64,000 nt of DNA, taken from NCBI RefSeq assembly GCF_001542905.1, contig NZ_LOAJ01000001.1:1550001-1614000 (forward strand), written 5' to 3'. Source of the stretch: Halorubrum aethiopicum. Lineage in GTDB: Archaea; Halobacteriota; Halobacteria; Halobacteriales; Haloferacaceae. The translations under genes and the position numbers were made by a program. Numbering within the stretch: position 1 is the first letter of the stretch; the number at the start of each line of letters is the position of its first letter. The notes under the pieces are model-generated. The model did no database searches. It was not told where the DNA came from and saw nothing but the letters and a program-made list of their open reading frames with translations. Shown piece by piece: positions 1 to 64,000 of this stretch.

Positions 1-455
1 GGCGCATGCACCACTGGGCGGCGCACCTCTTCGTCGCCGCCATCGCGCTCCACATGCTCCGCGTGTTCTTCACGGGCGCGTACCGCAACCCGCGCGAGCC
101 GAACTGGCTCGTCGGGACGGGGCTCGCCGGGCTGGCGATGTTCGCCGCCTACACCGGGTACTCGCTGCCGTACGACGAGTTCGCGAGCACGGCCGTCGGG
201 ATCGGCTACAACGTCGCTGCCTCGATCCCGATCGTCGGCGACCCGGTCGCGAGCATCGTCTTCGGCGGCCAGTTCCCGACGAGCGCGACGATCCCCCGGC
301 TGTTCTTCCTCCACGTCTTCCTCATCCCGGCCGCGATCGCCGGGCTCATCGCCGTCCACATGGCGATCCTCCTCCGACAGAAACACACCGAGAGTCCCCG
401 CGACGGCGACGTCCCGCCGGCGTCGGCGGGCGGCGACGGGGGGTGGGGGAGATGA
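1..455 (+). CDS. narC: Cytochrome b, N-terminal half (NarC type), 5'-partial
   Basis: Membrane cytochrome b that probably passes quinol electrons toward the extracytoplasmic nitrate reductase encoded downstream. The frame is open to the window edge, so the true start lies upstream and the Met at nucleotide 6 is internal. Counting from that Met, His2 and His16 align with the first haem-ligand pair of the PetB homologue at 43081-43890 (shared pattern H-x-W-A-A and H-M-L-R-V). A second pair lies in FFLHVF and AVHMAI. Three or more hydrophobic helices are visible. The C-terminus is a short acidic, Gly-rich tail. The split cytochrome b genes replace the usual NarI, as known for haloarchaeal nar operons. 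The Rieske partner expected upstream is outside the window. Confidence 0.85.
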
Positions 456-477
456 GGCGGTAGGGAGAGACGAGGCG

Positions 478-1221
478 GTGAGGGGCGACGAGATGGGGCG
501 GAGCGACGACCCCGCGGGCGACCCGTCCGGCGCGGCGGACGGGGGGCGGACCGTGATCGACCGCGACGACGACGACGTCGTGATCGGGCTCCCCGCCTTC
601 CCGAACCAGACCGCGGTGAGCGCGGCGGTGTTCTTCCTCACCATGGCCGTGCTCTCGCTTCTCGCCGGACTGCTCCCCGTCCACAACATCGCCGCCTACG
701 GGCCGAACGACCCGGCGTCGACGCCCTCGCTCATCATGCCGGACTGGTTCCTGATGTGGGGGTACGGCTTCCTGAAGCTCACCCCCTCCTGGATGAGCGT
801 CGACGTGCTCGGGATCCACGTCAGCTCCGAGTTCGTGGGCGGGGTGTTGCTCCCGGGACTCGTGTTTCTCGCCGTCGCGGTCTGGCCGTTCGTCGACCGC
901 GCCGAGGAGCCGGAACACTTCACGCGGAACCCCCTCGATCGGCCGTTCCCGACGGCGGTCGGCATCGTCGGCGTCACCCTCGTGATGGTCGCCTCCATCG
1001 CCGGGATGGACGTGATCCTCGCGGAGATCCTCGGGACGTCGACCGCCGTCCTGCGCCCGTACCTGACCGCGGCGCTGATCCTCGTCCCCGCCGCCGCCGG
1101 GACGATCACGTACGGGGTCCTCGGCGGGTTCGGCGGCTCCGGCGGGACGGAGGCCGAGGAGACGAAAGCGGAGACGGATCCCGACGACGAGACCGGACCG
1201 ACGGAGGCGGAGAACCGATGA
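478..1221 (+). CDS. Cytochrome b C-terminal half (subunit IV-like), nar operon
   Basis: 247 aa. Corresponds to the C-terminal half of cytochrome b (subunit IV/PetD like). After about 40 hydrophilic residues come three or four membrane helices. The PDWF sequence in the [17 protein letters not shown] stretch matches the PDWY quinol-site motif of the PetD homologue at 42288-43076 (LPDWYLYWSFGLLKLNP). It lies 22 nt after the preceding cytochrome b half. An in-frame ATG at 493 would also serve as start; the true start is unresolved. Its stop overlaps the next ATG (ATGA). It probably forms the quinol-oxidising module of the Nar complex with the upstream gene and an unseen Rieske protein. Confidence 0.85.
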
Positions 1222-1418
1222 CCGACTCGGATCCCGCCGTCGGACTCTCGCTGTCGCCGCGGCGGTACCGGTGGGCGGATCGGCTGACGAAACTGACCGG
1301 CGTCGGGCTGATCGCCGCCGGCCTCGACGCGGGGGGCGGCACGCCGACGGGGATCGCGCTCGCGGTCGTCGGCGTCGCGCTCGGCCTCGCGACCGTACTC
1401 ATCGACAAACATGACTGA
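1218..1418 (+). CDS. Small two-helix membrane protein in nar operon
   Basis: 66 aa. ATG overlaps the stop of the cytochrome b gene, and the end overlaps the narG start at 1411. After about 25 charged residues, two hydrophobic segments (around residues 27-38 and 45-62) suggest a small integral membrane protein. Position between cytochrome b and narG matches the small ORF known in haloarchaeal nar operons. No catalytic motif is visible. Tight overlap on both sides argues that it is translated and belongs to the complex or its assembly; that role is inferred. Confidence 0.7.
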
Positions 1419-4398
1419 CACGACGGACACCACGGACGAACGGACTCGAAACGACGTCGCCGCCGCCCGCCGCGACTTCCTGAAGGGGGTCGGGGCGGCC
1501 GCCGCCGTGGGGGCGACCGGCCTCGGGAGCGCACAGGACCTCACGGAGATGAACGCCCTGGAGGTCGTCGACGACCCGATCGGCGACTACCCCTACCGGG
1601 ACTGGGAGGACCTCTACCGCGAGGAGTGGGACTGGGACGGGAAGGCCCGCTCCACCCACAGCGTGAACTGTACGGGGAGCTGCTCGTGGCAGGTGTACAC
1701 CCGCAACGGGCAGGTGTGGCGCGAGGAGCAGGCCGGCGACTATCCCCGGTTCGACGAGTCGCTGCCGGACCCGAACCCGCGCGGCTGTCAGAAGGGCGCG
1801 TGTTTCACGGACTACGTGAACGCCGAACACCGCGTCACCCACCCGCTCCGCCGGACCGGCGAGCGCGGCGAGGGGAAGTGGGAGCGTGTCTCGTGGGACG
1901 AGGCGCTCACGGAGATCGCGGAGGAGGTGGTCGACGCGGTCGAAGACGAGGAGTACGACGCGATAAGCGGCTTCACCCCGATCCCCGCGATGAGCCCCGT
2001 CTCGTTCGCCTCCGGGAGCCGACTGGTCAACCTGCTCGGCGGCGTCAGCCACTCGTTTTACGACTGGTACTCCGACCTCCCGCCGGGCCAGCCGATCACG
2101 TGGGGGACCCAGACCGAGAACGCCGAGAGCGCCGACTGGTACAACGCCGACTACATCATCGCGTGGGGGTCGAACGTCAACGTCACGCGGATCCCTGACG
2201 CGAAGTACTTCCTCGAGGCCGGCTACGACGGGGCGAAACGCGTCGGGATCTTCACCGACTACAGCCAGACGGCGATCCACTGCGACGAGTGGATCGGCCC
2301 GGAGCCCGGCAGCGACACCGCGCTCGCGCTCGGGATGGCCCGCACCATCGTCGACGAGGGGCTCTACGACGAGGAACACCTCAAAGAGCAGACGGACATG
2401 CCGCTCCTCGTCCGCGAGGACACCGGGAAGTTCCTGCGCGCGAGCGAGGTCCCCGGCCTCGACGTCGACGCCGACCGCCCCGAGAAGGTGTTCGTGATGG
2501 CGGACGCCGACGGCGGGCTCCGGACGGCCCCCGGCTCGCTCGGCGAGCGCGACGGCCAACACGACGCCTCCGCGAGCATCGAGCTCGACTTCGACCCCGA
2601 ACTCGCGGTCGAGCGGACGGTCGACACCGACGACGGGACGGTCGAGACGCGCTCCGTCTGGTTGAACCTCCGCGAGGAGCTGTCGGCGTACACGCCGGAG
2701 CGCGTACACGACCTCACCGGCGTCGGGGAGTCCACGCACCGGCGGATCGCTCGCGAGTTCGCCGACGCCGACCGCGCGAAGATCATCCACGGAAAGGGGG
2801 TCAACGACTGGTACCACAACGACCTCGGCAACCGCGCGATCCAACTGTTGGTCACGCTCACCGGGAACCTCGGTCGACAGGGGACCGGGCTCGACCACTA
2901 CGTGGGCCAGGAGAAGATCTGGACGTACAACGGCTGGCAGCGCCTGTCGTTCCCGACCGGGAGCGTGCGCGGCGTGCCGACGACGCTGTGGACGTACTAC
3001 CACGCCGGCATCATGGAGAACACGGACCCGGACACCGCCGCCCGGATCCGCGAGTCGATCGAGAAGGGGTGGATGCCGCTGTACCCGAGCGAGCGCGACG
3101 ACGGCTCCCGGCCGGACCCACGGATCATGTTCGTCTGGCGCGGCAACTACTTCAACCAGGCCAAGGGGAACGTCGCGGTCGAGGAGGAGCTGTGGCCCAA
3201 GCTCGATCTGGTCGTCGACGTCAACTTCCGGATGGACTCGACTGCGCTCAACAGCGACATCGTCCTCCCGACGGCGAGCCACTACGAGAAACACGACCTC
3301 TCGGAGACGGACATGCACACGTACGTCCACCCGTTCACGCCCGCCGTCGAGCCGCTCGGCGAGTCGAGGACGGACTGGGAGATCTTCCGCGCGCTCGCGG
3401 AGAAGATCCAGGAGGTCGCCGAGGAGCGCGACGCCGGCCCGGTCGACGACCGGCAGTTCGACCGGGAGATCGACCTCCAGTCGGTCCACGACGACTACGT
3501 CCGCGACTGGGAGACGGGCGAGGCGGGAGCGCTCGCGGAGGACCGCGCGGCCGCCGAGTTCATTCTGGAGAACTCCGAGGAGACGAACCCCTCCGACTCC
3601 GACGAGCGGATCGAGTTCGGCGACATCGACGAGCAGCCCCGGCGGCTCCTCGCGACGGGCGACCACTGGACCTCGGACATCGAGGAGGGCGAGGCGTACG
3701 CGCCGTGGAAGGACTACGTTCAGGACAAGGAGCCGTGGCCGACGTTCACCGGCCGCCAGCAGTACTACATCGATCACGACTGGTTCCTCGAGCTCGGCGA
3801 GGAGCTGCCGACCCACAAGGAGGGGCCGGTGCTCCAGGAGAAGGCGGAGTACCCGCTCAGCTACAACACGCCGCACAGCCGGTGGTCGATCCACTCGACG
3901 TGGCGCGACGACACGAAGATGCTCCGGCTCCAGCGCGGCGAGCCGACGGTCTACCTCAACCCCGACGACGCCGCGGAGCGAGGCATCGAGGACGGCGACA
4001 CCGTGCGGGTGTACAACGACCTCGACTCCGTGGAGGTACAGGCGAAGATCTACCCGAGCGGCGAGCCGGGGACTGCGAGACACTTCTTCAGCTGGGAGCG
4101 GTTCCAGTACCCCGACCGCAACAACTTCAACTCGCTCGTGCCGATGTACATGAAGCCGACCCAGCTCGTCCAGTACCCGGAGGACTCGGGCGAGCACCTC
4201 CACTTCTTCCCGAACTACTGGGGCCCGACCGGCGTGAACAGCGACGTGCGCGTCGAGGTCGAGCCCGTCGAGGAGGGGACCGAATCGGTCGCGAGCGGCG
4301 GGGTCGGTTCCGGCGGGACCGCCGAGGGCGACGCCGACGGGAGCGACCGCGGGCCGCTCGGACGCGTGAGCGACCTGCTCGGAGGTGACGACCGATGA
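1411..4398 (+). CDS. narG: Respiratory nitrate reductase, catalytic subunit
   Basis: 995 aa. Reduces nitrate to nitrite at a Mo-bis-MGD centre. Near the N-terminus is a twin-arginine signal (RRDFLKG, RR at 20-21) followed by an Ala/Gly-rich stretch, so the enzyme is expected outside the cytoplasmic membrane, as described for haloarchaeal pNar. The [4Fe-4S] motif is His83, Cys87, Cys91 and Cys126; a His first ligand is typical of NarG. The YDWYSDLPP stretch (from about 217) matches the region supplying the Asp ligand to Mo in Escherichia coli NarG. The length is shorter than bacterial NarG (about 1,240 aa) but usual for archaeal forms. ATGA overlap with narH shows an operon. Confidence 0.95.
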   Translation: MTDTTDTTDERTRNDVAAARRDFLKGVGAAAAVGATGLGSAQDLTEMNALEVVDDPIGDYPYRDWEDLYREEWDWDGKARSTHSVNCTGSCSWQVYTRNGQVWREEQAGDYPRFDESLPDPNPRGCQKGACFTDYVNAEHRVTHPLRRTGERGEGKWERVSWDEALTEIAEEVVDAVEDEEYDAISGFTPIPAMSPVSFASGSRLVNLLGGVSHSFYDWYSDLPPGQPITWGTQTENAESADWYNADYIIAWGSNVNVTRIPDAKYFLEAGYDGAKRVGIFTDYSQTAIHCDEWIGPEPGSDTALALGMARTIVDEGLYDEEHLKEQTDMPLLVREDTGKFLRASEVPGLDVDADRPEKVFVMADADGGLRTAPGSLGERDGQHDASASIELDFDPELAVERTVDTDDGTVETRSVWLNLREELSAYTPERVHDLTGVGESTHRRIAREFADADRAKIIHGKGVNDWYHNDLGNRAIQLLVTLTGNLGRQGTGLDHYVGQEKIWTYNGWQRLSFPTGSVRGVPTTLWTYYHAGIMENTDPDTAARIRESIEKGWMPLYPSERDDGSRPDPRIMFVWRGNYFNQAKGNVAVEEELWPKLDLVVDVNFRMDSTALNSDIVLPTASHYEKHDLSETDMHTYVHPFTPAVEPLGESRTDWEIFRALAEKIQEVAEERDAGPVDDRQFDREIDLQSVHDDYVRDWETGEAGALAEDRAAAEFILENSEETNPSDSDERIEFGDIDEQPRRLLATGDHWTSDIEEGEAYAPWKDYVQDKEPWPTFTGRQQYYIDHDWFLELGEELPTHKEGPVLQEKAEYPLSYNTPHSRWSIHSTWRDDTKMLRLQRGEPTVYLNPDDAAERGIEDGDTVRVYNDLDSVEVQAKIYPSGEPGTARHFFSWERFQYPDRNNFNSLVPMYMKPTQLVQYPEDSGEHLHFFPNYWGPTGVNSDVRVEVEPVEEGTESVASGGVGSGGTAEGDADGSDRGPLGRVSDLLGGDDR

Positions 4399-5498
4399 GC
4401 AGGACCGACGACGGGACGCCCCGCGTCGGCGACGGCGAGGGGACGGCCCAGACGGAGGACGGGAACGTCCCGATCGCCGAGGGCGTCGACCACCAGGTCG
4501 CGATGGTGATGGACCTGAACAAGTGTATCGGCTGTCAGACGTGTACGATCGCCTGTAAGACCAACTGGACCGAGTCGGGCGGGCGCGAGTACATGTACTG
4601 GAACAACGTGGAGACGAAGCCCGGCGCGGGCTACCCCCGCGACTGGGAGGAGCTCGGCGGCGGCTGGGACGAGGAGGGCCAACAGCGGACGCCGGGCGAG
4701 CTCCCGGACGAGGAGGCGTACGGCCGCCCGTGGGAGTTCAATCACGAGGCGATCATGTACGAGGGAAGCGACGAGCCGCTCCGCCCCATGGAGAACGCCG
4801 ACTGGGGGCCGAACTGGGACGAGGACGAGGGGGCCGGCGAGTACCCGAACTCCTACTACTTCTACCTCCCCAGGATCTGTAACCACTGTACGCACCCCTC
4901 CTGTGTCGAGGCCTGTCCGCGCTCCGCGATCTACAAGCGCGAGGAGGACGGGATCGTCCTGGTCGACCAGGACCGCTGTCGCGGCTACCGCTACTGCGTC
5001 GAGGGATGCCCCTACAAGAAGGTGTTCTACAACGCGCAGACGAAGACGAGCGAGAAGTGTATCTTCTGTTACCCGCGGATCGAGGGCGAGGGGCCCGAAG
5101 GCGAGGTCCGGCCACCCTCCTGTGCCGAGGACTGCCCGCCGCAGCTCCGCCACGTCGGCTTCCTCGACGACGAGGACGGCCCGATCCACAAGCTCGTGAA
5201 CGAGTACGAGGTCGCGCTCCGCCTCCACCCCGAGTACCGGACCGAGCCGAACGTCTACTACATCCCGCCGTACGCGCCGCCACAGACCGGCGAGGACGGC
5301 GAGACGGTGGACGCGGACCGCATCCCGCTGAACTACCTGGAGGAGCTGTTCGGGCCGGAGGTGGAGGCGGCGCTCAACACGATCACCCGCGAGCGCGAGC
5401 GGGCCGAGCGGGGCCAGGAGAGCGAGCTGATGGAGATCCTCTCGACCGTGAACAACGACGATCAGTACCGGCTGGAGGTGTTCGACGATGGGGAGTGA
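4395..5498 (+). CDS. narH: Respiratory nitrate reductase, iron-sulfur subunit
   Basis: 367 aa. Electron-transfer subunit carrying four Fe-S clusters between the membrane subunit and NarG. Cys groups are visible in order: KCIGCQTCTIACK near residue 39; ICNHCTHPSCVEACP; CRGYRYCVEGCPYKK, where Tyr replaces one Cys as expected for a [3Fe-4S] site; and SEKCIFC with a later SCAEDCP. No signal peptide is present, consistent with export as a complex with the Tat-tagged NarG. The end overlaps the next gene. Confidence 0.95.
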   Translation: MSRTDDGTPRVGDGEGTAQTEDGNVPIAEGVDHQVAMVMDLNKCIGCQTCTIACKTNWTESGGREYMYWNNVETKPGAGYPRDWEELGGGWDEEGQQRTPGELPDEEAYGRPWEFNHEAIMYEGSDEPLRPMENADWGPNWDEDEGAGEYPNSYYFYLPRICNHCTHPSCVEACPRSAIYKREEDGIVLVDQDRCRGYRYCVEGCPYKKVFYNAQTKTSEKCIFCYPRIEGEGPEGEVRPPSCAEDCPPQLRHVGFLDDEDGPIHKLVNEYEVALRLHPEYRTEPNVYYIPPYAPPQTGEDGETVDADRIPLNYLEELFGPEVEAALNTITRERERAERGQESELMEILSTVNNDDQYRLEVFDDGE

Positions 5499-6381
5499 CG
5501 GCGACGGACGTGCGGGCGGGACCCCGACGTCCCGGGGCGACGCGGACGAGACCGCCGACCCGGGCGTCACCTCCCGCGATCTGGCGCTCGCGGCCGCGTT
5601 CGCGCTCGCGCTCGTTGCCGCGGCCGCCGCGGTCCCGGCGCTCGCCGGCGCGCAGGGGGCCTACGAGATCCCGGTCGACCGGCAGGCCGGGGCGGGCGAT
5701 CTGGCCGAGCCGACCGGCTCCGCGTGGGAGTCGGCGGAGACGGTCGAGGTGCCGATGAGCAGCGCTGGCGCGGCGGTCCCGCAGGGGTCGGAGACGGCGG
5801 TCGGCTCCGCCCGCGTCGAGGCGGTCCGCACCGACACCCGGCTCTACCTCCGGCTGTCGTGGGCGGACCCCACCGCGAACACCTCGACGGACGCGATCCG
5901 GGAGTTCGCCGACGCCGCGGCGGTCCAGCTCCCGGCGTCGTCGACGGAGCGCCCGCCGCTCGCGATGGGGTCGGCGGAGAACCCGGTGAACGTCTGGTAC
6001 TGGAACGGTGCCGGCGCGTCCGAGTCGCTGCTCGCCGGCGGTCCGGGGACCACGACCGAGACGAGCGGGTCGTCGATGCGGACGGCGGCGACGCACGCGG
6101 ACGGCCGGTGGACCGTGGTGTTCTCGCGGCCGCTCCCGGCCGACCGCTCGAACGTGACGGACCTCACCACCGAGGCGGACACGAACGTCGCGTTCGCGGT
6201 CTGGGAGGGATCGAACGGCGAGCGGTCGGGCCGGAAGGCGGCGAGCGAGTGGTTCTACCTCTCGTTCACCGAGGAGACCGGAAGCCCCTACGAGATCGTC
6301 CTCTGGACGGTCGCCGGGGTCGCCGTCGTGTTCACCACGCTCGTGACCGTCGAGGGCGTCCGCCGAACGAGGGGTGAGTGA
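5488..6381 (+). CDS. Ethylbenzene dehydrogenase gamma-like haem-binding subunit of Nar
   Basis: 297 aa. Likely the haem b electron-transfer subunit linked to NarH, similar to the gamma subunits of DMSO-reductase-family enzymes such as ethylbenzene dehydrogenase. A hydrophilic N-terminus is followed by an Ala/Leu-rich segment (about 30-55) that looks like a signal anchor. A beta-rich domain with LYLRLSWAD, LAMGSAENPVNVWYW and AFAVWEGSNGERSG follows. A membrane helix lies near the C-terminus (IVLWTVAGVAVVFTTLV). The Met in LAMGSAENPV is a candidate haem ligand (inference). The gene sits between narH and narJ, overlapping both. Confidence 0.75.
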   Translation: MGSDGDGRAGGTPTSRGDADETADPGVTSRDLALAAAFALALVAAAAAVPALAGAQGAYEIPVDRQAGAGDLAEPTGSAWESAETVEVPMSSAGAAVPQGSETAVGSARVEAVRTDTRLYLRLSWADPTANTSTDAIREFADAAAVQLPASSTERPPLAMGSAENPVNVWYWNGAGASESLLAGGPGTTTETSGSSMRTAATHADGRWTVVFSRPLPADRSNVTDLTTEADTNVAFAVWEGSNGERSGRKAASEWFYLSFTEETGSPYEIVLWTVAGVAVVFTTLVTVEGVRRTRGE

Positions 6382-7220
6382 CCGTGTCCGGATCCACCAC
6401 CGATCGAGACGGCCAGCCCGCGCGTGACCTGCTCGACGCGGCGGACGACGACGCCGCCGCCCGCGGGGCGATCTACGGGATCCTCGCGAGCGCGTTCGAG
6501 GAGCCCGCCCCGGCGCGGCACGACGACTTCGCCGACGGCTCCATCGATCGGGCAGTCTCGACGCTCGTCGAGCGGTCGGGCCTCGACGTCGATGTCCCGG
6601 ACCTGACCGTCGACGACGACCGCGAGACGCTCGCGGCCCGGTACAACGACCTCTTCGTCGTCGGCTACTCCGAGGTGATCGACGGGACGGACGGGACGAT
6701 CGAGAACCAGGGGCCGCCGGCGTCGCTGTACGAGTCGAGCTACCGGTCGGACGCCTCGTGGAACGACGTGAACCTCGATCTGGCCCGCGCCTACGAGCAC
6801 TTCGGCTGTGAGATCGGCGGCGACGAGCGCCGTCACCACGACAACCTCAGACTGGAACTGGAGTTCGCGGGCTACCTCTGTCGGCTCGCCGCGGCGGCCG
6901 AGGACGGGGAGGCGGACACCGCCGACGGCGACGGTCCCGCCGATCGGAGCGCCGCCTACGCCCGCGCGCGCATCGACTTCCACGACCGCCACCTCTCCGT
7001 CCTCGCCGACGGCCTCCGCGACGCGCTCGAATCCGAGCCCGGAACCGGCGTGTACGGTCGGCTCGCGACGTTCCTCGAGTCGTTCGTCGCGGCCGACGTC
7101 GCGGATCTCGCGGATCGGCTCGACGTCGGAGCGGGGAGCGGCGGGGCGGGGAGCGACGGCGGGGACGGGAGCGACGAGGACGCTCCCGCCGCCGGCTCCG
7201 ACGGAGGTGGTGACGCGTGA
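6378..7220 (+). CDS. narJ: TorD/NarJ-family nitrate reductase chaperone
   Basis: 280 aa from a GTG that overlaps the previous stop (GTGA). Cytoplasmic chaperone expected to bind apo-NarG and hold it until the Mo cofactor and Fe-S clusters are inserted. The sequence has the all-helical TorD-like pattern: RGAIYGILASAFEEP, then ARYNDLFVVGYS and an ENQGPPASLYES segment, with conserved YEHFGCEIGGDERRHHDN. The tail after about residue 250 is low-complexity Gly/Ser/Asp. A second in-frame GTG at 6384 is possible. Position directly after the haem subunit supports the assignment. Confidence 0.85.
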   Translation: MTVSGSTTDRDGQPARDLLDAADDDAAARGAIYGILASAFEEPAPARHDDFADGSIDRAVSTLVERSGLDVDVPDLTVDDDRETLAARYNDLFVVGYSEVIDGTDGTIENQGPPASLYESSYRSDASWNDVNLDLARAYEHFGCEIGGDERRHHDNLRLELEFAGYLCRLAAAAEDGEADTADGDGPADRSAAYARARIDFHDRHLSVLADGLRDALESEPGTGVYGRLATFLESFVAADVADLADRLDVGAGSGGAGSDGGDGSDEDAPAAGSDGGGDA

Positions 7221-8197
7221 CCGCGACCGTCGAGGCGGACCGCGACGATCCGGAGACCGCAGAGGGTTCGGACTCGGCGGCGGCCGGACACGCACCGACC
7301 GGGGACGCACCGACCGGGGACGCGTCGATCGGGCACGCGGCGACCGGCCGCCGCACCCCCGCTGCGTCGCTCGACGGCCGGGTTCGCGCCGCGCCCGCGA
7401 TCGCGGCGGTCGCCGTCGCGGTCGCGACCGCCCTCCGGGTCGCGTACAACGTCCCGTTCGACCCCGTCGCGCTCCCGGCCCGGACGGTCCCGGCGGCCGA
7501 CGCGGTCGCCGGGTTGGTGACCGGCGCGGCGCTCGCGGCGCTCGCGCTCGCGTCCGCCCGTCCGGTCGTTCGGATCGGGCTCCTCTTTTCGGGCGTGTTC
7601 GGCGTTCTCGCGACGGTCTCCGACGCCGCCGCGGTCACGGCCGCGGTCGCGGTCCCCGGCGGCGTCGCCGTCGCCTTCGCCGGCGCGCTCGGCCGACCGA
7701 CCACGTACCCGGAGCTCCGCCGCCGCGCCCTCGCCCTCGCGTTCCCGGTCGCGGCCGGGGTCTCGCTCGCGGCGACGACGTGGGGGCTCGGGACCGGCGC
7801 TCGGGCGACCGGATCGGCCGCCTTCCTCCTCTCGGTGACGCTGCTCGTCGGTCGGGCCGACGGCGACCGAGTCGCGCTGGCCGCGGGGGCGGCCGGCCTC
7901 CTCTGCGTCGTCGCCGCGAGCGCCGCCGCGCCGTACGTGACTGGGAGCGCGCTGCTCGCCGGCTTCGGCGTCGTCGGGAGCCCGCACCTGCTCGTCGCGA
8001 CCGCCGCGGCGGGCGGCCTCGCGGCGCTCGTCGCCGGCGTCCACGACGGCGACGGGACGCTCGCGCTCGGGGCGGGAACGCTGCTCGCCGCCGGCGTCCC
8101 GGCGACGCCGTCGGCCGCGCTCGCCGCGTGTCTCGGGGCCGCGCTCGCCGCTCTCGATCCGGACGAACTCCTCGCCGCCCCGGAGGTGAGTCGATGA
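7217..8197 (+). CDS. Multipass membrane protein of nar operon, unknown function
   Basis: 326 aa, GTG start overlapping the narJ stop. The first 55 residues are hydrophilic and contain a four-copy 15-bp tandem repeat (7291-7350) that encodes units like APTGD. The remainder is about eight to ten Ala/Val/Leu-rich helices with few charges. No cofactor or transport motif is recognised. The operon position suggests a part in nitrate respiration, perhaps complex assembly or transport, but this is inference only. Compositional bias makes family assignment by eye unreliable. Confidence 0.65.
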   Translation: MTATVEADRDDPETAEGSDSAAAGHAPTGDAPTGDASIGHAATGRRTPAASLDGRVRAAPAIAAVAVAVATALRVAYNVPFDPVALPARTVPAADAVAGLVTGAALAALALASARPVVRIGLLFSGVFGVLATVSDAAAVTAAVAVPGGVAVAFAGALGRPTTYPELRRRALALAFPVAAGVSLAATTWGLGTGARATGSAAFLLSVTLLVGRADGDRVALAAGAAGLLCVVAASAAAPYVTGSALLAGFGVVGSPHLLVATAAAGGLAALVAGVHDGDGTLALGAGTLLAAGVPATPSAALAACLGAALAALDPDELLAAPEVSR

Positions 8198-9030
8198 GGG
8201 ACCCCGACGAGGCGACGGACGGGCCGACCGATCCCCGCGTCCACCCCGAGGAGAGCCCGGGGTTTGGCGAGGAGCCGGACGGGCTCGAGGACATCGAGGT
8301 GGACCGCGACGTCACCATCGGCGAGGCGTCACAGCGGGAGCTCCAGGCGACGGACACCGCGCCGCTCCGCGGGACCGAGGCCGGAGAGAAGGTCGCGACC
8401 CTCGCGGAGGGCGATCCGGTCGAGCGCCGCCGGGCGGCGCTGGCGCTCGGCGAGGAGCGCCGGAGCGACGCCGTCGTCGCCGCGCTCGTCGAACGCGGTC
8501 TCTCCGACGAGGACGCCGACGTGCGCCAGTTCGCGGTCGAGGCGCTCGGCCAGCTCGGCGGGGAGCGGGCGGGCGCGGCCGCGACCGAGGCGCTCGCGGA
8601 CGAGAACCCCTGGGTCCGCGCCGAGGCCGTCGTCGCGCTCGACCGCATCGACCGGACCGCCCACGCCGAGGCCATCGAGGCCGCCCTCGACGACGGCCAC
8701 CACGCCGTCGTCCGGAACGCGATGGTGTCGCTGTTCAAGCTCCGCGGCGAGGCCCTGCTCCCCGTCCTGCTCGAGGCGTCCCGCGACGACAGCGAGCGGC
8801 TCCGGGAGTGGGCCGTCCACCTGCTCGCGGGCGTCGACGACGAGCGCGCGACGGAGCGGCTCGAAGCGGTCGCCGGCGACGAGTCGGAGCCGCGCGTCGT
8901 CCGCAGCACCGCGGCGCGGGCGCTCGACGCCGATCCCGGGAAGTTCCGGCGACAGTTCAGCGGCGGCACCGAGGACGACAGCGCCGCGCTCCCGGGCGAG
9001 AGCACGCTCAACCGACGGCCCGACCTGTGA
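8194..9030 (+). CDS. HEAT-repeat protein (PBS lyase-like) of nar operon
   Basis: 278 aa, ATGA overlap with the upstream gene. After an acidic N-terminus (about 60 residues), helical HEAT/PBS-lyase repeats run from about 65 to 250. Repeat signatures include RRAALALGEE, VRQFAVEALGQLGG, VRAEAVVALDRI, VVRNAMVSLFKLRG and LREWAVHLLAG. Such repeats form protein-binding solenoids. In this setting it may be an assembly or maturation factor for the nitrate reductase complex (inference). It is the last gene of the tightly overlapping run; a 51-nt gap follows. Confidence 0.75.
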   Translation: MRDPDEATDGPTDPRVHPEESPGFGEEPDGLEDIEVDRDVTIGEASQRELQATDTAPLRGTEAGEKVATLAEGDPVERRRAALALGEERRSDAVVAALVERGLSDEDADVRQFAVEALGQLGGERAGAAATEALADENPWVRAEAVVALDRIDRTAHAEAIEAALDDGHHAVVRNAMVSLFKLRGEALLPVLLEASRDDSERLREWAVHLLAGVDDERATERLEAVAGDESEPRVVRSTAARALDADPGKFRRQFSGGTEDDSAALPGESTLNRRPDL

Positions 9031-9081
9031 ATCACCCGCACACCGACCCCCACACCGACTCCAGCACCCGAGGCGATCCCA

Positions 9082-10518
9082 ATGACTGACTCGACCATCG
9101 ACGACCCGGCGGCGGACGAATCGACCCCCGAGAACCGACAGGAGGCCCGGGAGGGACCGGAGACCGACGACGAGGCCCCCGCGACCGACGACGTGGAGGC
9201 CGCGCTCCGGGGGGTCCGCGACCCCGACGCGGACGTGAGCGTCTTCGAGGCCGGAATCGTCGAGGACCTCTCGGTCGACGACGGCGCGGTCGCGATCGAG
9301 GCGGACCTGCGCGAGTTCCCGCCCGACGCGGCCGAGCGCGTGTCGGCCGCCATGGTGCGCGCCGCCTCCGACGTGTCGGGCGTCGAGAACGCCCGCGTCG
9401 AGCAGGCGGACCCGAGCCCGGACCTCGACGGACGGGCGTCGGGGATGTCGACCGCGGACCGGGTGATCGCGGTCGCGAGCACGAAGGGCGGGGTCGGCAA
9501 GACGACCGTCGCGACGACGCTGGCGTGCGCGCTCGCGGCCGGGAGCTCGGGGGACGGTCCCGGCGGCGACGCCGACCGGTCCGGGGTCGGCGATGCCGAC
9601 CGGTCCGGGGACGGCGACGGCGCGAGCGACACGAACGGCCCCTCGGTCGGCCTCTTCGACGCCGACATCTACGGGCCGAACGTCCCCTCGGTGGTCAACG
9701 CGAGCGGCCCGGTGTACAGCGACGACGACGGGAACCCGGTCCCCGTCGACGTCGGCGGGGACGGAGCCGGCTTGGAGGTGATGAGCGTCGGGCTGCTCTC
9801 CGACGACGGCCCGCTCGCGTGGCGCGGGGCGATGGCGCACGACGCGCTCTCGGACCTCTTCGAAACCACGGCCTGGAGCGACCCCGACACGGTCGTCGTC
9901 GACATGCCGCCCGGCACCGGCGACGTGGCCCTGACCACGCTCCAGGAGGTGCCGGTCGATGGGGTCGTCCTCGTCACGACGCCGTTCCACGCCGCCGTCT
10001 CCGACACCGCCCGCGCGCTGGAGCTGTTCGAGGAGAACGACGTGCCCGTGCTCGGCGTCGTCTCGAACATGGGGGAGTTCGTCTGCGACGAGTGCGGGAC
10101 CGCCCACGAGCTCTTCGACGGGGACGACCCGATCGAGGCGCTGGACCTCCCGATACTGGCCGATATCCCGTTCGACTCGGCGCTACAGGCGACGCCGGAG
10201 CCCTCGGTCGACGCGCTCCCCGAGGCCGCAGCCGATCTCGCCGCGGCGGTCGAGGAGCGCTACGGGGAGATCTGGGACGTCGACCCGCCCGCCGACGCCG
10301 TCGACCTGCGCGGCCTCGATCCCGAAATCAGGAAGGAGCGCGTCCGCGAGCGGTTCGAGTCGCTCGACGCCGGCGAGGAGTGTACGATCGTCAGCGACCG
10401 CGACCCCGCGCCGGTCCGGGGGTTCCTCCTCGAGTCGGTCGCGGCCGACGCGCTCCCGAGCTTCCGCGTCAAGCGGCAGAACCCCGAGACGTGGCTCGCC
10501 CGGGCGACGCGTCCCTGA
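9082..10518 (+). CDS. Mrp/NBP35-family Fe-S ATPase with MIP18 head and DUF2249 tail
   Basis: 478 aa. Predicted Fe-S cluster carrier. Domains: a MIP18/DUF59-like region (about 35-110); a deviant Walker A ATPase core (KGGVGKTT, 135-142) with VVDMPPGTGD and CxxC at Cys335/Cys338, the usual Fe-S-binding pair of Mrp; and a C-terminal DUF2249-like domain from about 405 (VDLRGLDP, then NPETWLARATR). The tail is unusual for Mrp. A 16-bp sequence repeated at a 24-bp spacing (9571-9610) adds an acidic loop just after the P-loop. The gene follows the HEAT gene by 51 nt and may serve nitrate reductase Fe-S maturation (inference). Confidence 0.85.
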   Translation: MTDSTIDDPAADESTPENRQEAREGPETDDEAPATDDVEAALRGVRDPDADVSVFEAGIVEDLSVDDGAVAIEADLREFPPDAAERVSAAMVRAASDVSGVENARVEQADPSPDLDGRASGMSTADRVIAVASTKGGVGKTTVATTLACALAAGSSGDGPGGDADRSGVGDADRSGDGDGASDTNGPSVGLFDADIYGPNVPSVVNASGPVYSDDDGNPVPVDVGGDGAGLEVMSVGLLSDDGPLAWRGAMAHDALSDLFETTAWSDPDTVVVDMPPGTGDVALTTLQEVPVDGVVLVTTPFHAAVSDTARALELFEENDVPVLGVVSNMGEFVCDECGTAHELFDGDDPIEALDLPILADIPFDSALQATPEPSVDALPEAAADLAAAVEERYGEIWDVDPPADAVDLRGLDPEIRKERVRERFESLDAGEECTIVSDRDPAPVRGFLLESVAADALPSFRVKRQNPETWLARATRP

Positions 10519-10564
10519 TCCGGGACCGAACCTCCCCGGGAGCCCGTGCGAGACGAGAGCCTGA

Positions 10565-10573
10565 ACTTTTATC
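10565..10573 (+). promoter_or_regulatory. Box A promoter for aldehyde oxidoreductase
   Basis: ACTTTTATC is centred about 27 nt before the ATG at 10597. This predicts a transcript beginning at or next to the start codon (leaderless). Confidence 0.6.
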
Positions 10574-10596
10574 GCCCGGCCGCCGTAGTGGGTCGT

Positions 10597-12315
10597 ATGA
10601 AACACGCACAGGGGGAACTCCTCTCGATCGACCTGACGGACAGGACGGTCACGACGGAGCCGATCGACGACGTGCTCTCGGAGTTCATCGGAGGACGAGG
10701 GCTCAACACCCGCCTCGCCTACGAGCGGATCCCGTTCGACGCCGACCCGCTCGGCCCGGAGAACCGGATCTACTTCTCGACGGGGCCGATGCAGTACTCC
10801 ACGACCTCGTACACGGGACGCATGGCCGCGACGAGCGTCTCGCCGCTCACGAACGGGATGTTCTCCTCGAACGCGGGGGGGTTCCTCTCGCGGAACTTCA
10901 CCGGCGCGGGGTACGCCGCCGTCGAGATCGTCGGCGCGAGCGACGACCTGCTCGCGATCCACGTGCGCGAGGCCGACGAGGACGGCGCGCCGACCGTCGA
11001 GTTCGAGGAGGTCCCGGAGCTCGAGCAGGCGGAGGTGCCGGCGGTGTCGGACCACGTCGAGGCGGAACGCGACCTGGAGCCGGAACACCTGGCGTGTATC
11101 GGCCCGGCCGGCGAGAACGGGGTCCGGTTCGCGTCGATCATGACCTCCGAGACGCGCGCGTTCGGACGCGGCGGGCTCGGGGCCGTCCTCGGCGCGAAGG
11201 GCGTGAAGGCGCTCAGCTTCGACGGCGACGCCGACGCCGAGATCGAGCTCGACTGGCCCGCTGACGCCGGGGAGATCCACCGCGAGGCGGCGACCTCGGA
11301 CTCGATCATGAAACGGCAGGGGACGACGAGCGTGACGGAGCTGTCGAACGAGATGGAGGCGCTTCCCACCTACTACTTCTCCGAGCAGTCCTTCGAGGGC
11401 GTCGAGGGCATCTCCGGCGACCGCGTCGAGGAGAAGAAGTACAAGAAGGGGACCTGCTCGAACTGCGCGTTCGCGTGTAAGCTGCCGACCCGCGACGAGG
11501 AGCGCGGCATCGAGACGGAGGGCCCCGAGTTCGAGACGGTGATGGCGTTCGGCAGCAACGCCGGCGTCGACAAGATGGTGGACGTGATGGCGGCGAACCA
11601 GCTGTGTGACGAGCTCGGCATGGACACCATCTCCTGTGGGAACGTGGTCTCGATGTTCCTCGAGAGCGAGGACGAGTTCGGCAACGCCGAGCTCGTCCGC
11701 TCGGTGGTCGAGCAGATCGCCTACCGCGAGGGCGTCGGCGACAAGCTCGCGGAGGGGATCCACCGGGCCCACGAGGAGTTCGGCGCGGATGACTGGACGG
11801 TGAAGGGGATGACCTTCTCGGCGCACGACGGCCGGTCGCTCAACGGCCAGGGGCTCGCGTTCGCGACCGCGAACCGCGGGGCCGACCACATGTACGCCGA
11901 GTTCTACCCGTACGAGTACCCGCTCGTGAGCAAGGAGGACGCCTTCGAGCCGAGCGGACTCGACGGGAAGCCGCCGAAGATCGTCGAGAAGGAGAACCGG
12001 AACGCCATCCTCGACTCCGCGGTCATCTGTAAGTTCTCGCGGGGCGTCGTCACCGACGACCGGCTCGCGGCGCTTCTCGACGCCGACTACGAGGACCTGA
12101 TCGCGACCGGCGGCCGGGTCGTCGAGATGGAGCGCGCGTTCAACAACGCCCGCGGCTTCGACCGCGGCGACGACACGCTCCCGTACGCCGACCAGATCGA
12201 GGGGTTCGACGAGGGGCTCTCCGAGTACTACGCGATCCGCGGCTGGAACGACGACGGGACCGTTCCGGGGTACGACGACGTGGTCGGCCCGGCCGCGGGC
12301 ACGGCCGACGACTGA
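10597..12315 (+). CDS. aor: Aldehyde:ferredoxin oxidoreductase (tungsten/Mo-pterin)
   Basis: 572 aa. Oxidises aldehydes to carboxylic acids with ferredoxin as acceptor, using a W- or Mo-bis-pterin and one [4Fe-4S] cluster. Visible features: N-terminal GGRGLNTRLAYERIP, pterin-binding GRGGLGAVLGAKGVKAL, cluster ligands Cys287-x2-Cys290-x3-Cys294, and a distal Cys478. Length is close to family norm (about 600). I chose ATG 10597 because box A lies at leaderless spacing; the longer frame from 10546 has no homologous extension. It has its own promoter, so is probably separate from the nar operon despite adjacency. Confidence 0.9.
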   Translation: MKHAQGELLSIDLTDRTVTTEPIDDVLSEFIGGRGLNTRLAYERIPFDADPLGPENRIYFSTGPMQYSTTSYTGRMAATSVSPLTNGMFSSNAGGFLSRNFTGAGYAAVEIVGASDDLLAIHVREADEDGAPTVEFEEVPELEQAEVPAVSDHVEAERDLEPEHLACIGPAGENGVRFASIMTSETRAFGRGGLGAVLGAKGVKALSFDGDADAEIELDWPADAGEIHREAATSDSIMKRQGTTSVTELSNEMEALPTYYFSEQSFEGVEGISGDRVEEKKYKKGTCSNCAFACKLPTRDEERGIETEGPEFETVMAFGSNAGVDKMVDVMAANQLCDELGMDTISCGNVVSMFLESEDEFGNAELVRSVVEQIAYREGVGDKLAEGIHRAHEEFGADDWTVKGMTFSAHDGRSLNGQGLAFATANRGADHMYAEFYPYEYPLVSKEDAFEPSGLDGKPPKIVEKENRNAILDSAVICKFSRGVVTDDRLAALLDADYEDLIATGGRVVEMERAFNNARGFDRGDDTLPYADQIEGFDEGLSEYYAIRGWNDDGTVPGYDDVVGPAAGTADD

Positions 12316-12319
12316 CCGG

Positions 12320-13864
12320 TCACTCCGCGCGCCCCGCGACGGCGGTCGCCGAGTCGACGCCGCGGAACTCGAAGCGCGCGCCCTCGGCGTCGTCGGCGAG
12401 CGAGACGGACCACCCGTGCGCATCGGCCACCTCGGCGACGATCTTCAGCCCGAAGCCGGTCCCGTCGGGGTCGGTCGAGACGCCCGCGGCGAACGCGTCC
12501 TCGCGGAACTCCTCGGGGATCCCCGGTCCGTCGTCGGCGACGTAGAACCCCGACCCGTCCTCGAGGGCGCCGATCTCGATCGTCACTCCCTCGCCGCCGT
12601 GGGTGACGGCGTTGGCGATCAGGTTCTCGATCGCCTGCCGCAGCCGGCTCCGGTCCGCCCGAAAGCGCAGGTCCTCGCCCACGACGAGCGAGGCGTCCGC
12701 GGTGTCGACGTTCGCCCAACACTCCTCGGCGAGCGCCGAGAGCGTCACCGGCTCCGTCTCGTCTATCCCCTCGCCCTGTCTGGCGAGCGCCAGCATGTCC
12801 TCCACGAGCGCGTCCATCCGGTCGAGCGACCGGGCGACGGTGTCGATCTCCGGGGGCTCCTCGCCCTCTCCTTCGAGCCGGTCGCGGATCAACTCGAGGT
12901 TCCCGCGCGCGACGTTGAGCGGGTTCCGCAGGTCGTGTGAGACGAGCCCGGCGAACTCCTCGAGCCGGTCGCGTTCGCGGGCGACCTCGTCCTCGCGGAC
13001 CCGGAGCTGGCGTTCGCGTTCGATCCGGACGAACACCATGGTCACGGTCGCCGCCCAGAGGCGCGCGACGGCGAGGTCCGACTCGTCGAAGGCGTCGCGC
13101 CGCGTGGAGCCGATGTCGATGACGCCGTAGCGCCCGAGCGGCAGGACGAGCTCGCTCCGGATCGGGGAGTCGGGGTTGTAGCGGTCCGGCTCCGCGTGGG
13201 TGTCGACGACGTACTCCGGGTCGCCGGACTCGAACACCTCCCAGGAGATGCTCGGGTCGTCGCCGGTGAACCGCGGGTGGTCGCCGACGACCTCCTCGGC
13301 CGCGTCGGTCCAGGCGACCGGTTCGAGGGCGTCCGTCTCCTCGTCGTACAGCCAGAGCGCCGCGATCGGGTGGTCGAGCACGTCCTCGACGTACTCGACG
13401 GCCGCCTCCGCGGCGACGACCCGGTCGGTCGTCTTCAGCAGCTCCTGGGTCGCCTCGTGGAGCGCCTCCAGCGTCCGCGTCCGGCGGTGGAGCTCGGCCT
13501 GCTTCTCGCGTTTCTCCCTGACGTCGACCATCGTGACGACGAGGTACGTCTCCCCGTCCCGCTCGAACGGCCCGAGGCTGACGGTCACGGGGACCTCGCT
13601 CCCGTCGGCCCGGCGGGCGACGAGCTCGAGGCTCGCGGCCATCGACCGCGGCGCGGGATCGGTCACGTACCGCTCGAGGTCGTCGCCGGAGTCGCCGCCG
13701 TACGGGTCGTACAGCAGCGATCCGACGTCGGACCCCTCCAGTTCGGCGGGGTCGTACCCGAGCACGTCCTCGACGCGGCCGTTGCCGGCGCGGACGACGC
13801 CGTCGGTGTCGACGACGATGACCGGGTCGGGGAGTCCGTCGAGCGCCTCGGGGAACCGGTCCAT
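12320..13864 (-). CDS. PAS-GAF sensor histidine kinase, soluble
   Basis: 514 aa. Cytoplasmic sensor kinase: PAS domain (about 5-115, DPVIVVDTDGVV), GAF-like domain (about 130-290), HisKA dimerisation box with phospho-acceptor His310 in LVSHDLRNPLNVARG, and HATPase domain (about 400-510) with NLIANAVTHG, DDGPGIPEE and GTGFGLKIV intact. No membrane helices. No response regulator lies next to it, as is common for haloarchaeal kinases. It ends 5 nt from the convergent aor gene. It is probably co-transcribed with the DUF5806-like gene upstream (6-nt gap). The signal is unknown; redox or energy sensing is a guess from neighbours. Confidence 0.9.
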   Translation of the reverse strand: MDRFPEALDGLPDPVIVVDTDGVVRAGNGRVEDVLGYDPAELEGSDVGSLLYDPYGGDSGDDLERYVTDPAPRSMAASLELVARRADGSEVPVTVSLGPFERDGETYLVVTMVDVREKREKQAELHRRTRTLEALHEATQELLKTTDRVVAAEAAVEYVEDVLDHPIAALWLYDEETDALEPVAWTDAAEEVVGDHPRFTGDDPSISWEVFESGDPEYVVDTHAEPDRYNPDSPIRSELVLPLGRYGVIDIGSTRRDAFDESDLAVARLWAATVTMVFVRIERERQLRVREDEVARERDRLEEFAGLVSHDLRNPLNVARGNLELIRDRLEGEGEEPPEIDTVARSLDRMDALVEDMLALARQGEGIDETEPVTLSALAEECWANVDTADASLVVGEDLRFRADRSRLRQAIENLIANAVTHGGEGVTIEIGALEDGSGFYVADDGPGIPEEFREDAFAAGVSTDPDGTGFGLKIVAEVADAHGWSVSLADDAEGARFEFRGVDSATAVAGRAE

Positions 13865-13870
13865 GGCCTC

Positions 13871-14604
13871 TTACTCCTCCGCGGGCTCGTGGACGTGACC
13901 GCACTCCGGACAGCGGACCTCCTCGCCGCGGAGGTCCGCCGAGGAGGCCCGGACCTCGCGCATCACCTCCGAGATCCGGTCCTCGGCGTCGAGCTCGTCC
14001 GCGACCGCGAGGTCGACGCCTTCGACCTCCAGGAGGAACTTCGCGACCTCGGTCACCTCGTACATCATCTCGTCTAAGTCCTCCGCGGTGAAGAAGCCGG
14101 ACATCGCGCCGTAGAGGAACGTCGCGCCCGCCTTCGTCACCTTCTCCTCGAAGGAGTAGCGCGCCTGGTTGACCGCCTGCGGCGTGTACGTGTCGGTCAT
14201 GAAGGGGACGAGTTCGGGGAGGTTCTCGCCGATCTTCGTCATCTCGACGCCGGTCTCCGTGCGGAAGTCCGCACAGAGCCGCGCGATCGCCCACTCGCGG
14301 GCCGTGACGTACGTCCGGTCCCGAAGGAACTCGTTAACGCGCTCGTAGCGCGCCCCGTCCATCTTCTTGAACCGCTCGTACTTGCGTACGTCGGGGGGAC
14401 GTCGTCGGCGGAGTCGGCGTCGGTGGCGTCCTCAGCGTCGGCGGTGTCGGCGTCGTCGGTGTCAGCGTTTCGTTCGTCACCGCCGGGGGCGGTTCCGGCG
14501 TCGTCGGAGCCGGCGGAGGTCCCGTCCCCGTCGCCGCGGTCGCCCGGATCGGTCGCCCCGTCGTCAGTCGGGGCGTCGGCGGAGGAGCCGGAAGGATCGG
14601 TCAT
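13871..14604 (-). pseudogene. DUF5806-like haloarchaeal protein, frameshifted at a G run
   Basis: Two pieces in different frames. The 5' piece (14604 to about 14399) encodes an acidic Asp/Ala-rich N-terminus ending ADSADDVPP. The 3' piece encodes DVRKYERFKKMDGARYERVNEFL and onward through the conserved body, ending with a CPEC zinc-type motif near the C-terminus. They join in frame if the six-G run at 14393-14398 (+ strand) had one more G. Either a sequencing error, a real recent mutation, or translation from the internal ATG at 14362 (163 aa). The intact protein would be about 244 aa. Function unknown. I believe this matches DUF5806 but cannot verify it. Confidence 0.75.
14393..14398. other. 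Homopolymer G6 at frameshift site
   Basis: Run of six G between the two frames of the DUF5806-like gene. One additional G would join them. Confidence 0.8.
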
Positions 14605-14692
14605 GTCCCATCACACTCGACCGGCGGATGAAAGGGTTGTGGGTGGGCGTCGGGACGCCGTCTCGAACGCGGTGCCGTCCCGCACGGCGAAC

Positions 14693-14702
14693 CCTTTTGA
14701 AA
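14693..14702 (+). promoter_or_regulatory. Box A promoter for uspA-acetyltransferase pair
   Basis: CCTTTTGAAA is centred about 27 nt before ATG 14724, giving a predicted leaderless transcript. Confidence 0.5.
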
Positions 14703-14723
14703 CCGGCGCGCGAGGTGGGAGGC

Positions 14724-15092
14724 ATGAAGGTGCTCTGTGGGATCGGCGGAAGCGACGACTCGCTCCGGGCGCTCGAGCGGACGGTCGACCGCGCGGCCGT
14801 CGCCGGCGACGAACTCACCGTCGCGGTCGTGGAGAACCCGGACTCCGACGCCGCCGTCGAGGAGGTAGTGAAGCGAGCGGAGGAGGCGATAGACGACGCC
14901 GGGATCGACGCGGAGGTCCGACGCGTCGAGGGCGATCCGGGGAGCCGGCTCGTGGACATCGCCGAGCGGGAGGGGTTCGACGAGATCGTCCTCGGCGGGG
15001 GACAGACCAGCCCGATGGGGAAGATCACGATCGGCCCGATCGCCGAGTTCGTCCTGTTGAACAGCATGACGTCGGTCACGCTGGTCAGATGA
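14724..15092 (+). CDS. UspA-family universal stress protein, short
   Basis: 122 aa. Single UspA (adenine nucleotide alpha-hydrolase-like) domain: MKVLCGIGGSDDS at the N-terminus, and a C-terminal GGGQTSPMGKITIGPIAEFV segment in place of the classical ATP-binding G-2X-G-9X-G motif, which is partly retained. Slightly shorter than the usual 140 aa. Start chosen by box A spacing. The stop overlaps the ATG of the acetyltransferase, so the two are translationally linked. Role in stress survival is family-level knowledge; the specific stress is unknown. Confidence 0.85.
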   Translation: MKVLCGIGGSDDSLRALERTVDRAAVAGDELTVAVVENPDSDAAVEEVVKRAEEAIDDAGIDAEVRRVEGDPGSRLVDIAEREGFDEIVLGGGQTSPMGKITIGPIAEFVLLNSMTSVTLVR

Positions 15093-15652
15093 ACGACCGT
15101 CGATACCCGGATGCGGCCGCCGACCGGTTCGAGCCGCCCCCGATCGCGTTCGCCGACCGCGAGGGCCGCGAGATCGAGATACGCGCCTACGACGGCTCCG
15201 AGGAGACCGACGAGGCGCTGGTGTCGATGTACACCGCCTTCGACCCGTCGGACCGCGCGCAGGGGATCCCGCCGGGCGGGGAAAAGCGGGTCCGCGAGTG
15301 GCTCGAGGCGATCCTCACCGACGACTGTCTCAACGTCGTCGCCTGGTGTGGCGACGAGGTGGCGGGCCACGCGACGCTCGTCCCCGACGACGACGCCTAC
15401 GAGCTCGCGATCTTCGTCCACCAGACGTACCAGGAGGCCGGGATCGGGACGCGGCTCATCAGCGGCCTGCTCGGCCACGGCCAGGCCGAGGGCGTCGAGA
15501 AGGTGTGGCTCACCGTCGAGCGGTGGAACCGCGCCGCGGTGTCGCTCTACGAGAAGATCGGCTTCGAGACCTCCAACGCCGAGAGCTTCGAGCTGGAGAT
15601 GGCGCTCCGGCTGAACGAGTCGGCGGACGAGGAGTCAGGCGCCGGGGAGTAG
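15089..15652 (+). CDS. GNAT-family N-acetyltransferase
   Basis: 187 aa, ATG overlapping the uspA stop. Transfers an acetyl group from acetyl-CoA to an unknown amine. The GNAT fold is visible from about residue 30: IEIRAYDGSEETDEALVSMY, the core strand NVVAWCGDEVAGHATLV, the acetyl-CoA-binding motif A segment AIFVHQTYQEAGIGTRL (a Q/R-x-x-G-x-G/A type loop), and motif B VSLYEKIGFET. Pairing with UspA resembles the Gcn5-domain/UspA combinations seen in some bacterial lysine acetyltransferases; whether it modifies proteins here is inference. Confidence 0.85.
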   Translation: MNDRRYPDAAADRFEPPPIAFADREGREIEIRAYDGSEETDEALVSMYTAFDPSDRAQGIPPGGEKRVREWLEAILTDDCLNVVAWCGDEVAGHATLVPDDDAYELAIFVHQTYQEAGIGTRLISGLLGHGQAEGVEKVWLTVERWNRAAVSLYEKIGFETSNAESFELEMALRLNESADEESGAGE

Positions 15653-15677
15653 AAAGGGACGCCGCCGCGGGAGGCCA

Positions 15678-15687
15678 CGCTTTTGGT
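15678..15687 (+). promoter_or_regulatory. Box A promoter for aldo/keto reductase
   Basis: A CGCTTTTGG element is centred about 26 nt before ATG 15709 (leaderless spacing). Confidence 0.45.
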
Positions 15688-15708
15688 CCGGCCCGCCGAT
15701 CCGTTCGC

Positions 15709-16725
15709 ATGGACTATCGACGGTTGGGGTCGACGGGAACGAAGGTCTCCGAACTCTGTTTCGGCACGTGGCGGTTCGGCCGACGGACGGGTGGCGTCCT
15801 CGAGACGGACGAGGAGCGGGCACACGCCCTCCTCGACGCCTTCGCCGACCGCGGCGGCAACTTCATCGACACCGCGAACGTCTACGGCGACCCGAACGGG
15901 ACGAGCGAGGAGTACGTCGGGAACTGGCTCGCGGAGCGTGACCGCGAGAAGTACGTGCTCGCCTCGAAGGTGTACTTCGACTTCGACGACTCCCATCCGA
16001 ACGGCTCGGGCCTCTCACGGACCCACGTCCGCAACCAGATCGAGGGGACGCTCGACCGGCTCGACACCGACTACCTCGACCTGTACTACATCCACCGGTG
16101 GGACGAGGAGACGCCGATCGAGGAGACGCTGTCGGCGCTCGACGGGCTCGTCGAGTCGGGGAGGGTGAACTACCTCGGCGCGTCGACGATGGCGGCCTGG
16201 CAGCTGGCGAAGGCGCTCTGGAAGTCCGACGTGAACGACTACGAGCGCTTCGAGGTGACCCAGCCGCTGTTTCACGCGGGCTACTACGAGGACGTCGAGG
16301 AGTACCTCTCGGTCGCGGCCGACCAAGACCTCGCGGTGTGTCCGTACTCGCCGCTGGCCGGCGGCTTCCTCACGGGCAAGTACACCCGCGCGGACCCCGA
16401 CGACCCGAAGTCGGTTCGGGCCCCCGACGGCTCCCGCGGGAGCTTCGACGAGCGGTTCGAGCGGTTCTACCTCTCCGAGCGCGGCTGGAAGGTGCTCGAC
16501 GCGGTCCGCGCGGTCGCCGACGAGGTCGACGCCACCCCCGCGCAGGTGGCGCTGCGCTGGCTCATGGACCAACAAGAGTTCACCTGCGTCCCCATCGTCG
16601 GCGCGCGCACGGTCGACCAGTTGGAGGAGAACCTCGGGGCCGCCGAGGTGTCGATGGCGGCGGACCAACACGACCGGATCACGGACGCCAGATACGACGA
16701 GGACGGCCGGCGCTGGGGCCACTGA
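15709..16725 (+). CDS. Aldo/keto reductase
   Basis: 338 aa. NAD(P)H-dependent reductase of aldehydes or ketones with the (beta/alpha)8 fold. The catalytic tetrad is complete: Asp54 and Tyr59 (FIDTANVYG), Lys87 (LASKVYF) and His129 (YYIHRWDE). The C-terminal cofactor-binding segment reads VPIVGARTVDQLEENL, typical of the YakC/voltage-channel-beta-like AKR subfamily. Preceded by its own promoter 56 nt after the acetyltransferase; followed by a convergent gene. Substrate unknown. Confidence 0.9.
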   Translation: MDYRRLGSTGTKVSELCFGTWRFGRRTGGVLETDEERAHALLDAFADRGGNFIDTANVYGDPNGTSEEYVGNWLAERDREKYVLASKVYFDFDDSHPNGSGLSRTHVRNQIEGTLDRLDTDYLDLYYIHRWDEETPIEETLSALDGLVESGRVNYLGASTMAAWQLAKALWKSDVNDYERFEVTQPLFHAGYYEDVEEYLSVAADQDLAVCPYSPLAGGFLTGKYTRADPDDPKSVRAPDGSRGSFDERFERFYLSERGWKVLDAVRAVADEVDATPAQVALRWLMDQQEFTCVPIVGARTVDQLEENLGAAEVSMAADQHDRITDARYDEDGRRWGH

Positions 16726-16761
16726 GCCGACATCGGGTCGAAGTAGGGCGATCCGGCGAAT

Positions 16762-17484
16762 TCAGCCGTCCAGTTCGGCGAGATCCGCCGGCGTGTCCAC
16801 GTCCGCGGTGACGCCGGGGTCGTCGACGGCGACGAGCGCCGACCGGTCGCTTCCGAGGAGAACCGCCCGCCCGCCGACGTCCCCCTCTACCCCGCGGAGG
16901 TCGTCGAAGTGCCGGCGGGCGAACAGGACGGGGTTCCCCCGTCGCCCGTCGTGTGCGGCGGCGAGCGCGTCGCCGACTCCCGCGCCGTGAGCCGCGAGCA
17001 GGGCCTCGACCGTCTCCGGAGAGACGGACGGCATGTCGCCCGGCAGGAAGACGGCCGCGTCCGCGTCGGTCCTCGCGACCGCCTCGACGCCGGCCCGTAC
17101 CGAGGTCGACTGTCCCCGCTCGTAGGTCGGGTTCTCGACGAACCGCACGTCGAGGTCCGCGAGCGCCGACCGCACCCGGTCCGCCTCGTGTCCGAGGACG
17201 ACGACGATGTCGAGGCCGGCCGCGAGCAGCGTCTCGGCGGCGTGGCGGACCACCGGCTTCCCGTCGAGGTCCGCGAGCAGTTTGTTCGCGTCGCCGTACC
17301 GACTGCTCGTGCCGGCGGCCAGGAGGACGCCGGCGACGGCTGGACGGTCGGCGCTCGTGCGGTCGATCGCGTCGGCGTCGACGGTCGGGAGGCCGGTCGC
17401 GTCGGTCGTTCGATCCGTCGCCGTCCGATCCTCCGTCATCCGATCCTCCGTCATCCGATCCGCCGCCGTCCGGTCTCCCGTCAT
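16762..17484 (-). CDS. mocA: MocA-type molybdopterin nucleotidyltransferase
   Basis: 240 aa. Likely CTP (or GTP) transferase that adds a nucleotide to molybdopterin, giving the cytosine dinucleotide form used by CO-dehydrogenase and xanthine-dehydrogenase type enzymes. Motifs: LAAGTSSRYG (55-64), NK at 67-68, and the Mg-binding LPGDMPS with Asp150. The first 45 residues are low complexity, with the repeat DRMTEDRMTEDR encoded by near-identical 15-bp units. The real start may therefore be near VAGVLLAAG. The ATG overlaps the moeA stop. Context (moeA upstream, cox cluster divergent) favours MocA over MobA. Confidence 0.8.
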   Translation of the reverse strand: MTGDRTAADRMTEDRMTEDRTATDRTTDATGLPTVDADAIDRTSADRPAVAGVLLAAGTSSRYGDANKLLADLDGKPVVRHAAETLLAAGLDIVVVLGHEADRVRSALADLDVRFVENPTYERGQSTSVRAGVEAVARTDADAAVFLPGDMPSVSPETVEALLAAHGAGVGDALAAAHDGRRGNPVLFARRHFDDLRGVEGDVGGRAVLLGSDRSALVAVDDPGVTADVDTPADLAELDG

Positions 17485-18671
17485 TCGAGCACCTCGTAGG
17501 GCCGAACCGCCACCGGCTCGCCGGCGACCAGCGGCTCCGTCGTCAGCGCCAGCCCGTCGGCGCGCGCGACGCGCGTGCTCGAGGCCACGCGTCCCGGGGC
17601 GAACGTCCCGCGGTAGAGGTCTCCTGCCGAGGATCCCTGCCCCGCCGGGTCCGCCCGGCCGTCCGTCAGGTCGACGGGGATCGCGTACTCGAGGTCGGCG
17701 GCCGGCAGGTCGAGGTCGACCGCGGCGGTCGCCCGGACGGTCGGCTCCGACTCGCGCGCCGCGAACGCCGGCGCGACGAGGAGGACCGCGGCGGTGTGGG
17801 CGGCGAGCGGCTTTCCGGGGAGCGCACAGACGAGCGTCCCGTCGACGACCGCGGCCGTCGTCGGCCGGCCGGGCCTGAGGTCGACCGCCGAAAACGCCCG
17901 GTCGTGGTCGGCCAGCGCGCGGTCGACGTGGTCCCCGCGGCCGACGCTCGTTCCCCCCGACGTGAGCACGAGGTCGTGGGCGGCGGCGGCCGACCGGATC
18001 GCCTCGCGCACCCGCGTCCCGTCGTCGGGGACCGGCTCCAGGATCGCGGGGTCGCCGCCCCATCCCCGGACGAGGTTGGCGAGGGCCTCGGAGTCGCGGT
18101 CCGGCTGGACGCCCTCGCATATCTCCGTGCCCGTCGCGAGGATCCCGACGCTCGGGCGGGGCCGAACCGGCACGCGCTCGATCCCCACGTCGCGGAGGAA
18201 CGCGGCGTGTCGCGGGGCGAGGCGGTCGCCGGGGGCGAACAGTCGCTCGCCGGCCCTCGCGGTCGCCCCGGCTGGGTACCGGTTCGTCCCCGGCTCGATC
18301 GGCGGGCCGGCCAGCCGGTCGTCGCGGAGCGTCGCGTCCTCTCGGGGAAGGACGGCGTCGGCGCGCGCCGGGAGCGGTGCCCCGGTCGCGACGCGGACGG
18401 CCTCCCCCGGCCCGACCGTCGGCGCCTCGTCGGCCGGCCCCGCGCGGTCGACGACCTCGAGCGGGTAGCCGTCGCCCGCCGCGAACGCGAACCCGTCCAT
18501 CGTCGCGAAGTCGGTGGCCGGGACGTCGGCGGGGGCCGCGACCGGCTCCGCCGCGACGCGCCCGGCGATCGAGTCGAGCGGGACGCGCTCTGCGGTCCCC
18601 TCCGGGACGACCGCCGCCGTCCGGTCGCGGAGCAGTTCGACGGCGGCCGACCGCGTGACGGCCCGTGTCAT
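17481..18671 (-). CDS. moeA: Molybdopterin molybdenumtransferase, MoeA family
   Basis: 396 aa. Inserts molybdate (or tungstate) into adenylated molybdopterin. Motifs: DFATMDGFAF (54-63, the substrate-binding loop), ATGTEI (179-184) and SGGTSVGRGDHVD (238-250) of the MoCF-binding domain, then a C-terminal beta domain with ALPGKPLAAHTAAVLLV. ATG 18671 was chosen because a box A (GCGTTATCCG on the minus strand) is centred 26 nt upstream and family alignment begins there; the longer frame runs into non-homologous sequence. Operon with mocA, divergent from cox genes, suggests dedicated cofactor supply for those enzymes (inference). Confidence 0.9.
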   Translation of the reverse strand: MTRAVTRSAAVELLRDRTAAVVPEGTAERVPLDSIAGRVAAEPVAAPADVPATDFATMDGFAFAAGDGYPLEVVDRAGPADEAPTVGPGEAVRVATGAPLPARADAVLPREDATLRDDRLAGPPIEPGTNRYPAGATARAGERLFAPGDRLAPRHAAFLRDVGIERVPVRPRPSVGILATGTEICEGVQPDRDSEALANLVRGWGGDPAILEPVPDDGTRVREAIRSAAAAHDLVLTSGGTSVGRGDHVDRALADHDRAFSAVDLRPGRPTTAAVVDGTLVCALPGKPLAAHTAAVLLVAPAFAARESEPTVRATAAVDLDLPAADLEYAIPVDLTDGRADPAGQGSSAGDLYRGTFAPGRVASSTRVARADGLALTTEPLVAGEPVAVRPYEVLE

Positions 18672-18692
18672 ACGTGGGCGTGGACGGACGAT

Positions 18693-18702
18693 CGGATAAC
18701 GC
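18693..18702 (-). promoter_or_regulatory. Box A promoter for moeA-mocA
   Basis: On the minus strand GCGTTATCCG is centred about 26 nt before the moeA ATG at 18671. Confidence 0.55.
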
Positions 18703-18777
18703 TTGGCGTCGGCCGGATCCCGCGGTCGAGTCGGCGCCGGCGAGCCGAAACCGTCTCCGGTTGCGTTCGATCCTTCA

Positions 18778-18787
18778 TGTTTAAACA
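18778..18787. promoter_or_regulatory. Perfect palindrome TGTTTAAACA, candidate operator
   Basis: A perfect 10-bp palindrome in the divergent moeA/cox interval, ending 10 bp before the cox box A. Placement suits a regulator acting on the cox promoter, but the only evidence is symmetry and position. Confidence 0.35.
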
Positions 18788-18797
18788 GTGAAAACGC

Positions 18798-18806
18798 TTT
18801 TAATAA
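18798..18806 (+). promoter_or_regulatory. Box A promoter of the cox-like operon
   Basis: TTTTAATAA, centre 18802. The predicted start of transcription is near 18828, exactly the ATG of a 10-codon ORF and 33 nt before coxG. Confidence 0.6.
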
Positions 18807-18827
18807 TTCGAGCGCCTCGTTATCACG

Positions 18828-18860
18828 ATGCACGGAATATCCACGCGCGGGGTGGCCTGA
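18828..18860 (+). CDS. Putative leaderless 10-aa upstream ORF before coxG
   Basis: ATG at 18828 starts MHGISTRGVA and stops at 18858-18860, directly before the coxG ATG at 18861. The ATG lies 26 nt from the centre of box A, so a leaderless mRNA would begin with this ORF. A G-rich stretch (GGGGTGG, 18849-18855) inside it could act as a ribosome-binding site for coxG. Translation of this peptide could couple to coxG by termination and reinitiation. Not proven to be translated; chance occurrence is possible. Confidence 0.4.
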   Translation: MHGISTRGVA

Positions 18861-19508
18861 ATGGAGTTCGGCGGCACCTTCGAACTCGAGGACACCACGA
18901 TAGACGAGGTGTGGCTCGCGCTCTCCGACCCGGCGCTTATCGCCGACGCGCTCCCCGGCTGTGAGTTCCTCCTCCACGTCGAAGAGGACGACGTCGACTT
19001 CGACGAGCTGGCCGATCGGGCGGCGTCGCTCGACCGCGAACCGACAGCCGACCCGGCGGTCATCGCCGAACGCGCCTTCCGGGAGGGCGAGCGCTACGCG
19101 GCGCTCGTCCAGGTGAACGTCGGGCCGGTGAACCCGGCGTTCGAGACGGTCGTCGCCATCGACGAGCGCGCACAGCCGCACATGGCGGCGAGCGGCGAGG
19201 GCCAGTCCGGCGACAGCTCCTTCGAGATGTCCTCGGCGATGACGCTCACCGAGGTCGACGACGGCGTCGGCGTCGAGTGGGAGGTCGAGGCCGACGTGTT
19301 CGGGAAGGTCGCGGGGATGGGCCAACGCGTCATCAACCCGGTCGCGAACCGGCTCGTCAAGCGGTTCTTCTCGGACGTCCAGTCCGAGCTCCGCGAGCGA
19401 CAGCTCGACGACGTGGACGACCTCGAGGGGGCGGACGCGAGCGAGGGCGAGGAGGACGACGGCATCGTCGATCGACTGCTCGGACGCTCGGGAGGGAACT
19501 CCTCATGA
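18861..19508 (+). CDS. coxG: CoxG-family SRPBCC protein
   Basis: 215 aa. CoxG/SRPBCC fold protein, in bacteria linked to membrane anchoring of CO dehydrogenase or to quinone delivery. The N-terminus MEFGGTFELEDTTIDEVWLALSDPALIADALPGCE is split here into its parts: a first strand, the helix VWLALSDPALIADALPGC and the family's typical PGC. A helical C-terminal segment AGMGQRVINPVANRLVKRFF follows, then an acidic tail ending DRLLGR. An insertion DFDELADRAASLDRE precedes the second strand pair. ATGA overlap with coxS. First gene of the cluster, which also carries large, small and FAD subunits. Confidence 0.85.
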   Translation: MEFGGTFELEDTTIDEVWLALSDPALIADALPGCEFLLHVEEDDVDFDELADRAASLDREPTADPAVIAERAFREGERYAALVQVNVGPVNPAFETVVAIDERAQPHMAASGEGQSGDSSFEMSSAMTLTEVDDGVGVEWEVEADVFGKVAGMGQRVINPVANRLVKRFFSDVQSELRERQLDDVDDLEGADASEGEEDDGIVDRLLGRSGGNSS

Positions 19509-20035
19509 CGGAACACGACATCACGCTGACGGTCAACGGCACGGAACACGAACTCACGGTGGAGTCGCGGACGCTGCTCGCGCACGCGCTCCGCGACGAG
19601 CTCGGCTACACGGGGACGAACATCGGCTGTGAGAGCAGCCTCTGTGGCGCGTGTACCGTCCACCTCGACGGCGACGCGGTGAAGTCCTGTACCGTCCTCG
19701 CGGTCCAGGCCGACGGTGCCGAGGTCGACACGGTCGAGGGGCTCGATACGGGCGGCGAGTTCCACCCGATCCAGGAGGCGTTCCAGGAGGAACACGGCCT
19801 CCAGTGCGGCTACTGTACGCCGGGGATGATGATGACCGCGGTCGACTTCCTCTCGGAGAACCCCGACCCCTCGCGCGAGGAGATCCGCGAGGGGTTGGAG
19901 GGGAACCTCTGTCGGTGTACCGGCTACCAGAACATCGTCAACGCCGTCGAGAGCGCGGCCGAGAAGATGAACACGGGCGCGGTTGCCGACGGCGGCGAGG
20001 TGCGGTGGCCCGACGAGGGGGGTGAGGGGGAATGA
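19505..20035 (+). CDS. coxS: Molybdenum hydroxylase small subunit, [2Fe-2S]
   Basis: 176 aa. Iron-sulfur subunit of a xanthine-oxidase-family hydroxylase. The plant-type [2Fe-2S] motif is CESSLCGACTVHLDG with a fourth Cys in VKSC; the second cluster is QCGYCTPGMMMT with LCRCTGYQNIV. It passes electrons from the Mo site to FAD. ATG overlaps the coxG stop and its end overlaps the large subunit (ATGA). The about 15-residue C-terminal acidic extension is slightly longer than in bacterial CoxS. Confidence 0.93.
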   Translation: MTEHDITLTVNGTEHELTVESRTLLAHALRDELGYTGTNIGCESSLCGACTVHLDGDAVKSCTVLAVQADGAEVDTVEGLDTGGEFHPIQEAFQEEHGLQCGYCTPGMMMTAVDFLSENPDPSREEIREGLEGNLCRCTGYQNIVNAVESAAEKMNTGAVADGGEVRWPDEGGEGE

Positions 20036-22527
20036 CCGTCGACTCGGTGGATCCCGACGACGTGAGCGCGGCCGACATCCTCGGGTCGGCCATCGAGCGC
20101 CGCGAGGACCCCGCACTCGTCACCGGCGACGCGGAGTACACCGACGACGTCCGGCTCCCCGACACCGCACACGCCGCCATGGTACGGAGCCGGTACGGCC
20201 ACGCGCGGATCGAGGGGATCGACACGAGCGAGGCCGAGGCGATGGACGGCGTCGTGACGGTCGTCACCCACGAGGACCTCGCGAGCGAGGACACGCCCGG
20301 CGAGGCGCCGTTCCTGCTCCCGGTGGGGTGGCTGCTCGACAGCCTGAACCAGGTCGACCACCCGATCCTCGCGAGCGACCGGGTCCGCTACCAGGGCGAC
20401 GCCGTCGCGGTCGTCGTCGCGGAGGAGCGGTACCAGGCGCACGACGCCGCCGGCGCGGTCGACGTCGACTACGAGCGGCTCGACGCGGTGACCGACCCCG
20501 ACGAGGCGCTCGCCGACGACGCGCCGCGGCTCCACGACGACGCCGCGGGAAACGTCGCGTTCGACTGGGAGATCGGCGACGAGGCGAAGACCGCGGAGGC
20601 GTTCGAGTCGGCCAGCCACACCGCGAGCATCGAGCTCGAGAACCAGCTGCTCATCCCGAACGCGATGGAGCCGCGCGCCGCGGTGGCCGACTACCACCCC
20701 GGCAGCGACGAGCTGGAGGTGTTCATGACGAGCCAGAACCCGCACCTCCACCGGCTGCTCATGTCCGGCGTCATCGACCACCCAGAACACAAGCTCCGCG
20801 TCAAGGCTCCGGACGTCGGCGGCGGGTTCGGGAGCAAGATCCACCACTACGCGGACGAGGCGCTCGTCGCCTGGCTGGCGAAACACCTCGAACGCCCGGT
20901 CAAGTGGACCGCGACGCGTTCGGAGACGTATCTGACGGACGCGCCCGGTCGCGGCCACGACACCGACGCCGAGATCGCGATGGACGACGACGGCACCATC
21001 GTGGGACTGCGGGTCGACACCCGCGCGAACCTCGGGTCGTACCTGTCGACGTTCGCGCCGGCGGTGCCCACCTACCTCTACGGGACGCTCCTCTCCGGCC
21101 AGTACGACGTCCCCGCGATCCACGCGCACGTGACCGGCGCGTTCACGAACGTGCCGCCGGTCGACGCCTACCGCGGGGCGGGGCGGCCGGAGGCGTCGTT
21201 CCTCGTCGAGCGGCTGGTCCACCTCGGCGCGCGCGAGATGGGGATGGACCCCGTCGAGTTCCGGCGGCGGAACTTCGTTCCCGACGACGCGTTCCCCTAC
21301 GAGACGGAGGTCGCGGTGGTGTACGACAGTGGCGAGTACGGGAAGCCGATGGACGAGGCGCTCGATCTCCTCGACTACGACGCGTTCCGCGAGCGCCAGC
21401 GCGCGGCCCGCGAGGAGGGGCGGTACCTCGGGATCGGCTTCTCCTGTTACATCGAGGCGTGCGGGCTCGCCCCCTCGGAACTCGCCGGCCAGCTCGGCGC
21501 GCAGGCCGGGCTCTGGGAGTCGAGTCTCGTCCGATTCCACCCCTCGGGGACGGTCACGGCGTTCTGTGGCACCTCCGGGCACGGGCAGGGCCACGCGACG
21601 ACGTACGCGCAGATCGTCGCCAACGAGCTCGGGATCCCCTACGACGACGTCGAGATCGTCGAGGGCGACACCGACGAGATCCCCCACGGGATGGGGACGT
21701 ACGGCTCCCGCTCGGCCGCGGTCGGCGGGAGCTCGCTCGTCAAGAGCGCGCGGAAGGTGGTCGAGAAGGCCACGCGGGTCGCGGCCCACCGGCTGGAGGC
21801 CGACCCGGACGACGTCGAGTTCGCGGACGGCGAGTTCCACGTCGCGGGCGCGCCGGACCGCTCGATCGGGATCGCCGAGGTCGCCCAGCAGGCGTACCTG
21901 GCCCACGACATCCCCGACGGGATGGAGCCGGGCCTCGAGGCGACCTCCTTCTACGACCCCGACAACTTCGTGTTCCCGTTCGGGACCCACGCCGCAGTCG
22001 TGGAGGTGGATCCGGAGTCGGGCGAGCTCGAGATCGAGCGGTACGTCGCGGTCGACGACGTCGGGAACCAGATCAACCCGAAGATCGTCGAGGGGCAGAT
22101 CCACGGCGGCGTCGCCCAGGGCGTCGGGCAGGCGATCTACGAGGCGGCCGAGTACGACGACAACGGCACCCTCGTCACGGGCTCGATGCAGGACTACACG
22201 GTCCCGAAGGCCGAACACGTCCCCGAGATGGAGACCGCGTCGACGGTGACGCCGTCGCCGCACAACCCGCTGGGCGTGAAGGGCGTCGGCGAGGCGGGGA
22301 CGATCGCCGCGCCGCAGGCGATCGTCAACGCCGTCTCGGACGCGCTCGCGCCCTTCGGCGTCGACGGCGTGGCGATGCCGGTCACGCCGGAGCGCGTCTG
22401 GCGGGCGGTCGAGGGGAGCGCCGCGACGGACGGCGGAACGGCCGGAGACGACGGCGGGACGGCCGCGACCGACGGCGATCACGTCCCGACCGACGGAACC
22501 GGCGACGGCCGCGGGGGTGATCGCTGA
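20032..22527 (+). CDS. coxL: Molybdenum hydroxylase large subunit, CoxL form II
   Basis: 831 aa. Catalytic Mo-pterin-cytosine-dinucleotide subunit. The active-site loop is AYRGAGR (379-385), the form II signature; true aerobic CO dehydrogenases (form I) have AYxCSFR. The catalytic Glu region GVKGVGEAGT is present near the C-terminus. Regions [10 protein letters not shown] and GHGQGHATTYAQI bind the cofactor. A low-complexity Asp/Gly/Thr tail of about 40 residues follows. Substrate could be a purine, aldehyde, nicotinate-like compound or, less likely, CO. Operon position between S and M subunits. A paralogue lies at 27030-29402. Confidence 0.92.
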   Translation: MTVDSVDPDDVSAADILGSAIERREDPALVTGDAEYTDDVRLPDTAHAAMVRSRYGHARIEGIDTSEAEAMDGVVTVVTHEDLASEDTPGEAPFLLPVGWLLDSLNQVDHPILASDRVRYQGDAVAVVVAEERYQAHDAAGAVDVDYERLDAVTDPDEALADDAPRLHDDAAGNVAFDWEIGDEAKTAEAFESASHTASIELENQLLIPNAMEPRAAVADYHPGSDELEVFMTSQNPHLHRLLMSGVIDHPEHKLRVKAPDVGGGFGSKIHHYADEALVAWLAKHLERPVKWTATRSETYLTDAPGRGHDTDAEIAMDDDGTIVGLRVDTRANLGSYLSTFAPAVPTYLYGTLLSGQYDVPAIHAHVTGAFTNVPPVDAYRGAGRPEASFLVERLVHLGAREMGMDPVEFRRRNFVPDDAFPYETEVAVVYDSGEYGKPMDEALDLLDYDAFRERQRAAREEGRYLGIGFSCYIEACGLAPSELAGQLGAQAGLWESSLVRFHPSGTVTAFCGTSGHGQGHATTYAQIVANELGIPYDDVEIVEGDTDEIPHGMGTYGSRSAAVGGSSLVKSARKVVEKATRVAAHRLEADPDDVEFADGEFHVAGAPDRSIGIAEVAQQAYLAHDIPDGMEPGLEATSFYDPDNFVFPFGTHAAVVEVDPESGELEIERYVAVDDVGNQINPKIVEGQIHGGVAQGVGQAIYEAAEYDDNGTLVTGSMQDYTVPKAEHVPEMETASTVTPSPHNPLGVKGVGEAGTIAAPQAIVNAVSDALAPFGVDGVAMPVTPERVWRAVEGSAATDGGTAGDDGGTAATDGDHVPTDGTGDGRGGDR

Positions 22528-23414
22528 TGTACCCCGACGAGTTCGACTACCACGAGGCGGGAAGCGTCGACGAGGCGCTGGAGCTGCTCGGCGACCACGC
22601 GGGCGAGGAGGTGGAGCTGCTCGCCGGGGGCCACAGCCTGCTGCCGGCGATGAAGACGGGGCTCTCGAGCCCGGACGTGCTGATCGACGTGGGCGGCATC
22701 GACCGGCTCCACGGCGTCTCCGTCGAGGACGACGCGCTCGTCGTCGGCGCGATGACCCGGTACAGCGACTTCCTCGACGCCGAGGCGGCCCACGAGCACG
22801 CGCCCGCGTTCGCCGCGGCCGTGGGGGCGGTCGGCGACGAGCAGGTGCGCAACCGTGGCACCGTCGGCGGCAACCTCGCGCACGCGGACCCCGCGTCGGA
22901 CCTGCCCGGCGCGGCGCTCGCCTCCGACGCGACGGTCGTCGTCGAGGGGCCGGACGGCGAGCGGTCGGTCCCGGCCGAGGAGTTCTTCTTCGGGATGTAC
23001 GCGACGGCGCTCGGGCCCGACGAGATCCTGACGCGCGTCGAGATCCCGTCGGCGACCGACGCGGTCGGGACGTACGCGAAGCGCGCGTCGACCTCCTCCG
23101 GCTACGCGGTCGTCGGCGTCGCGGTCCTCCTCGAGACCGACGGCGAGACCGTGGCCTCGGCGCGGATCGGGGCGAACGGCGTGATGGACCACGGGGTCCG
23201 GCTCGACGCCGCGGAGGAGGCGCTCGTCGATGAATCCCTCGACGAGGCGGCGATCGAGGCCGCGGGCGAGGCGGCACCGGAGACGCTCGACAGCGCGATG
23301 GTGATGGACGACCTCCAGGCGTCGGCCGAGTTCCGCGAGCAGACGCTCCGCGTGTACACGAAGCGGGCGCTCCGGGACCTCCGGGAGGCCGACGCGACGG
23401 TCGCGGCGGACTGA
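22527..23414 (+). CDS. coxM: Molybdenum hydroxylase FAD subunit
   Basis: 295 aa. FAD-binding medium subunit that takes electrons from the [2Fe-2S] clusters. FAD motifs: AGGHSLLPAMK and RNRGTVGGNLAHADPASD, both canonical. A C-terminal CO-dehydrogenase flavoprotein-type domain follows (about 175-290). Start and previous stop share one base (TGATG). Completes the L-M-S set, so an intact heterotrimer can be made from this operon. Confidence 0.93.
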   Translation: MYPDEFDYHEAGSVDEALELLGDHAGEEVELLAGGHSLLPAMKTGLSSPDVLIDVGGIDRLHGVSVEDDALVVGAMTRYSDFLDAEAAHEHAPAFAAAVGAVGDEQVRNRGTVGGNLAHADPASDLPGAALASDATVVVEGPDGERSVPAEEFFFGMYATALGPDEILTRVEIPSATDAVGTYAKRASTSSGYAVVGVAVLLETDGETVASARIGANGVMDHGVRLDAAEEALVDESLDEAAIEAAGEAAPETLDSAMVMDDLQASAEFREQTLRVYTKRALRDLREADATVAAD

Positions 23415-23448
23415 TGTGTCGCGAACGACTACCCGCCCTCGTGAGACG

Positions 23449-24369
23449 ATGACCGAGGGACGACCGACCGCGTTCGCCGACCTGACGGAGGCCGAGCTCC
23501 GCGACGCCCTCGACCGGGAGGAGTACGTCGCCGACGACGACGTGGTGACGACCGTCCTCCTGGCGTTGCGGCTTGGGAAGCCGCTCCTCGTCGAGGGGGA
23601 GCCGGGCGCGGGGAAGACGGAGCTCGCGAAGGTCCTCGCCGACGGCTTCGGGACCGAGCTCGTCCGCCTCCAGTGTTACGAGGGGCTCACCGCCGAGAAC
23701 GCGCTGTACGAGTGGAACTACACGAAACAGCTGCTCGCCGTCCAGTCGGGAACGGACGACGGGTCGGTGTTCACGGAGGAGTACCTCCTCGAACGACCGC
23801 TGCTCCGGGCGCTCCGCGGCGGGGGCGAGCGGCCGCCGGTGCTGCTCGTCGACGAGGTCGACCGCGCCGACGAGGCGTTCGAGGCGCTGCTTCTTGAGGT
23901 CCTGAGCGACCACCAGGTTTCGATCCCCGAGTACGGCACCGTCGCCGCCGAGACCCCGCCCGTCGTCGTCCTCACGTCGAACCGGACGCGCGCGCTGAGC
24001 GACGCGTTGAAGCGTCGCTGTCTCTACCTCCACGTCTCGCCGCCCTCCTTCGAGAAGGAGCGGGAGATACTCGCCCGGAAGGTGCCCGAACTCGACGGCG
24101 CGATCGCGGCCGAGCTCTGCGCGATGGCGGAGCGCGTGCGCGAGGAGCCGCTGCGGAAGCCGCCGGGCGCGGCCGAGACCATCGACTGGGCGCGCGCGGT
24201 CGCGACGCTCCGCCGCGAGGGGGAGCCGGCGTCGCTCTCGCCCGCGGAGGTGCGCGAGACGATCGGCTGCCTGTTGAAGGAGGTCGAGGACGTCCGCCGC
24301 GTCGACGACGACCTCCTCGAGGCGCTCGTCGAGGCGGCCGAGTCAGCCCGGGCGGAGGTGACCTCGTGA
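23449..24369 (+). CDS. coxD: MoxR-type AAA+ ATPase (CoxD-like)
   Basis: 306 aa. AAA+ ATPase of the MoxR family; bacterial CoxD assists assembly of the Mo-Cu site, and here probably matures the hydroxylase. Walker A GEPGAGKT, Walker B VLLVDEVDRAD, sensor LTSNRTRALSDALKRRCLY. I chose ATG 23449 over GTG 23416 since the conserved region begins soon after and the extra residues look random. Overlaps the VWA gene (GTGA), a usual MoxR-VWA pairing. Confidence 0.88.
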   Translation: MTEGRPTAFADLTEAELRDALDREEYVADDDVVTTVLLALRLGKPLLVEGEPGAGKTELAKVLADGFGTELVRLQCYEGLTAENALYEWNYTKQLLAVQSGTDDGSVFTEEYLLERPLLRALRGGGERPPVLLVDEVDRADEAFEALLLEVLSDHQVSIPEYGTVAAETPPVVVLTSNRTRALSDALKRRCLYLHVSPPSFEKEREILARKVPELDGAIAAELCAMAERVREEPLRKPPGAAETIDWARAVATLRREGEPASLSPAEVRETIGCLLKEVEDVRRVDDDLLEALVEAAESARAEVTS

Positions 24370-25715
24370 CCGACCCGGTCGCGGGCTCCGATCCGCCGCC
24401 GTTCGCCGAGGTCCGCGACTTCGTCCGCGAGGAGGTCGTGCGGTTCGTGCGGTCGCTCAGACATGCCGGCGTCGCCGTCCCGGCGAACGCGGGGGTGACG
24501 GCCGCGCGGGCGCTCGTCGAGGTCGGGTTCGACGACGAGACGCGCGCCCGCGCCGCCCTGCGGGCGTGTCTCGTCGCCGACCCAGACGACGCGGCGACGT
24601 TCGACCGGCAGTTTCCGGAGTTCTGGCGGCGACTGACAGCCGGGCTCTCGCTCTCCGGCCCGGCCCCGCGGGACTCCGACGGACCCGAGGGCGCGCTCGC
24701 CCCGCTCGGAGCCGATCCCTCGGCGGAGCCGCCCGGGACGACGCCGGACGACGGCGGCGACGGCTCGGCGGACGACGGCAGCGACGGGGCGGCGGACTCC
24801 CGGACCGCGACCGAGCGCGCGCTCGTCGGGTCGGGTCTCGACGGCGACGACGGGGAGGAGGGCGGAGAGGACGACGACCTCGCGGCGGCGTGGTACAGCC
24901 CGGTCGGTCAGGCCTCGGAGGTGACCGGGATCGAGGGCGGACGAGGCGGCCTCGTCGGATCGCTCGAGGAGGCGTTCTCGACGCTGACGCCGGCGCTTCA
25001 CAGCCTCCGCGGGCGGCGGTGGCGCGGCGACGGCGACGAGCGCGCGGACGTCCGGCGGGCGCTGCGGGCGAGCTTCGGGACCGGGGGGACCGTCCTCTCG
25101 GTCCCGCGGACGGAGCGCCGCCTCGCGGACGTCCGCGCGCTCTGGTTCGTCGACGTCAGCCGCTCTGTCCTCGAGACGGTCGACCGGACGCTGCTGCTCG
25201 CGACGCTCCAGTACGCCCGCTCCGCGTGGCGCGACTGCCGGATCGTCCTCTTCGACGAGGACGCCAGGGAGGTCACGGACGCCTTCGGCGAGCCGACGCC
25301 GTCGGCCGCGCTCGCGGCGCTGGAGCGCGCGGAGACGGAGTGGGGCGGAGGGACCCGGATCGGCGGGTCGCTGGCGTCGTTTCACCGGACCACGCCCGAC
25401 GCGGTCGACCGCCGAACCGTCGTCTTCGTCGTCAGCGACGGCCTCGAGATGGGCGACGTCGGGGAGCTCGAAGCGGAGCTCGCGTGGCTCTCGGCGCGGG
25501 CGCGCGGCGTCGTCTGGCTCAACCCGCTCGCGGCCGCGCCGGCGTACGAGCCGACGGCCGCGGGGATGGCGAGCGCGCTCCCGTTCCTCGACGGGCTCTT
25601 CGCGTTCGCCGCCCCGGCCGACCTCGCGGAGGTCGGCCGACAGCTCGCGCGGAACGGCCTCGGCGGTCGGATCGGCTACGAGTACGACCCGCGGCGCGAC
25701 CGCGCATCCGCCTGA
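24366..25715 (+). CDS. coxE: VWA-domain protein (CoxE-like)
   Basis: 449 aa, GTG start overlapping the coxD stop. Partner of the MoxR ATPase; helps metal-cofactor maturation in the cox system. An N-terminal helical domain (about 10-95) precedes a long acidic low-complexity linker (about 100-165). The VWA domain (about 240-420) has the MIDAS motif DVSRS in WFVDVSRSVL, then WGGGTRIGGSL and VVSDGLEMGD. It matches the DUF58/CoxE type. Last gene before a repeat-rich gap. Confidence 0.85.
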   Translation: MTDPVAGSDPPPFAEVRDFVREEVVRFVRSLRHAGVAVPANAGVTAARALVEVGFDDETRARAALRACLVADPDDAATFDRQFPEFWRRLTAGLSLSGPAPRDSDGPEGALAPLGADPSAEPPGTTPDDGGDGSADDGSDGAADSRTATERALVGSGLDGDDGEEGGEDDDLAAAWYSPVGQASEVTGIEGGRGGLVGSLEEAFSTLTPALHSLRGRRWRGDGDERADVRRALRASFGTGGTVLSVPRTERRLADVRALWFVDVSRSVLETVDRTLLLATLQYARSAWRDCRIVLFDEDAREVTDAFGEPTPSAALAALERAETEWGGGTRIGGSLASFHRTTPDAVDRRTVVFVVSDGLEMGDVGELEAELAWLSARARGVVWLNPLAAAPAYEPTAAGMASALPFLDGLFAFAAPADLAEVGRQLARNGLGGRIGYEYDPRRDRASA

Positions 25716-25717
25716 CG

Positions 25718-25794
25718 CCCGACACGCCACGACAGGACCCGACACATCACGACACCCCCGACACGCCACGACAATCCCGAAACGCACGACACGG
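25718..25794. repeat. Tandem repeat, four units of 19-20 bp
   Basis: Four imperfect head-to-tail copies start at 25718, 25738, 25757 and 25776, each beginning CCCGA(C/A)AC. Copies 1 and 3 share an identical 17-bp core (25718-25734 and 25757-25773). The strand is almost free of T. More degenerate ACGCCACGA words continue to about 25825. It lies between coxE and the xdhC-like gene and fills most of the gap. Confidence 0.8.
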
Positions 25795-25843
25795 CTAACG
25801 ACCACGAAACGCCACGAGACACCACACGATCCTACACACGACC

Positions 25844-26980
25844 ATGAGCACGAACGACTGGAGCACGCCGGAAACGAACGTCTTCGACCGGATCGCGGCC
25901 GCCGTGGAGGGTGGCGACGACGCCGTGTTGGCCACCGTGGTCGACGTCGAGGGGAGCGCCTACCGCCGTCCCGGCGCGAAGATGCTCATCACCCCCGACG
26001 GCGGCGGGGCCGGGAGCATCACCGCCGGCTGCCTCGAGGACGAGGTGCGGGAGCTCGCCGCGGACGTCCTCGACCGGGGCGAGCCGCGCGTCGAGACCTG
26101 GGACCTGATGAACGACGAGGACGACGTCTGGGGAATGGGCGTCGGCTGTAACGGCGTCATCACGGTGCTCCTCGAACCGCTCGGCGAGTCGTACCGTCCG
26201 GTGACCGAGGCCTACGACCGAGGGGAGTCGGTCGGCGTCGTCACCGTCCTCGGCGGGGACGGCCCGCCGGTCGGCACGCGGAGCGTCCGACGGCCCGGAG
26301 GCGGCTTCGCGGGCGACCTCCCGGACTCGCTCGCGGAGGCCGTCGCCGACGAGGTCGACCGGCTCGTCGCCGCCGGCGAGAGCGACGCGGTCGCGGTCGA
26401 GCGCGACGGCGGGCGCGTCGAACTGTTCGTCGACGGGATCGAGCCCCCGCCGGAGCTCGTCGTCTTCGGCTCCGGCCACGACGTGGGGCCGGTCGCGGAG
26501 CTGGCGACGCTCGCCGACTTCCGCGTGACGGTCGTCTCCTTCCGGGGCCTCCACGCGGACGAGGAGCGGTTCGCGGCGGCCGACGAGGTCGTCTCGGCGT
26601 CGCCGGGCGAGGTGGCCGACCTGCGCGAGTGGGACGCGGAGACGTACGCCGTCGTCATGACCCACAACTTCGTGGACGACCGGCTCGCGCTGGACGCGCT
26701 GCTCTCGACGCCCGTCCCGTACGTCGGCGTGATGGGGCCGCGAAAGCGGTTCGCGGAGATGCGCGAGCGGTTCAGAGAGGAGGGCCGGGAGTTCGACGAC
26801 GCGGAGCTCGACCGGGTGTACACGCCGATCGGGTTGAACCTCGGCGGCGACACGCCCTACCGGATCGCCTGTAGCATCGTCACCGAGGTCCTCGCGGTCG
26901 CGCACGACCGCTCGCCGGGCCACCTCCGCGACCGCGACGAGCCGATCCACGACCGGGCGGAGACCCCCCCGTCCGGGTGA
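25844..26980 (+). CDS. XdhC/CoxF-family Mo-cofactor insertion protein
   Basis: 378 aa. XdhC-type protein that binds the Mo cofactor and helps sulfurate or insert it into hydroxylases. N-terminal XdhC/CoxI domain (about 15-125) with [28 protein letters not shown] and GCNGVI. C-terminal Rossmann domain (about 205-345) with [24 protein letters not shown] and [10 protein letters not shown], then PIGLNLGG. Same strand as the cox genes but after a 128-nt repeat gap; probably same regulon. No other Mo-hydroxylase maturation gene of this type is seen. Confidence 0.9.
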
Positions 26981-27029
26981 GTCGCGGGCGGCGGTCCCGT
27001 GACGGGTCGCGGTTTCGCCCGGTCCCCCG

Positions 27030-29402
27030 CTACCGCTCCGCCTCCCGCACGGCCTTCCAGACCGTCTCGGGCGTGAGCGGCATGTCGATCGACTCGACGC
27101 CGAAGGGCGCGAGCGCGTCGACGACCGCGTTGACGACGGCGGGGGGCGCGGCGATCGCGCCCGCCTCGCCGACCCCCTTCGCCCCCAGCGGGTTGTGGGG
27201 GCTCGGCGTCACCGTCGAGTCCCACTCGACGTCCGGCAGGTGTTCGGCCTTCGGGACGGCGTAGTCCTGTAGCGAGCCCGTGATCAGGGTGCCGTTGTCG
27301 TCGTAGACGGCCTCCTCGTAGATCGCCTGGCCGATCCCTTGGGCGATCCCGCCGTGGATCTGTCCCTCCACGATCTTCGGGTTGATCTGGGTGCCCACGT
27401 CGTCGACGGCGACGTACCGCTCTATCTCGATCTCGCCGACCTCGGGGTCGACCTCCACGACCGCGACGTGGCTCCCGAACGGGAACGTGTAGTTCGCGGG
27501 ATCGAACGACGTCTCGGCGTCGAGTCCGGGCTCCGCGTCCTCGGGGAGGTACGCCTCGTCGTGTGCGAGCGCCGCGACCTCCCGGATCGTCACGCTCCGG
27601 CTCGGGACGCCGCTGAGGAAGAACTCGCCGTCCGCGAACTCCACGTCGCGCTCATCCGCCTCGAGCCGGTTCGCGGCGACCGACCGCGCCTGCTCGCGAA
27701 CCTTCCGCGCGCTCTCCTCGAGCGCGCCGCCGCCGACCGGCATCCCCCGGCTGCCCGCGGTGCCGTTCCCCTCCTCGATCTCGGCGGTGTCGCCCTCGAT
27801 CACCTCGACGTCCTCGAACGGGACGCCGAGCGCGTTCGCGACGATCTGCGTGTAGCCCGTCCGGTGGCCGGTCCCGATCTCGGCCGTGCCGGCCTTGACG
27901 AGCACCGTCCCCGACTCGTCGACGCTGACTATCCCGGACTCCGGCATCCCCGGCGCGGCACCGCAGGCCTCGACGTAACAGGAGAGGCCGACCCCGAGGT
28001 AGCGTCCCTCCTCGCGGGCCTCTCGCTGGCGCTCGCGGAACGCGTCGTAGCCGACCGTCTCGAGGGCCCGACTCAGCGTCCCGTCGTACTCGCCGGAGTC
28101 GTAGGTGCGGCCGAGCCCCGTCTCGTAGGGGAACGCCTCCGGCGGGATGAAGTTCCGACGCCGGAACTCGGCGGGGTCGAGGTCGACCGCGCGGGCCGCG
28201 ACGTCGACGAGCCGCTCGATGAAGTACGTCGCCTCCGGGCGGCCCGCCCCGCGGTACGCCGACAGCGGGGCCGTGTTCGTGAACGCGCCCCGTGTGTGGA
28301 CGTACGCCCCCTCGACGCGGTACTGGCCGTTCGCCATCACGCCGAGGTTCGTCGGGACGCCCGACCCGCCGGGCGCGAGGTGGCCGCCGACGGGTACCGT
28401 CGTGTCCGCGCGGAACCCCCGGAGCGTCCCGTCGTCGTCGACGCCCGCCTCCGCCCGGACGAGGTGGTGGCGCGCGTGGATCATCGACAGGAAGTCCTCC
28501 GTCCGCGGCGCGACCCACTTCACCGGCCGGTCCAGCTCGCGCGCACACCACCCCGCCAGCAGGTGGCCGGTGTAGGGGAACAGCTTCGCGCCGAACCCGC
28601 CGCCGACGTCGGGGGGGCGGACGCGGATCCGGTCTTCCGCCATGCCGAGCGTCTCCGCGAGGTCCGAACGCACCTGGTGGGGGTTCTGCGTCGACATCTC
28701 GACGTGGAGCTCGTCGCCGGGCAGCGAGCGCGCCACGGCGGCTCTCGGCTCCATCGCCGTCGGGATCACTCGGTTTATCTCCAGTTCCAACGGGACCACG
28801 TTGTCGGCGGCCTCGAGGGCGGCCTCCGCCGCCTCGGCGTCGCCCGTGTCCCACTCGAAGGCGACGTTGTCCGGGCTCGTCTCGTGGATCGTCGGCGCGT
28901 CCCCGCTCAACGCCTCGTCCGGGTCGACGACCGCGTCCAGCCGCTCGTACTCGACGTCGACGGCGTCGAGCGCGTCGTGGACGACGTAGCGGTCCTCGGC
29001 GACGACCGCCGCGACGGGTTGGCCCTGGTAGGTGACGTGGTCGTCCGCCAGCATCGGGTGGTCCGGGGCGACCGCGCCCGTCTCCGTGTCCGACTCGGCC
29101 GACCCCTCCTCGGGATCGTCCGTCCGGAGGAGCCCCGGCGCGTCGGACGCCTCGAGGTCCGCCCAGGTGTACACCCCGAAGACCCCGTCCATCGCCGCGG
29201 CCGCGGCCGTCTCGACCCCCTCGATCCGGGCGTGTCCGTACCGACTCCCGAGGAGCCCGAGGTGGGCCTCCTCCGGGTACTGGATGTCGTCGGTGTACTC
29301 CGCGTCGCCCGTGATGAGGTGCGGGTCCTCCCGCCGCTGGACCGCGGAGCCGACCAGGTCGCTCGGCCTCGCGTCGCCGCCCTCGATGGTCTCGAATGTC
29401 AT
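27030..29402 (-). CDS. Second molybdenum hydroxylase large subunit, form II, solitary
   Basis: 790 aa. Paralogue of the large subunit at 20032-22527: [39 protein letters not shown] and [11 protein letters not shown] are nearly shared. The active-site loop is again AYRGAGR (382-388). It stands alone and convergent to the xdhC-like gene, without its own S or M subunits, so it may use those of the cox-like operon or be encoded with partners elsewhere (inference). Start ATG 29402 has GGAGAG on its mRNA just upstream, inside a hairpin. Substrate unknown. Confidence 0.9.
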
Positions 29403-29406
29403 CCCT

Positions 29407-29421
29407 CTCTCCTTTGGAGAG
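29407..29421 (-). promoter_or_regulatory. Inverted repeat over the ribosome-binding site of the lone large subunit
   Basis: CTCTCC-TTT-GGAGAG (+ strand), a perfect 6-bp inverted repeat ending 4 nt before the ATG at 29402. In the mRNA it would pair the GGAGAG ribosome-binding sequence in a small hairpin. It may instead be a DNA operator. A T-run box A (29436-29441, minus strand TTTTTT) lies just upstream. Confidence 0.45.
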
Positions 29422-29534
29422 GCGTCCGAGGCATCAAAAAACCGCCGTCGCCGTGAGGGTGAGTTGGGGATCCTCCGGCGACCCGGTCGCCTCGCGGGTC
29501 GCGACCCGGCCGCCAGTCCTGAACGGGCGGGCCG

Positions 29535-29542
29535 TTTTTATA
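29535..29542 (+). promoter_or_regulatory. Box A promoter for small zinc-ribbon gene
   Basis: TTTTTATA-type element (29535-29542) centred about 27 nt before ATG 29565; leaderless spacing. One of the clearest promoters in the window. Confidence 0.65.
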
Positions 29543-29564
29543 CTGTTGCCCCGAATCCCGGACC

Positions 29565-29837
29565 ATGAGCGAGGATGACACGGCGGGAGCGATGTCGGCC
29601 GAGGAGTTCCGTTCGCTGACCGACGGGCTGGTCCGGCAGAGCTCCGGCGGCGGCACGACGGTGTACAAGAACGCGGCCGGCGTCGGCTGCCCGAACCCGA
29701 AGTGTGACCTGGGCGTGTTCCAGACGCTGTTCGTCAGCGACCACGGCTGGCAGCGGATCGGCGCGACGCGCGACGGGATCGAGCTCTGTATCTGTAACAC
29801 CGAGGACCGGCGGCTGGTGTTCATCCACGACGACTGA
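29565..29837 (+). CDS. Small haloarchaeal zinc-ribbon protein (DUF7385-like)
   Basis: 90 aa. Compact protein with CPNPKC near residue 42 and CIC near 75; together these could form a zinc site. Other visible parts are an N-terminal helix (SAEEFRSLTDGLVR) and a C-terminal strand DRRLVFIHDD. It resembles the small haloarchaeal family once named flagella cluster protein (DUF7385), an identification from memory. Start fixed by the promoter spacing. Single-gene transcript between the lone Mo-hydroxylase gene and cobA. Function unknown. Confidence 0.7.
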   Translation: MSEDDTAGAMSAEEFRSLTDGLVRQSSGGGTTVYKNAAGVGCPNPKCDLGVFQTLFVSDHGWQRIGATRDGIELCICNTEDRRLVFIHDD

Positions 29838-29839
29838 TC

Positions 29840-29903
29840 GACCGTCGAGCGACGCGGGCCGACGAGGACCGACGCGGACTGCCCAGGACCGTCGAGCGAC
29901 GCG
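29840..29903. repeat. Direct repeat of 17 bp
   Basis: GACCGTCGAGCGACGCG occurs at 29840-29856 and 29887-29903, 47 bp apart, with related GACGCGGAC words between. It fills the gap upstream of cobA. Confidence 0.7.
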
Positions 29904-29948
29904 ACGCGGACCGCCCCGATTCAAGGGCGTCGACGCCGAGGGGTCGGT

Positions 29949-30686
29949 ATGACCGACGAGACGACCGAGCGGCGAGCGGGCGGAGGGAGCGCGGACGAGT
30001 CGACGACGGACGACCGTGACGCGGTCCGACGGAACACCCCCGGCCGCGGGATCGCGCCCGACGCGGACCCGATCGAGGCGAGTGCGCCGGAGGAGTTCGG
30101 GCTCGTCCAGGCCTGGTGGGGCGACGGGAAGGGGAAGACGACGGCCGCGTTCGGGATGGGTGCCCGCGCGGCCGGCCACGGCTACCGCGTTCACATGCTC
30201 CAGTTCATGAAGGGCGGCGCGGACTCCGTGGAGGCCGTCCGCGGCGAGTACAACGCGATCCGGGCGCTCCCCGGCTACTCCTTCGAGAACACCGGCCACT
30301 ACGGCTGGCACGGGATGGCCGACGGCTCCGCGGACGACGACCACGAGCGGGACGCGCGGGCCGGACTCGAGCGCGCCCGCGAACTGATCGACGCCGCGGG
30401 CGGCGCCGACCTCTCCTCGCCGATCCCGCTCGACGCCGAGCCCGACGCCGGCGTCCACATGCTGATCCTCGACGAGATACTCTACGCCGCCGACCGCGAT
30501 CTGATCGCCCCCGAGGAGGTGCTCGGTCTGATCGACGACAAGCCCGACGGGCTCGAACTCGTGCTCACGGGCAGCCACGAGCGGCCCGCGTACCTCGCGG
30601 ACGCCGCGGACCTGATAACCCGCGTCGGCAAGGAGAAACACCCGATCGACGCGGGCCAGCGCGCCCGCAAGGGGACGGAGTACTGA
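29949..30686 (+). CDS. cobA: Corrinoid ATP:adenosyltransferase, CobA/CobO type
   Basis: 245 aa. Adds the 5'-deoxyadenosyl group to Co(I) corrinoids. P-loop GDGKGKTT (58-65) with the family's [19 protein letters not shown] context, then [18 protein letters not shown] and the strand [10 protein letters not shown] preceding [11 protein letters not shown]. About 45 acidic residues precede the conserved part, typical of haloarchaea. Stop and next ATG overlap (TGATG), and cobyric acid synthase follows two genes on: a cobamide operon. Confidence 0.93.
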
Positions 30687-31072
30687 TGGTCGACGGGTCG
30701 GACGAGAGGGGAAGTCGGGCCGCCGGTCCCGCCGACGGCGACGGATCCGATCCCGACTCCGAAGACGCGGAAGCCGATCCCGCGACGGCGCTTCACGACC
30801 GCCTCGTCGCCACCGAGACGCTTCCGGTCGAGCGGGAGGCCGGCTGGTACCTCGGGGAGGCACAGGCGCTCGCGGCCGACCTCGCGGCCGACGATCTCGA
30901 GGAGTCGGTCGCCGGCGAGCGCGCCGCCGAGATCCGGGAACTGCTCGCGGAGATCGACGGGACCGGCGACGGGGAGGCGGACGACCACGTCGCGGCCGCC
31001 CGCGAACTCGCCGCGCGGATCGCGGAGCGGTCGGGATCCGACACGGATCACGTCTCCGGCGTCGGCGGGTGA
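30686..31072 (+). CDS. Uncharacterised acidic protein between cobA and cbiP
   Basis: 128 aa. Begins with about 35 acidic low-complexity residues, then a mostly helical body with [31 protein letters not shown] broken here into its halves: [13 protein letters not shown] and [16 protein letters not shown] second helical pair ends [13 protein letters not shown]. No motif or membrane segment. Overlaps both neighbours, so it is very probably real and co-translated with the cobamide genes. It may be an accessory to them or unrelated; I do not recognise the family. Confidence 0.6.
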
Positions 31073-31080
31073 GTCGGAAA

Positions 31081-32838
31081 ATGACCGACGACCCCCACAC
31101 CGCCGCCCGGACGCTCCTCGTCGCGGGCACCGCCTCCCACGTCGGCAAGTCCACGGTCGCCGCCGGCCTCTGTCGCCACCTCGCGGACGCCGACGTCGCC
31201 GTCGCGCCGTACAAGGCCCAGAACATGTCGAACAACGCGCGGGCGGCCCCCGTCTCGCCGGGCGCGGGCGTCGACGCCGCGTTCGGCGAGGTGGGGATCT
31301 CCCAGTACGTCCAGGCGCGCGCGGCCCGCGTCGGCCCCGAGACGGACCACAACCCCGTCCTCCTCAAGCCCCGCGGCGAGGGCGAGAGCCAGCTCGTCGT
31401 GAACGGGCAGGCGGTCGCGCACGCCACGGCGGCGGACTACTACGGCGGCCGGTGGGCGGAGGCCCGCGAGGCCGCGGCGGCCGCCCACCGGCGGCTCGCC
31501 GCCGACCACGACGTGATCGTCGCGGAGGGGGCGGGGTCGGTGGCCGAGATCAACCTCCACGACCGCGACCTCGCGAACGTGGAGACGGCGCGGCTGTTCG
31601 GCGGCGACCCTCGTGAGGAGACGGGGTCGGCGGGTGGATCCGGCCCCGCCGGCGGCGCGGAGATCCTCCTCGTCGCCGACATCGAGCGCGGGGGCGTCTT
31701 CGCCGCGCTGGTCGGCACGCTCGAACTGCTCCCCGCGGACCTGCGCGACCGGGTCGTCGGCGCGGTCATCACCAAGTTCCGCGGCGACCGGAGTCTCCTC
31801 GATCCGGGCATCGAGGCCTTCGAGGAGCGGACCGGCGTCCCCGTCCTCGGCGTGATCCCGTACGACGACCCCGGACTCCCCGAGGAGGACAGCGTCGCGC
31901 TCCCCGACCCGGGCGAACGCGCGGTCCTCGGCGCGGACGACGGCGTCCCGGCCGCCGAGTCGGTCACCGTCGCCGTCCCCCGACTCCCGCGGATCTCGAA
32001 CGCGACCGACGTGGAGCCGCTCGCGGCCGAACGGGGCGTCCGCGTCGCGTTCGTGCCGCTCGATTCCCCCCTCGACGACGCCGACGCGGTCGTGGTCCCC
32101 GGCACGAAGAACACCGTCGACGACCTCCGCGCCTGCCGCGAGGCGGGGTTCGACGACGCCCTCCGCGCGTTCGACGGGCCCGTCGTCGGCCTCTGTGGCG
32201 GCTACCAGCTCGTCGGCGAGCGGATCGCGAACGCGGCCGTCGAGAGCGCGGACCCGGACGTGCCGGACGTCGTCGACGGGTTCGGGCTCCTCCCGGTCGA
32301 GACCGCGTTCTCGGAGGAGAAGCGGGTCGTCGCGGCCGACCTCGAGCTGGACCCGACCGCGACCGACCTCGTGAAGTCGACCGGAGGGTCGGTCGGCGGG
32401 TCGACGGCGGACGGGGGGGCCGTCCTCGACGTCGCCGGCTACGAGATCCACATGGGCGAGACGCGGCGGATCGACCCGGCGGAGGAAGGCGGGAAAGGGG
32501 AGGAGGACGAGGAGGAAAGGGAGGGGAAGGACGCGCCGGCCGTCTCGCCGGCGTCGCTCGCGACGCCCTTCTCGGACCCCGGCGGCGACCGATCGGGCGT
32601 CGAACTCGGCGCGGCCGCGGGCGGCGTCCTCGGGACCTACCTCCACGGGCTCTTCGAGAACGGGGCGGTTCGGCGGGGGTTCCTCGCCTGCGTTCGCGAG
32701 CACGCCGGGGTGGCGGGGGCGGCCGGGGGCGCGACGACCGACGGCACGGGGACGGGGAACCCGGCCGACCGGGCGGCCGACCTGCTCCGCGAGCACCTTG
32801 ATCTCGCCGCGTTGGGGCTGCCGACGGACGCGACGTGA
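31081..32838 (+). CDS. cbiP: Cobyric acid synthase
   Basis: 585 aa from ATG 31081 (GTG 31069 overlapping the previous stop is an alternative). Amidates four side chains of adenosyl-cobyrinic diamide using glutamine. N-terminal dethiobiotin-synthetase-like ATPase with [10 protein letters not shown] (16-25) and [11 protein letters not shown]-terminal class I glutamine amidotransferase with nucleophile Cys372 in GLCGGYQL and His522 in TYLHGLFEN. An acidic insert rich in Glu and Lys (about 464-485) breaks the amidotransferase domain and probably forms a surface loop. Pairs with cobA in the same operon. Confidence 0.93.
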
Positions 32839-32890
32839 CGGGGCGGGGTTCCCGGTAGGTATTTGCCTCGCCTCGCGCAAACTCGCGTGA

Positions 32891-33577
32891 ATGCTCAGCG
32901 ACGTGATGGAGGACTACCTCAAGGCGATCTACGTCCTCCAGGCCGAGGAGGGTGCTCCCGTCTCGACGTCCGCCATCGCCGAGTACCTCGAGAAGACCCC
33001 GCCGACCGTGACCGACATGCTCGGCAAGCTGGCCGACCGCGGGCTCGTCGACCGCGAGCCGTACCAGGGGGTCGAGCTCACGGCGGAGGGTGAGGCGGTC
33101 GCCCTCGAGATCGTCAGACACCACCGGCTCCTCGAGGCGTTCCTCGCCGACCAGCTGGATTACGACTGGAGCGACGTCCACGCGGAGGCGGACGCGCTGG
33201 AACACCACATCTCGGAGGAGTTCGAGCGGCGGGTCGCCGACGCGCTCGGCGACCCCGACGTCGACCCCCACGGCGATCCGATCCCCGGCGCCGACCTCGA
33301 GCCCATCGACGAGGGGACCGGCCCGCGGCTCTCCGATCACCCCGAGGGCGACCGGCTGATCGTGACGCGGGTCTCCGACCGCGACGACGACGAACTCGAG
33401 TACCTCGCCGACGCCGGGATCACCCCCGGAACGACGATCGAGGTCGTCGACGTCGCGCCGTTCGGGATGGTGACCGTTCGGACGCCGGCGGGCGAACAGA
33501 GCCTCCCGGCGGCGGTGGCCCGCTCGATCCGCGTGGAGGCGGCCGCGGAACCCGCGGAGTCCGCGGAGCGGTCGTAG
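32891..33577 (+). CDS. DtxR/SirR-family metal-dependent transcriptional regulator
   Basis: 228 aa. Fe or Mn responsive repressor: N-terminal winged helix (MEDYLKAIYVLQ, PPTVTDMLGKLADRGLV as recognition region), metal-binding/dimer domain (about 65-140) with HHRLLEAFL and EADALEHHISEEFERR, and C-terminal SH3/FeoA-like domain (about 150-215). Metal-site residues of the family (His, Glu, Cys/Met) are partly visible as HH and EH pairs. It probably regulates metal uptake genes elsewhere; the adjacent LysE-type exporter is a possible target (inference). Confidence 0.9.
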   Translation: MLSDVMEDYLKAIYVLQAEEGAPVSTSAIAEYLEKTPPTVTDMLGKLADRGLVDREPYQGVELTAEGEAVALEIVRHHRLLEAFLADQLDYDWSDVHAEADALEHHISEEFERRVADALGDPDVDPHGDPIPGADLEPIDEGTGPRLSDHPEGDRLIVTRVSDRDDDELEYLADAGITPGTTIEVVDVAPFGMVTVRTPAGEQSLPAAVARSIRVEAAAEPAESAERS

Positions 33578-33634
33578 CGGACCCGTCACGCCCGCGGATC
33601 CGGAAGCAGTCGGCGAGAGAGCCCTCGGCCGCGA

Positions 33635-33644
33635 GGTTTTTCAC
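33635..33644 (+). promoter_or_regulatory. Box A promoter for LysE-family exporter
   Basis: GGTTTTTCAC is centred 27 nt before GTG 33667, supporting that GTG as a leaderless start. Confidence 0.5.
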
Positions 33645-33666
33645 GCGAACCGTCCTCTACGCTGAC

Positions 33667-34359
33667 GTGAACGCGGTCGCCACCCTCGCCGTGGGCGCGG
33701 TCTTCGGGCTCGCGCTCGCGGCCCCGCCGGGCCCGATGAACGCGGTCATCGCCGAGGAGGCGGTGCTTCGCGGGTGGCCGGCCGGCACCCGCGCGGGGCT
33801 CGGCGCGGCGACCGCCGACTTCCTGTTCTTCGTCCTCGCGTACCTCGGGGTCGTCTCGTTCGTCCAGTCGATCCCGCAGCTCCAGACCGCCATGATCGGC
33901 GTCGGCGGCTGTCTGATGTGTTACTTCGCGGTCGGCACCGCCCGCGACGCACGCGCCTCCTTCCGGCCCACCACGGGCGAGGACCCCATGGTGGAGGACG
34001 GGAAGGGGTTCCGGAAGGCGCTCGCGCTGGCGCTGACGAACCCGTTTCAGGTGCTGTTCTGGCTCACGGTCGGGGTCGGGATGTTGCGCCCGGGCGAGCT
34101 CGACGTCCTCGCGCCGCTGCCCGTCGTCGGCGAGGGCCTCGCCGGGAGCCTGGTGGTCGCGACCGGGTCGCCCGCGCTGCTCGGCGGGTTCTTCCTCGGG
34201 GTGTTGAGCTGGGTCACGCTGTTCCCCGTGAGCCTTGCCGCGGCCGAGAAGCGGGTCCAGACGATCGGCCCGGTCGTCGCGGTCGCGTCGGCGATCGTGC
34301 TCGGCGGGTTCGGCGTCTACTTCCTCTTCGACGCCGCGACGACGGTGCTCGCGTGGTGA
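33667..34359 (+). CDS. LysE/RhtB-family exporter
   Basis: 230 aa, GTG start placed by box A. Six-helix exporter of amino acids or small metabolites. The family signature is at the N-terminus (LALAAPPGPMNAVIAEEAVLRG), followed by helices near 35-60, 70-90, 115-135, 155-190 and 205-228. ALALALTNPFQVLFW matches the conserved mid-protein NP element. Adjacent to the DtxR regulator but with its own promoter. Substrate unknown. Confidence 0.88.
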   Translation: MNAVATLAVGAVFGLALAAPPGPMNAVIAEEAVLRGWPAGTRAGLGAATADFLFFVLAYLGVVSFVQSIPQLQTAMIGVGGCLMCYFAVGTARDARASFRPTTGEDPMVEDGKGFRKALALALTNPFQVLFWLTVGVGMLRPGELDVLAPLPVVGEGLAGSLVVATGSPALLGGFFLGVLSWVTLFPVSLAAAEKRVQTIGPVVAVASAIVLGGFGVYFLFDAATTVLAW

Positions 34360-34373
34360 TCGGAGAGCCGCGA

Positions 34374-34406
34374 GCGATCGGTCGACCCGCGGGCGATCGG
34401 TCGACC
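34374..34406. repeat. 14-bp direct repeat upstream of egsA
   Basis: GCGATCGGTCGACC at 34374-34387 and again at 34393-34406. Lies about 70-100 bp before the egsA start, upstream of its box A (34447-34453). Confidence 0.6.
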
Positions 34407-34474
34407 GCTCCCCGCCCGCGGCGAGACTCGTCGGCATGGACAACGGCTTTCACCCGCGGGCGTGAGCGGCCCGT

Positions 34475-35521
34475 ATGTTCGAGAAGTCCACGTGGATCAA
34501 GCTCCCGCGGAACGTGCTCGTGGGCCACGGCGTCGTCGACGACCTCGGAGCGGCCGTCGGCGAACTGTATCTCACCGGCCGGCCGCTGGTCGTCACCAGC
34601 CCGACGCCGAACGAGATCGCCGGCGACCGGGTGCGCGCGCAGTTCGAGGACCCCGCGACCGCCGTCGTCGACGAGGCCTCCTTCGACGCGGTCGAGGAAC
34701 TGAAAGCGACCGCGGAGGCGGTGGATCCGGGCTATCTGATCGCCTTAGGGGGCGGCAAACCGATCGACATCGCGAAGATGGCGGCCGACCACCTCGACGT
34801 AGGGTTCGTCTCCGTGCCGACGGTCGCCTCCCACGACGGGATCGTCTCGGGGCGCTCCTCCATCCCCGAGGGCGACACGCGCCACTCGGTGGCCGCCGAC
34901 CCGCCGCTCGCGGTCGTCGCCGACACCGAACTGCTCGCCGAGGCCCCTTGGCGGCTCACCACTGCGGGCTGTGCGGACATCATCTCGAACTACACCGCCG
35001 TGAAGGACTGGCGGCTCGCCCGCCGGCTGCGGAACGTCGAGTACAGCGAGTACGCCGGCGCGCTCTCCGAGATGACCGCGGAGCTGCTTGTCGAGAACGC
35101 GGACATGATCCGGCCCGGTCTCGAGGAGTCGTCGTGGGTCGTCGTGAAGGCGCTCGTCTCCTCGGGCGTCGCGATGTCGATCGCCGGCTCCTCGCGGCCC
35201 GCCTCCGGCGCGGAACACCTCATCTCGCATCAACTCGACCGGATCGCGCCGGGCAAGGCGCTCCACGGCCACCAGGTCGGCGTCGCCTCGATCCTGACCG
35301 AGTACCTCCACAGCGGCGAGAGCGGCGAGTGGGCCGCGATCCGCGAGGCGCTCGGCGAACTCGACGCGCCGACGACCGCCGCGGAACTGGGCGTCGACGA
35401 CGAGGAGCTGATCGCCGCCCTGACGAGCGCCCACGAGATCCGCGACCGCTACACGATCCTCCAGGGCGGGATCAACGAGGAGGCCGCCATCGAGGTCGCG
35501 ACCGCGACGGGCGTGATCTGA
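34475..35521 (+). CDS. egsA: sn-Glycerol-1-phosphate dehydrogenase
   Basis: 348 aa. NAD(P)H-dependent reduction of dihydroxyacetone phosphate to sn-glycerol-1-phosphate, the backbone of archaeal ether lipids. Motifs: nucleotide-binding LIALGGGKPIDIAK, VPTVASHDGIVSGRSS with the zinc-ligand Asp region, and later zinc His residues in GAEHLISHQLD and LHGHQVGV. Length is normal for the family. Likely leaderless (CTTTCAC centred 26 nt upstream). Essential housekeeping gene that anchors this part as chromosomal and archaeal. Confidence 0.96.
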   Translation: MFEKSTWIKLPRNVLVGHGVVDDLGAAVGELYLTGRPLVVTSPTPNEIAGDRVRAQFEDPATAVVDEASFDAVEELKATAEAVDPGYLIALGGGKPIDIAKMAADHLDVGFVSVPTVASHDGIVSGRSSIPEGDTRHSVAADPPLAVVADTELLAEAPWRLTTAGCADIISNYTAVKDWRLARRLRNVEYSEYAGALSEMTAELLVENADMIRPGLEESSWVVVKALVSSGVAMSIAGSSRPASGAEHLISHQLDRIAPGKALHGHQVGVASILTEYLHSGESGEWAAIREALGELDAPTTAAELGVDDEELIAALTSAHEIRDRYTILQGGINEEAAIEVATATGVI

Positions 35522-35590
35522 GGGGGATCGATGGGGGCGGATCTCCGCTTCGTCATTCGATCCATCACCGGAGCGTCCGTGCGGAGTACA

Positions 35591-35605
35591 GATCGAGTCT
35601 CGATC
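35591..35605. promoter_or_regulatory. Dyad GATCGA-gtc-TCGATC, candidate operator
   Basis: Perfect 6-bp inverted repeat with 3-nt spacer, directly before a box A-like GTTTAACA (35607-35614) upstream of the interrupted membrane protein gene. Proposed from symmetry and place only. Confidence 0.4.
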
Positions 35606-35648
35606 AGTTTAACATCGATTACCGGGTGAGTGATCACACGAGAATCGT

Positions 35649-35883
35649 ATGCCTTCGAATGATGATGCCCCGGACCAAGCCTCTATTTCCGACTTCGATC
35701 CGGAACGGGACCTTCTCCGCCGATATGAGACGATGGTTCAGACACAGATATCGACGCTCAACGGAATCGATGACAAAGCGGCGTACGTCGCACGTTTGGT
35801 CGGCATACTCGCTAGTCTTATATTGAGTGCTACCACGTTTGCCGTCAGCACTCAAGGCGTGTCCGTTTCGATTCGGACGAGCG
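35649..35883 (+). pseudogene. Four-helix membrane protein gene, 5' part, interrupted by IS
   Basis: The first 78 codons plus one base of a gene cut by the IS at 35884. Removing the IS and one 8-bp target duplication joins 35883 to 36827 in frame and restores a 219-aa protein. Its predicted topology: soluble N-terminus (1-44, with IDDKAAYVARL), helices at about 45-66 and 79-103, a cytoplasmic segment of about 55 residues with SNYRIDGQQYKDVLL, then helices at 158-180 and 184-205. This layout recalls SLATT or Pycsar-type membrane effectors, but no diagnostic motif is seen. AT-richer than neighbours. Confidence 0.8.
35876..35883. repeat. IS target-site duplication, left copy
   Basis: GACGAGCG, identical to 36819-36826 on the other side of the element. 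Confidence 0.85.
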
Positions 35884-36818
35884 TGCTTTGTTGAATCCGA
35901 TGACGGCGTCGGGGTCACTGTTTGAGCGCCTGTTCGAGGTTGTAGACAGCGGCGGTCAACACGAGTTCGCGGAACTCGCGGTACCATGCGCGAGGGTGGA
36001 CAGCGGGGCCGAACCGACGCTTGATGGCCGAAAAGGCGGTCTCGGCCATCCAGCGTTGGCCGTATAACTCGCTGTCCAACCGTGCGTTGTGTGCGTGATC
36101 GTACGCAGCAAACAGCCGGTGACGCAGCAAAGGCCGGACGCCCTCTGAACGGAGGGCGTTCCGGAGAGATTGGTCGTCATAGCCTTTGTCACCGGCGAGA
36201 CTCTCTATTTTCCCGATGTTGCGAAGAGCGACTCGACGGCCGGTTTGTGTGTCGTGAGGCCAGTGTGCCGAGCAGTGAAGATCGAGGATGGCACACGAGT
36301 CTGTATCGACGAGCGCCGTCGTTTTGAGCGTGCGTATGTGGCGATCCGAGCGGTGTTGGTAGTGTCTCGATGCCGTTTCGCGGTCGAAGAACGTGGCATC
36401 GATGGCACCGTGCGAGCCCGGATCGCAGATGGTCGCGGACTCACGAAGGAACCCACGCCATATCGACATGGGCACCCTCTCAAACGACCGATACAGCGTT
36501 GAGGGTGCGGGAAATGCCGTCCGCGCCAGCTGTAACAGACCACGAACGCGATCCATCTCACTCGCCCAATCCACAATCTCGCGGTACGTCGCGTCCATGT
36601 GAACCCGCAAAAAGTGGAGCGTCACATGCTTCCACCCGGGAAATCCGTGGCCAGTCGGATCACTCACCGCCGTTGGACTGGCGGCACAGCGCTTTTGAGC
36701 CAGCGACGCGGCTTGCTTAACGAAGCGGAAGAGGAGTTTGGACACATTCGGCTCTTCCGCTTCGCTTCCGCCTTCAGAGCGACGCTATCCCGTTGCCTTC
36801 TGCGGATTCAACAGAGCA
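35884..36818 (-). mobile_element. Complete IS5-like insertion sequence, 935 bp
   Basis: Terminal inverted repeats of 16 bp with one mismatch: TGCTTTGTTGAATCCG at 35884-35899, and the complement of TGCTCTGTTGAATCCG at 36803-36818. It is flanked by an 8-bp direct duplication GACGAGCG. One intact DDE transposase on the minus strand fills most of it. The 8-bp duplication matches haloarchaeal ISH1-type members of the IS5 family. All parts look intact, so the insertion is probably recent. Confidence 0.9.
35915..36745 (-). CDS. IS5-family transposase (DDE)
   Basis: 276 aa. Catalyses cut-and-paste movement of the surrounding IS. The DDE triad is visible: Asp116 (AIDATFF), Asp186 (LAGDKGYDD) and Glu235 (RWMAETAFSAIKRRFG), the last matching the E-x6-R/K pattern of IS5. 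An N-terminal helical part precedes it. Full length with no frameshift. Gene stop is 31 nt from the left end of the element and its start 73 nt from the right end. Confidence 0.93.
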   Translation of the reverse strand: MSKLLFRFVKQAASLAQKRCAASPTAVSDPTGHGFPGWKHVTLHFLRVHMDATYREIVDWASEMDRVRGLLQLARTAFPAPSTLYRSFERVPMSIWRGFLRESATICDPGSHGAIDATFFDRETASRHYQHRSDRHIRTLKTTALVDTDSCAILDLHCSAHWPHDTQTGRRVALRNIGKIESLAGDKGYDDQSLRNALRSEGVRPLLRHRLFAAYDHAHNARLDSELYGQRWMAETAFSAIKRRFGPAVHPRAWYREFRELVLTAAVYNLEQALKQ

Positions 36819-36826
36819 GACGAGCG
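36819..36826. repeat. IS target-site duplication, right copy
   Basis: GACGAGCG, matching 35876-35883. Confidence 0.85.
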
Positions 36827-37251
36827 TTGTTTTCGTACTCCTCGGGCTGTCCGTCGCCACGCTGTTCATATCGCTCATCTATGCCGTTATAACGTATCTG
36901 AGCAGTGAATTCGAGTACGGTCCATCGCCAGCGATTGGCGAGTATATGTCGAACTACCGAATAGATGGGCAACAATACAAGGACGTTCTACTCCGTGGGT
37001 ATAGTGACGCGATCGATCGGAACCGACTGGTAGTGGTGACGAACGCGCGTCGGTTTCAACGGTGTTTAGCCGCATTTCTGGTCGGTCTGTTGTTTCTCTT
37101 CGGAGCCGGGATTCTGTTCGTTTTGCCGGCACCATTACCCGTCGAGATCGGTGTTTTCGCCCTTGTGCTGATCGTTTCGGCGTATCTGGCCCGGTATGTT
37201 CTCCGGGAAGAATATTTAACGCTGGATCGCCGAGAGGTAAACGATGAGTAA
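36827..37251 (+). pseudogene. Four-helix membrane protein gene, 3' part
   Basis: Continuation of the gene begun at 35649, starting with the codon completed across the IS junction (VVFVLLGLSVATLF). The open frame here extends back into the IS end as far as an ATG at 36793, which might allow a truncated 152-aa product. Contains helices 2 to 4 and the soluble segment of the restored protein. The stop overlaps the 44-aa gene by 8 nt. Confidence 0.8.
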
Positions 37252-37378
37252 ATCAGAGAAGCCCGAAGGTGACCTCGCCGACAGCGAGGCCGTGAGAGAG
37301 GGCAAGGACGGCAAGCCCCGAGCACGGATGGCGGAACTGAAAAAGAGCAGTAGTGGCGGAGAAGACAGCGACGAATAA
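37244..37378 (+). CDS. Small hydrophilic protein, 44 aa, linked to the interrupted gene
   Basis: Begins MSKSEKPEGDLADSEAVREG and ends SSGGEDSDE. Highly charged, no hydrophobic segment and probably unstructured. Its ATG lies 8 nt inside the end of the membrane protein gene, so it is likely co-translated and may bind or regulate that protein (inference). Lys content is higher than is normal in this genome. Separated by the IS from the original promoter, so current expression is doubtful. Confidence 0.5.
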   Translation: MSKSEKPEGDLADSEAVREGKDGKPRARMAELKKSSSGGEDSDE

Positions 37379-37493
37379 AGTCTCCCGCCGACTCCTCCGA
37401 AGTCCCCGCTACCTCGGAACTCACTCGGTAAGCACCGTCCGATCCTGAACCGGAACCCGAAGACGGATTAGCGTCCCGGCCCGACCCGATCCC

Positions 37494-38141
37494 ATGTCAG
37501 CCGCCAGCGTGCGCGCCCGCCTCTCGGAGCCGGCCGGCGCGCTCACCGTCCTCCTCACGGTCGTCGGGTACGCCGCCGTCGGCGGCGTCTTCCTCGTTCC
37601 GGGGTTCCAGGCGCTGTTTCCGGACCTGACCCGCGAGACGGTCGACCTGCTCGCCCACGCGATCGCCGCGGTCAACACCGTCACGATCGCCACGCTCTCG
37701 CTCGGGTGGTACTGGATCCGCAACGGCGAGGTGAGAAAACACGCGGCCGCGATGACGACCTCGTTCGTCCTCATCCTCGTCTTCCTCGGGATGTACCTGC
37801 CGAAGGTCGCCGGCGGCGGGACGAAGTACTTCGTCGGCCCGGACCCGGCCTACTACGCGTACCTCGTCATGCTCGCGATCCACATCGTGTTGTCGGTGGT
37901 CTCCGTGCCCGTCGTCCTCTACGCGCTGCTGCTCGGGCTCACCCACACCGAGCGCGAACTCAGGAACGAGGTCCCGCACGCGCGGGTCGGCCGGATCGCC
38001 GCGAGCGCGTGGCTCCTCTCGCTGATCCTCGGCGTCGTCACGTACCTCCTGTTGAACCACGTGTACGACTCGACGTTCGAGGCGGCGGAGACGGCCGCCG
38101 AGACCGCGTCGGTGCTCCTCCCGCTCGTTCCGGTCGTCTAA
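37494..38141 (+). CDS. DUF420-family membrane protein
   Basis: 215 aa with six predicted helices. DUF420 (YozB/CtaM-like) proteins in bacteria relate to haem-copper oxidase assembly. Conserved His residues in membrane settings are visible: LLAHAIAAVNTV, EVRKHAAAMTTSF, MLAIHIVLSVVSV and EVPHARVGRIA; these could bind haem or metal (inference). The segment GGGTKYFVGPDPAYY is a family hallmark. Weak GGATTAG box A about 27 nt upstream. Close to the cytochrome bc cluster on the chromosome but in a separate unit. Confidence 0.85.
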   Translation: MSAASVRARLSEPAGALTVLLTVVGYAAVGGVFLVPGFQALFPDLTRETVDLLAHAIAAVNTVTIATLSLGWYWIRNGEVRKHAAAMTTSFVLILVFLGMYLPKVAGGGTKYFVGPDPAYYAYLVMLAIHIVLSVVSVPVVLYALLLGLTHTERELRNEVPHARVGRIAASAWLLSLILGVVTYLLLNHVYDSTFEAAETAAETASVLLPLVPVV

Positions 38142-38177
38142 CTGATTCGGGCCCTCCGAGGCGGGGCGGTCGCCCCC

Positions 38178-39482
38178 TCAGTACGGCCAGTCGCCGATAA
38201 TCTTCATCCCCGCCGCGAGGTCCTCGTCCTCGAGTTGCTCCGCGATCTCCTCCGGCTCGCGCCGATCGATCTCGGTGTCGTCGTCCGCCAGGTCGACGAC
38301 GAGTTCGGTGAGGAGGACCGCCTGCTCGCGGAGGTTGCGGACCTCGAGCTTGTCGAGCGTGTCGGCGAAGGTGTGGCCCCAGCCGCGCCCCTCGTCGCCG
38401 GTCTCGCTCATGACGTGGTAGCCGGGGACGCCCCACTGGACGTACGGCCAGTGGTCGCTGTGGGGGCCCAGTCGCGGGACGGTGCCCGCGGGGTGGTCGA
38501 AGCGGTCGGCGACCACCTCGGCGGCGTCGTCGAGGTCGTCGAAGCCGTGGGTGTAGAACTTCAGCGTCCGGCCGCGACCGACGCCGTCGTTGTTCACGAT
38601 CGCCTTGACCGAGTCGTGGTCGCGCTCGGCCGCGTCGTGGCTCGACCCCACGAGGCCGACCTCCTCGGCCCCGTACACCAGACAGTGGACCCGCGTGTCG
38701 AGTTCGTCCTCGCGCGCGGCGACCGCCTTCGCGACCTCCAACACGATCGCGGTCCCCGCGCCGTTGTCGCCCGCGCCCTCGGCGATGTCGTGGGCGTCGA
38801 CGTGGCTCGTCACGAGCACCGCCTCCTCCGTGTCCGGGCCGAGGTCCGCGTGGACGTTGTAGCTCGTCGCGTCGTGTGCGTCCGCGTCGACCTCGACGGT
38901 CACGTCCTCGCCGTCGAAGCGTCGCGAGAGCCGCGAGCCGACCTCCTTGGAGACGCCCACGGCGGGAACGTCGCCGATCGGGGCCTCCGCGGTCCCGACG
39001 CTCCCGGTGGGCGGCAGACATCCCTCGACGTGGTTCCGGAAGACGAACGCGGCCGCGCCGCCCTCGACCGCGTAGTAGTACTTCTCGCGCCGGTGGATGA
39101 ACCGGTCGTAGTAGTCGGGGACGTTCGAGGCGGCCATCACGACCTTCCCCTCGATGTCCTCCCGTTCGAAGTCCTCGGGGAGACCGTAGCCGAGGTCGAC
39201 CAGCTCGCCCGTGACCTCGCCGGACGGGCTCCGCGGGAGCGCGATGCTGTCCTGGGTCGTGTCGCTGGCGCGGACCGCCGACGAGCCGCGCGTCCACCCC
39301 TGGATGTCGAACGACTCCAGTCGAGCGTCGCGCGCGCCCACCGACTCGAGCGCGTCGCGCGTCGCCTCCGCGGCGCGACGCTCGCCGTCGCTGCCGGCCA
39401 TCCGGTCCCCGATGTCGACGAGCGTCTCGAGGTGGTCCCATCCCGCGTCGCTCGTGAACGTCTCTCCGATCCACGTCGTCAT
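38178..39482 (-). CDS. M28-family zinc metallopeptidase
   Basis: 434 aa. Aminopeptidase or carboxypeptidase with a two-zinc site. Ligand pattern is complete: His227 (SHVDAHD), Asp239 (GAGDNGAG), the catalytic Glu273-Glu274 pair (GAEEVGLVGS), Asp299 (NNDGVG) and His344 (HSDHWPY). A PA-like insert (about 85-200) lies between the N-terminal part and the catalytic domain. No signal peptide or lipobox, so probably cytoplasmic. ATG 39482 was chosen because the protein aligns from MTTWIGETFTS; upstream frame is non-homologous. Convergent with DUF420 gene. Confidence 0.9.
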   Translation of the reverse strand: MTTWIGETFTSDAGWDHLETLVDIGDRMAGSDGERRAAEATRDALESVGARDARLESFDIQGWTRGSSAVRASDTTQDSIALPRSPSGEVTGELVDLGYGLPEDFEREDIEGKVVMAASNVPDYYDRFIHRREKYYYAVEGGAAAFVFRNHVEGCLPPTGSVGTAEAPIGDVPAVGVSKEVGSRLSRRFDGEDVTVEVDADAHDATSYNVHADLGPDTEEAVLVTSHVDAHDIAEGAGDNGAGTAIVLEVAKAVAAREDELDTRVHCLVYGAEEVGLVGSSHDAAERDHDSVKAIVNNDGVGRGRTLKFYTHGFDDLDDAAEVVADRFDHPAGTVPRLGPHSDHWPYVQWGVPGYHVMSETGDEGRGWGHTFADTLDKLEVRNLREQAVLLTELVVDLADDDTEIDRREPEEIAEQLEDEDLAAGMKIIGDWPY

Positions 39483-39586
39483 GGCACAGGGATGTGAGCG
39501 CCGGCGCTTGAGGGTTCGGGAAGCGGAGAACCCGCCCGATCGACCGCCGTCCCGCGGCGGTCCGACGGTCTCGATCGGAACCGGGG

Positions 39587-39597
39587 GTTTTTCTATC
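39587..39597 (+). promoter_or_regulatory. Box A promoter for NAD-kinase-like gene
   Basis: GTTTTTCTATC centred about 27 nt before ATG 39619. Confidence 0.55.
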
Positions 39598-39618
39598 GTG
39601 CCGGCGGAGCCCTCGCGT

Positions 39619-40407
39619 ATGGGAGATCCGGTGTCCCGCGTCGCCGTCGTCGGCGCGGACGGGTCCGCCGCCGACCGCGTGGAGCGTGTCGTCCGCGCGG
39701 CCGGCGGCCGGACCGTCGAACCCGCCGCCGCCGACGCGGTCGTCGCCGTGGGCGACGGAGCGATCCGGGACGCCCTCCTCGCTTCCGCACCCTCCGACCG
39801 CCGCGTCCCCTCGCCCTCGACCCGCGCCGACTCCCCGCCGCCGGAGCGCGTCGACGCGCCCGTCCTCCCCGTCCGCGAGGAGGGGCTCGCGGTCGACCCG
39901 GAGACCCTCCGGGACGCGATCCGCGGACTCCTCGACGGGGAGGCCCGGCGCGCCGAACGGGCCGTCCTCTCGGTCGAGATCGACGGGGAGTCGGTCCACC
40001 GGTCCGTCTTCGACGTCGGGTTCGTCACCGACGAGCCGGCGCGGATCTCGGAGTACGCGGTCGGGCTGGCCGAGGATCGGGAGGCAACGTTCCGCGCGGA
40101 CGGCGTCGTCGTCGCGACCCCGCTCGGGAGCGACGGCTACGCGAACGCCGCCGGCGGCCCGCTGCTCGAGGCCGGGGGCGGGCTCGCGGTCGTCCCGATC
40201 GCCCCGTTCACGACCCGGAGCGACACGTGGGTCGTCCCCGACGGGGTGACCGTCTCGGTCCGTCGCGACGCGGAGACCGTCTCGATCGTCGTCGACGGCG
40301 AACGTCGGGGGGTCGTGAGTCCCCGACGACCGGTCCGGATCGAGGTCGCAGAGCGGGTCGAGACGCTCCGGCTTCCCCCTTCGATCCCGGTCGAAGCCGA
40401 GCGCTGA
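39619..40407 (+). CDS. Divergent NAD-kinase-like protein
   Basis: 262 aa. Resembles ATP-NAD kinases, which make NADP. The usual GGDG core is reduced to VGDGAIRDALL (GDG 45-47), and the second motif reads TPLGSDGYANAAGG in place of TP-T/G-STAY. The C-terminal all-beta domain is present (VVPIAPFTTRSDTWVVPDG). The loss of the first Gly of GGDG suggests altered substrate or loss of kinase activity (inference). It would be a paralogue if a normal NAD kinase exists elsewhere. Monocistronic, leaderless. Confidence 0.75.
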   Translation: MGDPVSRVAVVGADGSAADRVERVVRAAGGRTVEPAAADAVVAVGDGAIRDALLASAPSDRRVPSPSTRADSPPPERVDAPVLPVREEGLAVDPETLRDAIRGLLDGEARRAERAVLSVEIDGESVHRSVFDVGFVTDEPARISEYAVGLAEDREATFRADGVVVATPLGSDGYANAAGGPLLEAGGGLAVVPIAPFTTRSDTWVVPDGVTVSVRRDAETVSIVVDGERRGVVSPRRPVRIEVAERVETLRLPPSIPVEAER

Positions 40408-40416
40408 TCGGAAAGG

Positions 40417-40425
40417 TTCTAATAA
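40417..40425 (+). promoter_or_regulatory. Box A promoter for four-helix membrane protein
   Basis: TTCTAATAA centred about 26 nt before ATG 40447. Confidence 0.55.
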
Positions 40426-40446
40426 CTCGTGAACGGAGGGATCGGT

Positions 40447-40890
40447 ATGGATCCACTGCAGTTCCTCGTTCCGTTCGGCTGGCTGTCGGCCGTCGGTCCG
40501 GCGTTGCCGTACGCGATCCTCGTGATGGCGCTCGCGAACCTGGCGACTCGGCACCTCGCGCACAGACGGCACGTGGAACAGGCGGAGGAGGGAGACGCGG
40601 TCGAACAGTACGGTCCGCACGTGTTCACGAACTTCGGACTCGCGCTGTTGAGCTTCCTGTTCGCGGTCCACGCGCCGACCAGAGGAACCATCCTCACCTT
40701 CCTCGTCGTGACGATGATCATCGCGGACCTGTTCGAGTTCGAGGCCCGCAACGTCGAGGCGCGCAACGACATGACCGTCGAGGCCCCGAAAAGCGCCATC
40801 GTCACCTCGGGGCTCGTGCTCCTGTACGCGTCGTACTACTCGCTGTTCTTCCTCATCGAGGGGTTCTGGAACCAGGCGATCGTCGCCTGA
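40447..40890 (+). CDS. Haloarchaeal four-helix membrane protein (DUF7313-like)
   Basis: 147 aa. Helices at about 15-35, 63-80, 85-97 and 117-145, with a charged loop RHLAHRRHVEQAEEGD. Starts MDPLQFLVPFGWL; ATG 40447 is fixed by box A spacing. I associate it with an uncharacterised haloarchaeal family found near cytochrome bc genes (DUF7313), from memory. His residues in the first loop might bind a metal; no other motif. Transcribed opposite to the bc cluster, convergent with 41040-41342. Confidence 0.7.
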   Translation: MDPLQFLVPFGWLSAVGPALPYAILVMALANLATRHLAHRRHVEQAEEGDAVEQYGPHVFTNFGLALLSFLFAVHAPTRGTILTFLVVTMIIADLFEFEARNVEARNDMTVEAPKSAIVTSGLVLLYASYYSLFFLIEGFWNQAIVA

Positions 40891-41039
40891 GGCGAGACGC
40901 CTCCCTCCGGACCCGTCGTCCGCCGAACCCGCCGTCTTCGACATCCGCCACGCTCGCCTGCTCCCACCGACCCGTGACTCGGGAGACGGCGACGCGGATC
41001 GGTTCTCCTCGCGGTCACCTTCGGCCCAGGCGTGGGGAG

Positions 41040-41342
41040 TCACGGCTCCATTCGAAGCGCGTACACGATACACAACAGCCCGCCGATCTCCAACGTCTGG
41101 ATGGCCACCTGCGCCAGCGGGCCCGAGATCGTCGGGAACAGGACGGACAGCGCCACCACCGGGATCGGTAGACCGAGGATGACGCCGAAACCGACGGCCA
41201 AATACAGCATCGGGCGGCTGTCGTTCCGCCGGTACCCCCTGTAGGCGAGGAAGGCGATGAACAGCCCGATCGCCGCGCCGACCATCTCGTACGCCTGGAG
41301 GAGCGGACGGATCGTCCCGGCGAGCTGTACGGCACCGGTCAT
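41040..41342 (-). CDS. Small three-helix membrane protein (DUF7521-like)
   Basis: 100 aa with three hydrophobic segments (about 14-34, 44-70, 80-96) joined by a short basic loop YRGYRRNDSRP. It resembles the haloarchaeal DUF7521 family, usually encoded right after a small winged-helix regulator. Here what lies upstream is only a short reading frame that ends one base before this ATG, suggesting a decayed partner. No function known. Confidence 0.65.
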   Translation of the reverse strand: MTGAVQLAGTIRPLLQAYEMVGAAIGLFIAFLAYRGYRRNDSRPMLYLAVGFGVILGLPIPVVALSVLFPTISGPLAQVAIQTLEIGGLLCIVYALRMEP

Positions 41343-41343
41343 C

Positions 41344-41478
41344 TCAGATCCCCTCGACGAGGCGAGTGAACCGGTCGGCCATGCGCTCTCGCCGGTCGAT
41401 GTGGAGTCGTAGCTCGCCGTCGACCAACTCGACGGTCACCCGCCGGAGATTCGGCGAGTACTGCTCTCCGAGGTGACG
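41344..41478 (-). pseudogene. C-terminal gene remnant upstream of DUF7521-like gene
   Basis: In the minus strand, an open frame of about 43 codons reads HLGEQYSPNLRRVTVELV, then DGELRLHIDRRERMADR and FTRLVEGI before TGA at 41346-41344, one base from the next ATG. It looks like coding sequence (amphipathic, charged) but lacks an ATG and ends at an in-frame stop upstream. I read it as the tail of a lost regulator gene. A 31-codon peptide from an internal GTG is an alternative. Confidence 0.4.
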
Positions 41479-41499
41479 GAACGAGTGAGAAGGGAGTCG

Positions 41500-41772
41500 T
41501 CAGTTCGCGGCGTCGTCGCCGATGCTGCCCCGCAGTTCCCGGCTGATCGGGATGAGGATCCAGAAGGTGAGCGGGCCGAGGATCATCAGCCAGTAGAGCA
41601 CGTCGCCGACGAGGACCCCGATCTCGCCGTACACCGTGTTGACGCCCTCCGCCGGGTTCACCAGCTGAACGACCTCGTAGTACGATGGGGTCCGGTACCA
41701 CGCGCCGAAGGTGATCCAGCCGAGGGCCCCGAGAGCGAACAGGGCCAGCCCTTTCATGAACTCGTCTGCCAT
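41500..41772 (-). CDS. Small two-helix membrane protein of cytochrome bc cluster
   Basis: 90 aa. Two hydrophobic helices (about 5-24 and 50-75) separated by a Tyr/Pro-rich loop YRTPSYYEVVQLVNPAEG; C-terminus charged. Last intact gene of the bc operon on the minus strand, 4 nt after the preceding gene. Similar small proteins accompany petBD in haloarchaea (I recall DUF7314, unverified). Probably an accessory subunit of the quinol oxidation complex (inference). Confidence 0.7.
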   Translation of the reverse strand: MADEFMKGLALFALGALGWITFGAWYRTPSYYEVVQLVNPAEGVNTVYGEIGVLVGDVLYWLMILGPLTFWILIPISRELRGSIGDDAAN

Positions 41773-41776
41773 TGTC

Positions 41777-42253
41777 TCACTCTTCGTTGGAGTCCTCTTG
41801 AGGCTTTCCCATTCCCTGAGCGCGGAACCGCGTCCCGAGGACGTACACCGCCGTTCCGAGCAGGATGGAGCCGACGCCGCCGATGGCGAGGAGCGCCGTC
41901 AGCGTGTCGGCCGCGAGCCCGATCCCGACGCTACCGAGCGCGAAGACGATGAGCCGGCGAACGACGCTCACCTGAATGGTGGCGGCGTCGACGAGAACGA
42001 ATCCGATCAGGTACGTCACCACGGCCGCAAGCGTCGACAGCGCGGTGACGGTCTTGTACAGTCGGAGCGGGACGACCACCTCGCGACCGTTCGGCCCCGT
42101 CCGCGGCCCGACCGGCTCGTTGCGCGGGTCCGCCTCGTCGTCGACGGCGATGGGGTCGCCGGTGTCGTCGACCGCCTGGTACTCCTCGCGGTCGCCGGCG
42201 TCGTCGGACTCGTCTGGCTCGTCGCGGTCGACGGGGTAGTCGGTGTCGGACAT
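41777..42253 (-). CDS. Acidic membrane protein of cytochrome bc cluster
   Basis: 158 aa. The first 60 residues are strongly acidic and soluble; then three helices (about 69-88, 100-118, 122-140) and a short charged tail. Lies between petD and the two-helix protein with short gaps, so it is part of the bc operon. Uncharacterised haloarchaeal family (possibly DUF7315). No cofactor motif. Confidence 0.7.
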   Translation of the reverse strand: MSDTDYPVDRDEPDESDDAGDREEYQAVDDTGDPIAVDDEADPRNEPVGPRTGPNGREVVVPLRLYKTVTALSTLAAVVTYLIGFVLVDAATIQVSVVRRLIVFALGSVGIGLAADTLTALLAIGGVGSILLGTAVYVLGTRFRAQGMGKPQEDSNEE

Positions 42254-42287
42254 GGAAACGAGAACGGGAACGGTGGGTCGTCGGCCG

Positions 42288-43076
42288 TTACTTCGGCGGG
42301 CGCAGCATGTAGTACCGACGGTTGAGGTCGTACATGTATCCCTCCCGCATCGTCTTCAGGACGGCGTAGGTGATGATCCCGCAGAGCACCGGCAGCAGGA
42401 ACGTCAGCGTGATGAGCAGGTCGAGCCCGAACGGGAAGAAGTTCTGGATCGCGAGTGCGGCGAGCGTGAGCGACAACACGACGCCGGTCACGCCGACGGC
42501 CGCCCAGAACGGCTCCTCGACCGGCCGCCGGGCGCTCCCCTTGTTGAGGAACGGAACGAGCCCGATCGCGCCGAAGACGATGCCGTGTGCGATGATCCCG
42601 AGGAACTCGTTGCCGAGCAGGATGTTCCCGTCGAGCACCGCGAGCTGGGGGTTCAGGGGGTTGAGCTTCAACAGCCCGAACGACCAGTAGAGGTACCAGT
42701 CCGGCAGGATGATCGCCGGCGTCGAGCCGGGGTTGGCCGGGTGGCCGAAGTGCGGCGGCATCAACGCCGCGATGAAGATCAACATCCCGACGAAGAAGCT
42801 CGTGATCGCGAGGTTCCGGATCGTCTCGTGGGGCCACGCGGGAAAGCCCAGCACGTCGCGTTCGACGTACGTCGACTCCGCGCGTAGGTCCTCGTCCTCG
42901 CGGCGCGACCGCTCGAAGTACTGGTAGGTGAGCTGGGCGAGCCCCTGGGAGCGCTCCTTGCGCTCGCTCCAGGTGGGGGTCTCGTCGTCCGGCGGCACCG
43001 TCGCCGGCGGCCCGCCGTCGGCGCGCGCTTCCTCGTCGGTTCCGCCGTCCGTCATGGGTTCGTTGTCGTCGGTCAT
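42288..43076 (-). CDS. petD: Cytochrome b C-terminal subunit (PetD-like)
   Basis: 262 aa. Subunit IV of a split-cytochrome bc complex that oxidises quinol. A long acidic N-terminus (about 1-85) precedes membrane helices at about 92-107, 143-160, 180-200 and 205-232. The quinol-site motif is LPDWYLYWSFGLLKLNP. Ends with a basic-aromatic tail DLNRRYYMLRPPK. Encoded 4 nt after petB. Homologous to the nar operon protein at 478-1221, but with the canonical PDWY. Confidence 0.9.
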   Translation of the reverse strand: MTDDNEPMTDGGTDEEARADGGPPATVPPDDETPTWSERKERSQGLAQLTYQYFERSRREDEDLRAESTYVERDVLGFPAWPHETIRNLAITSFFVGMLIFIAALMPPHFGHPANPGSTPAIILPDWYLYWSFGLLKLNPLNPQLAVLDGNILLGNEFLGIIAHGIVFGAIGLVPFLNKGSARRPVEEPFWAAVGVTGVVLSLTLAALAIQNFFPFGLDLLITLTFLLPVLCGIITYAVLKTMREGYMYDLNRRYYMLRPPK

Positions 43077-43080
43077 TGGC

Positions 43081-43890
43081 TTAGTGCGGCTCCGCGATCC
43101 CCTGCACCCAGACGATGCCGACGTGGAGCGCGATGAGCGAGGTCACCACGAACGGCAACACGAACACGTGCAGGATGTACATTCTCACGAGCGTCGCCTG
43201 TCCGAGCGTGAATCCGCCGAACAGGAGCTGTGCCGCCCACTCTCCCACTATCGGGGTCGCGAGCGCCATCTCGACGCCGATCTGTGCCGCCCAGAAGGAC
43301 AGCTGCTTCCACGGGAGGACGTACCCGGAGAAGCCGAAGAAGAGGGTCAACCCGATCAACACGACCCCGAGGATCCAGTTGACCTCGCGGGGCTCCTTGT
43401 ACGCCCCGGTGAAGTAGACGCGGAGCATGTGGAGGAACACCGCGGCGACCATGAACTGGGCCGCCCAGCTGTGGATCGACCGGAGCATGAATCCGAACTG
43501 GACGTCCTGAAGGATCAGGACGACCGAGTCGTACGCGGCCGTCGGATCGCCCTGTGCGGCCGCTCCCGCGGTCGACGGCGAGTAGTAGAAGCCCAGCATC
43601 GCGCCGGAGACCGCCGCGACGAGATAGGCGATGATCGAAAGCGATCCGAGCGAGTACAGCGGGTACCAGTACCAGAACTTGTTGTCGAGGTCGTACTGCT
43701 CGGTGTGGCTCTTCGGCATCTGGAGGTTCGCGCGGTAGTACATCGTCTCCAGAAGCTCGAGGTAGTCGACGATGCGGAGCCGCTTGTCGACCCAGATGAG
43801 CGTGGTGAGGAACGCGGTCTCGATGGCCGTCAGATCCTGTTTCTTGAGCCACGCGTTGTGGTCCATCTCGTCCGTCTTTTTGAGGCTCAT
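43081..43890 (-). CDS. petB: Cytochrome b N-terminal subunit (PetB-like)
   Basis: 269 aa. Diheme cytochrome b with bis-His pairs His140/His241 and His154/His256. The first pair of helices spaces His by 14 (IHSWAAQFM to FLHMLRVYF) and the second by 15 (ILHVFVLPF to ALHVGIVW), as in b6f-type proteins. An N-terminal soluble stretch (1-75) with DKRLRIVDYLELLETMYY is long for the family. Four helices follow. Quinol oxidised here would pass electrons to a Rieske protein and then to the halocyanin encoded in the same operon. Confidence 0.93.
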   Translation of the reverse strand: MSLKKTDEMDHNAWLKKQDLTAIETAFLTTLIWVDKRLRIVDYLELLETMYYRANLQMPKSHTEQYDLDNKFWYWYPLYSLGSLSIIAYLVAAVSGAMLGFYYSPSTAGAAAQGDPTAAYDSVVLILQDVQFGFMLRSIHSWAAQFMVAAVFLHMLRVYFTGAYKEPREVNWILGVVLIGLTLFFGFSGYVLPWKQLSFWAAQIGVEMALATPIVGEWAAQLLFGGFTLGQATLVRMYILHVFVLPFVVTSLIALHVGIVWVQGIAEPH

Positions 43891-43897
43891 TGATTGA

Positions 43898-44287
43898 TCA
43901 CTTCTTGTAGTACGGGTACACCGCCCGCTTGACCGTCTCCCAGGCGTCTCCGGTCTCCAGTTCCACGCCGTCCTTTTCGTCCTCCCGGACGTAGAGGTCC
44001 TCCCACTTCCGACGGCGCTTCTTGACGATCATCACGTCGGGGAGGAACTCCTTCCGGTACAACAACAGTATGAACGCCAGATCCAAAAAGATCAGTGCGA
44101 GCAGCGCGCCCATGAACATGTTTCCGGCCTCCGTCGACGCCCACGAGAACATCAGACCGTAGACGAAGAGGAAGACGAACACGACCTCGATGACGGTGAG
44201 GAGGACGATCGCGATGGCGGCGGCGGTGCTCTCTCTGGCGGGCTCGTACCGGTGGATGTCGCCGTACGAGGATCCGCTCGAGCTCAT
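43898..44287 (-). CDS. Two-helix membrane protein of cytochrome bc cluster (DUF7318-like)
   Basis: 129 aa. Two long hydrophobic helices (about 22-48 and 58-78) and a basic C-terminal domain with DVMIVKKRRRKWEDLYV and a Tyr-rich end VYPYYKK. The N-terminus is Ser/Gly rich. Sits between the halocyanin and petB genes, overlapping the halocyanin stop by 4 nt. Conserved position in haloarchaeal bc clusters suggests a structural or linker subunit (inference); DUF7318 is my recollection. Confidence 0.7.
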   Translation of the reverse strand: MSSSGSSYGDIHRYEPARESTAAAIAIVLLTVIEVVFVFLFVYGLMFSWASTEAGNMFMGALLALIFLDLAFILLLYRKEFLPDVMIVKKRRRKWEDLYVREDEKDGVELETGDAWETVKRAVYPYYKK

Positions 44288-44931
44288 CGGCTCCCTCCGT
44301 GGCCGGTGTGTGCGGACACGCCGTACTTCAGCGTGTAGAAGGTGAACACCAGCGTGAGCACGATCCCGAGGCCGGCGGAGACGCCGACCCAGTGGGCGTG
44401 GATCGGCATGCCGACGTCGGCGATGTCCTCGGGCCAGCCGGTGTTCGCCCCGCCCGTCTCGACCGTCGGGACGTCACCGCCGACGGCGATCCCGCCGTGC
44501 ATGCCGACCGCGGTGTGGGGAACGCAGTGGTAGTGGGTGATTCCGGCGTCCTCCTCGCTGGTCTCGTACTCGTAGGTGTACCCCTCCTCGTCGACGGCGT
44601 CGCCGCTGTCGAGGCTGGCCGGGCCGCCGCCCTCGACGGTCTGGACGTTGTGGGCCCCGCCGTTGCCGGTCCACTCCCAGGTGATCGTCGTCCCCGGGTC
44701 GACCCAGAGCTGGGTCGGGTCGAACGCGAGACCGCTGTCGCCCGCGCCGACCGAGACCGTCACCTCGCTCTCTCCACGAGCGTCCCTGTAACTCCCGAGG
44801 TTCCCGTTCGTGACCCCGCTCGGCCACTCCGGTTGCACCTCCTGTGCGGCGGCCGTTCCGGACACCCCGGCCGAGGCCGCGACCGCGGCGGTCGTGCCGC
44901 CGGCCGTTCGCACGAATTCCCGCCTTTTCAT
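44284..44931 (-). CDS. Halocyanin-type blue copper protein, membrane-anchored
   Basis: 215 aa. Electron acceptor from the bc complex. Twin-arginine signal at the start (KRREFVR, then an Ala-rich region to about 29). The cupredoxin domain (about 50-150) has type 1 copper ligands His94 (GGAHNV), Cys136, His139 and Met144 (YHCVPHTAVGM). A C-terminal membrane helix (about 181-203) anchors it facing outward, and a His-containing tail (SAHTGHGG) follows. First gene of the petBD operon, with a strong promoter region and nested inverted repeats. Confidence 0.93.
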   Translation of the reverse strand: MKRREFVRTAGGTTAAVAASAGVSGTAAAQEVQPEWPSGVTNGNLGSYRDARGESEVTVSVGAGDSGLAFDPTQLWVDPGTTITWEWTGNGGAHNVQTVEGGGPASLDSGDAVDEEGYTYEYETSEEDAGITHYHCVPHTAVGMHGGIAVGGDVPTVETGGANTGWPEDIADVGMPIHAHWVGVSAGLGIVLTLVFTFYTLKYGVSAHTGHGGSR

Positions 44932-44955
44932 ACAGGTTCACTCAGGACGGGGTGC

Positions 44956-44995
44956 GCTTAAACCCACCGACTATCCTCGATCGGTGGGCGGATAG
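44956..44995 (-). promoter_or_regulatory. Promoter with nested inverted repeats before halocyanin-petBD operon
   Basis: Box A (minus strand GGTTTAAGC) is centred near 44960, 29 nt before the ATG. Two interleaved perfect inverted repeats overlap and extend it: CCCACCGA (44963-44970) with TCGGTGGG (44981-44988), and CTATCC (44971-44976) with GGATAG (44990-44995). A regulator bound there would compete with TFB at the BRE. Confidence 0.5.
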
Positions 44996-45028
44996 TAAGG
45001 GGTGTTGAAACCCCCGAATTCGGCCGTT

Positions 45029-45913
45029 TCACCGATCGTCGCTCTCCTCGCTCAGGGCCTCCCCGTCGACCGGGACGAACTCCGGTCGCTCCTCCGCCTG
45101 TCGGAGCGCGCGCAGCCGCTCGCGATACTCCTCGGAACGGAACCGATCGGAGAGTCTCGCGTTGGCGACCATCGCGAACAGGAAGAGCCCGACGAGCAGG
45201 AACACGAGCCCCATCGCGGGCCCGACGATGCTCCCCAGATCCATCAGGAACGACGCGGCGAGGAGGGCGACGCCCGCGATCACCTGGACCGCCGCGACGA
45301 CCTGGATGATCAGGTTGCCGAACTCGCCGGACCCCTCGGGAACCGTATCGGGGTGTGGAAGCGACCAGTCCTCCGGGGGGTCCGCCACGTCGTACTCCTC
45401 CATCGCCGCGAGCGCGACGAGCGGCTCCACGTCCCGGAGGACCGTCCCCCGGCCGCTCACCTCGCCGCTCGGACGGACGATGGCGTACCCCTCGTCGGAG
45501 TAGACGAGCACCCGCTCCTCGCCGTCCTCGCGGACGCGCTCCAAGAGCCCGAACACCTCGCGGCGGGCGATCCGCGACTTGAGTTCGTCCTCGACGCGGT
45601 CGAGCAGGCGCGGTCCGGTGATCCACGTCTCCGGGTCGAAGGCGGCGTCCCACTCCTCGGCGCTCATCCGGGCCATGTCCGCGGGTCCGAAGTCGTCGAA
45701 GTCGTACTCGGTCTCGACCCGCTTGCGGAGCTCGGCGAGGTCGTCGTCGGGGTCGGACTCGCCGTCGGGATCCGACCCGTCGTCGGCCCGGTGGGCGGGG
45801 CCGTCGACCGCCGGGTCGTCGACGCCCTCGCCTCCGTCCTCCCGGTCCGGCCCGCCCTCGACGGCCTCCCCGTCGGGACCGTCCGGCTCCGACTGCGTCG
45901 AGGTGTCCTCCAT
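45029..45913 (-). CDS. Acidic protein with two C-terminal membrane helices (DUF7319-like)
   Basis: 294 aa. The first 60 residues are acidic low complexity; a soluble domain (about 60-185) contains FDDFGPADMARMSAEEWDAAF, ITGPRLLDRVEDEL and VLVYSDEGYAIVRPSGEVSG. Two helices follow (about 200-222 and 228-250), and then a charged tail. It lies upstream of the halocyanin gene on the same strand with a 97-nt promoter-containing gap. Found with bc clusters in haloarchaea (I recall DUF7319, unverified). Function unknown. Confidence 0.7.
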   Translation of the reverse strand: MEDTSTQSEPDGPDGEAVEGGPDREDGGEGVDDPAVDGPAHRADDGSDPDGESDPDDDLAELRKRVETEYDFDDFGPADMARMSAEEWDAAFDPETWITGPRLLDRVEDELKSRIARREVFGLLERVREDGEERVLVYSDEGYAIVRPSGEVSGRGTVLRDVEPLVALAAMEEYDVADPPEDWSLPHPDTVPEGSGEFGNLIIQVVAAVQVIAGVALLAASFLMDLGSIVGPAMGLVFLLVGLFLFAMVANARLSDRFRSEEYRERLRALRQAEERPEFVPVDGEALSEESDDR

Positions 45914-46074
45914 CGCCCGGACGTACGCGCTCGGGAGGGTAACTCTTTTTCGTCCGATGGCGACTCGTGAGAACGGCTCGCCGGGGACGAGGACTCGCCG
46001 GAACGCGGGCGACTCGATCGTGAACCGCCGGTGCGCCCGCGGATCGAATCGGCGGTGCCGGCCACGGATCGGGG

Positions 46075-46083
46075 AGTTTTACG
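46075..46083 (+). promoter_or_regulatory. Box A promoter for 160-aa membrane protein
   Basis: AGTTTTACG centred about 28 nt before ATG 46107. Confidence 0.5.
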
Positions 46084-46106
46084 CGCCCGAGACCCAAGCC
46101 GGGATC

Positions 46107-46589
46107 ATGGTCGACGAGTCGGTGATCGCGGCGGCGGCGGGGCTGTCCGTGACGGCGAGTCTCCCCTTCCTCCTGTACGGCGCGTGGATCATGATCGACG
46201 CCGAGGTGGTGACGTGGAACGTGTTGACCCGTCACCTGAGATACATCCTCGTCGGCCTCCTGTTGACGACCGTGCCGGTCGCGACCTGGATGGTCCCGCG
46301 GATCCTCGGCCAGCTGTCGGGCGGGGCGGTGATCCACGCCTTCTTCGGGCTCCAGGCGTACGCGTTGTTGACGTTCGCGCTCACCGGGATCGTCCGGATC
46401 TTCCAGGCCAAGCGGGACGCCGACGCCTACGAGGACCCCGACGTCGACATCGACGAGATCCACGAGGACATGGGCCACTGGCGGAGCCGGCTCCGCGTCG
46501 GCGTCGCCGGATTCATGATCCTCTGGCTCTGCGCGTGGCTCTCCGGGCTCTACCGCTTTTACAACCTCCACCTCGCGCAGCTGCTGTAG
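46107..46589 (+). CDS. Four-helix membrane protein next to bc cluster (DUF7321-like)
   Basis: 160 aa. Helices at about 5-28, 44-65, 72-95 and 132-152; His residues lie near membrane ends (TRHLRYILVG, VIHAFFGLQAY, GHWRSRLRVG, YNLHLAQLL), reminiscent of haem-binding membrane proteins. No certain family motif. Start fixed by promoter spacing; the longer upstream frame is a shadow of the divergent gene. It may be an extra electron-transfer component (inference). Confidence 0.65.
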   Translation: MVDESVIAAAAGLSVTASLPFLLYGAWIMIDAEVVTWNVLTRHLRYILVGLLLTTVPVATWMVPRILGQLSGGAVIHAFFGLQAYALLTFALTGIVRIFQAKRDADAYEDPDVDIDEIHEDMGHWRSRLRVGVAGFMILWLCAWLSGLYRFYNLHLAQLL

Positions 46590-46704
46590 GGCCGATCCTC
46601 GGAGGAACGGGCAACCGGGCGACCGCCAGGACGCCTCCCTCGACTCCCGCGAACCGTGGCCCGACCGACAGGTTCAATCCCGGTTTGGCCCTACAGGGGG
46701 TATC

Positions 46705-47325
46705 GTGGCAGTTACCTTCGATCTCTTCGGCACGCTGGTCGACGTCGAGTACCCGACGGACCCGGCCGAGGTCGTCGCGCGCGAGCTCGAGTCGCGGGAC
46801 GTCGCCGTCCCGGACGACTGGCACGTCGCGTACGGCGAGCGACACGTCGACGCCCCGCAGGGTGCGGAGGTTCCCCTCCCGGCGCACGTGGCCGCGGCTC
46901 TCGACTCCCGCGGCGTGAACGCGCCCGACAACGTCGTCCGACACGCCGTCGTCGCCGCCTTCGACCCCGACGTCACGCGTCGCGAGAACGCGCTCGAGGC
47001 GGTCCGGGCGGCGGCCGAGCGCGGCCCGGTCGGGATCTGTTCGAACTGTGCGGTCCCGGAGCTCGTCCCGCGAACGCTGATACGCGCGGGGCTCCGCGGG
47101 GAGTTCGACGCGGTGACGACGAGCGTCGGCTGCGGCTGGCGGAAGCCGCACGCGAAGTCGTTCGAGGCCGCGGCCGAGGCGCTCGGCGTCGCGCCGTCCG
47201 CGCTGGTCCACGTCGGGGACGACCCGGCCACGGACGGCGGGATCGTCGATGTTGGCGGGCGCTTCCTCGACGTGACGGAGATCCCCCTCGACGCGGTCGG
47301 CGGCGAGCTGGAGGCCGAGCCGTGA
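46705..47325 (+). CDS. HAD-family hydrolase at head of cobamide operon
   Basis: 206 aa, GTG start. Haloacid dehalogenase-type phosphatase: motif I FDLFGTLVD (Asp nucleophile near residue 6), motif II ICSNCAVPEL, motif III WRKPHAKSFE and motif IV HVGDDPATDGGI. Overlaps cbiB (GTGA). In cobamide operons a phosphatase of this type could act on alpha-ribazole phosphate or cobalamin phosphate, a step otherwise lacking here (inference; CobZ or CobC do this in other organisms). Confidence 0.82.
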   Translation: MAVTFDLFGTLVDVEYPTDPAEVVARELESRDVAVPDDWHVAYGERHVDAPQGAEVPLPAHVAAALDSRGVNAPDNVVRHAVVAAFDPDVTRRENALEAVRAAAERGPVGICSNCAVPELVPRTLIRAGLRGEFDAVTTSVGCGWRKPHAKSFEAAAEALGVAPSALVHVGDDPATDGGIVDVGGRFLDVTEIPLDAVGGELEAEP

Positions 47326-48278
47326 CGCTCGCGGCGGCCGGCGCGATCGCGCTCGCCGCCGCCCTCGACCGAACCTTCTCGGAGCCGCCGGCCCCCCTCC
47401 ACCCGGTCGCGTGGCTCGGCCGCGTCGTCGGCGCGCTCGACGACCGCCTCCCCGACGCCCCCGCCGTCGGCGTCGGGTTCGCGGCCGTCCTCCCCGTCGC
47501 CTTCGCCGCCCTCCTGGCCGCGCCCGTCGCCGCGGCCGGCGCGCTCTCCCCTTCTCCCGTGTCCGCCGCCGCGGCCGCGGGGCTCGTCCTCTTCGCCTGC
47601 TCCAGTCACCGGATGCTGCTGGCGGTCGCGCGCGACGTGATCGACCTCGCCGACCGCGACCTCGAGGCGGCGCGCCGCGAGCTCCGCTCGCTCGCGGGTC
47701 GGGACGCGACCGACCTGTCGGCCGAACACGTCCGGTCCGCGGCCGTCGAGAGCGCGGCGGAGAACCTCGCCGACGGCCTGATCGCGCCCCTTCTCGGCTT
47801 CGTCGCCGGAGCCGCGGTCGGCGCGGTCGCCGGGCTCCAGCCGGCGGGCGGGCTCGCCGTCGCCGCCGGCGCGGCCGCCTGGGTCAAGGGCGTCAACACG
47901 CTCGACTCGATGCTCGGGTACCGCGACCGGCGGGCCGGCCGGGCTCCCGCGCGGCTCGACGACGCCGTCATGTGGCTCCCGGCGCGGGCGACCGCGCTCC
48001 TGATCCTCGCGGCTGGCGGGAGGCGGACCGCGACCGGACCTGCCTCGGGCCTCCGGCGGACTCGATCGGCGGCTCGCGCCCCCGACTCCCCGAACTCCGG
48101 CTGGCCCATGGGGTCGCTCGCGGCGGTCCTCGGCGTGCGGCTGGCGAAGCCGGAGACGTACACGCTCCTCCCGGCGGAGGCGCTTCCCACCGCGTCGGAG
48201 GCGCGGACCGGCGTGCGGGTCGTCTCGCGGGCCGGCTGGCTCGGGATCGGCGTCGCGGGGGTGTCGCTGGCGCTGTGA
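47322..48278 (+). CDS. cbiB: Adenosylcobinamide-phosphate synthase
   Basis: 318 aa, GTG start overlapping the HAD stop. Joins adenosylcobyric acid to aminopropanol phosphate. Membrane protein with N-terminal ALDRTFSEPPAPLHPVAWLGR, the family's conserved ESAAENLADGLIAPLL and WVKGVNTLDSMLGYRD, and several helices. A low-complexity loop between about 235 and 260 departs from the family. Next gene overlaps (GTGA). Confidence 0.92.
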   Translation: MTLAAAGAIALAAALDRTFSEPPAPLHPVAWLGRVVGALDDRLPDAPAVGVGFAAVLPVAFAALLAAPVAAAGALSPSPVSAAAAAGLVLFACSSHRMLLAVARDVIDLADRDLEAARRELRSLAGRDATDLSAEHVRSAAVESAAENLADGLIAPLLGFVAGAAVGAVAGLQPAGGLAVAAGAAAWVKGVNTLDSMLGYRDRRAGRAPARLDDAVMWLPARATALLILAAGGRRTATGPASGLRRTRSAARAPDSPNSGWPMGSLAAVLGVRLAKPETYTLLPAEALPTASEARTGVRVVSRAGWLGIGVAGVSLAL

Positions 48279-49159
48279 CGGGGAGCGACGCCGGCGACGA
48301 CGGCGGCGGGGACGATGACGGTGACGCCGACCTCGGCGCGGACGCCGACGCCGCCGAACCCGCCGCCGGTGCCACCACGCAGCCGACCCGCCCGGCCCCC
48401 GCGTTGCGGGGTGCGTTCACCTTCCTGACGCGACTGCCGGTTCCGGGAGCCGCCCCCGCGGACTGGCACGCGTTCCGGCGGTCGCCCTGGACGTTCCCGG
48501 CGGTCGGCGCGGTCGTCGGCGCGGTCGCGGGGCTCGCCTTCCTCGCGCCGTCGCCGTGGACCGCCACGGCCGCCTACCTCCTCGCGATCTACCTCCTGAC
48601 CGGCGTCACCCACGCCGACGGGCTCGCCGACCTCGGCGACGCGATCGCCGCGCACGACCCGGACCGCCGGCTCGCGGTCCTGAAGGACGCCGACCTCGGC
48701 GTGGGCGGCGCGCTCGCGCTCGCGGTCACGCTGCTTGCGACGACGCTCGGCGCGCTCGCGCTCGCGACGGGCCTCGCGGGCGGGGAGGCGCTCGTCGCGA
48801 GCGCGGCGTTCCGGGTGGCCCTCGCGGCCGAGGTCGGCGCGAAGGCGGGGATGGCCACCATCGCCTGCCTCGGAACGCCGGCCCACGAGGGGTTGGGGTC
48901 GGCGGTCGTCGGCGCGGTCGGCCCGCGGTCGCTCCTCCCCGTCGCGCTCGTCGCCGCCCCCGTCCTGTTCGCGACCCCGCCCGGCGCGCTTCCGGCGGTC
49001 GCGGCGGCGCTGCTCGCGGGCCCGGTCGTCGCGCTCCTCCTCCTCGCCCGCGTCCGTCCCTGGCTCGGGGGGGCGAGCGGCGACGTGCTCGGCGCGGCGA
49101 ACGAGCTCGGGCGCGCGGTCGCGCTCCACGCGGGGGTGGTAGCGTGGGCGGTCGCGTGA
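48275..49159 (+). CDS. cobS: Adenosylcobinamide-GDP ribazoletransferase (cobalamin synthase)
   Basis: 294 aa, GTG start. Condenses adenosylcobinamide-GDP with alpha-ribazole (phosphate). The first 40 residues are acidic and repetitive, then the conserved core: FTFLTRLPVPG, LLTGVTHADGLADLGDAI (metal-binding acidic motif), KDADLGVGGALALAV, and several helices. Integral membrane enzyme. Overlaps cobY at its end. Confidence 0.93.
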   Translation: MTGSDAGDDGGGDDDGDADLGADADAAEPAAGATTQPTRPAPALRGAFTFLTRLPVPGAAPADWHAFRRSPWTFPAVGAVVGAVAGLAFLAPSPWTATAAYLLAIYLLTGVTHADGLADLGDAIAAHDPDRRLAVLKDADLGVGGALALAVTLLATTLGALALATGLAGGEALVASAAFRVALAAEVGAKAGMATIACLGTPAHEGLGSAVVGAVGPRSLLPVALVAAPVLFATPPGALPAVAAALLAGPVVALLLLARVRPWLGGASGDVLGAANELGRAVALHAGVVAWAVA

Positions 49160-49830
49160 GGGAAACGGACGGCGGAGAGGCCGGCTCGGCTCCCGAACTC
49201 CCGGCCGTCCTCCTCTGTGGCGGGCGCGGGACGCGGCTCGGCGGCGACGCCGAGAAGCCGCTGGTCGAGGTCGGCGGCCGCCCCATGGTCGCGCGCGTCC
49301 TCGACGCGCTGGCGGACGCCGCCGTAACCCGCGTCGTCGCGGTCGCGTCGCCGCACGCCCCCGACACCCGGCGCGCGCTCCGGGACGGACTCGCCGCGGA
49401 GGCTGCGGTGCCGTGTACCGTCCTCGACGGGAGCGGAGAGGGGTACGTCGCCGACCTCGAGGTCGGCCTCTCGGCGGTCGACGGCCCGGCCGTCACCGTC
49501 GCGGCCGACCTCCCGCTGCTCCGCGGGCGCGACGTCGACGCCGCGATCGGGGCGGCGGTCTCCGGGGACGCGCCCCCCTCGGAGGTGGGCTCCGCCACGG
49601 ACGGTCCCGTCCGCTCGGTGACGGTCTGCGTGCCCGTCGCGTACAAGCGCGACCTCGGCGCGAGCGTCGACGCGTCGTTCGAGCACGCCGGAACCCCCGT
49701 CGCGCCGACCGGGCTGAACGTCGTCGGCGACGGCCCGGACCGCGTCGTCGTCCGCGAGCGGGACTCGATCGCGGTCAACGTCAACCGACCGGGGGACCTC
49801 GAGTTGGCGCGCCGGCTCGCCGACTCGTGA
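49156..49830 (+). CDS. cobY: GTP:adenosylcobinamide-phosphate guanylyltransferase, archaeal type
   Basis: 224 aa from GTG 49156, which overlaps the cobS stop; GTG 49144 is an alternative. Archaeal CobY replaces bacterial CobU. The nucleotidyltransferase motif LCGGRGTRLGGDAEKPLVEVG (20-residue core visible at about 20-40) is followed by TVAADLPLLRG with a Mg-binding Asp, and NVNRPGDLELA near the end. Makes the GDP-activated intermediate consumed by CobS. Confidence 0.9.
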   Translation: MRETDGGEAGSAPELPAVLLCGGRGTRLGGDAEKPLVEVGGRPMVARVLDALADAAVTRVVAVASPHAPDTRRALRDGLAAEAAVPCTVLDGSGEGYVADLEVGLSAVDGPAVTVAADLPLLRGRDVDAAIGAAVSGDAPPSEVGSATDGPVRSVTVCVPVAYKRDLGASVDASFEHAGTPVAPTGLNVVGDGPDRVVVRERDSIAVNVNRPGDLELARRLADS

Positions 49831-49836
49831 TCGTAG

Positions 49837-49849
49837 ATGGGTTTTTTGG
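49837..49849 (+). promoter_or_regulatory. Possible internal box A before cobD
   Basis: GGTTTTTTGG centred about 27 nt before ATG 49872; could start a leaderless cobD transcript inside the operon. The T6 run could alternatively end transcription after cobY. Confidence 0.35.
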
Positions 49850-49871
49850 GGCTCACGCCCGGATCGACGGC

Positions 49872-50879
49872 ATGGACGCGGAGGCGCTGGACGACATCGA
49901 TCGGGTGCCTCACGGCGGAGCCACGGACCCCGGCGTGATAGACTTCAGCGCGAACACGAACCCGGAGACGCCCTCGGGGGTGACCGCCGTCTACGACTCG
50001 GCGCTGTCGGCGTCGTCGAGATACCCGGCCGACGACTACGTGCCCTTCCGCGCCGCCGCCGCCGACTACGTCGACTGCGTCCCCGCCGAGGTGATCCCGA
50101 CCGCGGGCGCGATGGCCGGGATGCGGCTGCTGTTCGCGCTCGCGCTCGACGACGACGACTCCGCCGTCGTCCCCGAGCCGTCCTTCGGGGAGTACGCCCG
50201 CGAGGTCCGCCTCCAGGGCGGCCGATCGGTGCCGGTCGCTCACGACGCGGTCCTCGACGTCGACCCGGCCGACCACGCGCTCGTCGTCGTCTGTACGCCG
50301 AACAACCCGACTGGGGAGCTCGCCGACCGCGACGACCTCCTCCGGTTCGCCGCGCGCTGTCGGGAGGCGGAGACGACGCTGTTCGTCGACGAGGCGTTCC
50401 TCGATTTTACCTCCCAGCGGTCGCTCGCGGGCGAGCCCGGCGTCGTCGTCGGGCGCTCGCTCACCAAGATGTTCGGCCTGCCCGGACTGCGCGCCGGCTT
50501 CCTCGTCGCGACCGGGCGGCTCCGCGACCGGCTTGACCGCGGGCGGCTCCCTTGGGGGGTGTCGACGCCGGCGGCCGCGGTCGGCACCCACTGCCTCCGG
50601 CGGACGGAGTTCGTCGAACGAACCCGCGAGCGTGTTGCCGCCGAGCGCGAACGCGTCCGCGAGCGCCTCGCGACCGAGTGGGAGGTGTACCCCTCCGACG
50701 CGCCGTTCCTCCTCTTCGACACCGGGACGGACGACCCCGACGCCGTGCTCGCGGCCGCCAGGGAGCGGGGGGTCGTGCTCCGGGACGCCCGGACGTTCCC
50801 GCGGCTCGACGGCCACCTCCGGACCGCGATCCGTCGGCCGCGTGAGAACGACCGGCTCCTCGACGCGCTCGGCGTATGA
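49872..50879 (+). CDS. cobD: L-threonine-O-3-phosphate decarboxylase
   Basis: 335 aa. PLP enzyme that makes (R)-1-amino-2-propanol phosphate, the linker for CbiB. Fold type I motifs: PHGGATDPGVIDFSANTNP at the N-terminus, TPNNPTG (142-148), FVDEAF with Asp173, and the Schiff-base Lys199 in GRSLTKMFGLPGLRAGF. ATG 49872 gives the family-typical N-terminus; a GTG at 49827 overlapping the cobY stop would add 15 residues and cannot be excluded. Overlaps cbiZ (ATGA). Confidence 0.9.
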   Translation: MDAEALDDIDRVPHGGATDPGVIDFSANTNPETPSGVTAVYDSALSASSRYPADDYVPFRAAAADYVDCVPAEVIPTAGAMAGMRLLFALALDDDDSAVVPEPSFGEYAREVRLQGGRSVPVAHDAVLDVDPADHALVVVCTPNNPTGELADRDDLLRFAARCREAETTLFVDEAFLDFTSQRSLAGEPGVVVGRSLTKMFGLPGLRAGFLVATGRLRDRLDRGRLPWGVSTPAAAVGTHCLRRTEFVERTRERVAAERERVRERLATEWEVYPSDAPFLLFDTGTDDPDAVLAAARERGVVLRDARTFPRLDGHLRTAIRRPRENDRLLDALGV

Positions 50880-51802
50880 GTCCCCGCTCGCCCGTTTTCC
50901 GCGCCGACGTCGCCGACGGAGTCTGTCGTTTTTGGAGAACGGACGGCCCGACGCGGTTCCTCTCGACCGGCTTCGACGGCGGCGTTCGGGTCGCCGACGC
51001 AGCCCACAACGTGACGGTTCCGGAGGGGTGGGACGACGCGGGACGCCGGGACCTCCGCGAGTACGTCGACCGCCGCGTCCGGGACGCCGGCTTCGAGGCG
51101 GGGGGCGATGGGGCGAGCGGCGATCGATCCGCCGCTCCCGCGCTGCTGACCGGGGTCGACCAGCGGCACGCCCGGCTCGCGCGACTCGACGGGGCGACCG
51201 TGGTCGCCACCGCGGGCGTCTCGAACCCGGCCGCGCTGTCCGTCACGAGCGTGGATGGCGACGCCGTCGACGACGGGCCCGCCCGCGTCGACGCCGGTAC
51301 CGACGGCGACACCACCGGGCGAGGCGACGTCGACGGGGACGACGCCGGCGGCGAGGGCGACGACGCGCCTCCAGCCGGCACCGTCAACCTCCTCGTCGGC
51401 ACGGAGCGGGCGCTCGAATCGGGCGCGCTCGCGAACCTCGTTGCGGTCGCCGCCGAGGCGAAGGCGGCGACGCTGCTCGCGACGGTCGGGTTCCCCGGCA
51501 CGACGAGCGACGCGGTCGTCGTCGGCTGTCCGACCGACACGGGTCCGGGAGGTCCGGAGGCCGACGACCGCGAGCCGGCCGCCTTCTCCGGTGCCGCCAC
51601 CCCGGTCGGGTCGGCGGTCCGCGCGTGCGTCCGGGACGCGGTGCGCGCCTCGCTCGTCTCGCGGTACGGACCGGAGCTCGAGGAGGCACCGGCGTCGGTC
51701 GCGGACGCCGAGTACGGCGTCGTGACCGATCGGCCGGCACGCGTCTCGACCCCGGACGCCACCGATCCGGCGTCCGGAGAGACGCCTGCGGCCGATCGGT
51801 AG
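50876..51802 (+). CDS. cbiZ: Adenosylcobinamide amidohydrolase
   Basis: 308 aa. Salvage enzyme that hydrolyses the aminopropanol amide of cobinamide to cobyric acid, which CbiB then reuses. Core motifs: FLSTGFDGGV, ATAGVSNPAAL, GTVNLLVGTERALESGALANL, EAKAATLLA and SDAVVVGCP. An acidic insert (about 138-168) and a low-complexity C-terminus are haloarchaeal additions. End of the HAD-cbiB-cobS-cobY-cobD-cbiZ operon. Confidence 0.9.
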   Translation: MSPRSPVFRADVADGVCRFWRTDGPTRFLSTGFDGGVRVADAAHNVTVPEGWDDAGRRDLREYVDRRVRDAGFEAGGDGASGDRSAAPALLTGVDQRHARLARLDGATVVATAGVSNPAALSVTSVDGDAVDDGPARVDAGTDGDTTGRGDVDGDDAGGEGDDAPPAGTVNLLVGTERALESGALANLVAVAAEAKAATLLATVGFPGTTSDAVVVGCPTDTGPGGPEADDREPAAFSGAATPVGSAVRACVRDAVRASLVSRYGPELEEAPASVADAEYGVVTDRPARVSTPDATDPASGETPAADR

Positions 51803-51816
51803 GGGGTCGACGACCG

Positions 51817-53451
51817 TCAGGAACCGATCGATCGCTCGGGGTCGGCGTCGGTCGACCGCGAGGCGTCGTCGGTCACGGTCGACGACGCGTTCCCGTCGAA
51901 CCGGCCGCCGAGGAGGAGATACCCGACGCCGAGGGTCACTCCCCAGACGGCGTGCGAGACGAGGCCGGTCCAGGGGAGGTTCGGCAGCGGTGCCGGGATC
52001 CCGACCGCACGGAGCCACAGCGGCATGACCAGGCCCGCGGCGGCCAACCAGAGGACGATTCCCCACGAGAGGCCGGCGGCCGCCGTCCGGGCCGGCGAGC
52101 CGATCCGGTCGCGGAGCGTCGAGATCGACGCACCGGCGACGAAGAGCAACGCGAACACGACGCTGTGGAACAGGTGGGTCACCCAGCCGATGGCGGCGCT
52201 TTCGGCGCCGTAGAGCGCGCCGATCACCGGGAGCACGCCGCCGCTCGAGAGCCAGAACACGCCGCCCATCACGGCTCCCGCGCCGATCCCGGCCACGACG
52301 GCCCGCCGGAGGTCGGGATAGGGAACGCCGACCGTCGCCACCGCGGCGTCGGCGCTCGCCCGCGGGAGCCGCACCGAGACGCGGGTGTCCTCCCCGTTCG
52401 TCACGCGGATCCGCCCGCCGTACTCGCCGACGAGCAGGGAGACCGCCTGGAGGGCGAACCCGCTCGTCGGGTCGTCGTACTCCGGGAACGCGCCACGCTC
52501 GAGCACGTCCCGCCGCCGCTCGGAGAGCGGCTCCCCGTCGTCGACGATCGTCACCGCCGCGTCGTGTCGCTCGACAGCCCCCTCGACGCGGACGCGGTCG
52601 GCCCCGCGGACGTCGACCGCGTGCTCGACCAGCCGCTCGAACACGACGGAGAGCCGGTCGTCGGCGTCGACTTCGACGCGTTCGGCGGGGCCGAGGTCGA
52701 CGTCGACGACGGTGCCAGCGTCGACGGCCTCCCCGTGGGCGTCGCGCGTCGCCGCCGACTCGACCGCGGACGCGACCGCCGGCGAGAGCCGAACCGGCAC
52801 CGCCTCCCGCTCCTCGGCGATGGTTCCGACCCCGTGTATCGTCGACTCGATCCGGGCGGCGCTCCGCCGGATCGCGTCGACCGAGCGGCTCCCGTCCCCG
52901 TTCTCGTCCCGCTCTCGGAGCAGTTCGGCGTGGCCGTCGACGATCGACGCCGCGTTCAACACCTCGTGGCGCAGGAGCCGGTTGATGAACCGGGCCCGGT
53001 TCGCGCCCCGCCCGATCGCCTCCCGCCGACGCCGGAGGGTGGCCTTCCGGTGGCCGTTGACCATCCCGCCGACCGCGCCGGCGAGCAGGACGTTCGCGGC
53101 GAGCAGTTGCGTCCCGATCGCCGCGCCGATCATCCCGAATCCGGTCGCCGCGACCGTGACCGCGAGCGCGGCGATCATCACGCCCACGCCGAGCAGACAG
53201 CCGCGGGCGACGTCGGCGACGTACGCCGCGTCGAACGCGCCGACCGCGAGGGCGACGCCCGCGACGCTCACGGCGAGGCCGACGACGAGCGATCCGGCGG
53301 TGGCGGCGACGGCCAGCGGGCCGCCGGAGAGCATGACCGCCTCGGCGACGAAGAGGCGGGTGACCGCGAACCCGACCCCCGCGACGAGGAGCCCGCCGTA
53401 CCGGCCGGAAAACGGCGGCGTCCCGTCGCGGTCGGCGGCTCCCCGAGTCAT
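51817..53451 (-). CDS. Membrane sensor kinase-like protein with central degenerate kinase
   Basis: 544 aa from ATG 53451. Six or so N-terminal helices (about 18-130), a HisKA-like box INRLLRHEVLNAASIVDGH with His near residue 162, and a HATPase-like region (about 215-360) whose N box reads VFERLVEHAVDV (Asn absent) and D box DDGEPLS. Five more helices follow (about 375-520), an unusual C-terminal membrane domain. ATG 53478 was rejected as it lies inside a box A-like ACTTATG. The kinase is probably weak or inactive; the His is kept. Role unknown. Confidence 0.75.
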   Translation of the reverse strand: MTRGAADRDGTPPFSGRYGGLLVAGVGFAVTRLFVAEAVMLSGGPLAVAATAGSLVVGLAVSVAGVALAVGAFDAAYVADVARGCLLGVGVMIAALAVTVAATGFGMIGAAIGTQLLAANVLLAGAVGGMVNGHRKATLRRRREAIGRGANRARFINRLLRHEVLNAASIVDGHAELLRERDENGDGSRSVDAIRRSAARIESTIHGVGTIAEEREAVPVRLSPAVASAVESAATRDAHGEAVDAGTVVDVDLGPAERVEVDADDRLSVVFERLVEHAVDVRGADRVRVEGAVERHDAAVTIVDDGEPLSERRRDVLERGAFPEYDDPTSGFALQAVSLLVGEYGGRIRVTNGEDTRVSVRLPRASADAAVATVGVPYPDLRRAVVAGIGAGAVMGGVFWLSSGGVLPVIGALYGAESAAIGWVTHLFHSVVFALLFVAGASISTLRDRIGSPARTAAAGLSWGIVLWLAAAGLVMPLWLRAVGIPAPLPNLPWTGLVSHAVWGVTLGVGYLLLGGRFDGNASSTVTDDASRSTDADPERSIGS

Positions 53452-53474
53452 GTCCGATCCGTTCCGTCCGGGCG

Positions 53475-53482
53475 ACATAAGT
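53475..53482 (-). promoter_or_regulatory. Box A for membrane sensor-like gene
   Basis: Minus-strand CACTTATG element, centred about 27 nt before ATG 53451. Confidence 0.4.
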
Positions 53483-53502
53483 GCGGCGTCGGGGGTGGTC
53501 CG

Positions 53503-54402
53503 CTAGCCGTCGATCCACGACGCGTCGATCCGCCCATCGGCGACGAGTTTCGTCAAGTGCGCGCGGACCGTCGCCCGCGCGAGGTCCTCGACGCCGGTCA
53601 GGTCCTTCTCGTAGGCCGCCTCGAGAACCGACTCGACGTCGGTCGCGCCCGCCTCCACCGCCGCGAGCACCCGCTCTTCGCGCTCGGTCCGGTGGTCGAT
53701 CAGTCGGTCGCAGGCCGCCGCCGGGTCGTCGCTCGCGGGCCCGTGGCCAGGGTGGAGCCGGGAGAAGTCGCGATCCCGGACCCGCTCCAGGCTCGCGAGG
53801 TACTCGCGGAGGTCGCCCTCGGGCGCGCCCACGACGACGCTTCCCGTCGCGACCGCGAGGTCGCCGACGAGCGCCTCCGCCGGCGGGTCGGCCCCGGTAG
53901 CGTCGTCATCACCTCCCTCGCTCCCGCCGTCTCCTCCGCTTCCGCCGTCTCCGCCCCCATCCGCGACCGCGAACGCGACGTGGTCGGGGGCGTGTCCGGG
54001 CGTCTCGAGCGCGCGGACGCCGGTCGTCCCGATCGCGTCGCCGTCGCGGAACGTCGCGTCCGGGTCGATCCCGGTCGCCTCGCGGAACCGATCGACGTGG
54101 TCCGCGTGTGCATGGACGGTCGCGTCCGTCCGGGCCGCGTAGTCGGCGACCGCGCCGACGTGGTCCGGGTGCGTGTGGGTGACGGCGATCGCCTCGATCC
54201 CGGTTTCAGCGTCGTCGTCCGCCGCCGCCCCGTGTTCCGCCACGGCCGCGTCCAACGCCGCCGTCCGGGCCGCGGGGTCGACGAGGAGCCCGTTCACGAG
54301 GTACGCGTTCGTCGTTCCCGTCGCGGCACGGGTGTCGACCGGGACCTCGACGCGGGTGACCGCGGGGGGCGATCCGGACTCGTCCGCGTCCGACCGATCC
54401 AT
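53503..54402 (-). CDS. Metallo-beta-lactamase-fold hydrolase, LACTB2-like
   Basis: 299 aa. MBL-fold enzyme with motif VTHTHPDHVGAV (metal His/Asp set) plus further His in ETPGHAPDHVAF and LHPGHGP. A Gly/Asp-rich loop (about 150-172) is inserted between strands. The C-terminal 75 residues form the winged-helix-like domain typical of LACTB2/B3-type hydrolases (EERVLAAVEAGATDVESVL). May be an RNase or thioesterase; substrate unknown. Adjacent to the radical SAM gene, same strand, 16-nt gap: probable operon. Confidence 0.85.
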   Translation of the reverse strand: MDRSDADESGSPPAVTRVEVPVDTRAATGTTNAYLVNGLLVDPAARTAALDAAVAEHGAAADDDAETGIEAIAVTHTHPDHVGAVADYAARTDATVHAHADHVDRFREATGIDPDATFRDGDAIGTTGVRALETPGHAPDHVAFAVADGGGDGGSGGDGGSEGGDDDATGADPPAEALVGDLAVATGSVVVGAPEGDLREYLASLERVRDRDFSRLHPGHGPASDDPAAACDRLIDHRTEREERVLAAVEAGATDVESVLEAAYEKDLTGVEDLARATVRAHLTKLVADGRIDASWIDG

Positions 54403-54418
54403 CAGTTCCTCCGATCCG

Positions 54419-56251
54419 TCAGTCCCCCCGACCGAGCGGCGACCTGGCGTCGGGACCGGGGCCGGAGCCGGCGCGCTCGCGGCCGGGGATCGGGACGCGC
54501 GTGTCGCCGGCGACCGCGAACCGCGAGAGGTCGGCGACGCCGGCGTCGACCGCGTCGACGGTCTCGTAAGGGCGGCCGACGACGACGTCTCCCGCCGTGT
54601 TCCGGTTGATCCCGGGGATCGCGGTCAGCTCGTCCATCGAGGCCGCGTTGACGTCGAGCGGGTACGGGACCCCCGTCACGGAGCGGTAGCCGTGGTCCGT
54701 GACCGCCACGTCGATGGCGGTTCCCAGCTCGCGCTCGCCGGGGACGGCGACGAGCAGCGCGTAGGTGCCGAGCTGACGGCCGAACGTCTTGCCGTCCTGG
54801 TGGTACTCCAGGTGGACGTCGGGGAGGACCGTGCCGGGCGGGACCACCCGGTCGAGCATCGGGTTGTCGATCGTCTCGCGAACCTCGCGTTTGTACGCCT
54901 GGAAGCGGTCCCTGTGCTCCTTCGCGATCTCCGCGCCGGTCTCCGCCATCTCCGTGCCCGCGAACGCCATCACCTGTCGGACGTTGATCCGGCGGAGCAT
55001 GAGTCCCTCGTCGTAGACCGACTGGAGGAACCGCTTGTTGTGTTCGTACGTCTCCGGGCGCTCGCCCGCGAGCCCGTGGACGAGGTTGATCCCTGGGAGG
55101 AGCTTCGGCAGCCGCGGCGAGGCGTCGGGCCCGGTGGAGGGGCCGTAGCGGCGGTCGGGGTCCGGCCCCTCGACGCCGCCGGGTTCGCCGGCCGTCGGGT
55201 CGCCCGGCCGCCAGCCGCCCTCCTCGTTGACGACGCGGACCGCCTCCAGACACTCCTCCGCGGTGACGAGCAGGTTGTTCTCCTCCTGGACGACCGGGTC
55301 GGCGGACTCGAGCCCGAACGCCGCCGTGTCGCCCGGCGTGTTGTGTTCGGCGATGACCCGGATCGCCTCGCGGGAGGCCTCGGGGTAGTCGGTGATCGTC
55401 ACCGGGTTCATGTTGTCGAGGTGGAGCGTCTCGAGGTCGGGCGCGACCTCGCGGATCCCGCCGTACAGCTCCCGGAGCGCGTCGGGGTTCGGGGCCTCGC
55501 CGTCGCCGCCGAACGCGAGGATGTCGGCCTGCCGACCCAGCCGGAAGTGCTTGACGCCCCTCTCCGAGAGCGCGTCCACCTCGTCGACGACGGAGCGCGC
55601 CTCCCGGAACGACGGGTTGCCGTAGAGCGGCTCCGTACAGAACGAACAGCGGTAGGCACAGCCGCGGGAGGTCTCCATCTCGCAGATGAGGTAGTCGGGG
55701 TGGTTGGGGTGGTGTTCGACGACGAACGCCCCCTTCGCCGCCCACCGGTCGACCTCGTCGTTGTCGCGCATCCGATCGTTGAATCCCTCGAGCCCGTTCG
55801 CGACGAGGTCGTGGGCGGCGGCCTCCACGTCCCCCTTCGCGACGAAGTCGTAGTCGAGGTCGTCGCGCTCGGTCTCCTGTGCGCCGGCGTTCTCCTCGCC
55901 GACGCCGAAGCGGACCGGGCCGCCGAGCAGCGTGACGCCGTCGGCGGTCCACCCCAGCTCGCGCACCTCGTCCGGCTCGGCGGGCGTGCCGCCGACGTAG
56001 CTGCCGGGGACGGTCATCCCGCCGACGTAGACGAAGAGATCCGCGTCGGCGACGTCCGCGCGTTTGTTCCGGTCGTCGCGGAGTTCGTCGATGGTGTGGT
56101 AGGTGATCTGTCCCTCGGGGACGCCCGCGTCGACGAGCGCGCCGGCCGTGTACCGCGGGTACGTCGAGACGTACGGCGGCACCCCGAAGTGCGCCGGCTC
56201 GTCGACGTAGCCGTCGACGACGGTGACGGAGAGGTCGGCCGGATCGGTCAT
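54419..56251 (-). CDS. Radical SAM protein with C-terminal helix-hairpin-helix
   Basis: 610 aa. Radical SAM enzyme: Cys198-x3-Cys202-x2-Cys205 in SRGCAYRCSFCTEPLYG binds the [4Fe-4S] cluster. The N-terminal domain (about 7-170) resembles the cobalamin-binding-like domain of related archaeal enzymes but lacks a clear DxHxxG. The C-terminal part has a helix-hairpin-helix DNA/RNA-binding motif VNAASMDELTAIPGINRNTAGD. Close to archaeal conserved radical SAM proteins of unknown reaction. Start chosen at MTDPADLSVTVVDGY; a weak box A (minus CGTTTTCCC) lies 30 nt upstream. Two Asp/Gly loops near 385-410 are lineage-specific. Confidence 0.88.
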   Translation of the reverse strand: MTDPADLSVTVVDGYVDEPAHFGVPPYVSTYPRYTAGALVDAGVPEGQITYHTIDELRDDRNKRADVADADLFVYVGGMTVPGSYVGGTPAEPDEVRELGWTADGVTLLGGPVRFGVGEENAGAQETERDDLDYDFVAKGDVEAAAHDLVANGLEGFNDRMRDNDEVDRWAAKGAFVVEHHPNHPDYLICEMETSRGCAYRCSFCTEPLYGNPSFREARSVVDEVDALSERGVKHFRLGRQADILAFGGDGEAPNPDALRELYGGIREVAPDLETLHLDNMNPVTITDYPEASREAIRVIAEHNTPGDTAAFGLESADPVVQEENNLLVTAEECLEAVRVVNEEGGWRPGDPTAGEPGGVEGPDPDRRYGPSTGPDASPRLPKLLPGINLVHGLAGERPETYEHNKRFLQSVYDEGLMLRRINVRQVMAFAGTEMAETGAEIAKEHRDRFQAYKREVRETIDNPMLDRVVPPGTVLPDVHLEYHQDGKTFGRQLGTYALLVAVPGERELGTAIDVAVTDHGYRSVTGVPYPLDVNAASMDELTAIPGINRNTAGDVVVGRPYETVDAVDAGVADLSRFAVAGDTRVPIPGRERAGSGPGPDARSPLGRGD

Positions 56252-56334
56252 GTTGGAGGCCCGTACTCGGCCGAGAGGGAAAACGCGTGCGGAACGGTGG
56301 GGCGACAAGCCGCTCGATACGTTCGTCTCTCCGG

Positions 56335-56688
56335 TTACAGATACGCAGAAAGCGTTTCGACCGCTCGATCGAGCGGTTCGCTCTCGATACGACAGACGTA
56401 GGCCGTCATCAGTTTCGGAACGAGCGACGCCACTGCGTGCGGAACTACCGAACTGTCCCGCGGCGCACGTCGGTGACGATACTGATCCGGTTCGATCGGG
56501 ATCCGCTCGTCGTACCACGTCCTCGTCGTCAACCCCATGACGACGTATTGTCGCTTATCGAAGGGATGTCGTTCGGTGTTGACGACGACCCACGGACGGG
56601 TCGCGTCGTCTTCCGATTTGAACGGGTCGGGTGCGAGAACCACGTGACCTCGTTCGAGGTCGTCGAAGGCGGGATCCGAACCGCTCAC
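56335..56688 (-). CDS. PemK/MazF-like toxin
   Basis: 117 aa from GTG 56688, which overlaps the upstream stop (GTGA). Resembles PemK/MazF family endoribonuclease toxins: LERGHVVLAPDPFKSEDDAT, the core RPWVVVNTERHP and YVVMGLTTRTW. The C-terminal helix carries SLVPKLMTAYVCRIE. Its HTH partner just upstream forms an antitoxin-first operon. RNase activity is family-level inference; catalytic residues vary in this family and cannot be pinned by eye. Confidence 0.75.
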   Translation of the reverse strand: MSGSDPAFDDLERGHVVLAPDPFKSEDDATRPWVVVNTERHPFDKRQYVVMGLTTRTWYDERIPIEPDQYRHRRAPRDSSVVPHAVASLVPKLMTAYVCRIESEPLDRAVETLSAYL

Positions 56689-57053
56689 TCGTCTTCCCCG
56701 TCCTCGTCGCTCTCCGCGTCCCCCTCCCGCGCCGCGGCCAGCCACTCCTCCCGGCTCTCCGGTCCGAGTTCCTCGTCGAGGAAGCCTGCCGTCGAGGCGA
56801 ACGTCGTCGCCTCCCGGACCGTCTCGAGATCGCCGATGGCCCAGTACGGTTTCCGGTGACGAACCAGACCGCGATCCGCGAGCCGCTTCAACACCGGATG
56901 GATCGAGTTCTCGTTGATCCCGGTCGCTTCGGCGATCTCGGCCGCCTTGTACGCCTTGTCGCGGTTGCGGACCAGGAACGTGACGACCCGTTCCCCGTTC
57001 GTCTCCCGCTGGTCCGGGTCGCGCGAGTCGAACTCGTCGATACCGATGGGCAT
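56685..57053 (-). CDS. Winged-helix antitoxin/regulator paired with PemK-like toxin
   Basis: 122 aa. Winged-helix DNA-binding protein: VVTFLVRNRDKAYKAAEIA, GINENSIHPVLKRLADRGLV as recognition region, then HRKPYWAIGD wing and an acidic C-terminal tail (about 85-122) that could mask the toxin. MarR-like in layout. Likely represses its own operon. A clean box A (CATTTATATC on the minus strand) is centred 28 nt before the ATG. Similar pairs with PemK proteins are known in haloarchaea. Confidence 0.8.
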   Translation of the reverse strand: MPIGIDEFDSRDPDQRETNGERVVTFLVRNRDKAYKAAEIAEATGINENSIHPVLKRLADRGLVRHRKPYWAIGDLETVREATTFASTAGFLDEELGPESREEWLAAAREGDAESDEDGEDE

Positions 57054-57076
57054 ATCTGCTGGATCACTCGGTTTTC

Positions 57077-57086
57077 GATATAAATG
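57077..57086 (-). promoter_or_regulatory. Box A promoter for toxin-antitoxin operon
   Basis: CATTTATATC (minus strand) centred about 28 nt before ATG 57053, adjacent to a TATG-rich stretch (57085-57115). Confidence 0.6.
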
Positions 57087-57135
57087 TATGTGTATATGTA
57101 TGTATTCTTGTATTCTCTGGATTCTCTCCTCCGAT

Positions 57136-57144
57136 CGTTTATGA
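57136..57144 (+). promoter_or_regulatory. Box A promoter for 127-aa membrane protein
   Basis: CGTTTATGA centred about 29 nt before ATG 57169. Divergent from the toxin-antitoxin promoter. Confidence 0.5.
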
Positions 57145-57168
57145 CTGATCGAGGCGAAACGATCACGT

Positions 57169-57552
57169 ATGTCTCCCCGCCGCGCGACCCTCCTCACGTA
57201 CGGCTCCGTCGGGCTCCTGGCCGCCCTGAGCGCCGCTCGGCTCCTCGAGGCCGGCGGAGTTCCGTGGGCCGTCCTCCTCGCCGTCGCGGTCGCGAGCGCG
57301 CTCCTCGTCGGCCCGGTCGCGTGGCTCGCCCGCGACCGGCTCCCCGAGGACCGACGGGAGACGCTCCGGATCGTCGGGATCGCTCTCGCGCTGCTCGCGT
57401 TCCCGGTGTGGCTGGGCGGCTCGCTCGCGTTCGGGCTCCCGCTGCTCCGGTGGCTCGACGTCCTCCTCGTCGGCGTCGCGGTCGGGACGGTCCTCGTCGT
57501 CCTCGCCGAGCGGACCGTCGTTCCCGAGCGACTGCGCGGGTTCGGCGTCTGA
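57169..57552 (+). CDS. Four-helix membrane protein, unknown
   Basis: 127 aa. Helices at about 10-28, 33-55, 66-88 and 93-110, with basic ends at inner loops (ARDRLPEDRRETLR) and a C-terminal RTVVPERLRGFGV. No motif recognised. Divergent from the toxin-antitoxin pair and separately promoted. Not evidently linked to the following zinc-ribbon gene, which has its own box A. Confidence 0.65.
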   Translation: MSPRRATLLTYGSVGLLAALSAARLLEAGGVPWAVLLAVAVASALLVGPVAWLARDRLPEDRRETLRIVGIALALLAFPVWLGGSLAFGLPLLRWLDVLLVGVAVGTVLVVLAERTVVPERLRGFGV

Positions 57553-57600
57553 GCCGGCCCGACCGAACTCGGTCCGCTGCTCTCGTCGCCGCCGCCACGT

Positions 57601-57609
57601 CGTTTAAGC
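57601..57609 (+). promoter_or_regulatory. Box A promoter for small zinc-ribbon gene and hsp20
   Basis: CGTTTAAGC centred about 29 nt before ATG 57634. Confidence 0.55.
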
Positions 57610-57633
57610 CGTCGCCGGTCCAACGATCGGGCA

Positions 57634-57789
57634 ATGCCATCGACGATGGAGGTCAAATGCGAGAGCGACGACTGCGAACTCGACATGTTCGAGAACCACT
57701 ACACCTACGACGTGCCCGACGACCACGCCGTTTCCGACCTGACGTGCCCGTACTGCGGCGGGAGCGATCTGTCCGAGATCGAGGTGTGA
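57634..57789 (+). CDS. 51-aa zinc-ribbon protein (DUF7559-like)
   Basis: 51 aa, too short to appear among long reading frames. Two Cys pairs, CESDDC at 9-14 and CPYC at 38-41, form a probable zinc ribbon around an acidic-aromatic middle (MFENHYTYDV). Starts MPSTMEVKCES; an internal ATG at residue 5 is possible. Stop is 4 nt before the Hsp20 GTG, suggesting an operon. I recall a haloarchaeal family DUF7559 of this form. Function unknown. Confidence 0.7.
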   Translation: MPSTMEVKCESDDCELDMFENHYTYDVPDDHAVSDLTCPYCGGSDLSEIEV

Positions 57790-57793
57790 CCCC

Positions 57794-58261
57794 GTGACCC
57801 GCATCGTCGACACCGGCCGCTCGGTCCTCCGGCAGGCGCTCGAGCGCGTCGGTCGCGGCTGGAGCCGGATGCAGGAGCGGCGGCCCCTCTCCTCGGACCT
57901 CCTCGAGAGCGACGACGCCTACCTCGTCGTCTTCGACGCGGCCGGCGTGAGGGGCGAGGACGTGGACGTGACGTTCCTCGACCGGACCGTCGAGGTGCGG
58001 CTCGATCGCTTCCGCGACTTCTACGACGGGTTCGACGTGGTGTTCCCCGGCCGCGGGCTCACCCTCTCCGGCAGCGCCGAACTCCCCGCCGACGCCGACG
58101 TGACTCCCCACGGCGCGAACGCGACGCTCACCCGCAACGGCACGCTCCGCGTCGAGATCCCGAAGGACGGCGCGGCCGAGGCGGTCGACGTGATCGAGGA
58201 GGGCGAGGAGGGGACCGAGGCGACCGACGATCCGGACGGCGAGGCCGACGACGGCTCGTAG
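57794..58261 (+). CDS. Hsp20/alpha-crystallin-type chaperone
   Basis: 155 aa, GTG start. Small heat-shock-like protein: the alpha-crystallin beta-sandwich runs about 35-125 with AYLVVFDAAGVRGEDVDVTF, VEVRLDRF and FELPADADV-like SAELPADADV, then GTLRVEIPKDG in place of the usual GVL-x-I/V-xIPK (the I-x-I region follows). A Glu/Asp-rich tail follows. The long N-terminal helix QALERVGRGWSRMQE may mediate oligomers. In haloarchaea close to gas-vesicle GvpH-like and Hsp20 proteins; context does not favour gas vesicles. Confidence 0.8.
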   Translation: MTRIVDTGRSVLRQALERVGRGWSRMQERRPLSSDLLESDDAYLVVFDAAGVRGEDVDVTFLDRTVEVRLDRFRDFYDGFDVVFPGRGLTLSGSAELPADADVTPHGANATLTRNGTLRVEIPKDGAAEAVDVIEEGEEGTEATDDPDGEADDGS

Positions 58262-58262
58262 C

Positions 58263-59465
58263 TCACCGGTTGCTCACCGACATCCCTTCCTCGATCTCGA
58301 ACGTCTCGTCGCCCTCGAACCGGTTCGGGTCGAACGCCTCGATCCACGGCGAACCGGGATCGTCGACCGACGCGCCCGACAGCGACGCGAGCACGCCCTC
58401 CGCGAGGATCTCGCCGGTCGCCGGCGCGCGCATGAACCCGTGGCCCTGCCAGCCGGCGGCGACGAAGACGCCCTCTCCGACCGGGCCCAGGATCGGGTCG
58501 CCGTCCGGCGTGGCCGTACACAGTCCGGCCCACGCGCGCTCCACCTCGGGGTCGTGGTCGGCGCGCTCGCGGAGCGTCCCCGAGACGTTCTCGACGAACC
58601 AGTCGTCGCCCTCGCGGTCGTACGCGTCGGGATCGGCCTCGAACGGCTCGGTGCCGTCGCCCGCCAACAGCCCGGTCGGGTGCGGCCGGAAGTAGACGCC
58701 GGCGGTCGCGTCGTACGTCATCGGGCCGTCGTAGGCGACCCGGCTCGTCAGCGCCTGGACGCGGTACGGCTTCACCGGCACCGCGATCCCGCCATCCTCG
58801 AGGAACCGCTCGGTGTGCGCGCCGACCGCGACGACGACCGCGTCGAACTCCCGTTCGGCCCCGTCGACGCGGAGCGTCGCGCCCGCGTCCGCGACGAGTT
58901 CGACCTCGGCGTTCGTCTCGACGGTCACGCCCTCCCGCGCCGCGCGCTCGCCGAGCGCGACGACGTAGCTGCCGGGGTCGGCCCAGCCCGCTCCCTCGCC
59001 GACGGCCGCGATCGCGAGGTCGTCCGTCCGGAGCGGGAACCGCTCGCCGAGTTCCTCGGGGTCGACGACGGCGACCTCCCGGCCGTGCCCGCGCATGCGG
59101 TCGACCATCTCCGGCACCGCCTCGGCGTCCTCGTCGCCCTCGCGGACGGCGATGACGTACGGACAGGGCGTGAACGCGAAGCCGGACAGCGTCCGGTCGA
59201 ACGCCCGGAAGCGCTCCATCGCGCGGGCCCCGACCGCGGCGTCGACGTCCTCGGCGTAGGCGTCGTAGAGCACGCCCGCCGCCCGCCCGGACGCGCCGCT
59301 CGCGAGGTCGTCCCGCTCGAGGAGCGTCACGGTCGCGCCGCGCGCGGCGAGGTCGTGGGCGGCGGTGACGCCGACCGCGCCGCCGCCGACGACCGCCACG
59401 GACGGGTCCGCGGGTCCGACGGCGTCCGAGGGCTCCACAGCGTCCGAAGGGTTCGAGTCTGTCAT
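58263..59465 (-). CDS. FAD-dependent amino-acid/sarcosine-type oxidoreductase (DAO family)
   Basis: 400 aa. FAD enzyme of the D-amino-acid oxidase/glycine oxidase family. Rossmann motif VAVVGGGAVG (GGGAVG 27-32) with Glu at the end of beta 2 (LLERDDLASGASGRAAGVLY), then substrate region ARPHPTGLLAGDGTEP-like YFRPHPTGLLAGDG, and the C-terminal LGPVGEGVFVAAGWQGHGFMRAPATGE closing the FAD site. No motif shows the substrate; an amino acid, glycerol-3-phosphate-like or N-methyl amine are all possible. Convergent with hsp20. Confidence 0.88.
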   Translation of the reverse strand: MTDSNPSDAVEPSDAVGPADPSVAVVGGGAVGVTAAHDLAARGATVTLLERDDLASGASGRAAGVLYDAYAEDVDAAVGARAMERFRAFDRTLSGFAFTPCPYVIAVREGDEDAEAVPEMVDRMRGHGREVAVVDPEELGERFPLRTDDLAIAAVGEGAGWADPGSYVVALGERAAREGVTVETNAEVELVADAGATLRVDGAEREFDAVVVAVGAHTERFLEDGGIAVPVKPYRVQALTSRVAYDGPMTYDATAGVYFRPHPTGLLAGDGTEPFEADPDAYDREGDDWFVENVSGTLRERADHDPEVERAWAGLCTATPDGDPILGPVGEGVFVAAGWQGHGFMRAPATGEILAEGVLASLSGASVDDPGSPWIEAFDPNRFEGDETFEIEEGMSVSNR

Positions 59466-59516
59466 CGACGACCCTTCTCGAAGCGGCGATAAAAACGGTC
59501 CGGCGGCGGGAGGTCC

Positions 59517-60394
59517 CTACGAGAGGAACTCGTCTATCCCGCGGGCGGGGTAGCCGACGACGCGGTCGACGCCGGCCTCCCGGAGCTCCTCGACGCGCTC
59601 GCGGACCGTCTCCGGCGAGCCGACGAGCGCGAAGTCGCGCGCGGCCGCCGAGAGCACCTCGCGTGCTCGCCCGGTGGCGGTCGCGTCCGTCGGGGGGTCT
59701 CCTCGCCGGGACCGTCCCCGCCGGGGAGCGCGCGGGCGACCGGGCGACGCCGGGAGACGTACGCGCCGACCGCCTCGAGGACCGCGTCCTCGTCGTCGGT
59801 CAGCACGGTCGGGGCGTAGACCGCTATCTCGCCGTCGAAGCCGGCGGCGCGGAGCGCCCGTGCGTCCCGGTCGGTCGACCGCGAGAGCAGCTCGTACTGC
59901 GTCCCGCCGGCCGCGAGCGCGAGCCGCTCGACGCCCTCGGTCCCGATCCACGCGTCCGGCGCGGCCTTCCGGGCGGCCCCGAACCGCGGGGCGATCGCTC
60001 GGGACGCCTCCGACTCGTCGAGGTACGCGCCGTGTCCAGCGACGAGCAGTCGGCGCGCCCGGTCGGGGATCCGGTCGAGCAGCGAGTCGTCGCCGAGCGG
60101 GTCGAACCCGTCCGCGCGGACGGGCGTGGTGACGTACAGCGACTTCTCGGCGGCGATCGCCTCGAGCGTCGCGGCGTCCGGGAAGTGCTCGCGACCCTCG
60201 TAGTCGATCGCCACGCTGTCGACCGGGAGGTCGACCGCCCGGGAGACGTCGCACTCGGCCGGCTTCAACGCGGCCGCGTCGATCCCGGCGCGAACCATCG
60301 AGTTCGCGTCGGCCGGGACCTCGCGGTCCGAAGCCTCCGGATCCGAGGCATCCCGGTCCTCCTCGGCCGCCTCGCTCTCGCTGCCGGTCAACAT
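59517..60394 (-). pseudogene. Luciferase-like/DUF7388-like protein, frameshifted at a G run
   Basis: The N-terminal part (60394 to about 59698) reads well in one frame: MVRAGIDAAALKPAECD, RAVDLPVDSVAIDYEGREHF, LYVTTPVRADGFDP and GEIAVYAPTVLTDDEDAV. It then breaks: the other frame gives the real C-terminus TDATATGRAREVLSAAARDF and SPETVRERVEELREAGVDRVVGYPARGIDEFL. The shift is at G6, 59692-59697, and one extra G rejoins them. The intact protein would be about 292 aa and looks like the flavin-dependent luciferase-like family. I recall haloarchaeal DUF7388, unverified. Confidence 0.78.
59692..59697. other. Homopolymer G6 at second frameshift site
   Basis: Six G between frames of the DUF7388-like gene; a seventh restores one open frame. 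Same run length as at 14393-14398. Confidence 0.8.
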
Positions 60395-60544
60395 CTCTGT
60401 ACACCCCACGTCGATCGGCGAGCGGCCGTCGCCCGCGCTGAACTGTCCGTGCTCACGTAGAACTCCTCGTTACGATCGCGGAACGCGATCCATCGCCTGT
60501 GCGGCCATGATGGAGGTGTATACCGCGTCGGCCGGGTTAAACCC
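60388..60544 (-). promoter_or_regulatory. Divergent interval with palindromic box A and two short ORFs
   Basis: Minus strand: GGGTTTAACCC (60534-60544, palindromic around one base) could be box A. It precedes a 12-codon ATG frame (60470-60508, MAAQAMDRVPRS) and a 22-codon GTG frame (60388-60456) with GAGGAG upstream, whose stop overlaps the ATG of the gene at 60394. Proposed from layout only. Confidence 0.3.
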
Positions 60545-60617
60545 GTCGGCATGCGGCAACGATCGCGGACACGGCGGACCGACACGGTCGCCCGGCGACG
60601 CGCACGTCCCCGCCCTC

Positions 60618-60625
60618 GTTATGGG
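60618..60625 (+). promoter_or_regulatory. Box A promoter for glutathione-transferase-like gene
   Basis: CGTTATGG centred about 26 nt before ATG 60647. Confidence 0.4.
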
Positions 60626-60646
60626 TCTCGAGCCCGTCGTTCGGGT

Positions 60647-61672
60647 ATGAACCAGCTCGTCGACGGCGAGTGGCGAACCGACGCGTACGAATCGACCGAC
60701 GAGGACGGGGCCTTCCAGCGCGGCGAGACCACCTTCCGGAGCTGGATCGCCGGCAGCGACGTGCCCGAGGGCGTCGACGCCGAGCCGGACGAGCGCTTCC
60801 AGCCCGAGGCGGGGCGGTACCACCTGTACGTCTCGTACGCCTGCCCGTGGGCCCACCGCACGCTGCTGGCGCGGTCGCTGCTCGGCCTGGAGGACGCCAT
60901 CGGCGTCAGCGTCGTCGACCCGTGGCGCGGCGAGGACGGCTGGCAGTTCACGCCCGACAAGGAGGGGTGTACGCCCGACCACCTCCACGGCAGCGACTAC
61001 CTCCGGGAGCTGTACGTCGAGGCCGACCCCGACGCGACCTGCCGGGTGACGGTTCCGGTTCTCTGGGACACCGAGGAGGAGACGATCGTCAACAACGAGT
61101 CCCGCGAGGTCCTCCGCATGCTGACGACCGCCTTCGACGACCTCGGCAACGACGTCTCGCTCCTCCCCGACGACCCCGCCGAGCGCGACCGGGTGGACGA
61201 GGTCATCACCGAGATCTACGAGCCCGTCAACAACGGCGTCTACCGCGCCGGCTTCGCGACCTCACAGGAGGCGTACGACGACGCCGTCGACGACCTCTTC
61301 GGCGCGCTCGACCGCTGGGACGACCACCTCTCGGACCGCCGGTACCTCGTCGGCGACACCCTGACGGAGGCGGACGTCTGTCTGTTCACCACCCTGATCC
61401 GCTTCGATCAGGTGTACCACACCCACTTCATGTGTAATCGCCAGTATATCCACCAGTACGAGCACCTCTGGCCGTACCTGCGCGACCTGTACACCACCCC
61501 GGGCGTCGCCGACACGGTGAACATGGACCACATCAAGGAGCACTACTACACGACCCACCCGGACGTGACTCCCTCGGGCATCATCGCGCGCGGCCCCGAC
61601 CTCGACTTCGAGGCCTCCCACGACCGCGACCGGCTCTCCGGGTCGCCGCCGACGCCCCGCGCCGACGACTGA
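60647..61672 (+). CDS. Glutathionyl-hydroquinone-reductase-like (Xi class GST)
   Basis: 341 aa. Thioredoxin-fold N-domain with catalytic Cys66 in SYACPWAHRTLLAR, the signature of Xi-class (ECM4/YqjG) reductases that remove thiols from hydroquinones. Next segments are VPVLWDTEEETIVNNES (thiol-binding loop) and a helical C-domain with VNNGVYRAGFATSQEAYD and LIRFDQVYHTHFMCNRQYI, both typical. Haloarchaea use gamma-glutamylcysteine, so the thiol substrate is likely that (inference). Leaderless start. Confidence 0.92.
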   Translation: MNQLVDGEWRTDAYESTDEDGAFQRGETTFRSWIAGSDVPEGVDAEPDERFQPEAGRYHLYVSYACPWAHRTLLARSLLGLEDAIGVSVVDPWRGEDGWQFTPDKEGCTPDHLHGSDYLRELYVEADPDATCRVTVPVLWDTEEETIVNNESREVLRMLTTAFDDLGNDVSLLPDDPAERDRVDEVITEIYEPVNNGVYRAGFATSQEAYDDAVDDLFGALDRWDDHLSDRRYLVGDTLTEADVCLFTTLIRFDQVYHTHFMCNRQYIHQYEHLWPYLRDLYTTPGVADTVNMDHIKEHYYTTHPDVTPSGIIARGPDLDFEASHDRDRLSGSPPTPRADD

Positions 61673-62044
61673 GCGAGGTCCGGATCGGTTCCGCTGAAGC
61701 TCTCTACCGCTGAAACGTGCTGTTCCATCGCGGTCAGTACAGTCGAAGCAACGAGCGATCGCCGGAGCGGTGGCGCGCCTCCGAGTGTCCCGGAGGGGCA
61801 CGAGGAGCCCGCGAGGGAGTCGGCCGACCGGAGCGAAGCGAAGGGCGGCCGACGAGGCTGGGGAGGCGTGAGGTGCGGGGCTGTGCGGGGCGGCTGGGGC
61901 TTTGAAAGAGTTCACCGCGCCAGCAACGACACCGTTCTCATCACCTCGATTACACACGAAACAGCCGTACTATAAGTACTCGAGTCGCATCGGGCGTTTC
62001 ACGCCGACGGTGTCCGAAGACAGGATCTCGACGGACCTCCGACC
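61673..62044. other. 372-bp gene-free stretch with GC-rich repeat-like segment
   Basis: No credible ORF. A G-rich segment (about 61775-61905) contains CGAGGCTGGGGAGGCGTGAG and GCGGGGCTGTGCGGGGCGG, a pattern I associate with dispersed intergenic elements in Halorubrum genomes. It ends in GGGGCTTTGAAAGAG. Downstream an inverted repeat GTACT-ata-AGTAC (61967-61979) encloses a TATA-like core that could direct minus-strand transcription. Convergent side of the GST and RND genes. Confidence 0.45.
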
Positions 62045-64000
62045 CTACCGTCCCCCGCGCTCCGCCTCGCTCTCCTCCCGAAGCGTCGCCTCCAGCCCGA
62101 GCCCGACGCGGGAGCCGTAGCGGTCCCAGACGACCACCAAGGAAGGAACCAACACGATCGAACAGAGGTACGCGTAGAGCACGCCGAGCGCGAGCAGCGC
62201 GCCGAACTCCTGGATCAGCGGGATCACGGCGAGCCAGAGCACGCCGAGGCCGGTGACGGTCGTGAGCATGCTCCCGGTGAGCGCGCCGCCGGTGCCGCCG
62301 ATGGTGACGTCGAGCGCCTCCTGAAGCGGCTCGCCGGCCTTGTACTCGTCGACGAACCGGTGGACGAAGTGGACGGTGTAATCCACCCCGAGCCCGATGG
62401 ACACGGAGAGGATGGGCGCGTTGATCGGCGTCAGCGGGATGTCGAGCAGCCACATCGATCCCGCCAGGAGTCCGACGGTCGCGAGCACGGGGACGAGGTT
62501 GAGAACGCCGTACACCGCCTTCCCCTCCAAGTACCGGTAGGATAACATGAGGAACGCCGCCGTGAAGACGAACGCCGCGATCAGGCTCCGGACGGCCGAC
62601 TCGAGGAGCAGATCGATCACGGCCTCGTTGACGACGAGGGTCCCGGTCGCGACCGCGTTCAGCGGCGTCCGCTCGGCGAGCGCCCGCGCGTCCGCGACCG
62701 CCTGGGCGCTCTCGACGCCCGGCCGGATCGTGTAGTCGATGCGGGCGCTGCCGCGGTCGGCGGCGATGTAGCCGCGCGCTCGCTCCTCCGCGGAGGAGTC
62801 GAGCAGCGCGTCGTACACCTCGTCGACGTTGCGGTCGGGGACGCCCGTGCCGAGGCGGTCGTTCCGCTGGACGAGCCGGCGGAACTCGGGGTCGCTCTCG
62901 GCACGGTCCTCGATCACGGTGACGATGCTGGTGCTCTGTGCGCGACGCCGGTCGGTCGTCGCGAACGTCTCCGGCGGGTTCCGCGTGGTCCGGTCGATGA
63001 GCTCGAGCGAGTCGTCGTCGCGGACCGACTGGTCGATATACAGCGTCACCGACCCGACGAAGTCCTGGTCGAACTCCTCCTCGAAGAGGGTGAGCACGTC
63101 GAGGAACGTGTACTCGGTCGGCGCGAGCGGCTCCGGAAGCTGGCTGTACGTCTCCAGCCGATCCTCGTCCGGGAAGAACGCCTCCTCGGAGAACTCGGTG
63201 TCGACGCCCGTCCCGTACGCACCGCCGAGCGCCCCGCCGAGGAGCACGACGACCACGACGGCGATCGGCGCGACCCGCGAGAGGTCGACGCCGACGTGGA
63301 GGACGCGCCCGAGCCGCGACCCGCCAGTCCCGAGCGGCGTCGACCCGAACTCGGGGACCGGCAGCCGCTCGCGCCACCGGTCGACGAGCACCTTCGCCGC
63401 GGGGAGGTAGACGCCGAAGACCACCAGGGTGAACACCATCCCCACGGCGGCGACGATCCCGAAGTCCCGGTTCGGGTCGAACGGGCTCACGACGTTGGCG
63501 ATCAGGCTGACCACGGTCGTGATCGTCACGAGCAGGAACGCGATGAACAGCTGGTCGGTCGTCGTCCGCATCGAGTCGCCGATCCCGCCGCCCGCCAGCC
63601 GCTCCTCGCGGTACCGGTTGATGATGTGGATCCCGAAGTCGATCCCGACCGCGACGAGGAGCGGGAAGACGGTGACGAGCGAGTCCGAGAAGGGAATGCC
63701 GGCGTACCCCATGAACCCGAATGTCCACAGCACCGACATCCCGAGCGCGGAGAGCCCGAGCAGCATGTCGATCGGGTCGCGGTAGGCGAAGAGCAGGAAA
63801 AAGAGGATGAACAGGACCGCCGCGGGGAAGACGATGACCGCGGTGTCAGTCAAGAGCGCGTTGATCTCGCTCTGAAGGATCCCGTCGCCGAACAGGATCG
63901 CGTTCTCGCCGGCCTCCATGCCCGGCACCGAGTCGACGACCTCGACGCTCCGGACCTGGAGCGTCTCGACCCGCGCGGTCGTCGCCGCGTCGGGCACGTC
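62045..64000 (-). CDS. RND/MMPL-family membrane transporter, 5'-partial
   Basis: At least 650 aa; the start lies beyond the window end. RND-superfamily permease (MMPL/patched-like) with two six-helix blocks: the first contains FILFFLLFAYRDPIDMLLGL, VAVGIDFGIHIINRYREE (the conserved proton-path GxDFGIH helix); the second LSVSIGLGVDYTVHFVHRF and TGSMLTTVTGLGVLWLA. A soluble extracellular domain of about 220 residues lies between (FSEEAFFPDEDRLE onward). Probably exports lipids or other hydrophobic molecules. The C-terminus ends in Glu-rich sequence. Confidence 0.9.
   Translation of the reverse strand, partial: DVPDAATTARVETLQVRSVEVVDSVPGMEAGENAILFGDGILQSEINALLTDTAVIVFPAAVLFILFFLLFAYRDPIDMLLGLSALGMSVLWTFGFMGYAGIPFSDSLVTVFPLLVAVGIDFGIHIINRYREERLAGGGIGDSMRTTTDQLFIAFLLVTITTVVSLIANVVSPFDPNRDFGIVAAVGMVFTLVVFGVYLPAAKVLVDRWRERLPVPEFGSTPLGTGGSRLGRVLHVGVDLSRVAPIAVVVVVLLGGALGGAYGTGVDTEFSEEAFFPDEDRLETYSQLPEPLAPTEYTFLDVLTLFEEEFDQDFVGSVTLYIDQSVRDDDSLELIDRTTRNPPETFATTDRRRAQSTSIVTVIEDRAESDPEFRRLVQRNDRLGTGVPDRNVDEVYDALLDSSAEERARGYIAADRGSARIDYTIRPGVESAQAVADARALAERTPLNAVATGTLVVNEAVIDLLLESAVRSLIAAFVFTAAFLMLSYRYLEGKAVYGVLNLVPVLATVGLLAGSMWLLDIPLTPINAPILSVSIGLGVDYTVHFVHRFVDEYKAGEPLQEALDVTIGGTGGALTGSMLTTVTGLGVLWLAVIPLIQEFGALLALGVLYAYLCSIVLVPSLVVVWDRYGSRVGLGLEATLREESEAERGGR

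Follow-up and report, generated by a model that had tools for sequence, protein, structure and literature searches.

Mini-ORFs that abut the start of coxG are a conserved feature of leaders in two branches of haloarchaeal CO-dehydrogenase-type operons, referred to here as clades 2 and 3, and this conserved arrangement is a better finding than the copy in the window (the whole 64,000-nucleotide stretch of DNA that was analysed), which belongs to a separate branch, clade 1. The conservation in the two other branches suggests that ribosomes reach coxG by termination and restart. As to whether the mini-ORF of the window is itself functional, we regard the case as evenly balanced; it is a plausible, unconserved example.

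A mini-ORF flush with coxG in the window

The window mini-ORF (18828..18860, forward strand) consists of ten codons and a stop, ATG CAC GGA ATA TCC ACG CGC GGG GTG GCC TGA, encoding MHGISTRGVA. Its TGA (18858-18860) lies directly 5′ of the coxG ATG at 18861, at a distance of 0. Re-reading of the sequence confirmed each of these elements, as well as the upstream box TTTTAATAA, as an earlier sequence-only reading had described them. A point absent from that reading is that the mini-ORF and coxG share a reading frame and are divided by the TGA alone. The coxG gene (18861..19508, forward strand; PF06240, E 5e-15) begins with the residues MEF, a start common to its orthologs. Within the mini-ORF, 5 nt 5′ of the coxG ATG, is a weak Shine-Dalgarno (SD)-like motif, GGGGTGG (18849..18855, forward strand), which matches the SD core exactly over 4 nt only; many orthologs possess strong SD motifs at the corresponding place.

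The genes that follow on the same strand are coxS (19505-20035), a form-II-type coxL with the motif AYRGAGR (20032-22527), coxM (22527-23414), and genes for a MoxR AAA ATPase (23416-24369), a CoxE-like VWA protein (24366-25715) and XdhC (25844-26980). Overlaps of 4 nt join coxG to coxS, coxS to coxL and the MoxR gene to the CoxE-like gene, and a 1-nt overlap joins coxL to coxM, so that the operon appears made for reinitiation; the TGA/ATG junction of the mini-ORF is an upstream extension of this series. A moeA-like gene (17481..18671, reverse strand) is the divergent neighbour, with an intergenic region of 189 nt between. Convergent to the cox operon is a gene for a second Mo-hydroxylase large subunit (27030-29402, reverse strand), whose product has the same domain make-up as that of coxL (20032-22527).

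Transcription most likely begins on or beside the mini-ORF ATG rather than at the coxG ATG, according to a promoter model trained on 277 genes without SD motifs from 654 kb of the window's own genome, in which a T-rich box starts 30-31 nt 5′ of leaderless ATGs. With 5.35 bits, the ATG at 18828 ranked within the top 1.3% of the 8014 ATGs scored and exceeded about 80% of the genes used for training; the coxG ATG at 18861 scored -5.0 bits. The TATA-type box predicted to serve the mini-ORF/coxG transcript, TTTTAATAA (18798..18806, forward strand), is centred at 18802, 26 nt 5′ of the A of the mini-ORF ATG. The earlier placement of the transcript start on the short frame, which had been argued from geometry, is supported by the model. 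The description of the mini-ORF as leaderless was favoured by the same scores, but it is a prediction, and an alternative TATA-like box, GTTTAAACA (18779..18787, forward strand), would put the start ~19 nt 5′ of the mini-ORF ATG, making a 52-nt leader possible.

Taken alone, the window copy is suggestive rather than decisive. When the body of the mini-ORF was subjected to dinucleotide shuffling with the ATG at 18828 given, the frame ended between -6 and +4 of coxG in 12.5% of cases and exactly at 0 in 9.2%; shuffling of the whole leader gave 6.5%, and 11.8% when its last 16 nt were retained. The window copy may thus have arisen by chance, at about 12% given the ATG. In a 654-kb part of this single genome, with genes called by a simple script, an abutting ORF of 8-20 codons preceded 18 of the 399 genes that have a free 60-nt upstream region, and in two of these 18 cases, the window's and one other, a strong leaderless-type promoter fell on the mini-ORF ATG. 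The combination of abutting ORF and strong promoter is uncommon (about 0.5%) and not unique. When the genus was searched at the DNA level for a near relative sharing this leader, the only matches were to coxG coding sequence or were short and chance-like.

Leaders of the window's own clade

About 970 genomes of the order supplied the CoxG orthologs, which were arranged on a protein tree; a scan of genome contigs yielded one relative. Clustering of the leaders by gapped identity was dropped when unrelated leaders were found to be merged. Clade 1 offers little conservation of the mini-ORF. An abutting frame is present in 4/36 leaders (the window, L032, L003 and L004), it forms the majority state in none of the five lineages, and the remaining 32 leaders lack the feature, many of them, in many species, having no upstream ATG whatever. 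Even among the nearest relatives, L002, L003 and L004, the ATG near the predicted transcript start occupies three different frames, and the idea that the 10-codon ORF is kept in the nearest orthologs was accordingly rejected. Conservation of the short ORF, the absence of which the sequence-only reading had itself named as refuting its claim, thus fails in the window's clade, where the mini-ORF link would be dispensable and sporadic. L004 also has an in-frame, open ATG 42 nt 5′ of coxG, near its predicted transcript start, from which CoxG would gain 14 residues at its N-terminus.

SD motifs of at least 5 nt occur in 20/29 leaders of clade 2 and 18/36 of clade 1, relative to 52/399 genome controls. 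In H. volcanii, SD motifs fail to drive de novo initiation when they lie in 5′-UTRs, but are often an aid to reinitiation (PMC3986360, PMC6728339). The frequency of SD-like motifs before coxG, a first gene, fits reinitiation in clade 2. Clade 1 leaders, however, have such motifs too, without having the mini-ORF. Strong SD motifs (AGGAGGTGA, GAGGTGA) precede the first gene in, for instance, L005 and L033-L035 of clade 1, with no abutting mini-ORF, an odd circumstance given the reported non-use of 5′-UTR SD motifs in H. volcanii.

Abutting frames in clades 2 and 3

The claim that a mini-ORF abuts coxG, although not sustained as a conserved trait in clade 1, holds for clades 2 and 3. Clade 2 denotes the lineages branching outside clade 1, from L095 to L012, together with L176/L177, and is not monophyletic. 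It covers many genera, the window's own among them with three members (L012, L013 and L016), and has a form-II-type coxL where checked (AYRGAGR in L298 and L299). An ORF of 8-20 codons ending between -6 and +4 of coxG was found in 25/29 of its leaders and in 10/12 lineages, relative to genome controls of 4.5% for all genes and 11.5% for SD-led genes; on the latter rate P is about 2e-8, a value that is descriptive, as clade 2 was delimited after the data had been inspected. In the gapped-identity clustering, the raw counts of other open-frame triplets had been comparable to those of ATG, and ATG enrichment was therefore retested in the reading frame terminating at the junction, where ATG made up 12/114 codons versus 8/301 (P 0.002). 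Where the box is clear, clade 2 transcripts are predicted to start 4-15 nt 5′ of the mini-ORF. A locus added later, L278, also fits the pattern and is the sole further positive; families f5 and f6, used as a hold-out, supplied no new clade 2 locus. With its ATG start, ten codons and end at 0, the window copy has the geometry of the mini-ORFs of clades 2 and 3 (ATG-initiated, 8-20 codons, ending at -6 to +4).

Clade 3 differs in its gene order (coxG, coxM, coxS) and has a coxL with the motif VAYRCSFR, that of form I CO dehydrogenase, in both of the members examined (L297 and L300). Its leaders mostly contain two tandem mini-ORFs, located about 41-76 nt 5′ of coxG in L108-L119, L178, L126, L235, L236, L259-L277 and L280, and an abutting frame was present in 33/40 anchored leaders; because part of this set was collected once earlier leaders had already revealed the pattern, it amounts to a partial check. 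The first frame, uORF1, reads M[HLP]I[VG]xxYKR followed by a TGA that overlaps the ATG of uORF2 (ATGA). The second, uORF2, is 14-23 codons long, and its end lies at +1 (TGATG, TAATG or TAGTG) or +4 (ATGA) relative to coxG; ends at 0, +1 or +4 are found in nearly all clade 3 members bar one genus. Ends at +4 are weak evidence alone, because ATGA itself provides the stop and shuffles of leaders whose coxG starts with ATGA give an expectation of 0.75-1.0. The positions at which uORF2 starts, -41, -44, -47, -50, -53, -56, -59 and -68, differ by multiples of 3 and thus share a residue class; if indels were random, eight lengths would agree in this way with a probability of about 5e-4 ((1/3)^7, with exceptions ignored). 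The exceptions are -51 (the sister species L114/L115) and -45 (L280), and in both the stop lies exactly at 0. The pattern also has its losses and variants: it is largely gone from one genus (L022-L029, L262), in L138 and L030 a single, longer frame ends at -4 or +1, and a few early-branching loci (L139, L162 and L019-L021) are without the leader motif.

That motif, GTATGCNCATAG....TATAAAAGATG, corresponds to uORF1 when read in codons, and a search of 125 genomes found its 33-base version at 18 places, all of them 5′ of coxG (control 0). The clade 3 mini-ORF is predicted to begin about 4-15 nt into the transcript, and a TTTATT-type box keeps a distance of 41-43 nt to the first ATG in most members. 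The candidacy of TATAAAAG as the clade 3 TATA box is doubted, since in L274 (G337) it ends directly 5′ of the coxG ATGATG. The last 29 nt 5′ of coxG in that locus are without uORF2, and uORF1 itself runs 1 nt into the coxG start, which argues for a coding role of TATAAAAG there rather than that of a TATA box.

A palindrome-like element (CATAGTG, CACAGTAG, TACTGTCACGGTA) recurs near the predicted coxG transcript start in all three clades, for example at about -80 to -57 relative to coxG in L010, about -80 to -62 in L108 and about -62 to -52 in L005. In the window no more than part of it can be recognised (AACAGTGA). The element is perhaps the operator of a regulator common to clades 1-3.

Proposed loading of ribosomes onto coxG

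In the mechanism that we propose for the window, a ribosome would enter at the mini-ORF ATG (18828) by leaderless initiation, as the promoter geometry implies, terminate at the TGA (18858) and reinitiate one codon later at the coxG ATG (18861), with weak help from the internal GGGGTGG; through the observed 4-nt and 1-nt overlaps, the downstream genes may continue the relay. The peptide sequence is probably unimportant, and position and length would be what matters. Termination-reinitiation is proven in Haloferax, where overlapping gene pairs are coupled and an overlap or very short gap is needed (PMC6728339, PMC10666635), and the TGA of the window, abutting the ATG at 18861, has the stop/start adjacency of such pairs. 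For three H. volcanii gene pairs, a gap of 13-14 nt clearly lowers reinitiation and one of 22-23 nt (nearly) abolishes it, and for reinitiation in E. coli the final 15 nt of the upstream gene are enough (PMC10666635). The spacing of 0 in the window is therefore within the range that allows reinitiation in H. volcanii. The earlier proposal that coxG is reached by reinitiation thus gains from promoter geometry and from a reinitiation-competent spacing, and loses from the want of mini-ORF conservation in its own clade. We consider it an even question whether the window mini-ORF is the first link of a termination-reinitiation relay that is sporadic in clade 1 and conserved in clades 2 and 3. Slightly less confidence, falling just short of even, attaches to the broader proposal that the 5′-terminal mini-ORFs of haloarchaeal cox operons are obligatory ribosome-loading adaptors for coxG, tandem in form I, and frames whose one product of consequence is the ribosome they hand on, with the window mini-ORF as a sporadic leaderless version.

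The window copy may instead be a chance ORF, in which case a 33-nt leader would serve the direct translation of coxG, and the ATG at the start site and the abutting TGA would both be coincidental, an explanation to which we give considerable weight while leaning against it. It would account for the scarcity of the mini-ORF in clade 1 (4/36), the varying frame among the nearest relatives and the many clade 1 leaders without any upstream ATG, and the junction has a probability of 9-12.5% given the ATG. On the other hand, coincidence leaves a strong promoter score exactly on the ATG at 18828 and the conservation of the same arrangement in other clades to be explained, and, as 72% of the protein-coding transcripts of H. 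volcanii are leaderless (PMC4983044), one would expect ribosomes to be captured by an AUG at the 5′ end. The in-frame relationship of the mini-ORF to coxG and the upstream ATG of L004, open into the gene, would be in keeping with an N-terminal extension of CoxG that has been broken by the TGA through recent mutation, sequencing error or readthrough; CoxG orthologs nevertheless align from MEF/MNF, and their leaders are mostly unalignable with frequent in-frame stops, which makes such an extension very improbable.

A regulated leader peptide, as raised in the sequence-only reading, is not supported; on such a view, ribosome stalling or the strength of coupling in the mini-ORF would respond to a cue, for instance Mo cofactor, CO or an amino acid. 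The leaders do precede Mo-hydroxylase operons, and the uORF1 peptide M[HLP]I[VG]xxYKR of clade 3 is conserved. Constraint on DNA can explain that conservation, though, since the DNA encoding uORF1 coincides in part with a probable operator or promoter-like motif; the window peptide is without counterpart, and the peptides of clades 1 and 2 are unconserved between genera. A riboswitch or attenuator at the window is likewise unsupported: the Rfam search of its leader gave just rydB (E 0.47; 16.4 bits, where the gathering score is 50), so that no RNA family was recognised, and its folding z-score was -0.3. We consider a regulatory peptide very improbable.

Because haloarchaea mostly initiate at leaderless AUGs and H. 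volcanii ignores SD motifs in 5′-UTRs, the recruitment of ribosomes by leadered transcripts is an issue. If termination and restart on the mini-ORF are as we propose, a conserved mini-ORF joining a short leader to the first gene would constitute a concrete recruitment route, and CO oxidation in hypersaline habitats would be subject to one more level of control. The idea is suited to the reporter systems that already exist for Haloferax. A literature search conducted mostly outside subscription journals found no paper on a conserved coxG-abutting mini-ORF.

Among known systems, attenuation leader peptides of the trp type share with the window a short leader frame, in the window one that is predicted to be translated, before a metabolic operon, although the window is without a noted run of regulatory codons or unusual folding. 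The small ORFs of long 5′-UTRs in H. volcanii (Babski 2016, PMC4983044) also lie within haloarchaeal leaders; they have 15-31 codons in leaders of 150-250 nt, shorter leaders fall outside that analysis, and the section consulted gives no junction rule. Bacterial leader genes (Korolev 2016, PMC4833913) are similar in being short frames near the start of a structural gene whose peptide is thought irrelevant; they differ in being bacterial, in representing a bioinformatic hypothesis of expression raised by reinitiation, and in a spacing that peaks at 10-11 bp in Actinobacteria, compared with the overlap or 0-6 nt found here. The overlapping gene pairs of H. volcanii (Huber 2019, PMC6728339; 2023, PMC10666635) resemble the cox leaders in their overlapping or adjacent stop and start, their haloarchaeal host, the frequent SD-like motif in the upstream frame and the coupling expected from geometry. 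In those pairs, however, the upstream partner is a normal gene, whereas here it is a 5′-proximal frame of 9-23 codons with no evident protein function.
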